Assembly (NCBI GenBank): GCA_030065755.1
Contig: JASJDA010000040.1
Location: forward strand, 1 to 33,058
Source: Prochloraceae cyanobacterium
GTDB lineage: Bacteria > Cyanobacteriota > Cyanobacteriia > Cyanobacteriales > JASJDA01
Reading direction: 5' to 3'
DNA length: 33,058 nucleotides
The first letter of the stretch is position 1. Every line of letters starts with the position of its first letter. Shown piece by piece: positions 1 through 33,058 of this stretch. Below the pieces are notes generated by a model. It was given only the letters and a program-made list of their open reading frames with translations. It ran no database searches and had not been told where the DNA came from. A program made the translations under genes and the position numbers.

Positions 1-108
1 CTCGGTTTTGAAGTAATGCACGAGCGCAACGCACACAACTTCCCCTTAGACCTAGCTAGCAACGAAGCAACTCCAGTTGCTCTAACTGCTCCTTCCATCG
101 AAGGTTAA
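1..108 (+). CDS. psbA: Photosystem II D1 protein, C-terminal end (partial)
   Basis: The last 35 codons of the photosystem II reaction-centre protein D1, cut off on the left by the window edge. The segment [14 protein letters not shown] matches D1 residues 331-344. It contains the known ligands of the manganese-calcium cluster: His332, Glu333, His337, Asp342 and the Ala344 carboxylate. It is followed by a 16-residue extension starting SNEATP, which the CtpA protease removes after Ala344 in known D1 proteins. All C-terminal ligands are intact, so this looks like a functional copy. Which psbA variant it is cannot be told from the tail. A strong terminator follows within 35 bases. Confidence 0.97.
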
Positions 109-140
109 GAAGCTAGAAATAATCTAAAGTTGAGTTAAAT

Positions 141-168
141 AAAAAGCCTCCCAATTGGGAGGCTTTTT
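141..168 (+). terminator. Rho-independent terminator of psbA
   Basis: A perfect 28-base palindrome with 12-base arms around AATT. The GC core is GCCTCCC/GGGAGGC, with a run of A on the left and T on the right, so it can act in both directions. It lies 32 bases after the psbA stop. Confidence 0.9.
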
Positions 169-458
169 AGTTTTTCAATGGTTCATAACCCACATAACCA
201 AGAGAGTGAGAAACATATAGGCGATCGAGATCGAAAAATATATCTGCTTAAGTTAACAAAATTCTGCATCGATCGCGATCGATGATAAGGTCCTGAGTCG
301 TCAATTATTAAAGTGAAATTGTTTTGTATTCTAGTTTGACTACATTTATTCATTACTTAAAGACTGTAACGGATTTAACATAACCGTTGCAGTATTAGTT
401 TTATGGAATTTTGACTTAAAGAGCGATCGCTATTCATACAAACAAACGGAAAGTGGAA
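169..458. other. Intergenic region before the LeuA-like gene
   Basis: About 290 bases, AT-rich with several CGATCG motifs (for example near 224, 270 and 423). No ORF or RNA gene was recognised. It must hold the promoter of the LeuA-like/pth pair, but no confident -35/-10 pair stands out. Confidence 0.5.
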
Positions 459-1292
459 ATGAACAATAACCGAGTAATAATCTTCGACACCACTATGCGG
501 GATGGGGAATTAATGCCAGATATTGCAATGAATTTAAAGCAAAAGATTGACTTGGCGAAAATCCTCGAAGCAATGGGAGTAGATGTTATTGAGGTTAGCT
601 ATCCAGGACAGGGGGAAAAAGATTTTAACGAGATATCTACTATCTCTAAATTAGTTAAAAGTTCTACTATCTGCGGATTGGCAAGTTCAAAGCGATCGGA
701 AATTATTAAAGTTGCTGAAGGAATTGAAGGAGCAGAAAAAGGTAGAATCCATATTTATACTAATGTTCGTCTAAAATACTACGATCGCGCCAATAAACAA
801 GAAGCATTAGAGACAATTAAATCTAGTATTTATTTAGCAAAACAATATTGCGACGATCTAGAATGGAGTGCTTTTGACGCAGTTAGAAGTGAATTAAACT
901 TTTTGTGCCAAGCAATTGAAACTGCTATAAAAAGTGGTGCGACAACAATTAATATTCCCGATAGTTTAGGAACTGCAAAACCTGAAGATTTTTCTCGACT
1001 GATTAAAAATATTTTTGAGAAGGTTCCTAATATCGATCGAGCGGTTGTTTCCGTTCACTTTCACGAAGACTTAGGACTAGCAGTAGAAAATTCTTTAGCA
1101 GCTTTAAAATATGGTGCCAGACAAATAGAATGTTCTCTTAATGGTCTGGGAGCGAGAAAAGGTAACGCAGATTTAGCTAAAGTAGTTAGAGAAATAATCA
1201 AAGAAGGAAATTATCGCATAAATATTGATACTTCTTTGATGGATAAAGCTGTAAGAATAGTCGATCGCGTAACCAAAGAAAAAAATGAATAA
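459..1292 (+). CDS. Isopropylmalate/homocitrate-synthase-like aldolase, catalytic domain only
   Basis: A 277-residue HMGL-like (DRE-TIM) barrel of the LeuA group, which condenses an acyl-CoA with a 2-oxo acid. Visible motifs are DTTMRDGE at residues 10-17, NIPDSLG near 165-171, metal-binding HFH at 200-202 in a segment reading HEDLGLAVENS, and NGLGARKGN ending at Asn236. The closest resemblance is to 2-isopropylmalate synthase. However, the protein stops after the barrel and lacks the linker and C-terminal leucine-sensing domain of LeuA (usually above 500 residues). The usual RDGEQ reads RDGEL, and the usual GxGER reads GLGAR. The ATG at 459 is preferred over GTG 453. The 3' end overlaps pth by 8 bases, so the two are probably translated together. 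The substrate is unknown; a role in side-pathway or specialised metabolism is only inferred. Confidence 0.8.
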   Translation: MNNNRVIIFDTTMRDGELMPDIAMNLKQKIDLAKILEAMGVDVIEVSYPGQGEKDFNEISTISKLVKSSTICGLASSKRSEIIKVAEGIEGAEKGRIHIYTNVRLKYYDRANKQEALETIKSSIYLAKQYCDDLEWSAFDAVRSELNFLCQAIETAIKSGATTINIPDSLGTAKPEDFSRLIKNIFEKVPNIDRAVVSVHFHEDLGLAVENSLAALKYGARQIECSLNGLGARKGNADLAKVVREIIKEGNYRINIDTSLMDKAVRIVDRVTKEKNE

Positions 1293-1896
1293 CTTATCTA
1301 TTGTCCAACTAATTGTGGGTTTGGGCAATCCAGAAGCAAAATATGACAAGACACGTCACAATATTGGTTTTGAAGCAATCGATCGACTAGCTCGATCGTG
1401 GCAGTTTTCTTGGCAAGAAAATCGACGCTTTCAAGGCAAAATAGCCGAAGGAGTGTTTAAAAGAGGGAAAAAAATTCGCTTACTCAAACCCCTTACTTAT
1501 ATGAATCGATCGGGGCAGTCAGTTAGAGCCGTGTTAGATTGGTACAAACTTCCTCCAGAGTCAGTTTTAGTCATCTACGACGATATGGATTTACCAGTAG
1601 GACGACTGCGATTGCGTTTATCTGGTTCTGCTGGGGGACACAATGGCATGAAATCGATTATTTCCCATCTTGGCAGTCAAAATTTTCCCCGTCTGCGCGT
1701 TGGTATTGGTAAGACTAATGGCAAAAAAGAGACTGTATCTCACGTTCTAGGAAAATTTTCCCCTACTGAAACTGAAATTATGTCAAAAATACTGCCGATG
1801 GTCCAAGAAACAGTAGAATTAAGTCTGACGGAAACGGTAGAAAAGGCCATGAGTCTCTACAATAATCGCACTGTGGAAGCTGGATCTAAAGAGTGA
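1285..1896 (+). CDS. pth: Peptidyl-tRNA hydrolase
   Basis: A 203-residue bacterial Pth, the cytoplasmic esterase that releases tRNA from prematurely dropped peptidyl-tRNA. Family motifs are clear: VGLGNP with Asn15, TRHNIGF with the catalytic His25, LTYMNRSG with its substrate-binding Asn, YDDMDLP with the acidic partner of the histidine, and SAGGHNGMKS. Length is normal for the family. The ATG lies inside the end of the upstream LeuA-like gene (8-base overlap) and has no clear Shine-Dalgarno of its own, which points to translational coupling. The pairing with a LeuA-like gene has no obvious functional logic and may be just a shared transcript. Confidence 0.95.
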   Translation: MNNLSIVQLIVGLGNPEAKYDKTRHNIGFEAIDRLARSWQFSWQENRRFQGKIAEGVFKRGKKIRLLKPLTYMNRSGQSVRAVLDWYKLPPESVLVIYDDMDLPVGRLRLRLSGSAGGHNGMKSIISHLGSQNFPRLRVGIGKTNGKKETVSHVLGKFSPTETEIMSKILPMVQETVELSLTETVEKAMSLYNNRTVEAGSKE

Positions 1897-1946
1897 CATT
1901 TTGCGATTCCTATGGTAAAAAGCGACGTGCCAAATAAACCAGATGC

Positions 1947-2381
1947 TTAAGATCCTATCTTTTTTAAAGCAGCAGAAATTGCCTCTGCCGCTCGATCGAG
2001 TTCCGCTCTCTCAGGTAAATTATAGTAATCGTTCCCAAATTGCCATCCGAAACCATCTCCTTTAAATCTGGGAAAGACGTGGAGATGAACGTGAAATACA
2101 TCTTGCATAGCCTCTTCACCGTCGGCGAGAAACATATTAACTCCTTCGCATTTAAGACTGCTTTCTCGTAAGGCTTTAGCAATTCGATGTCCAATTCGGA
2201 ATAAATGGGTGCCAGTTTCTTCGTCTAGTTCAGCTAGAGATGTAACTTCTTGATTGGGGACTACAAGAACGTGTCCTGGGTTAATCGGTTGAACGTCCAT
2301 AAAGGCTGATACTTTTTCGTCTCGATAAACGAAAGAAGCTGGGACTTTGCCTTTGAGAATTTTTGAGAAAATTGTATTCAT
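1947..2381 (-). CDS. HIT family nucleotide-binding hydrolase
   Basis: A 144-residue histidine-triad protein. The N-terminus (IFSKILKGKVPASFVYRDE) is typical of HIT/Hint proteins and the HVHLHVFP segment holds the catalytic HxHxHxx triad. Such enzymes hydrolyse nucleoside phosphoramidates or adenylated molecules such as aminoacyl-AMP. It is the last gene of a three-gene operon; its ATG overlaps the TAA of the preceding ligase gene by one base (TAATG), and GGGGAG lies 5-6 bases upstream. Being next to an ATP-dependent ligase, it could clear adenylated by-products, but that is inference. Family membership is certain, the exact substrate is not. Confidence 0.93.
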   Translation of the reverse strand: MNTIFSKILKGKVPASFVYRDEKVSAFMDVQPINPGHVLVVPNQEVTSLAELDEETGTHLFRIGHRIAKALRESSLKCEGVNMFLADGEEAMQDVFHVHLHVFPRFKGDGFGWQFGNDYYNLPERAELDRAAEAISAALKKIGS

Positions 2382-3580
2382 TAATTGCTCCCCATAGCAA
2401 CAGCGATCGCTCCCGATCCTAACTTCCTACTTATTTCTAGCTCTTTGGCTAGCCCCAGTATGGGGAAGCCAAGCATTTCCCGTTTTAGTTCTCTAACCAG
2501 AGAGCTAACTACTTCTTTGTAAGAACCAGTTTTTTGAAAAACTTGACGCTGGCGAATATAACTAGGTTTGATTTCTAGACGTTTTCGCACTAGTTCGAGG
2601 TATTCCGTTTCCCCAAGTCGAGCAGCAGTCGTTGCTAGAGCCGACAAGATATCTACTATGACTTGTTTAATTGGTCTGGCGTTACCTCGATCGTCTTCTA
2701 TATATTTTGCATCTAGACCTAGACGAGAAGCTTGGAAGTTATTTTCCTTTTCAAACCACCAATGATGGGGTGTTAAAATAAAACCCCTTTCTTCCCCTCT
2801 AAGATAGCGCTGGAGGTATACAACTAAAGTGTGAACGAAAGCAGCCAAAATCACTGACTCTTTTAAGGTAGGTTGAGCGTCCATCACTCGGATCTCAAGA
2901 GTTCCCAAATAGGGTTGGAGACGCAAATCCCAGTGAATATCTCGAACGTTATCAAAAATTCCTGCAGATTTGGTGCTGTCAAAGAAATAGCCAAAATCCT
3001 TCCAACTCTTAAATGTCGGGGGTATGCCATAGGATTGCCTGGTTGCCAAAAGACGCTGGCGAAAAGAGGCATAGCCAGTATCGTTACCCGACCAGAAAGG
3101 AGAACTAGCAGACAGAGCTATTAAGATTGGTAAGTAGGGCTTGAGCATAGCCATAATCTCCACCGCTTCGTCTCCTGAAGCCATACCGACGTGGACGTGC
3201 TGGGCAAAAGTCATCCAATAAGATAAGTAGCCTGCTATCTGGTACTGTGCCAAATGTCTCTTCAGGGGGGTCATAGGCACTAAGCGCTTGCAGAAAGGAT
3301 GAGTTCCCGCTCCAGCTAGAATCATTCCTAGCTCTTCACATCTGGCTTGCAGAGTGGTGAATACGGAAAAAATGTTACTCTCTAACTCCCCGATTGCAGA
3401 GCAAACCTTCGAGTTAATCTCTACTGTAGCCTGGTTATATTCTGGCTTAATCCGAGGAAACTGAGGATAGCAAGCCATTAAAGGTAAAATTCCATCCACC
3501 AAGTCTAGGGTTTCTGGGTCGAGAAGTTGAAGCTCTATCTCCATACCCAAAGAGGGATTAGGGGAACCCTTGAATTTCAC
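2381..3580 (-). CDS. YbdK-type carboxylate-amine ligase (GCS2 family)
   Basis: About 399 residues, resembling E. coli YbdK and the glutamate-cysteine ligase type 2 family, which joins a carboxylate to an amine using ATP. Visible blocks are GMEIELQLLD near the N-terminus, AGAGTHPF, QHVHVGMASGDEA, LSASSPFWSG, DIHWDLR and GTLEIRVMDAQPT. These are family hallmarks, including the acidic ATP/metal-binding residues. It is not the distinct cyanobacterial GshA type, so a glutathione role should not be assumed. Two GTG starts exist. The one at 3589 overlaps the upstream TGA (GTGA) and touches the AGGGGG run. The one at 3580 has that AGGGGG about 8 bases upstream and is preferred. It sits between an M20 amidohydrolase and a HIT protein, suggesting amide-bond metabolism. 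Confidence 0.9.
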   Translation of the reverse strand: MKFKGSPNPSLGMEIELQLLDPETLDLVDGILPLMACYPQFPRIKPEYNQATVEINSKVCSAIGELESNIFSVFTTLQARCEELGMILAGAGTHPFCKRLVPMTPLKRHLAQYQIAGYLSYWMTFAQHVHVGMASGDEAVEIMAMLKPYLPILIALSASSPFWSGNDTGYASFRQRLLATRQSYGIPPTFKSWKDFGYFFDSTKSAGIFDNVRDIHWDLRLQPYLGTLEIRVMDAQPTLKESVILAAFVHTLVVYLQRYLRGEERGFILTPHHWWFEKENNFQASRLGLDAKYIEDDRGNARPIKQVIVDILSALATTAARLGETEYLELVRKRLEIKPSYIRQRQVFQKTGSYKEVVSSLVRELKREMLGFPILGLAKELEISRKLGSGAIAVAMGSN

Positions 3581-3585
3581 TTTAT

Positions 3586-4764
3586 TCACCCCCTTTTTGC
3601 ATACTCAACGATCGCTTCTCTGGCAACTCGATCGAAGAAGGCAGCCCCAAATTTTAGAGCTTCTTCGTCAAAATCAAAGGAAGGACTGTGAAGCGGGATG
3701 TTTTCGCACCCTTCCCGACAGGCACCAAACCTGACATAGCAACCAGGAATTTCTAAGAGGTAGTAAGAAAAATCTTCTGCCCCCATGCTAGGCTGATCCA
3801 TAGCTGCCAATCCTGACTCGCCCAATACTGCCAGTACAGCTCGCCGCGCGATTTCAGCCTCTTTTTCAGTATTGACTACTGGCGGGTATCCTTCTCGAAT
3901 CTCGACTACGATGCTAGCGTTGTGTAAGTCGCCGACAGCTTTAGCGATCCTTTGCAGTCCTTCGATAATGTGTTTTCTCACCGCTGAGTTAGTTGTTCTA
4001 ATGGTGCCGTAGAGACTCGCCTCCTCAGCAATTACATTTCCTGCACTGCCTGCTTCTACTTTACCAATGGTGATTACAGAAGGATGAGCTGGGTTAATTT
4101 CTCTGGAAACTAAGGTCTGAACTGCCATAATCAACAAACCACTCACCACCACTGCGTCTACCGCTTCGTGGGGTCTCGCTCCGTGTCCGCCTCGTCCTTT
4201 AACTCTAATAGTAAAGCCATCTGAATGAGAGGTAATAGTACCGCTAGCTACCATAATTTCCCCTACCTTATAGTGACGGGTAAGGTGACCTCCAAAAATG
4301 GCACTTACCCCCTCTAAGGCACCAGAGGCGATCGCGATTCTGGCACCCCCTCCTCGCTCTTCAGCGGGCTGAAAGATTAAATTTACATTTCCTGGCGGCG
4401 GATTAGCTTTCAGTAAAGCTGCAGCACCCAGAACCATAGCCATGTGACCGTCATGACCGCAGGCGTGCATCTTGCCTGGATTTTTAGAAGCAAAAGGTAG
4501 CCCTGTATTTTCATTTCCAGGCAAAGCATCCATATCTGCCCTGATAGCTATAGTAGGCGCTCCTTTCTCTCCTCCCTCTATTTTACCGACAACTGCACCA
4601 CCGACCCCGCCGTACTCGAAGGGTATATCGAGTCGTCGCAATTCATCCATAATTGTTGCTGCGGTCTTCTCTTCTTCAAAGGCTAGTTCGGGATAGCGGT
4701 GCAAAGTTCGTCTCAATTCAACCATTTTAGAGAAAACTGCCGCAGATTTGAGAGTGTTTTTCAT
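3586..4764 (-). CDS. M20 family amidohydrolase (M20D type)
   Basis: A 392-residue zinc amidohydrolase related to N-acyl-amino-acid and indole-acetyl-amino-acid hydrolases, cutting an amide to release an amino acid. The metal-binding core is intact: ADMDALP near 77-82, MHACGHDGH with Cys102 and His104, QPAEE with Glu135/136, GGHL with His160, and a C-terminal PLHSPSF histidine. Between them lies the lid/dimerisation segment beginning SDGFTIRVKGRGGHGARPH. No signal peptide is seen, so it is probably cytoplasmic. The ATG is fixed by a strong GGAGG 6 bases upstream. It is the first gene of the operon, and its stop overlaps a possible GTG start of the ligase gene. The substrate is unknown; the adjacent ligase could make the amide this enzyme cuts. 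Confidence 0.93.
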   Translation of the reverse strand: MKNTLKSAAVFSKMVELRRTLHRYPELAFEEEKTAATIMDELRRLDIPFEYGGVGGAVVGKIEGGEKGAPTIAIRADMDALPGNENTGLPFASKNPGKMHACGHDGHMAMVLGAAALLKANPPPGNVNLIFQPAEERGGGARIAIASGALEGVSAIFGGHLTRHYKVGEIMVASGTITSHSDGFTIRVKGRGGHGARPHEAVDAVVVSGLLIMAVQTLVSREINPAHPSVITIGKVEAGSAGNVIAEEASLYGTIRTTNSAVRKHIIEGLQRIAKAVGDLHNASIVVEIREGYPPVVNTEKEAEIARRAVLAVLGESGLAAMDQPSMGAEDFSYYLLEIPGCYVRFGACREGCENIPLHSPSFDFDEEALKFGAAFFDRVAREAIVEYAKRG

Positions 4765-4878
4765 AGAAAACCTCCATTTTCGCTCTCAGGGGATAAGTTA
4801 GTTTTGGCAACAACGCCCCAGGTTTTGTCCCTACTCTTCGAGAAGCCGTTTTGTTCTCTTTTTCTTGAGACTAACCTG

Positions 4879-4918
4879 CTTCGGCGCGAGATCGCGCAAG
4901 CTCCGCGTAGCGGTGAAG
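4879..4918. repeat. Dispersed palindromic element containing TCCGCGTAGCGG
   Basis: A GC-rich island in the upstream region of the amidohydrolase operon. It has outer arms CTTC/GAAG, an inner palindrome GCGCGA/TCGCGC, and the core CTCCGCGTAGCGG at 4901-4913. The core TCCGCGTAGCGG recurs at 15535-15546 in another foldback. This looks like a family of short interspersed cyanobacterial repeats. The rest of 4765-5027 shows no gene. Confidence 0.5.
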
Positions 4919-5027
4919 ATTCAAGGCGATCGCACTGCCTCAGCTCTACTATTAGTTTTTTGCTCCTTACACTTTTATTGTGAACAAATTAAACAAAAAT
5001 ATATCACTTTTGATAAAAAACCTAACG

Positions 5028-5492
5028 TCAGTAGTGGGAGGGGAGTTTATCGTCGGCTGTTGCCTCCGAGGCAACAAGAAAAAACCTTTCCCCGTTTACT
5101 GTTACCTTAAATGTCAAGGTATTTTGTGCGAAGCCGCCAATGCCAACCACATCGACACCAACTTCAAAATCGGTAATTACGTTTGCTGCGCCAGGTAATT
5201 GAGCATTAGCTATCCAGAATTAGTCGGCACCTCGATCGCCAGTAATAGTATTTCCACCGCCACTACCTACATAAAATTGGTCGTCGCCAGTACCGCCAAC
5301 AAGTCGATCGCCGCTACCGAGGAAGAAAATATCTTTACCTTCATTGCCATAGAGACGGCTACCCCGAGTACTACCAGAGGCTTCTATGGTATCGTTGCCA
5401 GCACCGCCAAAGGCACGTTCCTCAGCTTTAACGATAATTTCGTCGTTACTGAACTCAAAAAGGCCAGGTAAAGGCAAAGAAAGAGTTAATAT
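5028..5492 (-). pseudogene. RTX (hemolysin-type calcium-binding) protein remnant
   Basis: On the minus strand the frame encodes nonapeptide calcium-binding repeats such as GGAGNDTIEA, LYGNEGKDIFFLGSGD, LVGGTGDDQFYVG and GGGNTITGDRGAD. It then meets a TAA at 5220-5222. The same frame continues without interruption as [19 protein letters not shown] and [11 protein letters not shown], the usual C-terminal continuation of cyanobacterial RTX proteins, and ends at TGA 5028. In relatives the codon after GAD is commonly Gln, so TAA probably arose from CAA by one C-to-T change. There is no convincing start: the frame opens just after a stop at 5493-5495, so the N-terminal part is missing too. It is a decayed fragment of a secreted calcium-binding protein. 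Confidence 0.8.
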
Positions 5493-5752
5493 TTAGCAAT
5501 TTTTCTGCTTTAATAGTTTACGATAAAAGTATTAAGAAATTCCTAGGATTTAATTAAGATCTGAATAACTTGATGTTTTTGGGTATTTCCTACTAATAAT
5601 GTAGGAAATGTTGCCTATTAATGAGGCTATCGATAAAATCTTCGATCGTCGATCGAGTAATATTTTTTCCAAAGAATTATGTAGTTTGATTCAATTATGG
5701 ATTAATTTTTTCCACCTTGTTTAGTTTGAAAGTTGCTCGAGCGAAACCCAAA

Positions 5753-6847
5753 CTAAAGATAACCTTCAATTAAAAAATCAGATTCAATTTGCTGCAATTT
5801 AACCCTTTTTAATTGCAAAGCTTCACTCATCAAATTCTTTCCCAATTCTCCTACGGGAGATGGCGCAGTTTCACCGCCAATAATTTTAGGAGCAATAAAA
5901 GCCATTACTTTTTGTACCGCACCTTCTGCGATCGCAGCCGCTGCTAAAACTCCTCCGCACTCCCACAATACGCTATAAAGTTCCCGATCGTACAAACATT
6001 TCATAACTTCTTTTGGGGTCAAACACTCCAATTCAACTATTTCCACCCCCTTATCTACTAACTGCTTGTGCAACTGAGAGTTATTAACTGCTTCAGTAAA
6101 AACTAGTGTAGGTGCTTCCTCAATATCCCAGAGACGGCGATCGAGGGGTAAATTCAAACTGCGACTCATCACCACCCGCAGAGGATTTTTCTGTCCGCGA
6201 GAAGTTAAACGGGGGTTATCATAACGGACGGTGTTACCCCCAACTACTACCACATCGCAATTCGATCGTAACTTATGAACCCGACTGCGAGATTCTTCCC
6301 CACTAACCCAACTACTGTGACCCGTAGTAGCAGCAATTTTACCGTCTAGAGTCATAGCATATTTCAAAATCCCGAAAGGAATTTTATTGGTAACTCGATG
6401 GATAAAAACTTCGTTCAACTCGCGACAAGCTGTTTCTTCTACCCCCACTACCACTTCTATTCCTGCTGCTTGTAATTTTTCCCTACCACTTCCAGAAACT
6501 CTCGGATCTGGGTCGATCGTACCCGCGACTACTTTTGCTACTTTTGCTGCAATTAAAGCATCCGTACAGGGAGGAGTCTTGCCATAATGATTGCAAGGCT
6601 CTAAACTAACATATACAGTAGCTCCTTCTGCTTTATCTCCCGCTTCTCGCAGCGCAAAAACTTCCGCATGAGGTTGACCGAAACTAGGGTGAAATCCTTC
6701 CCCAACAATTTTTCCCTCCTTTACAATTACCGAACCCACCATGGGATTAGGAGAAGTTTTTCCTTCTGCGCGACGAGCAAGTTCAAGACAACGTCTCATC
6801 ATTTGGCGATCGAAATTTGTTTGAGTATCTGGGGAAGAATTCTTCAT
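5753..6847 (-). CDS. ribD: Bifunctional riboflavin biosynthesis deaminase/reductase RibD
   Basis: A 364-residue cytoplasmic enzyme for two successive riboflavin steps: deamination of the pyrimidine from GTP cyclohydrolase II, then NADPH-dependent reduction of its ribosyl group. The N-terminal zinc deaminase domain (about 12-150) has HAE at 60-62 and PCNHYGKTPPC with Cys85 and Cys94. The C-terminal reductase domain (about 155-364) begins PFGILKYAMTLDGKIA and includes HSSWVSGEESR, VVVGGNTVRYDNP and ECGGVLAAAAI. Length and domain order are those of complete RibD. It is transcribed divergently from the DUF3754 gene. No other rib gene is adjacent, and no FMN riboswitch was recognised upstream. Confidence 0.96.
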   Translation of the reverse strand: MKNSSPDTQTNFDRQMMRRCLELARRAEGKTSPNPMVGSVIVKEGKIVGEGFHPSFGQPHAEVFALREAGDKAEGATVYVSLEPCNHYGKTPPCTDALIAAKVAKVVAGTIDPDPRVSGSGREKLQAAGIEVVVGVEETACRELNEVFIHRVTNKIPFGILKYAMTLDGKIAATTGHSSWVSGEESRSRVHKLRSNCDVVVVGGNTVRYDNPRLTSRGQKNPLRVVMSRSLNLPLDRRLWDIEEAPTLVFTEAVNNSQLHKQLVDKGVEIVELECLTPKEVMKCLYDRELYSVLWECGGVLAAAAIAEGAVQKVMAFIAPKIIGGETAPSPVGELGKNLMSEALQLKRVKLQQIESDFLIEGYL

Positions 6848-6910
6848 CGTAGAACTAGATCGAGCAGCTTAAATAAATAGTACAATTTTTGAGTGGTATT
6901 TTCCCGAAAA

Positions 6911-8263
6911 ATGGCAGTTTACGAAGACAGAGAAGCATTTATCCCCTACAGTCGAACTGACATAGTGGAAATGTGTATTTCTGAAGGTCAGCTATCAGAA
7001 GCAGATGCGAAAAAATTTCGGGAATTCTGCCAAATTCTTGCAGCATATTTCCACTTTCAATTCCATCATACCCTAGAGAGAATTAAATATAATTTTGCTC
7101 CTTTTAACCCCGATAGCGATACTAAATTGAGGGACTTACCCGATCGCGAGCGTAAAAAAGAAATGCTTTCTCGACTAGTTCGCGATTTTGAAGATCTTGT
7201 AGAAAAAGCTAATTACTATCCTTTATCTCAGGAAAGTTTGCAACGAGCTTTTAAAGAGAAAACTTTAATTGAACTGAAAACAGAAGTTAATTTTGAGGAT
7301 TTTGACGAGGTTGTTTTTTATTGTCGGGGCGATATTTATAAAATTACTTGGGTTAGAAAAGCCCTTAAATTTTTTCGCAAAGTTCCCGTAACGATCGATA
7401 TCTTTGAGCGAGTTGCTCTCTTGCTTAAAACTAAAGAAGAATCATATTTTAAAACTAAAAAAATAGACATAGAAAAACTGAATTTTACTCCAGGGAAAAT
7501 TTACCTGTATCTCTATAAAAATATCCCTAAATTCGATTTAGAATTTCTTTTTCCTAATGTCAAAACCAGCATGACTTTGAAGGATAGGCTAATGTTTGGC
7601 ATTCCCGCTATTGGTGCAGCTATTCCTGCTATTTTAAAAGTCCTTCCTCAACTATTACTAATTGTAGCTACAGTTTTATTTCTCGTTTTTGGTTCTTCTG
7701 CACTTACATCTTTTCAGGTAAGCCAGGATGACGTACAAAATGTAATGCCTGTGTTAGTAGCTACAATGTCTGTAATCATCGCATTAGGGGGTTTAGCTTT
7801 TAAACAGTACAGCAGTTATAAAACAAAGCAGATACAATTTCAAAAAAATGTTACCGAAGCCCTTTTTTTTAGAAACTTAGCCATTAATGCTGGTGTTTTT
7901 CAATCTTTGCTTGATTCTGCTGAAGAAGAAGAAACTAAAGAAATAATCCTAGTGTTTTATCACTTACTAACCAGTAGGGAACCTCTAACTGCAGAAAAAT
8001 TAGACGATCTCGTAGAAAAATGGATGGAAGAAAAGTTTGACACTAAAATAGACTTCGATATCAACGGGCCTCTGCAAAATTTAGAGAAAATATGCGGTAG
8101 AATCGTTAAAGAAGGGCAAGAAGAAGCTAATATTTCAGAATTACCTCTACTTACTTACGATCGTCAAGGTAATTGCATTGTATTATCTCTAGATGAAGCG
8201 AAAATAGTAATTGATTATATTTGGGATAATGCTTTTAAATATGCTCGATCTACTCAGTTATAA
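6911..8263 (+). CDS. DUF3754 family membrane protein (TMEM143-like)
   Basis: About 450 residues, starting at the ATG at 6911 (a GTG at 6893 would add six residues). The sequence resembles the DUF3754 family, widespread in cyanobacteria and plants and related to TMEM143, with no established biochemical function. It has a charged soluble N-terminal part of about 230 residues, with segments such as REAFIPYSRTDI and YYPLSQESLQRAF. Next come two hydrophobic stretches (around 235-268 and 280-300), the first starting near IPAIGAAIPAILKVLP. A soluble C-terminal part contains KNVTEALFFRNLAINAGV and LPLLTYDRQGNCIVLSLDEA. A membrane protein with both large domains on the same side is likely. It appears monocistronic. 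Confidence 0.8.
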   Translation: MAVYEDREAFIPYSRTDIVEMCISEGQLSEADAKKFREFCQILAAYFHFQFHHTLERIKYNFAPFNPDSDTKLRDLPDRERKKEMLSRLVRDFEDLVEKANYYPLSQESLQRAFKEKTLIELKTEVNFEDFDEVVFYCRGDIYKITWVRKALKFFRKVPVTIDIFERVALLLKTKEESYFKTKKIDIEKLNFTPGKIYLYLYKNIPKFDLEFLFPNVKTSMTLKDRLMFGIPAIGAAIPAILKVLPQLLLIVATVLFLVFGSSALTSFQVSQDDVQNVMPVLVATMSVIIALGGLAFKQYSSYKTKQIQFQKNVTEALFFRNLAINAGVFQSLLDSAEEEETKEIILVFYHLLTSREPLTAEKLDDLVEKWMEEKFDTKIDFDINGPLQNLEKICGRIVKEGQEEANISELPLLTYDRQGNCIVLSLDEAKIVIDYIWDNAFKYARSTQL

Positions 8264-8485
8264 TAATGAATGTTAAGTTATGTATAACAATCGATCGATA
8301 GTCTGAGTAAGGAGTTGGCGTTATCGCATTAAAACGAAGTTTTTCACTATGCACCTTGTCGTCTTAATTAGCATAGAGATAGCATAAGGTAGTTACAAGT
8401 TAGCTTCTTACTCCCAAAAGGGACAATTGCTGCCAGGTCTAATGAAGATAAAAATAGAGATTGACTCAAAGAAACAAAAGATGGT
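8264..8485. other. Intergenic, nothing recognised
   Basis: AT-rich sequence after the DUF3754 gene. No gene, clear terminator or known RNA motif was found. Confidence 0.4.
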
Positions 8486-8671
8486 TTATGGATTATTTGG
8501 ACACTCGCTGTTCAAACTGTTTGTATTAGAGTGGGATTTACTTACATAAGAATTTTTATCGATTCGGTCATTTGAATTTGCAGCTTTAGTGTCAACTAAC
8601 TCTGAGGAAAAAATTGCGACATTGACCGTGCTGAAAGTAATAAGTAGTAAAGTTTGTAGCAAAATTTTCAT
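8486..8671 (-). CDS. Possible small secreted protein (hypothetical)
   Basis: A 61-codon frame starting with ATG at 8671, with GGGGG about 9 bases upstream. The N-terminus, MKILLQTLLLITFSTVN, is a basic residue followed by a hydrophobic stretch and looks like a signal peptide, with possible cleavage near KAANS. The remaining 35 residues are polar and rich in Asn and Ser. I recognise no family. It sits in a long AT-rich spacer where chance frames are common, so it may not be a gene. The predicted signal peptide and ribosome binding site are the only support. Confidence 0.35.
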   Translation of the reverse strand: MKILLQTLLLITFSTVNVAIFSSELVDTKAANSNDRIDKNSYVSKSHSNTNSLNSECPNNP

Positions 8672-9053
8672 ATAATTAACCCCCAATCGCTTTGTAAAGA
8701 GTTAAAAGGTGATACATAAATCTTTTACTAAGTATACTTCTTCTTCCCAGTAATATATTCATAAGTATCAAAGATTTTTCTAATGGTAGATATTAGGCAC
8801 AGTTATGACAATTTGTTGATTTTTTCTTTAGATTTGAGCAATATTGCATACTCAGCGTATTTACTCTAAGTTGAAGTCGCTTCTTAAAATTACTCGAAAA
8901 TAATTTTCAATAAATTAATTTGATTTTAATTTAACAGCTTAGATGAATCGAGCCAAGTATAATAATTTTCTTATGGAAAATATATACATATATATTTCCA
9001 CAAAACTCATCGCAACCACAATCATAAAGTAGATTATTTTATCAATTAAGAAT
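8672..9053. other. AT-rich intergenic region upstream of the cupin gene
   Basis: Very AT-rich, with TATATA runs near 8985-8996. No gene or hairpin was recognised. It presumably carries the cupin promoter. Confidence 0.4.
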
Positions 9054-9677
9054 ATGAAAAGTCGAGATTGGTTAGTTACAAAAGAAGGTAACTGTTTGGC
9101 GATCGAATCTCTGAGAGATTGGGATTTATTAAGAGATGATTATAGGTTTTATCGTTTTTTAACAGAAGTAGAAGACCTGACCAAGATAGCAGACAAACAA
9201 GGAGAAGCTGAAGAAAATTTTCTGCCAGAAATACGGAAACTAGTGCGGAAGTTAATTCTCAACTCATACTGGGTCAAAACTCGATCGCCCCAACCCAACC
9301 AGAAAACAGGTACTTCAATTTTACTTTTATATGAAGAATTAGGGTTTCCCATGACGGTACAGACTGAGAATATATTACCAGGTTCGGGTTCCCCTATTCA
9401 CAATCACGGGACTTGGGGGGTGGTAGCAGTGTTAGAAGGGATGCAAAAAAATACTTTTTGGAAGCGATCGCCTACTCCGCAATTTCCTGAAAAAATCGAA
9501 CAAGTCGGAGAACAGATCTTAGAAGCAGGAAATATTATTAGCTTGACCAGTGAAGCAATTCACGCTGTAGAAGCAGTGGGAGAAAAACCGACAATAACTT
9601 TTAATCTTTACGGTGAGACCGACCCTAACAAAAGATTTCAGTTCGATCGAATAAATCATATAGCCAAACATTTTTAG
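9054..9677 (+). CDS. Cysteine-dioxygenase-like cupin protein
   Basis: A 207-residue protein with a single cupin barrel. The iron-binding pattern of cysteine dioxygenase-like enzymes is visible: SPIHNHGTWG gives His116 and His118, and SEAIHAVEAVG gives the third ligand, His170. The Glu in VLEGM (about residue 128) closes cupin motif 1. About 100 N-terminal residues are helical and charged, as in this family. Known relatives oxidise a thiol such as cysteine to its sulfinate, but the substrate here is not shown by sequence. It stands alone between two long AT-rich spacers. It could equally be annotated simply as a cupin. Confidence 0.8.
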   Translation: MKSRDWLVTKEGNCLAIESLRDWDLLRDDYRFYRFLTEVEDLTKIADKQGEAEENFLPEIRKLVRKLILNSYWVKTRSPQPNQKTGTSILLLYEELGFPMTVQTENILPGSGSPIHNHGTWGVVAVLEGMQKNTFWKRSPTPQFPEKIEQVGEQILEAGNIISLTSEAIHAVEAVGEKPTITFNLYGETDPNKRFQFDRINHIAKHF

Positions 9678-10069
9678 CCACCTTGTCTTTTAGGTCTTCG
9701 ATTGAGGAAAATACGATCTCGATCGAGGGCTAGAAGGAATGTACAAAGATTTAGATTTATAGCAATTATTATAAAATGGACAGTTATTCAGTAATCTCAT
9801 TTAAGACAATAATATTTTTCATATTTCTTTAACGAACAGTTTCTTGATTTGACAAGGTTATTTACAACGAATTTATAAAAATTGCGAATATCTTTATATA
9901 AAATACACATAAATTGTATATATTTGGCTTTATATTGTGGTGAGTAATAAAAAAATAAAAACGACGAAAATAAGTGTCTCGTGGTTTTAGTAGAAAACTA
10001 TTCGATCTGTAAAAAGCGATCGAAATTACAAAGTTTTTGTATTATAGATCGTTCATAAACCCCATAAAA

Positions 10070-10103
10070 GTTGTTATCCTTTCGGTTGAAAGCGATAAGC
10101 AAC
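10070..10103 (+). other. Strong bulged stem-loop, possible structured RNA
   Basis: Three stacked helices, GTTG/CAAC, TTATC/GATAA and CTTTC/GAAAG, enclose the tetraloop GGTT. Only two unpaired bases (C and G) lie on the 3' side, giving 14 base pairs in 34 bases. No T run follows on either strand, so it is not a standard terminator. Function is unknown. Confidence 0.4.
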
Positions 10104-10151
10104 TAATAATTTATCTAGATTTATAACAGCCAAAATAAGTTGAAGGTTTTT

Positions 10152-10263
10152 AACAGTTACTAGTTATCAGTTACGAGATTCAACATGGGGTCACGCGTTC
10201 CCAATAGATCGGTATTAACTGAAAACTAATAACCGATAACTAATAACTGTTCGCTGATTTAAG
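10152..10263. repeat. Foldback repeat built from AGTTATCAG-type units
   Basis: The left part reads AACAGTTACTAGTTATCAG and the right part carries the complementary series ending TAATAACTGTT, so the 112 bases can fold back. It ends with CGCTGATTTAAG. A second member at 27370-27451 has the same composition and the same CGCTGATTTAAG end. This is a short interspersed repeat family. Confidence 0.6.
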
Positions 10264-10481
10264 GTTTGATTGTTAGGGATAGGTTAAGGAATTCTCAAAA
10301 AAACTATTCGAGAAAGGTTTTTATCAGTTAAATATCGAATTTAAAAGATAAAAAGTTTTTTTTAATATTATTGCCTTAAGCACAAATGCTTAATAAAATA
10401 GGAAAAGTTTAATTTTTCTTATTATTTGAAAAAAAAATCTAAAGTGCAGTTGTTAGGATAATATTCGGAGTTAATAAAAAA

Positions 10482-11102
10482 ATGGTAGCACTAATTCCAG
10501 GTGGAAACTTTGCTGGAGCATTTCTTAGCGGTCAAAATTTAAGCGGTCGCAATCTTAATGGTATTACTCTCGATCGTGCCACCATGCAAGGCACAATACT
10601 AAACAGAGCGAGTTTAGTAGGAGCGAGTCTGCAATCAGCAGACATGGCAGGTGTCAAAGGAATAGGTGCTAATTTAAATAGAGCTAATCTAACAGGTGCA
10701 AAACTATTAGGTGCAGATTTCACAAACGGCTTTCTAGCAAACGCTAAATTCGAGAGAGCTGATATTTCAGGTATTATCTTCAATAGAACAAACCTTTCAG
10801 GTGCAGATTTTACAGGAACTACCTTTACTGATGCAAGAATTAGCAACAGTAATTTTAATTATGCTAATCTAAGTGGTCTATCAATAACAGATACAGGCTT
10901 CGGTGGCAGTACATTTATTGGTGCTAATTTATCTCGTATTACAGTTAAAATTGAAATCGATCGCAGCGGTTTTTGTCCTAATACTTCTATCAATAACTTT
11001 AAGTTTGACTTAACCACTGGCGCTCTTTCCTTTAACGATCGGCAATTTGCTACCGTGCGAAACAGCAATCTCGTTGTTGGCCAAGATCTAGTTTTTGTCT
11101 AA
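10482..11102 (+). CDS. Pentapeptide-repeat protein
   Basis: A 206-residue protein. From about residue 8 to 155 it follows the A(D/N)LXX five-residue pattern, for example GGNFAGAFLSGQNLSGRNLNG, GANLNRANLTGAKLLGADF and TNLSGADFTGTTF. Such repeats fold into a right-handed quadrilateral beta helix. The last 50 residues do not repeat (SGFCPNTSINNFKFDLTTG onward) and may cap the helix. There is no signal peptide. GGAG lies about 10 bases before the ATG. Cyanobacteria carry many such proteins, mostly without known function; nothing here specifically points to gyrase protection. It ends at a bidirectional terminator shared with the opposing TPR gene. Confidence 0.9.
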   Translation: MVALIPGGNFAGAFLSGQNLSGRNLNGITLDRATMQGTILNRASLVGASLQSADMAGVKGIGANLNRANLTGAKLLGADFTNGFLANAKFERADISGIIFNRTNLSGADFTGTTFTDARISNSNFNYANLSGLSITDTGFGGSTFIGANLSRITVKIEIDRSGFCPNTSINNFKFDLTTGALSFNDRQFATVRNSNLVVGQDLVFV

Positions 11103-11132
11103 AAACTAACTGGCTAATTGTATCTTTGAGAT

Positions 11133-11170
11133 AAAAAAGCTGTCACCAATTATAGTGGCGGCTTTTTTTT
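11133..11170. terminator. Bidirectional rho-independent terminator
   Basis: A run of A, then GCTGTCAC, an 8-base loop, GTGGCGGC and eight T. The stem has two G-U pairs in the plus-strand RNA. It lies between the convergent ends of the pentapeptide and coiled-coil/TPR genes and can serve both. Confidence 0.85.
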
Positions 11171-11180
11171 GTTGCTTTCT

Positions 11181-13820
11181 CTATGCTTCGATCGACTGCC
11201 AGAAAAGATTATTTTCAGCAATAGGGTCAAAATCAGGATCGTTTCTTGCTTCTTCTCGATATCTCGGATTGAGTTCGATCGCCTGTTTTAAATTTTCTAC
11301 AGCTAATTCTACCTGAGATTTCAAAGAATAACAGATCGCTTTATTGTAGTAAGCAGAAGCATAGTTCGATTGAATTTCTATAGCGCGATCGAAGCTCTCG
11401 ATAGCTTCCTTATCCCGCTCTAATTTTACTAGCACCTTACCTTTATAATTCCACGCCTTAGCCAATTGAGAATTTAACTCAATTGCTTTATCGAAAGAAG
11501 CTACCCCATCTTCATAGCGTTGCAACATCTCTAAAGCCATACCTCGATTTAACCAAGCTACCGCATTATCTGACTTTTCTCGGACAGCTCGATCGAAAGA
11601 CTCAAAAGCTTCTTGATGTTGTTGCATCATTCCGAGGGCTACTCCGCGATCGACCCAAGCTTGGTAATAATCTGGTTTAATTTCTATAGCTTTGTCGTAA
11701 GAAGCGATCGCTTCTGGATATCGTCTTAAACGTCTTAACATCATGCCTCGATTTAACCAGCCTTTGTAGTTATTGCGATCGAGTTTCACTACCTTGTTAA
11801 ACGCCGCGATCGCTCCTTCAAATCTTTCTAACTCCATCAAAGCCGTACCTCGTTGATACCACGTTTCTGGATCGTCGGGTTTAATATCGAGGACTTTATC
11901 AAACGAAGCGATCGCCTCAGTATACTGCTTTAATTGTACTAGTGCTGTGCCCTTTTTGTACCAAATATCTGGGTTATCTGGCTGCACTTCCAAAGCGCGA
12001 TCGATCTGAGCTAGTGCTTCTTTGTCTTGTCCTCTTGACAATAAGGCTTCTGCTTCTTCTACAAATTCAGCAGGGTTTAGGAACAACTGAGGGTTGTTAA
12101 CCTGTAGTTGTTCAATTTTTTCTGTAACTGCTGCTATTTTTTGTTGTATTTCAGAGAGCGCTTCTCCAGTAATCTCTGCTGCGGAAATCTCAGCTAACTT
12201 CTGCAAAATTTTCTGTTTTTCACTTCGAGCATCGAACTCAATTTCAGATAATTTTTGCTCTAATATTGTCTCTAATTTATCTATATTTTCTACAGCTCTA
12301 TCTTGGCGCTGTTCAGTATCCGATTGCAATTGAGATAGTTTTGTTTTAACTTGCGTCTCTAAACCTTTAACTTCAGTTTCTATTATTTCTAAGTTTTGTA
12401 TAGTTTCAGTTTTTCGGCTTTGAATTCCCACTTGTCCCTGGGAAACTTCAGCAGCAAACTGATTTTTTAATTGTCGCACATTTTGCCCCATTTGCTGTAT
12501 TTGTGCTTGAATATTTGAGTATTCCTGGGATAGTTGAGATATTATTTTATTCCCTATTTGTTTCAGTTTTTCCAAAGCCGCATCTTTTTGCTCGATCGCT
12601 TTTTGTTCGGCCTCTTGTTTTATATCTGCTAGTTGTGGTATAAATTCTTTCTCTAACTGTTGGAGATTTTCTAAGATTGAATTTCTTTGCTTTTGCGTTT
12701 CTGAGTGAAGGGTAGATAGTTGAGTGTCAAATTCGCTTTGCGATCGCTGTACTTGCTCTAAGATAGAGTCTTTTTCTTGTTGTGCTTCTGTTTGCAGTCG
12801 CTCCAACCGAGGAGTAAAGTCAGAACTCAATCTTTCTAGGTTTTTGAGAATTAAATTCCACTGTTTGTGTGCGTGTTCTTCTAATTCTACTAGATTAGAA
12901 GTAAACTCTGTCTGCCAGCTTTTGATTTGCTGTAATATATCCTCTTTTTGTTCTTGTAAATCTGTTTTAAATTCGGTCAGAGTCGGCGCGAACTCAGAAC
13001 TTAATTTTTCTATATTTTGTAAGATTGTCTCTTTTTGTTCTCTAGCCTGGGTTGCGAGTGCAGCCAGTTCATTAGCAAAATTATTTTCTGATTCTTGTAA
13101 GTTTTCTAATAGAGCATTTCTTTGTTTGTCCAAATCTTCTTTTAATTGAGACAAGTCGCCACTAAGATCCGATCGTAATTTTTCTAAATTATGCTCCATC
13201 AAATCTTGTTTTTGTCGAGTCTGTTCCAAGAATCTATCGACTACCTTAACGTTGTCTGCCTCTATTTTTTCTAACTCACTTCTATTGCGATCGATTTGTT
13301 GCTGTAGGGAGGTTAATGCCTGTTGCTTTGTTTGAGATAATTCTGATAGTAACCCAGCTATATTTTTTCGTTTGTCGTCTATTTCTTGGTGGAAATTTTC
13401 TGCCTCACCATTGACTCCCTTAGCAATTGCTTGACTTTCTTGGATAATTTTATCTACTTTTTGATTAGCTTGACCAATTTTTTCTTCCAAGTCTGTCAGT
13501 TGAGTCAGTTGGGAACGAACAATATTTCCTACCTCTTGAATTACGGATCTGCGCAATAGCCAGAGTAGGACGATCGTGGCGATCGCCATCAGGATAAAAA
13601 TAATCAGCAAAACAACAACTAACATAATTAACATACTAAAGTCACTATTCTGCCTGTATTGTTGAAGCTCTTGGGAAGATGGTGTTGAGGTGGGAGTTAT
13701 TCGGTCAGTTTCTGCTTGAATAGATTGAGCACTAGCAATGTTAACTGGTAAAACGAAAGTAGAAACAAAAATAGTGCTTGGCAATACCAAGGCGAATAGT
13801 CCTTTAGTTCTAGGCTTCAT
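11181..13820 (-). CDS. Membrane-anchored coiled-coil protein with eight TPR repeats
   Basis: About 879 residues. The ATG at 13820 is preferred over one at 13859 because AAAGGGAG lies 5 bases upstream and the protein then starts with a signal-like segment (MKPRTKGLFALVLPSTIF to about residue 33). A long transmembrane segment at about 62-88 is followed by basic residues. Then comes a coiled coil of about 480 residues rich in Gln, Glu and Lys. Within it, residues 203-405 form seven consecutive repeats of exactly 29 residues with a core like KQxxxILENLxxL. Residues 584-855 form eight 34-residue TPR units, for example DIWYKKGTALVQLKQYTEAI. The layout suggests a protein-interaction scaffold at a membrane. 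I know no assigned function for this architecture. Confidence 0.88.
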   Translation of the reverse strand: MKPRTKGLFALVLPSTIFVSTFVLPVNIASAQSIQAETDRITPTSTPSSQELQQYRQNSDFSMLIMLVVVLLIIFILMAIATIVLLWLLRRSVIQEVGNIVRSQLTQLTDLEEKIGQANQKVDKIIQESQAIAKGVNGEAENFHQEIDDKRKNIAGLLSELSQTKQQALTSLQQQIDRNRSELEKIEADNVKVVDRFLEQTRQKQDLMEHNLEKLRSDLSGDLSQLKEDLDKQRNALLENLQESENNFANELAALATQAREQKETILQNIEKLSSEFAPTLTEFKTDLQEQKEDILQQIKSWQTEFTSNLVELEEHAHKQWNLILKNLERLSSDFTPRLERLQTEAQQEKDSILEQVQRSQSEFDTQLSTLHSETQKQRNSILENLQQLEKEFIPQLADIKQEAEQKAIEQKDAALEKLKQIGNKIISQLSQEYSNIQAQIQQMGQNVRQLKNQFAAEVSQGQVGIQSRKTETIQNLEIIETEVKGLETQVKTKLSQLQSDTEQRQDRAVENIDKLETILEQKLSEIEFDARSEKQKILQKLAEISAAEITGEALSEIQQKIAAVTEKIEQLQVNNPQLFLNPAEFVEEAEALLSRGQDKEALAQIDRALEVQPDNPDIWYKKGTALVQLKQYTEAIASFDKVLDIKPDDPETWYQRGTALMELERFEGAIAAFNKVVKLDRNNYKGWLNRGMMLRRLRRYPEAIASYDKAIEIKPDYYQAWVDRGVALGMMQQHQEAFESFDRAVREKSDNAVAWLNRGMALEMLQRYEDGVASFDKAIELNSQLAKAWNYKGKVLVKLERDKEAIESFDRAIEIQSNYASAYYNKAICYSLKSQVELAVENLKQAIELNPRYREEARNDPDFDPIAENNLFWQSIEA

Positions 13821-14136
13821 CGGAACTCCCTTTCTAGCTACGATCTGCTCTATTGCCATTGAAAGAGTAACTAGGTATAGTTACCCGATCTTCCTCCGAC
13901 TGAGCGAACAATATTTTAAGTATAGAAGCTGCCTCAGCTTTTTCGCGCAAACTCAACTTTTCTAGAAATTTGACCTCGGTCAAAGCCTCGGTGGGAAAAG
14001 CGAACGGGTAACAGGTAACAAAGGGAAACTGTTCCCTTTTTCCTAGGATACAATCCTTTCTTTTTATTAATGTCAATGATTAGACTCACCGAAAATTTGG
14101 GATATTATCCTTTCGTTTCTAGGGTATACATATTAA
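13821..14136. other. Intergenic region upstream of the coiled-coil/TPR gene
   Basis: About 300 bases. It contains the promoter side of the TPR gene and the hairpin at 14020-14041. A minus-strand frame crosses it but shows no family resemblance and is probably not a gene. Confidence 0.4.
14020..14041 (+). terminator. Possible hairpin terminator or repeat fragment
   Basis: AAAGGGAA, loop ACTG, TTCCCTTT and a short T run. It is preceded by GGGTAACAGGTAAC, a type of sequence often dispersed between cyanobacterial genes. No plus-strand gene ends here, so a terminator role is doubtful. Confidence 0.3.
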
Positions 14137-14282
14137 GTCGTCGAGGGGCAACCGAAGACTCTAAACGGACGTGGAGCAAGCATAAGACTACTGATGTAGC
14201 AATTTGTGATAAAACGTCAACCCACCGAGAGACAATAGTCTGGTAGGAATCTCCGCACATAAGAGGGCGGAGTGGATGTCAA
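14137..14282 (+). mobile_element. IS200/IS605-type remnant: tnpB tail and right end
   Basis: From 14137 a frame of 20 codons reads VVEGQPKTLNGRGASIRLLM and stops at 14196-14198. The KTLNGRGASIRL part resembles the C-terminal tail of cyanobacterial TnpB proteins. It is followed by a hairpin, CTCCGC/GCGGAG at 14251-14272, and then TGGATGTCAA, which resembles the right end of IS200/IS605/IS1341 elements. The body of tnpB is absent. The assignment rests on resemblance and position, not on an alignment. Confidence 0.45.
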
Positions 14283-14410
14283 ATTAATAGGTTAATTCCG
14301 ACTAATCCTGGATCTCAACCTCGTTTAAGCATTCGCAGCTTATACCAATTTCGGAAAATCTCACTACAGATGGTTATTTAATCGACTTTTGCAAACTAAA
14401 CCATTTAGCT

Positions 14411-14466
14411 AAAAGCGCAGAAGCCCCAGACTGTACCTGATAAGGTCAGTGTGGGATGAATGCGTG
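14411..14466 (+). mobile_element. Second IS200/IS605-type right-end hairpin
   Basis: AGAAGCC leads into the stem CCCAGACTG/CAGTGTGGG (14425-14433 with 14447-14455, one mismatch). Next come a single bulged T, an inner 4-base stem ACCT/AGGT and the loop GATA. The sequence ATGAATGCGTG follows. It has the same architecture as the hairpin at 14664-14694. No transposase frame precedes it. Confidence 0.45.
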
Positions 14467-14538
14467 AAAAAAGTAGTGCGGACTTCATATCAATATTAAC
14501 TGAAAGTTGATAAGATATGAAGTCCAGCACTATTTTTT
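14467..14538. repeat. Long inverted repeat directly after the second right end
   Basis: The left arm contains GTAGTGC then GGACTTCATATC (to 14491). The right arm contains GATATGAAGTCC then AGCACTA (from 14514). Outer A and T runs extend the pairing to about 25 bases with minor bulges. It could be a bidirectional terminator or a miniature foldback element. Confidence 0.6.
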
Positions 14539-14622
14539 TCAATCTTCATGTTTGGCGAGTTTTTTAAGTAAATATTTCTGGTAAAATATAGATATTAATA
14601 CAAGTTTTTTCCCATCTTAAAG

Positions 14623-14704
14623 CTCAGCGAGTATCCGAAGGGTTACCTGGAGTTGCTGAGAAGCCTACACTGTATACGTCAGTATCAGTGTAGGAGTATG
14701 TCAC
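14623..14704 (+). mobile_element. Third IS200/IS605-type right end, omega-RNA-like
   Basis: CTCAGC (14623-14628) pairs with GCTGAG (14655-14660). AAG then leads into a second hairpin: CCTACACTG/CAGTGTAGG (14664-14672 with 14686-14694), perfect over 9 pairs, a bulged T, the inner stem ATAC/GTAT and the loop GTCA. The sequence ends AGTATGTCAC, a typical right end of cyanobacterial IS605-type elements. In complete elements this region encodes the guide (omega) RNA scaffold of TnpB. No tnpB gene is present here. Confidence 0.5.
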
Positions 14705-14778
14705 TCGTGCAGGAGGGGGCTATGCCGACACGCACTGCGGAAGCATAGCGGCAACTGCTTTTGACTGCACCCATGTGT

Positions 14779-14818
14779 TAGCAACACTTACCGATGAGGA
14801 ATGACTTTTAGTGTTGCT
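14779..14818. terminator. Inverted repeat at the 3' end of the orphan gene
   Basis: AGCAACACT and AGTGTTGCT are perfect 9-base arms separated by 22 bases. The inner arm lies within the last codons of the 163-residue protein gene. It may act as a terminator for that minus-strand gene, though no clear U run follows. Confidence 0.35.
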
Positions 14819-15299
14819 CTTGCGAGCGCCATTGATGTAACTTTTGGGCCCAATTATAAATTTGAATAATATACTCAGAAGCTTTGATACGATACTCATG
14901 TTCGGGTAGACTATTAAACAATTTTTTTAAAAGATCGCTATTGGATATCACTTTTTCGACTTCGTCCAAGTCGGACGAGCTAGAAGATAATGGAGACTCA
15001 GATAGGATCATTAGAGCTATTTCTACATCTACTTCCCAAGTATCAAGGGTTGGGGTTGAGTTATTAGCTAAAGACAGACAATGATAAACTTTTTGTTGTA
15101 AGTTTAAATAAATTTCTCTGTATTCACAATCAAAAGCGAACTGTTTTTCCTCGGAATCATAACTGGCTTCTAGATTTTCTGAGGAGTTCCTAGAAAAGCC
15201 TCTTGCTACTCCCTCTACCTCAAGAAGATTTACTTCTCGCTCTACTGAGCTTACTGAAACTCCAGATGTATATTTTTTTAATAAATTTATTTTTGGCAT
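14808..15299 (-). CDS. Hypothetical 163-residue protein
   Basis: I do not recognise a family. The protein is acidic and soluble, without signal peptide or membrane segment. The first 65 residues are variable and polar. The rest looks helical, with conserved-looking stretches such as EIYLNLQQKVYHCL and EHEYRIKASEYIIQIYNWAQ, and a Ser-rich stretch in the middle (SPLSSSSSDLDE). It starts with ATG at 15299 without a clear Shine-Dalgarno. It lies in an accessory zone, downstream of IS-like ends and next to foldback elements, which suggests horizontal acquisition or a lineage-specific gene. The ordered helical C-terminus argues for a real gene. Confidence 0.6.
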   Translation of the reverse strand: MPKINLLKKYTSGVSVSSVEREVNLLEVEGVARGFSRNSSENLEASYDSEEKQFAFDCEYREIYLNLQQKVYHCLSLANNSTPTLDTWEVDVEIALMILSESPLSSSSSDLDEVEKVISNSDLLKKLFNSLPEHEYRIKASEYIIQIYNWAQKLHQWRSQEQH

Positions 15300-15510
15300 A
15301 ATCGATTTAGTTAATGACTAATAAATAGAAATATTTTTTAAGAAGTTGTCAAATTTATCAGTAGAGTATTACTTGATTTTGACTAAAATCACAATAAATG
15401 AGTAATATAAAATATCTTATCAAATTTCAAATTTTTGTTGATTTTAAATTAATTATGAAAGATATGAATATTTTTAATTACTGATTACAAATAATTCCAG
15501 GTGTAAATTT
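15300..15510. other. AT-rich intergenic segment
   Basis: Very AT-rich, presumably with the promoter of the 163-residue protein gene. No other feature was recognised. Confidence 0.4.
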
Positions 15511-15553
15511 CTCGTGTTCTGCGATCTCTTCGAGATCCGCGTAGCGGCACGAG
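15511..15553. repeat. Dispersed foldback with TCCGCGTAGCGG core
   Basis: Outer arms CTCGTG (15511-15516) and CACGAG (15548-15553) enclose an inner hairpin, GATCTC TTC GAGATC, and the core TCCGCGTAGCGG (15535-15546), which is shared with 4902-4913. This is a second member of the dispersed repeat family. Confidence 0.6.
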
Positions 15554-15643
15554 ACGGTAGAACATTTATAATAAGATTCGGCCCTTTTTGGCTTGCGTTC
15601 GTAGTAGAAAAAAACCCAAAATATGGTAAAAATTAAAATTATC

Positions 15644-15783
15644 CTTTCCGCACGTCAAAATGTAATATATGATGATTACCTGATTGGGGCTATTTTGCGA
15701 ACTGCTTGCAGCAGCGCTTGCACTCCCGCAAAAATAGCCTGACATCATACTACAAAATACATGACAACTTGACGTGCGGAAAG
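15644..15783. repeat. 140-bp double foldback with 15-bp terminal inverted repeats (MITE-like)
   Basis: The ends CTTTCCGCACGTCAA (15644-15658) and TTGACGTGCGGAAAG (15769-15783) are exact inverted copies. Inside lies a second inverted pair, GGCTATTTTGCG (15688-15699) and CGCAAAAATAGCC (15727-15739), with one extra A. A 60-codon minus-strand frame crossing it is not credible as a gene. It could be a miniature inverted-repeat transposable element or a structured RNA. Confidence 0.7.
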
Positions 15784-15878
15784 TGAATTAAAAGCATTGC
15801 TTCTCGATCGCCCAATTCTTCTCTTTTCACCATTGCCGAAAAATCCTTAATGATAGAAAAAAAAAGGACGAAATAGAA

Positions 15879-16640
15879 TTACTTTTTCCCTATTACTAAC
15901 ATTTCATAATCTTCAGTTGATAATCGATCGTCTCGACTAAAAGCACCAAGTTTTGCTCCGAAAATATCAATAGTTTGAAAATTTAGTGTTTTTAATAGCC
16001 AGGTTATTTCAGATGGCACATAATACCTCTCATTACACTGAAATTTCTTTTTATTGCCCAGATCGTCTTCAATGTATATGGCACTATAATCTCTAAAAGT
16101 CATTAGATCGAATGAATGATTGTCGTATGTCGCATTTCCTTCTTTTACATTGGAATTAAGAAAATCTTTGACAGAATGAAATAGGGGGAATAAGCCGTTT
16201 AAAGCAGTAAAAATTAATTTCCCATTTGATTTCAAGGCCTTAGCTGCATTCTGAAGAATTTGAAAATTCATTTCATCGGTTTCCATCAATTGGAATGCAC
16301 CTTCACAAATCATAATTATTAAATCAAATTCATCTAAAAAAGGCAACTTTCTTGCGTCATGTTTTTGAAAATCAATTGGCAAATTTTCCTCTAACGCTTT
16401 TTGTTTTGCACGTTTGAGCATAGATTCTGATAAATCAATCCCAACAACTTTATATCCTCTTTTGGCTAATTCAATTGAGTGTCTTCCAGTCCCGCATCCT
16501 ATATCCAATATTCTGATATTTCGATCGTAATTGATTTCTTTTTCGATAAAATCACACTCTCCAATTGTGCCCTGAGTGAAACTTTCACTATCATATTTTA
16601 TTGCGTAATTTTCAAATAACTCTTCGTACCACTGCTTCAT
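15879..16640 (-). CDS. Class I SAM-dependent methyltransferase
   Basis: A 253-residue protein. SAM-binding motif I is LDIGCGTGRHSIELA (about 45-59), followed by the acidic VVGIDLSESML motif. Motif II-like FDLIIMICEGAF and motif III-like LKSNGKLIFTALNG are in the expected order. The C-terminal half, with NERYYVPSEITWLLKTLNF, matches small-molecule methyltransferases of this group, but the substrate cannot be named. It is more AT-rich than glpK and borders the foldback-rich accessory zone, so acquisition by transfer is possible. It is divergent from glpK across 111 bases. No partner gene is adjacent. Confidence 0.85.
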   Translation of the reverse strand: MKQWYEELFENYAIKYDSESFTQGTIGECDFIEKEINYDRNIRILDIGCGTGRHSIELAKRGYKVVGIDLSESMLKRAKQKALEENLPIDFQKHDARKLPFLDEFDLIIMICEGAFQLMETDEMNFQILQNAAKALKSNGKLIFTALNGLFPLFHSVKDFLNSNVKEGNATYDNHSFDLMTFRDYSAIYIEDDLGNKKKFQCNERYYVPSEITWLLKTLNFQTIDIFGAKLGAFSRDDRLSTEDYEMLVIGKK

Positions 16641-16751
16641 ATTTTTTATTTGATGGGGATTTCCCGCTCACATAGTTAAAAAAAACTAACAATTACCCGA
16701 TCGCTACTTGTTAACTGGTAAACCAGATCCCAAATTAATAGTGAATAAGCT

Positions 16752-18251
16752 ATGACTAACAACACATCTCAATACATTCTAGCTCTCGATCTCGGTACAA
16801 CAGGAAATCGCGCTCTTGTATTTGACGATCGAGGAGATGTTGTCGGTCAAGTTTATAAAGAATTCACTCAGTACTATCCCCAACCAGGGTGGTTAGAACA
16901 CGACCCCAAAGAAATTTGGCAAGATACTCTCACTTGCATCGAAAAAGTAATTAAAGATAATAGTATATCTGGGAAAGCGATCGCAGCTATTGGCTTAACA
17001 GTACAAAGAGAAACCTGCTTACTCTGGGATAAAACTACAGGAGAACCTCTACACAAAGCCATTGTCTGGCAAGACAGGCGCACAGCGCAAATGTGTCAAA
17101 AATTAAGACAAGAGGGAAAAGCCGATCGTATCGAACAGACTACAGGATTAGTATTAGATGCCTACTTCTCCGCGACTAAACTTGCTTGGCTGTTAGATTG
17201 GGTTAAAAGAGAAAAACCAGAAGCCAATTTAGATAACGTCCTAGCAGGGACGATAGATACTTGGGTACTTTGGAAGTTAACTGGCGGAAAAGTTCACGCT
17301 ACCGACCACAGTAACGCCAGTCGAACCATGTTAATGAATTTAGAAACGAGAAACTGGGATGCTTCCCTACTAGATTTATTTGGTATTCCAGCCTCGATGA
17401 TGCCCGAAATCTTACCTAGTATGGGAGTATTTGGTCAAACAGACCCCGAATTATTAGGAGCAGAAATTCCGATCGCTGCTATTTTTGGCGATCAACAAGC
17501 CGCACTCTTCGCTCACGGTTGCGATCGACCTGGTCTATTAAAATGTACTTACGGTACTGGTTCTTTTTTAGTCGCACAAACAGGACAGCAAGTAACAAAA
17601 TCCCAAAATAAATTACTTTCTACTGTGGCTTGGACAACAGCAAACTCAGCTAATTATGCTTTAGAAGGAGCAATATTTACTACAGGTGCTTGCATTCAAT
17701 GGTTGCGGGATGGTTTGAAACTAATTAAGACAGCAGCCGAAACCGAAACTCTAGCAACTCAAGTAAGCGATACCAACGGAGTCTATTTTGTCCCTGCTTT
17801 GAGTGGTTTAGGCGCTCCCCATTGGGATATGAACGCTCGCGGGGCTTTTTTAGGCATTACTGGAGCAGTGAAGCGAGAACACGTCGTCAGGTCTGTTTTA
17901 GAAGCGATCGCCTATCAAGTTAAAGAAGTAGTAGAAGCAGTAAATAAAGACAGCGATCGACCTGTATCTCTGCTCAAAGTCGATGGTGGTGCTTCTCAAA
18001 ATAATTTCTTGATGCAATTTCAAGCTGATGCTTTAAGAGTACCCATTGAGCGTCCTGTCATACTCGATGCTACCGCGCAAGGTGCTGCTTTTGGTGCTGG
18101 TTTAGCGGTGGGTTTCTGGGACGATTACAGTAAATTAATTGCCACTCGTAAAGTAGAAAGAGTATTTGAACCAGGAGAGGGGAAAATACAAGCTCAAGAC
18201 AATTTTAGTATGTGGCAAAAAGCAGTAGAAAGAGGAAAAAATTGGATTTAG
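16752..18251 (+). CDS. glpK: Glycerol kinase
   Basis: A 499-residue FGGY-family kinase that phosphorylates glycerol to glycerol 3-phosphate with ATP in the cytoplasm. The N-terminal phosphate loop is LDLGTTGNRALVFD (most relatives have GTTSSRA or GTTGTRA). PGWLEHDPKEIW, GLTVQRET and VWQDRRTA follow. The C-terminal domain has GDQQAALFAHGC, KCTYGTGSFLV and LKVDGGASQNNFLMQFQAD, and the length is normal for the family. It stands alone; no glpF or glpD is adjacent. A 28-base segment of its 3' end is repeated after the stop (see 18267-18294). It converges with lspA across 42 bases. Confidence 0.96.
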   Translation: MTNNTSQYILALDLGTTGNRALVFDDRGDVVGQVYKEFTQYYPQPGWLEHDPKEIWQDTLTCIEKVIKDNSISGKAIAAIGLTVQRETCLLWDKTTGEPLHKAIVWQDRRTAQMCQKLRQEGKADRIEQTTGLVLDAYFSATKLAWLLDWVKREKPEANLDNVLAGTIDTWVLWKLTGGKVHATDHSNASRTMLMNLETRNWDASLLDLFGIPASMMPEILPSMGVFGQTDPELLGAEIPIAAIFGDQQAALFAHGCDRPGLLKCTYGTGSFLVAQTGQQVTKSQNKLLSTVAWTTANSANYALEGAIFTTGACIQWLRDGLKLIKTAAETETLATQVSDTNGVYFVPALSGLGAPHWDMNARGAFLGITGAVKREHVVRSVLEAIAYQVKEVVEAVNKDSDRPVSLLKVDGGASQNNFLMQFQADALRVPIERPVILDATAQGAAFGAGLAVGFWDDYSKLIATRKVERVFEPGEGKIQAQDNFSMWQKAVERGKNWI

Positions 18252-18266
18252 CTAGAGAAATTATGG

Positions 18267-18294
18267 CGATTACAGTAAATTAATTGCCAGTCGT
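18267..18294 (+). repeat. Partial duplication of the glpK 3' region
   Basis: CGATTACAGTAAATTAATTG continuing to 18294 repeats glpK positions 18122-18149 with a single mismatch in 28 bases. It lies 16 bases after the glpK stop and touches the lspA 3' end. Read in the same frame as the original it would encode DYSKLIAS. Confidence 0.75.
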
Positions 18295-18770
18295 CACTTT
18301 TTATATCTACGAGGTCGAGAATTGGAGCGCAAACTAGCAAGTAAAAGAAAAGCGATACCAATATTAATAAAAACATCGGCAAGATTAAAAATAGGAAATT
18401 TAATCAAGCGAAAATCGAGAAAATCAACTACATAGCCAAATAAAAAGCGATCGACCCCATTTCCAAAAGCACCTGCTAAAACAAAACCATAGCCCAATTG
18501 TTCGCTTAGAATCATCTTAGGGCCAAACCAAGCTAAAGCAATTAAAGCCAGACTCACGCCCAAAGATAACCAACGCAGCCAACTAACTCCATCACTAAAG
18601 AAACTCCAAGCTGCACCTGTATTAGTTTTATAGGTAAAGTGAAAAATTCCCGCCCACAGAGCTAAGGTATCCCCTTCGGTGGCAAAAGTTCGCACTACCC
18701 AGTATTTAGTGATTTGATCTAAAACTAGACCAATAATAGCTGCAATCCAGAAAAAACGATTTTTTTTCAT
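18294..18770 (-). CDS. lspA: Lipoprotein signal peptidase (signal peptidase II)
   Basis: A 158-residue inner-membrane aspartic protease that removes signal peptides from prolipoproteins after lipid attachment. Four hydrophobic segments are visible. Conserved boxes are LDQITKYW near residue 18, TNTGAAWSF near 50, GNGVDRFLFGYVVDF with catalytic Asp116, and FNLADVFINIG with catalytic Asp132. Length is normal. Its ATG lies 3 bases after the bioY stop, so it is translated from the same transcript as bioY. Psb27, encoded 4 kb away, has a lipobox and is a likely client. Confidence 0.96.
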   Translation of the reverse strand: MKKNRFFWIAAIIGLVLDQITKYWVVRTFATEGDTLALWAGIFHFTYKTNTGAAWSFFSDGVSWLRWLSLGVSLALIALAWFGPKMILSEQLGYGFVLAGAFGNGVDRFLFGYVVDFLDFRLIKFPIFNLADVFINIGIAFLLLASLRSNSRPRRYKK

Positions 18771-18773
18771 GTT

Positions 18774-19463
18774 TCAATAAAACATAATTCTTCGCAGAAC
18801 AAAAACGACTACTGCAACTGCACAAATTATAATTAATTGTCCAGGGAGAGGATATAAAGAGTATTGAGCGATCGACTCTAAAGCAGTAATATTACCAGTA
18901 AGGCGCTCGAAGTAAGATAGTCCTATTATGTAGGCTATCCCAAATAAGTGAATTATGCCCAGGCCGCAAATAGAGCTAAAGAATAAAGACTCCAGTTTAG
19001 CTTTGTTGCCAAAAGCAAGCCAACCACACAGCCAAGCCCCAGGTATAAAACCAAGCAAATAACCAAAACCAGGTTCTGTAATATAATCTATGCCACCCCC
19101 TCGATCGAAGACTGGTAAAAAGGCTAAACCGATGCATAAATAAGCGATTTGGGAAATAGCGCCTGCATTTTTCCCGCCTAAACAACCAGCAAACAGCACC
19201 GCACCAATTTGGTAATTTACTCCAAGCGATCGCAGCTCAATCGCTCCCTCCGCCCAATTCCAAGGAACACCAGTAATATAACCTTTAATAAAAGTACCCC
19301 CAATGGTTATTAATAAACCAATTAGGGCGCATAATAATTGAAAGGGGATTGATATTGTTAGTCTTTGGCGATTGCGCTTAGCGCCTGCTCCTGCAGGAAA
19401 ATCGCGATTTAATAATAAGGATTTGTTTGTCTTTAGATTGGGAATTCCGTCTTGAGAAGTCAT
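18774..19463 (-). CDS. bioY: Biotin transporter substrate-binding component BioY
   Basis: About 229 residues from the ATG at 19463; a longer frame to 19544 adds 27 residues that look like read-through of the leader. BioY is the S-component of an energy-coupling-factor type biotin importer, with six membrane segments. The hallmark stretch is seen: GAISQIAYLCIGLAFLPVFD, RGGGIDYITEPGFGYLLGF, then GAWLCGW. About 40 polar, basic residues precede the first membrane segment. No bioM/bioN-like ATPase or permease is adjacent; solitary BioY or shared ECF modules are known in cyanobacteria. It forms an operon with lspA. Confidence 0.92.
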   Translation of the reverse strand: MTSQDGIPNLKTNKSLLLNRDFPAGAGAKRNRQRLTISIPFQLLCALIGLLITIGGTFIKGYITGVPWNWAEGAIELRSLGVNYQIGAVLFAGCLGGKNAGAISQIAYLCIGLAFLPVFDRGGGIDYITEPGFGYLLGFIPGAWLCGWLAFGNKAKLESLFFSSICGLGIIHLFGIAYIIGLSYFERLTGNITALESIAQYSLYPLPGQLIIICAVAVVVFVLRRIMFY

Positions 19464-19695
19464 CGTGTATTTCTTCTGTATATATTTTCCCTCACTAATA
19501 ATACCAGGGTCGATCGCAGAATTTTTGACTTCCAAAACATACAATATTCTTGGTATATTTTAATTACTTTACAAACAATTAATCAAATCTTAACTTTTGA
19601 GGTAACAAAATTTGTTAATATTTATTACTTGAAATCTTTCTAAAGAAAAAAAGATTTTAAGTAAAGATGATTGCTTAAACAAATAGAGGTCAATT
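19464..19695. promoter_or_regulatory. Divergent promoter region of bioY and pstC
   Basis: It contains a 15-base palindrome, TAACAAA A TTTGTTA (19603-19617), that could be an operator. CTTAACTT at 19589-19596 resembles one unit of the cyanobacterial Pho box, but no second well-spaced unit is clear. Phosphate control is expected for pst genes but is not proven by this sequence. Confidence 0.3.
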
Positions 19696-20622
19696 GTGAG
19701 TTTTGGGGATAATTCGGAAAGAACAATAAAACCGCGCTCGTCAAAAGAGAGGTCGCTTAACCTATCTTTTATTGCCATTTCTGCCTTTTTTGCCGTATCG
19801 ATCGGTTTAATTCTTCTCAGCGTAACGCTCATAGTAGCACAGAGGGCAGAGCCAGCAATATTTCGATTTGGGCTGGAGTTTTTATCCAATAGCAACTGGA
19901 ATCCTGTCAAGGATGACTACGGAGTAATGCCAGCAGTTTATGGAACGATCGTCAGTTCCCTATTAGCTTTAGCGATTGCGGTTCCTATTGGCCTTGGAGT
20001 TTCTATCTTCCTCAGCGAAGATTACCTACCAAACCAGATACAAAGGATATTAGTGTTTTTAGTGGAACTGCTAGCTGCCATTCCCAGTGTAGTGTACGGT
20101 TTTTGGGGTTTGTTGGTCTTATCTCCCTTTTTAAACTCTTTCACACCTTTAAGGGGACTGAGCGGAATGCTGCCAGCTTTCCTAATTTTATCAGTAATGG
20201 TTTTGCCTACCATTGCCGCAATTTCCCGCGATGCTTTAATTAATGTTCCCAGTGAATTGCGACAAGCATCATATGGGTTAGGAGCAACCCGTTGGGAAAC
20301 CATTATTTTAATTATTTTGCCAGCAGCATCTTCAGGGATTATCGGGGGAGTAATGCTAGCACTAGGACGTGCTTTAGGAGAGACTATGGCAGTAACTATG
20401 TTAATTGGTAACTCCAATAAAAATCCCTTTCTCGATTTTTCCTTATCATCACTTATATTCGATCCAGCCAACACGATCGCCTCTTTACTTGCCAATCAAT
20501 TTGCCGAAGCCAGTGGTTTACAAGTAGCAGCCCTAATGTACGCAGCTTTAATTTTATTTGCTCTGACCTTAGTGGTGAATATATTGGCTCAATTGTTGGT
20601 AAGTCGCTTGCAAAAAATTTAG
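19696..20622 (+). CDS. pstC: Phosphate ABC transporter permease PstC
   Basis: A 308-residue inner-membrane permease of the high-affinity phosphate importer. After a polar N-terminus of about 25 residues come six membrane segments. Family signatures are WNPVKDDYGVMPAVYGTI near residue 70, VELLAAIPSVVYGFWGL, and the ATPase-contact loop ELRQASYGLGATRWETI followed by GRALGETMAV. The start is GTG, supported by GAGGT 5 bases upstream. It is first in a pstC-pstA-pstB operon. The periplasmic binding protein gene pstS, usually upstream, is missing here and must be elsewhere. Confidence 0.95.
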   Translation: MSFGDNSERTIKPRSSKERSLNLSFIAISAFFAVSIGLILLSVTLIVAQRAEPAIFRFGLEFLSNSNWNPVKDDYGVMPAVYGTIVSSLLALAIAVPIGLGVSIFLSEDYLPNQIQRILVFLVELLAAIPSVVYGFWGLLVLSPFLNSFTPLRGLSGMLPAFLILSVMVLPTIAAISRDALINVPSELRQASYGLGATRWETIILIILPAASSGIIGGVMLALGRALGETMAVTMLIGNSNKNPFLDFSLSSLIFDPANTIASLLANQFAEASGLQVAALMYAALILFALTLVVNILAQLLVSRLQKI

Positions 20623-20643
20623 TTACTAAGGAAATAAACACTC

Positions 20644-21573
20644 ATGGCATCTGGCGATTCTATGGTCAATAAATCTGATTTTGCATCTGACACGGGTAGT
20701 CTCGAATATATTAAATCCTCATCCCGCAATATATTTGGCGCTTTCATGACGGGAGTTGCTGGTTTCTTTACGTTTCTGGCGATCGTCCCTTTATTAATTA
20801 TTCTTACTTACCTACTAGTTCAGGGTATTAGCACCTTCAGTATAGAGATTTTTACCGAACTGCCACCACCACCGTTAGTAGAAGGAGGAGGATTTGGCAA
20901 TGCGATCGTAGGTACAATAGTGATGGTAGGAATTGGAGCGATTATTAGCGTTCCCTCTGGAGTTCTGGCAGCGATATATCTATCGGAGTTTAGCTCTCCT
21001 CAAATTTCTTATTGGATCAGTTTTGCTAATAACGTTCTCAGTGGAGTCCCTTCAATTATTATTGGGGTATTCGCTTATGCAGCGATCGTCTTAGATCCTT
21101 TAGGTATCTTCGGTCATAGAGGTTACTCAGCTTTTGCTGGAGGCTTTGCCCTGTCTGTCTTAATGTTGCCAATTATCGTTCGTACCACTTATGAAGCACT
21201 TAAATTAATACCGCAAGAGGTTCGACAGGCATCAGTGGGAGTGGGAGCTAACGACTATCAAACAGTCTTGCAAATTATTTTACCCAGCGCTCTTCCAGCC
21301 GTTGTCACAGGAGTTAGTTTGGCCGTTGCTCGCGCTGCTGGAGAAACCGCACCGTTAATATTTACAGCTTTGTTTACTCAGTATTGGCCTAAATGGGACA
21401 GCGCTCCCCTGCAAAGGCCAATGGCATCCCTAGCTGTTTTAGTTTATAATTTTGCCACTTCTCCTTTTGAAAATCAGCAGAGACTAGCTTGGGGGGCTTC
21501 TTTTATCTTAGTAATTTTGGTGTTAATTACTAATATTATCGCTCGCTGGGCAATATCGCGACGACAATTTTAA
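20644..21573 (+). CDS. pstA: Phosphate ABC transporter permease PstA
   Basis: A 309-residue partner permease of PstC. It has six hydrophobic segments. Characteristic stretches are [36 protein letters not shown], the ATPase-contact loop [17 protein letters not shown], and [16 protein letters not shown]. The ATG at 20644 has AAGGA about 11 bases upstream; an internal ATG six codons in is possible. It begins 21 bases after pstC. Confidence 0.95.
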
Positions 21574-21622
21574 CTGTAAATTATTACTTAATAGTGCTCA
21601 AAAAAATATTGAGATTAATTTT

Positions 21623-22423
21623 ATGCAAGCAACGGAACAAAAAACAGATATAGTTTTACGCACAGAAAATGTCAACGTATATTACGGCAATTTTTTAGCT
21701 TTAAAGGGAGTTTATCTCGACGTTCCCAAAAATAAGGTAACAGCTTTTATTGGTCCGTCCGGTTGTGGAAAAAGTACTTTGCTGCGCTGTTATAACCGTC
21801 TAAATGACTTAATTCCTATTTTCCGATTAGAAGGAAAAATCAGTTATTACGATCGAGATCTATACGCCACAGAAATAGATCCAGTACAGGTACGTCGGCG
21901 AATTGGCATGGTATTTCAAAGACCAAACCCCTTTCCCAAATCAATATACGAAAATATAGCCTACGGAGCTAGAATAAACGGCTATAAAGGCGATATGGAC
22001 GAACTAGTAGAACAAAGTTTAAGAGGAGCAGCACTTTGGGATGAAGTAAAAGATAAACTCAAACAAGACGGAAGAGCAATTTCTGGAGGACAACAGCAGC
22101 GCTTGTGTATTGCCAGAGCGATCGCAATTCAACCAGATGTAGTTTTGATGGACGAACCTTGTTCTGCTCTCGACCCTATTTCGACTCTCAAAATTGAAGA
22201 GTTAATTCACGAGTTAAAAGAAAAATACACCATTGTCATCGTTACTCACAATATGCAACAGGCATCGCGGGTAGCCGATTTAACTGCCTTTTTTAACGTT
22301 CAAGTGACTGGTGAAGGAGGAAATCGTCAGGGTTATTTAGTAGAGTGCGATCGTACCGAGATAATTTTCCAAAATCCCAGCCAAAAAGCAACTCAAGAAT
22401 ACGTCAGCGGGCGTTTTGGTTGA
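21623..22423 (+). CDS. pstB: Phosphate ABC transporter ATP-binding protein PstB
   Basis: A 266-residue ATPase energising PstCA. The Walker A motif is GPSGCGKST (44-52), the Q-loop [10 protein letters not shown], the ABC signature [10 protein letters not shown], Walker [14 protein letters not shown] and the switch histidine in VTHNMQQA. The PstB-specific NRLNDL and [16 protein letters not shown] stretches separate it from other ABC ATPases. It begins 49 bases after pstA. A perfect 16-base palindrome, GGAGATAATTATCTCC (22439-22454), follows the stop. Confidence 0.97.
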
Positions 22424-22438
22424 GAAAATCGGCACATA

Positions 22439-22454
22439 GGAGATAATTATCTCC
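22439..22454. other. Perfect 16-bp palindrome after pstB
   Basis: GGAGATAATTATCTCC lies 15 bases after the pstB stop. There is no T run, so it may be a processing or binding site rather than a terminator. Confidence 0.35.
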
Positions 22455-22540
22455 CTCAAGAAGCGATCGACCTACTAGATTCCAATTCTTGGTAGGATAA
22501 ATTGAACTATAAATTTTGTGAAGTCATAAAATCCCTAATT

Positions 22541-22948
22541 ATGCCTATAAAACAGTATTTATCTCGTTTGCTTGCTCTAATGTTAGTGGTTGTCATTGGT
22601 TTAGTCGGGTGCGGACAAAATAGTTCCACGGGACTGACTGGAGATTATACTCAAGATACTCTTGCTGTCATAGAGAACTTAAATAAAGCAATAGACTTGC
22701 CAAAAGATGCCCCTGACAGAGAAGAAATACAAGAACAAGCGCGGGAGCAAATTAATGAATATGTTTCGCGCTATCGCCGCGATGGCAAAGCTTCTGGACT
22801 TCGTTCCTTTACAACCATGCAGACAGCATTAAACTCCTTGGCAGGATTTTACGGCACTTTCGGCAATCGTCCCGTGCCAGAAAAATTAAAGACCCGTTTA
22901 CAACAAGAATTTAAGCAAGTTGAATTGGCAGTAAAACGAGGTAGTTGA
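22541..22948 (+). CDS. psb27: Photosystem II assembly lipoprotein Psb27
   Basis: A 135-residue thylakoid-lumen lipoprotein that binds CP43 during assembly and repair of photosystem II. The ATG at 22541 gives a proper lipoprotein signal: MPIKQYLSRL, a hydrophobic core, and the lipobox LVGC with Cys24 as the lipidated residue. The mature part starts with the family signature LTGDYTQDTLAVIENL and has the expected four-helix length, with DGKASGLRSFTTMQTALNSL typical of Psb27. It is probably processed by LspA. It sits downstream of the pst operon but is separated by more than 110 bases and probably has its own promoter. Confidence 0.93.
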   Translation: MPIKQYLSRLLALMLVVVIGLVGCGQNSSTGLTGDYTQDTLAVIENLNKAIDLPKDAPDREEIQEQAREQINEYVSRYRRDGKASGLRSFTTMQTALNSLAGFYGTFGNRPVPEKLKTRLQQEFKQVELAVKRGS

Positions 22949-22984
22949 CATCGTTTTTCACTAGGTATGGGGAGTGTGGGAAGT

Positions 22985-23063
22985 GTTAGCTGTTGTTTAT
23001 CATTTCTTCTTCCCCTCTCCCCCTCTCCCCCTCCCCCACTCTCCCCCTCTCACCCTGCTCCCC
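22985..23063 (+). repeat. CT-rich low-complexity repeat, left copy
   Basis: GTTAGCTGTTG (22985-22995) is followed by many CCCCCTCT units (23004-23063). An inverted counterpart lies at 25684-25775, just after the glycosyltransferase gene. Confidence 0.7.
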
Positions 23064-23121
23064 ATTCGATCGCAGGTAAAATGCTTGATGATAGATCGGA
23101 AAAACTTACATAATTTGTCAG

Positions 23122-25683
23122 GTGATTAAGCGCAAACAACCTGAGTGGTTAATAGGTTTATTAATTTTAGGAATCATTTGGCTAGCAGGGGCTATAGTCG
23201 ATCGGTTATGGTTTACTATAGATACTTCTGCGCCACCTTGGGATCGAGCAGATTACCTCAACGGCGCGATGAATTACTGGCAAGCTCTGCAAACGCCTCA
23301 ATTTTTTAACGGCGAATGGTGGCGAAGTTTTTGGCTGCTTTCCAACAAAATTCCTCCACTTGTTTATATATTAACAGTTCCATTTTTCAATTTATTCGGT
23401 ACTAGCGCTGATGCAGCAACTCTAGTCATGCTGCTAATGAGTGCTATTCTTTTAATATCAGTTTATGGTTTAGGCATTGAACTGTTTAGCGTTAGAGTAG
23501 GATTGTGGGCAGCACTTTTGTGTCAGCTGTTACCTGGACTATATCGCTATCGTCTTAATTTTTTACTCGATTATCCCTTAACTGCTGCTGTCACCTTTAG
23601 TTTCTGGTGCCTTACGCTTTGGAAATTCAAAATTCAAAACTCGCAAAGCAAAAACAATAATACTATAACCCCCTCTCCTGCTCTCCCCTCCTCCTCTCCA
23701 CAATGGATCTGGGCAGCAATATTTGGTTTATCCTTGGGCATAGCATTAATGATTAAGCAAACTGCCCTATTTTTTCTATTCACACCCCTATTGTGGATAA
23801 TTGGAGGTGCCCTAAAAAACAGAAATTGGCGCTCCTTGGGACAGTTGTTTTTTGCCTTATGCGCTTCAATTGTTATATTTGGTCCGTGGTATCGCACTAA
23901 TTGGCTGCTTATTTTAACTTCTGGGAAAAGGGCAACCATTGATTCAGCGATCGCAGAAGGGGATCCAGGCCTCAATACCCTCGATGCTTGGACATACTAC
24001 GGTAAAATTTTACCTTATTTGCTGTCGTGGCCTTTATTATTGGTGCCCATTGTAGGAATACTTATTTATTTGCTGCGCAAAAGACAATTTCCCTCAGATG
24101 TTCTCCTCAGCACAAAATTTTCATCGTGGAGGTGGCTGTTAGTTTTTTTAGTTGGGGGCTATTTTATTTCTTCTTTCAATGTAAATAAAGATGCTCGCTA
24201 CATTTTGCCTTTGTTACCCGTATTATCTCTATTTTTAGCTGCTGGCTTGCTGTCTTGGGCTGGTCGCTATTCAAAGCACATTCGATGGGGTGCGGTAAGT
24301 TTAGCATTGCTGTTGATGTTATTAAATATATTTCCCATTCCAGGAGCAGCTTTGGCGCAAATTCTCAGTCCTCGGGTGCAATACTATCCATATTTAGGAC
24401 AGCGGTGGCCTCACCAACAAGTAATTGACGAAATTATTAATACTTCTCCAAATCTGAGATCTACTCTGGGGGTTTTGCCTTCAACAGACGAAATTAATCA
24501 ACATAACTTTTCTTTTTATGGGAAGTTGAATAAATTTCAAGTTGTGGGTCGTCAAGTAGGTGTGAGAGACAAAGAAGTCAAACAAGATGCTCGATCGCTA
24601 GACTGGTTTATAACTAAAACAGGCTATATAGGCTCAGTACCTACAGCTCACGAAACTATTGTAAAATTAGTAGAAAAAGACTCTAATTTTAAGTTACAAA
24701 AAACTTGGAATCTTCCCGATCGCTCTACCCTCAAACTTTATCACCGCACTCCTTCATCAATAGAAGTAAGCCCTCTATCTTCTCCTCAAACTAAAGTAAA
24801 ATTAGAGCGAGTCAAAATTCCCACAACAGCACCCCCAGGAATTCCCGTACCCGTTACATATCAATGGTCTGGCCCTTGGGAGCAGTTGAGTTCGGGTATA
24901 GTATTGATAACTTGGGAGAGGGAAAATGCTCCATTTCCTGTTTCCAATTCGTTTTGGTTGCACGATCGCGCTATTGGTATGGGAGCATTGCATTCAGGTA
25001 ATCTAAGTAAAGAGGGATTTTTATCTACTTTTCAAGTAACTGAAAGGACTGCAATGCTTCCCCCCGATCGATTAATATCGGGAAATTACACTTTAAAAGC
25101 AACCTACCTCAATCGATCGACAGGGGAAACCTATCCTATTGAAGTACCGTCGGTAAATTTAAAAATCGATCCTGCAGCAGCAGCAACACCAGCACCAGAA
25201 TTAGATTTAGTCACTCAACTGCGAATAATTGCTCCTAATTTATCCGAGGGAATTCGAGGTCTAGATTCGATTTTTGCACAGACTGCTCGCATCAATCAAT
25301 ACGATCCCATTCAAGATTATCTAGTACAAACCGATTTAGCCTTGTCTTATCGCTTAAAATATGGTAATGAGCGAGACAATCTAAATTGGGCTTATACGAT
25401 CGCCCTTTCTAGAGTTTTGCGGCAAGATGTAGAGGGAGCGATCGCAGCTTTCCAAAAAGTAATAAAATTAGATTCGCAAAACCCTTATTCTTACGCTTAT
25501 CTAGCTTTTGTCTATCTCTACGACTGGCAACCTTACCCAGCACGAAAAGCTCTCAAAGTCGCTTTAGAGATCGATCCTAACATTCCAGAAATCCAAGCTC
25601 TTAACGGTGTTGCAGCTTTGATGGGAGGAAATGCGATCGAAGCTTGGCTCATTCTCTCAAAAACTTTGCCCGAATTTGATTAG
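23122..25683 (+). CDS. PMT/ArnT-like (GT39-type) glycosyltransferase with TPR tail
   Basis: An 853-residue membrane protein starting with GTG. The first part has about ten hydrophobic segments. The first large loop carries PPWDRADYLNGAMNYW (38-53), an Asp-containing motif like the catalytic loop of GT39/ArnT/PMT enzymes that use polyprenyl-phosphate sugars. NKIPPLVYILTVPFFNLFG follows, also typical. After about residue 430 a soluble domain follows, and the last 80 residues look like TPR repeats (VEGAIAAFQKVIKLDSQNPY). Donor and acceptor are unknown. Near residues 168-193 the sequence FKIQNSQSKNNNT to PSPALPSSSPQ is encoded by DNA that looks like dispersed intergenic repeat. The gene is flanked by inverted CT/GA-rich repeats. 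Confidence 0.8.
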   Translation: MIKRKQPEWLIGLLILGIIWLAGAIVDRLWFTIDTSAPPWDRADYLNGAMNYWQALQTPQFFNGEWWRSFWLLSNKIPPLVYILTVPFFNLFGTSADAATLVMLLMSAILLISVYGLGIELFSVRVGLWAALLCQLLPGLYRYRLNFLLDYPLTAAVTFSFWCLTLWKFKIQNSQSKNNNTITPSPALPSSSPQWIWAAIFGLSLGIALMIKQTALFFLFTPLLWIIGGALKNRNWRSLGQLFFALCASIVIFGPWYRTNWLLILTSGKRATIDSAIAEGDPGLNTLDAWTYYGKILPYLLSWPLLLVPIVGILIYLLRKRQFPSDVLLSTKFSSWRWLLVFLVGGYFISSFNVNKDARYILPLLPVLSLFLAAGLLSWAGRYSKHIRWGAVSLALLLMLLNIFPIPGAALAQILSPRVQYYPYLGQRWPHQQVIDEIINTSPNLRSTLGVLPSTDEINQHNFSFYGKLNKFQVVGRQVGVRDKEVKQDARSLDWFITKTGYIGSVPTAHETIVKLVEKDSNFKLQKTWNLPDRSTLKLYHRTPSSIEVSPLSSPQTKVKLERVKIPTTAPPGIPVPVTYQWSGPWEQLSSGIVLITWERENAPFPVSNSFWLHDRAIGMGALHSGNLSKEGFLSTFQVTERTAMLPPDRLISGNYTLKATYLNRSTGETYPIEVPSVNLKIDPAAAATPAPELDLVTQLRIIAPNLSEGIRGLDSIFAQTARINQYDPIQDYLVQTDLALSYRLKYGNERDNLNWAYTIALSRVLRQDVEGAIAAFQKVIKLDSQNPYSYAYLAFVYLYDWQPYPARKALKVALEIDPNIPEIQALNGVAALMGGNAIEAWLILSKTLPEFD
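23622..23702 (+). repeat. Intergenic-type low-complexity insertion inside the glycosyltransferase gene
   Basis: AAATTCAAAATTCAAAAC is followed by an AT-rich stretch and then CCCCCTCTCCTGCTCTCC-type DNA. The AATTCAAA tandem and CT-rich tracts are typical of cyanobacterial spacers. The stretch stays in frame and encodes a polar linker between two membrane segments. Confidence 0.6.
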
Positions 25684-25775
25684 AGAAGGAGAGGGGGAGA
25701 GGGGGAGAGGGGGAGAGGGGGGAGTGTGGGGAGAGGGGGGAGTGTGGGGAGAATAACAGATAGCCAACAGCTAAC
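25684..25775 (+). repeat. GA-rich low-complexity repeat, right inverted copy
   Basis: GAGAGGGG units and two GGAGTGTGGGGAGA motifs are followed by CAACAGCTAAC (25765-25775), the exact reverse complement of 22985-22995. It is the inverted partner of the CT-rich block left of the glycosyltransferase gene. Confidence 0.7.
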
Positions 25776-25872
25776 AGCCAATACCTTTCCCCGATCGCAC
25801 TCGGACATATATTATGGAAACGCGGGGATAGTTCGCAAAACAGTTCTTATTTTTATATCAAAATTAGGTTTT

Positions 25873-26559
25873 ATGACCACTACAAATGACAAAAAAGTTG
25901 TTAAGGAATATTTCAATGCCACCGGATTCGATCGCTGGCGCCGAATTTACGGTGAGGGAGAAGTAAACAAAGTTCAAGAAGATATTCGCATCGGACATCA
26001 ACAAACTATTGATACTGTAATCGAATGGGTGAAGCAAGACGGTAATTTAGCAGATATATCCATCTGCGATGCGGGTTGTGGTGTTGGTAGTTTGAGCATT
26101 CCCCTAGCGCAAGCAGGTGCTAAAGTGAATGCTAGCGATATTTCTGAAAAAATGGTTGCAGAAGCAGGAGAAAAAGCGAAAGAAGTTTTAGAAGATGCTA
26201 GCAACATTACTTTCTCAGTGCAAGATTTAGAAACGATCGGGGGGAAATATCACACAGTTATTTGTCTAGATGTTTTAATTCACTATCCCCTTTCAGAAGC
26301 GGGACAAATGATTTCTCATTTAGCAAGTCTAGCTGAGTCCCGTCTGATTATTAGTTTTGCGCCTAAAACTTTTTGGCTTTCTATACTGAAGAAAATAGGA
26401 GAGTTATTTCCAGGACCAAGTAAAACTACTCGTGCTTATCAACATAGTGAAGCCGATATTATCAAAATCCTCGAAGGTATGGGTTTTTCAATTAAGCGTA
26501 CTGGAATGACTAGCACTAGATTTTACTACTCTCGTATTCTCGAAGCTACTCGCAGTTAA
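25873..26559 (+). CDS. chlM: Magnesium-protoporphyrin IX methyltransferase
   Basis: A 228-residue SAM-dependent enzyme that methylates the ring-III propionate of Mg-protoporphyrin IX, an early committed step of chlorophyll synthesis at the thylakoid/plasma membrane. The N-terminus VKEYFNATGFDRWRRIYG is a ChlM signature. SAM motif I is ICDAGCGVGSLSIPLA (64-79), followed by VNASDISEKMV and the catalytic-region stretch CLDVLIHYPLSEAGQMI. The C-terminus has FPGPSKTTRAYQHSEADI. ATG 25873 with AGG six bases upstream is preferred; a longer upstream frame runs into the GA-rich repeat and is not coding. panB follows after 15 bases, probably on the same transcript. Confidence 0.95.
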   Translation: MTTTNDKKVVKEYFNATGFDRWRRIYGEGEVNKVQEDIRIGHQQTIDTVIEWVKQDGNLADISICDAGCGVGSLSIPLAQAGAKVNASDISEKMVAEAGEKAKEVLEDASNITFSVQDLETIGGKYHTVICLDVLIHYPLSEAGQMISHLASLAESRLIISFAPKTFWLSILKKIGELFPGPSKTTRAYQHSEADIIKILEGMGFSIKRTGMTSTRFYYSRILEATRS

Positions 26560-26574
26560 ACAACCAAATTAAAA

Positions 26575-27354
26575 ATGGCAGTCACTATCCAGAAATTGAT
26601 TGCGTGGAAACAACAAAAGCGTCCTATTGTTAGTCTTACTGCTTGGGACTATCCGATCGCCCAGATATTAGATGAAGGGGGAAAGATAGATATAATTCTC
26701 GTCGGTGATTCTCTGGCAATGGTCGCACTGGGGCATCAGACAACTTTGCCTGTTACCTTAGATGAAATGATACATCACGCAGCCGCAGTACGTCGAGGAG
26801 TTAAACAGGCGTTAGTGGTATGCGACTTGCCATTTTTAACTTATCAAGAAAGTGTCAGCCAAGCCATACATTCAGCAGGTAGGGTTTTGAAAGAAACAGG
26901 CTGTGCTGCAGTAAAGTTAGAAGGGGGACACCCAGCGATCGCTGAAACTGTGGCTAAGCTGACCGCTTTTGGCATACCAGTCATGGGACACGTTGGTTTA
27001 ACTCCTCAGTCCGTACACAGACTCGGTTACAAACAGCAGGGAAAAACTTTTGATGAGGCTCAGAGAATTTTAGATGAAGCAACCGCTCTTTATAGTGCAG
27101 GTGTTTTTGCCATTGTTTTAGAACATATCCCCTCTGACCTAGCCGCAATAATTACAGCTAAAATCCCTATTCCTACTATTGGCATCGGTGCAGGGGTAAA
27201 TTGCGACGGACAAGTTTTAGTTACTGCCGACATACTCGGACTTACGGAAAAACATCCCCCTTTTGCTAAATCTTACGTCAATTTAAGAGAGATTATTACT
27301 CGAGCTGTGGGGGATTTTGCTACTGAAGTGCGATCGCGTGAATTTCCCAAATAG
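26575..27354 (+). CDS. panB: 3-methyl-2-oxobutanoate hydroxymethyltransferase
   Basis: A 259-residue (beta/alpha)8 enzyme that adds a one-carbon unit from methylene-tetrahydrofolate to 2-oxoisovalerate, giving ketopantoate for pantothenate and coenzyme A. Motifs seen are [11 protein letters not shown] (usually TAYD), VGDSLAMV with metal-binding Asp45, VVCDLPF with Asp84, VKLEGG with Glu116, [14 protein letters not shown], and [15 protein letters not shown]. Length is normal. It begins 15 bases after chlM, without a clear Shine-Dalgarno, consistent with co-transcription. No panC is adjacent. Confidence 0.96.
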
Positions 27355-27369
27355 TCGATCGAAATTAAA

Positions 27370-27451
27370 ACAGTTATCAGTTATCAGTTATCAGTTATCA
27401 GTCACCATAAACTTTGATAACTGATAACTGTTTACTGCTCGCTGATTTAAG
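27370..27451. repeat. Tandem and foldback AGTTATC repeat ending in CGCTGATTTAAG
   Basis: CAGTTATC-type 8-base units run in tandem at 27371-27402, followed by the complementary TTGATAACTGATAACTG (27414-27430), so the block folds back. Its end, CGCTGATTTAAG (27440-27451), matches the repeat at 10152-10263 and includes the stop codon of the giant surface protein. Confidence 0.75.
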
Positions 27452-30400
27452 CGTTGTTGATTTGAAATTTGAAGATGACATCGTTATAATCAACGTCGCC
27501 ACCGCCAAGTACATCCTCGAAACCGAAAGTATTGTCGGCGATCGTGCGCACGTGGTCTATACCATCAGAATTAGCTTCGAGGAAGGGGAATAAAGCATCA
27601 GTACCATTACTGAGGATATAGGGAGCATAGAGAGAGCCACCTACCAAAGTTTGTGTTACTGCTGTATTGTTTTGGTCCAACTCGACCACACTTTGAGCTA
27701 AAGCAGCCTCAACATAACCGCTTTCTCCAGGATTAATCTGGTTACCGCTAATAGGATCGACTACAGCACCTTGGGAATTAGCAATTTGATAGAAACCACC
27801 AAGGTTATTGAAATCAGAATTGTTAGTAACAGAGAATTCTACTTCAACTGAGGAAGCGGTTATGGACTCGAGAGAGAGTATTTCAGGATTTAAGCCTAAT
27901 GCACCAAGCTCGACTTCTACAACCACGTCATTATAATCGAGATCGCCACCACCCAAAACATCTTCAAAGCCAAAAGTATTGTCTGAAAGCAAACGAATGT
28001 GGTCTACACCGTCGGGGTTAGCGCTAATAAAGGGGAAGAAAGCTTGTTGGTTATCGCTAAGAATGAATGGTGCGTAGAGATTTCCCCCTGAGAGATTAAT
28101 TCTCGAATAGGAATCATTTTGACTCTTTTGCACCACTTGTTGAGCGAGTGCAGCATCGGCATAACCCACATCTCCAGGAGCAATAAGGGCTCCAGTGTTA
28201 AGGTCTAGGACAGAGCCGGAATCATCAGCAATTTGATAGAAACCAACAAAGTTGTTAAATCCAGCATTACCCTGAATGAACACCTGTGCGGGGACTTCTC
28301 CCGCAGCAAGATCTCTGAGATCGAGCAACTCGAGAAACTCTTGACCTTGCAAATTATTACCGATAGGAGCTGACTCGTTAGTAACTTCAACAGTTAATTT
28401 CAAATCGTTGAAATCAGAGTCACCTAAACCGTTCTGATCTTCCCAAGACAGAGAAAATTTACCGCTAGTGAGGTTCTCAACCGTTAAATGCTCTAAACCA
28501 TCTTGATTAGCAGCGTTAGTGGCGAAGAAAACATTAGCCGTTTCTCCATTCAAAACCCGATCGACTGTACTATTTTGCACTAAGAAGAAGCCGAGATAGT
28601 CCCTAGGATTAAAATCATCCAGAATGCGAGTGGGGTTTTTGCCAAAAAATTGCGTAATTTCGCTCAGAGAAGAGAAGATAACTCGCCCAGAACTCAAAGC
28701 CGCTTCCAGATAACCTCGATCGCCTGGAACTAAGCCATTAATAGTCCCATTTTCATCCTCAACTCGGAAAACTCCAACCTCATTAACAAAACCAGCTTGG
28801 TTTTGAGTGAGGGTAAATTTGAGGTTAACTTCGGGTTCAACAGTAACGTTAACATTAGCAGTTGAGCTAATACCCTGAGCGTCAGTAACGGTGTAGGAGA
28901 AAGTATCGGTAAAGCTGGAATCCTCTCCTGTAATCTGGAAAATATCTCCATTGGCGGTTTGAGAAAGTCCATTATCTGTAACGACTTCATTGGGAGTGTA
29001 AACGAGGACATCGTCGCTCTTGTCGTTGGGAGTAGCGTTATTGTCAATAATTACTTCCCCTCGTGCTGGTTGTGTTATGGAAGTAATTCTCAAATTGCCA
29101 GGGTTGGGGTCGCTATCGTTATTTAAGACATCAATACTCGAAGATCCTCCCAAAGAAGCACTAGCAAAATCATTGGCTGCTACGGGGCGATCGGGGTCAA
29201 CGACAACTGTTATTGTTGACGTTTCGGTGTTACCTTCGGCATCGGTAACAGTATAAGTAAAGCTGTCTTCTCCAACAAACCCAGGGTTAGGTGTATAAAC
29301 AATAAAGTCATCGCTCGAATCGTTGGGAGTACCATTGTTGTCAATTGTTGCGGTACCGTTTTGTCCGTTGGTAACAGAAGCGATCGTTAGATCTTTTTTG
29401 TCGTTAGCGAGAACGTCAATTTCAACTGGAACTCCAGGAGCTGTACCGGTGCTGTCGTCGAGCCCTAAAGCTTTGACGTTTACTGAGATGGTCTCACTAA
29501 AGGTATTGCCTTGTGAATCAGTAACAGTGTAAGTAAAGCGATCTTCTCCAGTAAACCCAGGGTTAGGTGTATAAACAATAAAGTCATCGCTTGGATTGTT
29601 CGGGGTACCATTATTTTCAATAGCGACCGTACCATTTTCTCCCTGAGTGACTTGGGTAATTTCTACTGGGTTGACATTGGGACTGAAGTTATCGTCAAGG
29701 ACGTTAAAGTTAATGGGGAATTGATTGAGGGTGGTGAAAACTCGATCTGTATTAGTAGAGAAGTTTAAGGTGGTTCGATCGACTATGCCAGCATAATCGT
29801 TATTGCCCAAATCTTCTATGGCGCCAGGATCGATAGTTATATAATAATCCCGCCCAGGTTGAAGGTTAACATCAGGGTCAATTGTTACCGTATTCCCATT
29901 GAAATTAACTTGATTGGGATCGGCAACCGAAATCGTCGCCACTGGCGTATTGGTCGCCGCATCAAAAATGGTAATGTTGCCAGTTCCTTCATTAACAGGT
30001 TCGCTAAAGGTAAGTACAATAGGAGCGTCAAAGGGTGCATTGGTGGCATTATCCGCTGGCGTGACGCTAACTAATGTGGGGGCTACCGTATCCGGTGTTG
30101 CTGCAGTGGAGAAGTTTAAAGTAGTCGGATTATTAATTCCGGCATAATCGTTACTGCCTAAATCTTCGATCGCGCCAGGGTCAATAGTTATGTAATAATC
30201 CCGATTGGGTTGAAGATTAACAGCAGGGTCGATGTTTACCGTATCCCCAGTAAAGTTAACTTGATTGGAGTCAGCAACATTAATCGTGGCAACAGGTGTA
30301 TTGGTCGCCGCATCGAAAATGGTAATATTGCCTGTGCCTTCGGTTACTGGTTCGTCGAAAGTTAGAACAATATTGCTATTAATTGGGACTCCCGTAGCAT

Positions 30401-33058
30401 TATCTGCAGGATTGCTGTTAATAAGAGTGGGGGCTACTGTATCTGGTGTTGCAGTAGTAGTGAAGTTTAAGGTAGTTGGATTATTAATTCCGGCATAATC
30501 GTTATTGCTCAAATCTTCTATAGCACCAGGGTCGATAGTTACGTAATAATCTGTCCCAGGTTGAAGATTGACACCAGGATCAACAGTTACCGTATCTCCA
30601 GTAAAGTTAACCTGATTGGGATCGGCAACATTAATAGTGGTAACAGGTGTATTGGTCGCACCATTGAAAATGGTAATATTGCCAGTCCCTTCGGTTACAG
30701 GTTCGCTGAAAGTTAGAACTATATCGCCGTTAATGGGTGCATCGGTGGCATTATCTGCTGGGGTGCTGCTAACTAATGTGGGCGCTATTGTATCTGGCAC
30801 TACAACTGTAGTGAAGTTGAAAGTGGTTGGATTATTAATTCCGGCATAATCGTTACTACCCAAATCTTCTATAGCACCAGGGTCAATAGTTACGTAATAA
30901 TCTGTCCCAGGTTGAAGATTAACACCAGGGTCAATAGTTACCGTATCTCCAGTAAAGTTAACTTGATTGGGGTCAGCAACATTAATCGTGGCAACAGGTG
31001 TATTGGTCGTACCATCAAAAATAGTAATATTACCAACACCTTCAGTTACTGCTTCGTCAAAAGTTAGGACAATATTGCTGTTAACTGGAACTTCTGCGGC
31101 ATTATCTGCTGGTGTGGTACTAACTAAAGTTGGTGCTGTTGTATCTGGTGTTGCTGTGGTGGTGAAGTTTAAGGTAGTTGGATTATTAATTCCGGCATAA
31201 TCGTTATTACCCAAATCTTCAATAGCACCAGGGTCGATAGTTACATAATAATCTGTCCCAGGTTGAAGATTAACACCAGGGTCAATAGTTACCGTATCTC
31301 CAGTAAAGTTAACCTGATTGGGGTCGGCAACATTAATCGTGGCAACAGGTGTATTGGTCGCCGCATCGAAAACGGTAATATTGCCCGTCCCTTCGGTGAC
31401 AGGTTCGCTGAAAGTTAGAACTATATCGCCGTTAATGGGTGCGTCGGTGGCATTATCTGCTGGGGTGCTGCTGACTAATGTGGGCGCTATTGTATCTGGT
31501 GAAGCGATCGTAGTGAAGTTGAACGCAGTCGGGTTGGTGATTCCGGCATAATCGTTATTAGAAACATCTTCAATAGCACCAGGGTCGATATTTACGTAAT
31601 AGTCTGTTCCTGGTTGAAGAGGCACGCCAGGGTCAATAGTTACTGTATCCCCAGTAAAGTTAATTTGATTGGAGTCAGCAACATTAATCGTGGCAACAGG
31701 TGTATTGGTCGCCGCATCAAAAATAGTGATATTGCCCGTTCCCTCTTTGACTGGTTCGTCGAAAGTTAGGACAATATTGCTGTTAACTGAGACTTCTGCG
31801 GCATTATCTGCTGGTGTGGTGGTAACTAATGTGGGCGGGCTACTATCAGGAGTACCGGTAGTAGTAAAGTTGAGGGTAGTTGAATCTGCTATTCCTCCAT
31901 AGTTATTACCTGCTGTATCGGTAATAGCACCATTAGCAATTTCGATGTAGTAGTTTGCAGCGAAGTCGAGATTATTGGTGGGGTCGATCGTTACTGTATC
32001 CCCACTTACGGTCAATTGAGTGGAAGTAGCCACATCAAAAGTTTCTGCTACTGTCCCATCTGCATTCCTGATGACAATATTGCCCGTACCTGGCTGAATA
32101 TTCTCGCTGAAAGTGAGTACTATATTATCATTTACCGATACATTTGTGGCATTATCTGCTGGCGTGCTGCTGACTAAAGTAGGAGGAATAGTCTCAATAG
32201 TTAGTTCCCCGTTACTAGTCTCGCTAGTAGCATTGCCAGCCTCATCAGTAACGGTAACAACAACGTCATAATTATCTGCTGGCAAAGCATTAGCCGGAGG
32301 TATCTTTAAACTCCAGCTACCGTCTCCCCCTACAGTTAAGTTGCCATCTCCTGCAGTATAAGTAACTCCAGCAACGGTAACTGTTAAGATGTCTCCTGGA
32401 ACCAGTTTAGCCGTGCCAGTAATGGTGGGAGTCCCGCTGTTACTGTTGAGAATGTTGATGGTGGGAGCAGCAGGAGGAGCAGTATCGACAATTAATTCTC
32501 CGGTAGTCGTGTCGCTAGTGGCGTTGCCAGCTCCATCTGTTACTGTAGCTGTCACGTCGTAGGTATTATTGGCCAGAGCATTGGCTGGGGGTATAGCTAA
32601 ACTCCAGGTGTTACCCGTTACAGTTAAATTAGAGTTAGCTTGACCGTAAGTTACTCCGTTAACGGTTACTGCTAGGCTTTCTCCCGCAGCCAGTGTAGCG
32701 GTACCAGTAATAGTAGGGGTAGTATTGCTAGTATCTAGGTTGTTAACCGTAGGCGCAGCAGGAGCAACAGTATCCACGATTAATTCGGCGTTGGTACTAT
32801 CGCTAGTAGCATTGCCAGCCCCATCGGTTACTGCAGCTGTAACATTGTAGGTATTATCAGTTAAAGCATTACCAGCAGGGATATTTAAGCTCCAATCAGT
32901 ACCGCTTAAACTTAAATTGCCGTCACCATCGGTGTAAGTAACTCCATTAACAGTGACTGTGAGAGTTTCTCCTGGCGCTACTGTAGCAGTACCAGTAATA
33001 GCGGGAGTAGTGTTGCTAGTGTTTTGGCTGTTAACTGTAGGAGCAGCAGGAGCAGTTG
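27447..33058 (-). CDS. Giant modular repeat protein with Ig-like, Big_5-like, cadherin-like and DUF4114 domains (partial)
   Basis: The frame is open to the right edge, so the N-terminus is outside; 1,869 residues are visible. In reading order: three Ig-like units of about 100 residues (32187-33058, the first cut by the edge) with the pattern TPTITGTA to TVTDGAGNATS; seven Big_5-like units of 117 residues (29730-32186) beginning APTLVSSTPADNAT; about three cadherin/Big_9-like units (28830-29729) with NDDSDPN- or PGFTGEDRFTYTVTD-type motifs; and three DUF4114-like units (27450-28829), the last two with FGFEDVLGGGD and DYNDV, an acidic calcium-binding-like pattern. No enzymatic domain is visible. 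It is most likely an exported surface or adhesion protein. The start and any secretion signal are not seen. Confidence 0.9.
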   Translation of the reverse strand, partial: TAPAAPTVNSQNTSNTTPAITGTATVAPGETLTVTVNGVTYTDGDGNLSLSGTDWSLNIPAGNALTDNTYNVTAAVTDGAGNATSDSTNAELIVDTVAPAAPTVNNLDTSNTTPTITGTATLAAGESLAVTVNGVTYGQANSNLTVTGNTWSLAIPPANALANNTYDVTATVTDGAGNATSDTTTGELIVDTAPPAAPTINILNSNSGTPTITGTAKLVPGDILTVTVAGVTYTAGDGNLTVGGDGSWSLKIPPANALPADNYDVVVTVTDEAGNATSETSNGELTIETIPPTLVSSTPADNATNVSVNDNIVLTFSENIQPGTGNIVIRNADGTVAETFDVATSTQLTVSGDTVTIDPTNNLDFAANYYIEIANGAITDTAGNNYGGIADSTTLNFTTTGTPDSSPPTLVTTTPADNAAEVSVNSNIVLTFDEPVKEGTGNITIFDAATNTPVATINVADSNQINFTGDTVTIDPGVPLQPGTDYYVNIDPGAIEDVSNNDYAGITNPTAFNFTTIASPDTIAPTLVSSTPADNATDAPINGDIVLTFSEPVTEGTGNITVFDAATNTPVATINVADPNQVNFTGDTVTIDPGVNLQPGTDYYVTIDPGAIEDLGNNDYAGINNPTTLNFTTTATPDTTAPTLVSTTPADNAAEVPVNSNIVLTFDEAVTEGVGNITIFDGTTNTPVATINVADPNQVNFTGDTVTIDPGVNLQPGTDYYVTIDPGAIEDLGSNDYAGINNPTTFNFTTVVVPDTIAPTLVSSTPADNATDAPINGDIVLTFSEPVTEGTGNITIFNGATNTPVTTINVADPNQVNFTGDTVTVDPGVNLQPGTDYYVTIDPGAIEDLSNNDYAGINNPTTLNFTTTATPDTVAPTLINSNPADNATGVPINSNIVLTFDEPVTEGTGNITIFDAATNTPVATINVADSNQVNFTGDTVNIDPAVNLQPNRDYYITIDPGAIEDLGSNDYAGINNPTTLNFSTAATPDTVAPTLVSVTPADNATNAPFDAPIVLTFSEPVNEGTGNITIFDAATNTPVATISVADPNQVNFNGNTVTIDPDVNLQPGRDYYITIDPGAIEDLGNNDYAGIVDRTTLNFSTNTDRVFTTLNQFPINFNVLDDNFSPNVNPVEITQVTQGENGTVAIENNGTPNNPSDDFIVYTPNPGFTGEDRFTYTVTDSQGNTFSETISVNVKALGLDDSTGTAPGVPVEIDVLANDKKDLTIASVTNGQNGTATIDNNGTPNDSSDDFIVYTPNPGFVGEDSFTYTVTDAEGNTETSTITVVVDPDRPVAANDFASASLGGSSSIDVLNNDSDPNPGNLRITSITQPARGEVIIDNNATPNDKSDDVLVYTPNEVVTDNGLSQTANGDIFQITGEDSSFTDTFSYTVTDAQGISSTANVNVTVEPEVNLKFTLTQNQAGFVNEVGVFRVEDENGTINGLVPGDRGYLEAALSSGRVIFSSLSEITQFFGKNPTRILDDFNPRDYLGFFLVQNSTVDRVLNGETANVFFATNAANQDGLEHLTVENLTSGKFSLSWEDQNGLGDSDFNDLKLTVEVTNESAPIGNNLQGQEFLELLDLRDLAAGEVPAQVFIQGNAGFNNFVGFYQIADDSGSVLDLNTGALIAPGDVGYADAALAQQVVQKSQNDSYSRINLSGGNLYAPFILSDNQQAFFPFISANPDGVDHIRLLSDNTFGFEDVLGGGDLDYNDVVVEVELGALGLNPEILSLESITASSVEVEFSVTNNSDFNNLGGFYQIANSQGAVVDPISGNQINPGESGYVEAALAQSVVELDQNNTAVTQTLVGGSLYAPYILSNGTDALFPFLEANSDGIDHVRTIADNTFGFEDVLGGGDVDYNDVIFKFQINNA
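29730..32186 (-). repeat. Seven tandem 351-bp repeats within the giant protein gene
   Basis: Each unit encodes about 117 residues from PTLVSSTPADNA to NPTTLNFTT. The phase is constant: equivalent sites recur exactly 351 bases apart at 29914, 30265, 30616, 30967, 31318 and 31669. Inner units are much more alike than the first (32186 side), which suggests recent duplication or gene conversion. Confidence 0.9.

Follow-up and report, generated by a model that had tools for sequence, protein, structure and literature searches.

Relics of two different IS200/IS605-group tnpB elements in a contig of a Prochloraceae cyanobacterium

The window analyzed here, a whole contig of 33,058 nt (contig C323 of an 8.46-Mb genome in 455 contigs), holds, between two reverse-strand genes, what is left of two distinct tnpB elements of the IS200/IS605 group rather than a single end in triplicate. 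Three hairpins, at 14251-14272, 14425-14455, and 14664-14694, are present near the positions given in a preliminary description of this DNA, which had read them as three successive IS200/IS605-like right ends. Their IS200/IS605 type is supported, as is the absence of an intact tnpB from the window, but the reading as three right ends was wrong. Hairpin 1 is the right end of one decayed element (element 1), and a second element (element 2) has hairpin 2 as its left end and hairpin 3 as its right end; there are thus two elements, one of them with both its ends. In the reading that we prefer, with a probability of about 0.9, element 1 is an internally deleted copy of a multicopy tnpB-less element of ~390 bp, and element 2 is a tnpB-only (IS1341-type) element that was cut down to its two ends and inserted 3' of TTTAG and whose guide RNA is probably broken. 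The earlier suggestion of nested insertion scars came close, in that one of the elements sits in a dispersed repeat.

Element 2, its sister copies, and its insertion site

Element 2 (14409-14704, + strand) is a ~296-bp PATE-like derivative of a tnpB-only element, identified from three sister elements on contigs C151, C402, and C401 (loci L010, L011, and L012, respectively). In all three, the counterpart of window positions 14404-14610 is a left end and the counterpart of 14609-14704 is a right end, and 0.3 to 1.2 kb separates the two end matches. The C402 element, with a left end, an open 417-aa frame, and a right end, is the intact sister of element 2, and the C151 and C401 copies are partly deleted sisters with tnpB remnants between their ends. 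The 417-aa frame encodes TnpB (Pfam OrfB_IS605 and Cas12f1-like_TNB), the closest natural solved relative of which is ISDra2 TnpB (E value of 4e-40); the homology extends over nearly the whole length, with the RuvC and zinc-finger motifs aligned. Hairpin 2 (14425-14455, + strand; supported by folding and by the left-end family alignment A3, in which two registers are mixed) is what the preliminary description had taken for the second right end. In all sister elements it precedes tnpB, with the TTAGC target before it and no TCAC after it, and when the well-aligned left ends of this family are compared, all 15 have TTAGC at the boundary. Hairpin 3 (14664-14694, + strand; supported by folding and covariation) overlaps the tnpB stop codon and is followed by TATGTCAC. 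Judged by homology to the sister copies, then, hairpin 2 is the left end and hairpin 3 the right end of element 2.

Much of the earlier description of these two hairpins stands. They share an outer stem, a bulged T, a 4-bp inner stem, and a 4-nt loop; the 9-bp outer stem, however, does not hold for hairpin 2, in which a G.G mismatch leaves 4+4 bp. The inner stems differ (ACCT/AGGT versus ATAC/GTAT) and each of them pairs, and outer pair 3 changes from C-G to T-A. Both hairpins are unusually stable (z scores of -4.7 and -5.5, with 0 of 200 shuffles as stable), also when folded as single-stranded DNA (-5.1 and -5.8). The compensatory changes are present, but the comparison is between the left and right ends of one element, and because both ends would bind the same transposase, these changes alone are no evidence of RNA.

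The conserved left region of element 2 continues to about position 14608 and is followed by the last 25 codons of tnpB. At the core-deletion junction (14605-14616), which has TTCC microhomology, ~1.17 kb of tnpB is missing by comparison with C402, leaving codons 393 to 417 and the stop codon (14616-14693, + strand; 88% in tblastn with the C402 TnpB), and this remnant and the RNA scaffold discussed below occupy the same bases. A long inverted repeat (14476-14530; z score of -9.3) lies in the stretch that runs from the left end to tnpB in the intact sisters. Its counterpart in C338 is located just 3' of a reverse-strand tnpA remnant (left-end model match 3' of tnpA in L051), and the repeat is probably an old bidirectional tnpA terminator.

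When window positions 14331-14409 are joined to 14705-14800, the result matches a dispersed repeat, at least eight copies of which align with it straight through the junction (uninterrupted copies at L014, L016/L150, L147, L148 [twice], L149, L151, L152, and L153). Element 2 therefore inserted 3' of TTTAG (14404-14408), the target in which the left half of the interrupted repeat (14340-14408) ends, and the right half follows at 14705-14790. In all uninterrupted copies the base after TTTAG is T, and C14409 is therefore most likely a base of the element, with TTTAG as the target. An orthologous empty site, sought in one genome of the same genus, was not alignable. The repeat itself (TTATACCAATTTCGGAAAATC...GCAACTGCTTTTGACTGCACCC), with at least eight other copies, is perhaps mobile in its own right. 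Partly overlapping its right half, positions 14756-14860 show 96% identity to C95:3676-3780 over the 3' end of the open reading frame at 14808-15299, and we regard this stretch as a duplicated gene end.

Element 2 is a PATE by the definition that we tested: both of its end hairpins are homologous to those of a tnpA/tnpB element, it has no transposase and no tnpB beyond the 25 remaining codons, its ends are fused by a core deletion, and its insertion, 3' of a short target that is always the same, left that target unduplicated. Such ends-only IS605 derivatives are already known. The PATEs of Haloquadratum walsbyi are palindrome-associated transposable elements (PMC3119063), and a PATE-like element of Halanaerobium keeps the left hairpin, the last 58 nt of tnpB, and the right end (PMC7290912). 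PATEs share with element 2 the IS605-type near-terminal palindromes, a short conserved target, the lack of a transposase, and ends fused by core deletion (PMC3119063, PMC7290912). IS1341-type members of the IS200/IS605 group are built like C402, with tnpB between a left and a right end and without tnpA, and element 2 differs from them in having lost nearly all of tnpB.

In the origin that we propose, element 2 is a tnpB-only (IS1341-type) element that a core deletion reduced to its left and right ends and that inserted 3' of TTTAG in the dispersed repeat without target duplication. A Y1 TnpA acting in trans would have moved it, recognizing the two bulged-T hairpins in single-stranded DNA and making its cuts after TTTAG and after TCAC, and the ends of element 2 should still serve a transposase. 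In the intact sisters, the right end would double as the omega-RNA of TnpB. The transcript of element 2, with the 5' strand of the pseudoknot deleted, should give no working guide RNA. Among the genome's 16 Y1 matches no autonomous TnpA element with exactly the ends of element 2 was identified, and the search returned only the C338 remnant and a weak candidate, C31.

Element 1, an internally deleted tnpB-less element

The sequence of hairpin 1 occurs at four further places in the genome, with 89 to 99% identity. The last ~180 bp of element 1, up to the right cleavage site after TGTCAA (14104-14282, + strand), are 98 to 99% identical to L002 and L003 and, from position 14134 onward, 90 to 91% identical to L004 and L005; all four matches stop at, or only a few bases from, the cut after TGTCAA. 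A full copy at C73 is ~390 bp long, and the C123 copy (L002/L026) has the same structure plus a ~100-bp hairpin insert (CGGAAGGAAATTATTTTTAATAAGGAAGTCC...) absent from other copies. Both full copies have the left hairpin, and neither contains a transposase- or TnpB-sized open frame. The 18 nt at 14086-14103 of the window (TCACCGAAAATTTGGGAT, + strand) are the same 18 nt that stand before the left hairpin in C73 and C123. They therefore represent a surviving left-end fragment, and the window copy (14086-14282) is internally deleted, the left hairpin and ~200 bp behind the fragment having been lost. Because the left hairpin is gone, element 1 is immobile. Of the two end hairpins of a PATE it retains only the right one, though C73 and C123 have both, and it is best called the relic of a PATE-like element and not a complete one.

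The right-end hairpin of element 1 (CTCCGC/GCGGAG; 14251-14272, + strand) is supported by folding and conserved in alignment A2. Taken as a 150-nt RNA, its stability is unremarkable (z score of -0.87). For the last ~150 nt of element 1, the homologous sequences in the tnpB elements at C452, C139, C64, C144, and C415 are made up of the 3' end of tnpB and the right end, and A2 with RNAalifold gives an omega-RNA-like right-end scaffold at 14130-14282 (+ strand), in which both sides have changed in 9 of 27 pairs (for example, CTAC/GTAG to CCTC/GAGG to CTTC/GAAG). For the 5' strand of the pseudoknot, A2 shows a candidate pairing, GGCA/TGTC, with four of five pairs, and other copies of the family have three to five of five. 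Element 1 keeps a complete scaffold, without the upstream part. When the noncoding family members C73 and C274 are compared, identity is 91% in the scaffold and 96% in a 5' module, versus 58% for the spacer between them. A 27-mer taken from this conserved module had no exact match in other genomes, and plasmid searches returned the shared right end at most, or nothing. Folding lent no support to the idea that the full-length RNA of this family has unusual stability (z score of -0.5).

Right ends as RNA and the competing readings

The preliminary description had noted that such regions encode TnpB guide RNA scaffolds in complete elements, and the right-end scaffold does covary as an RNA. In A1, an alignment of 19 right ends of the hairpin 3 family, all from this genome, 94.5% of cells pair and both sides have changed in 12 of 25 pairs; none of 500 shuffles reached the covariation score, and slid controls gave at most three both-side-changed pairs. 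RNAalifold, given no structure beforehand, predicted nearly the same one. A4 extends the set with relatives to 26 sequences and also takes in a long-range pair; here 97.6% of cells pair, and compensatory changes are seen in 14 of 26 pairs, again with 0 of 500 shuffles reaching the score. In the long-range pair, GGCAT, ~100 to 107 nt from the end, meets ATGTC, which only the last two bases follow, and the GGCAT strand is present in tnpB-linked copies. This pseudoknot covaries in L158, a tnpB-less copy within A4 (GGCGT/ACGTC), and in L173 (GGCAA/TTGTC), where a gap in A4 keeps the cell uncounted. More distant copies with ACGTC have GGCGT or GACGT upstream, and C95 and C367 show no partner. Direct support for the pseudoknot in A4 consists of few changes, four of its five pairs never varying, and the members of A4 were chosen for a GGC-type motif at that distance, which candidate L167 lacks.

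Tested as an omega-RNA, the right-end scaffold adjoins the tnpB 3' end across the hairpin 3 family, and its stems are backed by covariation in A1 and A4. Similar right ends lie directly behind tnpB elsewhere in this genome, in its relatives (L155 and L173), and on an Oscillatoria plasmid, which was the sole plasmid record to contain a similar stretch. According to the preliminary description, its reading would fall if no similar ends stood next to tnpB in related genomes or if the covariation were not significant; because tnpB-adjoining ends were found and the scaffold covaries, neither is the case. The right ends of this family look like omega-RNAs, and the window copies are most likely relics. 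In the ISDra2 omega-RNA, a 116-nt scaffold, positions -105 to -103 form a pseudoknot with -5 to -3 (PMC10097598), and since the pseudoknot of the hairpin 3 family lies at like positions, position and role agree. In ISDra2, as here, the RNA scaffold consists of the tnpB 3' end plus the right end, the guide is the flanking DNA, and a short motif to the left of the element acts as the TAM (PMC8612924, PMC10097598). The differences are that the TAM or target is TTTAG rather than TTGAT and that the right cut falls after TCAC (PMC8612924, PMC10097598); element 2, moreover, lacks tnpB and the 5' pseudoknot strand. In the available text of the PATE reports (PMC3119063, PMC7290912) RNA is not treated, whereas the present analysis put the right-end scaffold to the test as an RNA.

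The scaffold of element 2 (14619-14704, + strand; 86 nt) comprises stems 14623-14628/14655-14660, 14634-14636/14649-14651, and 14639-14641/14646-14648 and the hairpin at 14664-14694. Apart from the pseudoknot it is perfect; it adopts the consensus fold, and its score of 111.5 bits with the scaffold model is the joint best in the genome. Over 90 nt the right end is identical to that behind tnpB at C89. The 5' pseudoknot strand GGCAT is absent from it, with no GGCAT-type partner at the expected distance in element 2, and the core deletion ends just 3' of the position of that strand. Because the deletion removed one strand of the pseudoknot, the guide RNA of element 2 is probably broken; if the right-end RNA were made, the first ~16 to 20 nt of the flank at 14705-14790 would be the guide.

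That one or both window copies are nevertheless live orphan omega-RNA genes, loading TnpB made elsewhere in the genome, is unlikely. Intact TnpBs with matching right ends are available at C402, C435, and C175; element 2 has the scaffold of C89 over 90 nt and the consensus fold, and element 1 keeps a 153-nt covarying scaffold. Against this, element 2 has no 5' pseudoknot strand and only 96 nt of homologous scaffold versus the 116 nt of the ISDra2 omega-RNA (PMC10097598), a promoter scan found no site above chance, and element 1 has lost the upstream part common to full copies, so that its guide would need read-through transcription. The orphan omega-RNA suggested earlier is thus doubtful for the copy at 14409-14704 and possible for the first segment. 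It is quite improbable that these are host-function structures (terminators, attenuators, or a host small RNA) unrelated to mobility: the location between two reverse-strand genes and the terminator-like hairpin at 14476-14530 would fit, but every piece recurs in the genome within mobile elements of defined boundaries, and no Rfam family reached the gathering score, permissive searches giving weak unrelated matches or none. Three independent nested right ends, for which the IS200/IS605 style of all hairpins and the likeness of hairpins 2 and 3 might speak, are already refuted by the position of hairpin 2 before tnpB in all sisters, with TTAGC ahead of it and no TCAC after it, and this reading has next to no probability left.

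A wider tnpB-less family

The reading of the window as relics of two tnpB elements is mainly a correction, and the wider family to which it leads matters more. The scaffold model matches 61 places in the genome. In 23 of the 61, the 500 nt upstream contain a TnpB zinc-finger domain in the same orientation; the other 38 lack one, although some of these are located close to the end of a contig or retain remnants of tnpB. Part of the 38 form a coherent lineage without tnpB, which has a conserved interior and a private variant before the scaffold (GTGGACTTAAAAC). The tnpB-less elements L121, L116, L120, and L126 (C341, C415, C145, and C270, respectively) share a conserved interior of ~140 nt 5' of the scaffold (CTGAAAGAAGGAGAATAGCCTCATCGG...GGTTGTAACCAGAAGTC...CTCGGTGGAAGCGTAAAAGTTTAT), for which no Rfam match was found. 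Related tnpB-less copies in other genomes (L156, L158, L159, and L169) keep the pseudoknot strand, and their tnpB matches are none or cover no more than the final ~30 codons, a stretch that is itself the scaffold. The newer lead is a tnpB-less lineage, found here and in four or more other genomes, that retains the omega-RNA scaffold and a pseudoknot spanning ~100 nt. The element 1 family follows this pattern too, its scaffold and 5' module being far better conserved than the spacer. Because none of these parts is coding, the constraint is on DNA or RNA, and the wider family may encode guide RNAs without any protein gene. Element 1 differs from PATEs, as far as the available text of the reports describes them, in belonging to such a tnpB-less family with a conserved noncoding interior.

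Stand-alone, trans-encoded omega-RNAs have been reported for IscB (Ktedonobacter), as have guide-RNA-only IS605 derivatives; in these cases, as here, a scaffold has no adjoining nuclease gene, a likeness that we take as a lead only. A more ambitious reading, which we hold tentatively and at somewhat less than even odds, is that the window contains relics of guide-RNA-only transposons, that is, tnpB-less IS605-type elements whose noncoding interior is a selected omega-RNA gene borrowing TnpB from other copies. It draws on the 38 scaffolds without an upstream zinc-finger domain, on the lineage that keeps scaffold and pseudoknot, with the compensatory change in L158, and on the conservation pattern in the element 1 family. 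If tnpB-less elements do persist by making guide RNAs, TnpB would be a shared resource of the cell, which "cheater" transposons could use to keep their sites. The question is directly testable here, the genome having 127 matches to the TnpB zinc-finger domain but only 16 Y1 transposase matches, of which several are truncated.

Several smaller observations were made alongside. Right-end-only mini-elements of ~60 to 78 bp occur at L104, L105, L108, and L113 (C423:8687-8772, C431:6552-6637, C134:43632-43717, and C54:31804-31889, respectively), with further ones at L107 and L114 (C295 and C109). They begin inside the scaffold (CGAG... or CTGGAG...) exactly after the family target TTTAG, CTTAG, or TTTTAG, at unrelated sites, and look like transposition products with an aberrant left end rather than random truncations. 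The tnpB genes at L095, L102, L103, L106, and L094 (C64, C218, C415, C120, and C89, respectively) carry one or two palindromic inserts of ~48 to 57 bp (GCGCACCGCCCGCGCCGAGG... and GCGGATGCGACCCAGCTCGAATTC...). In several of them the frame is still open (455 and 446 aa versus 417), and a similar palindrome is found in tnpB-less elements. Elsewhere in the window, a ~150-bp element at 15640-15790 combines a long hairpin (z score of -6.0) with terminal inverted repeats (TTTCCGCACGTCAA...TTGACGTGCGGAAA) and is probably a different MITE.
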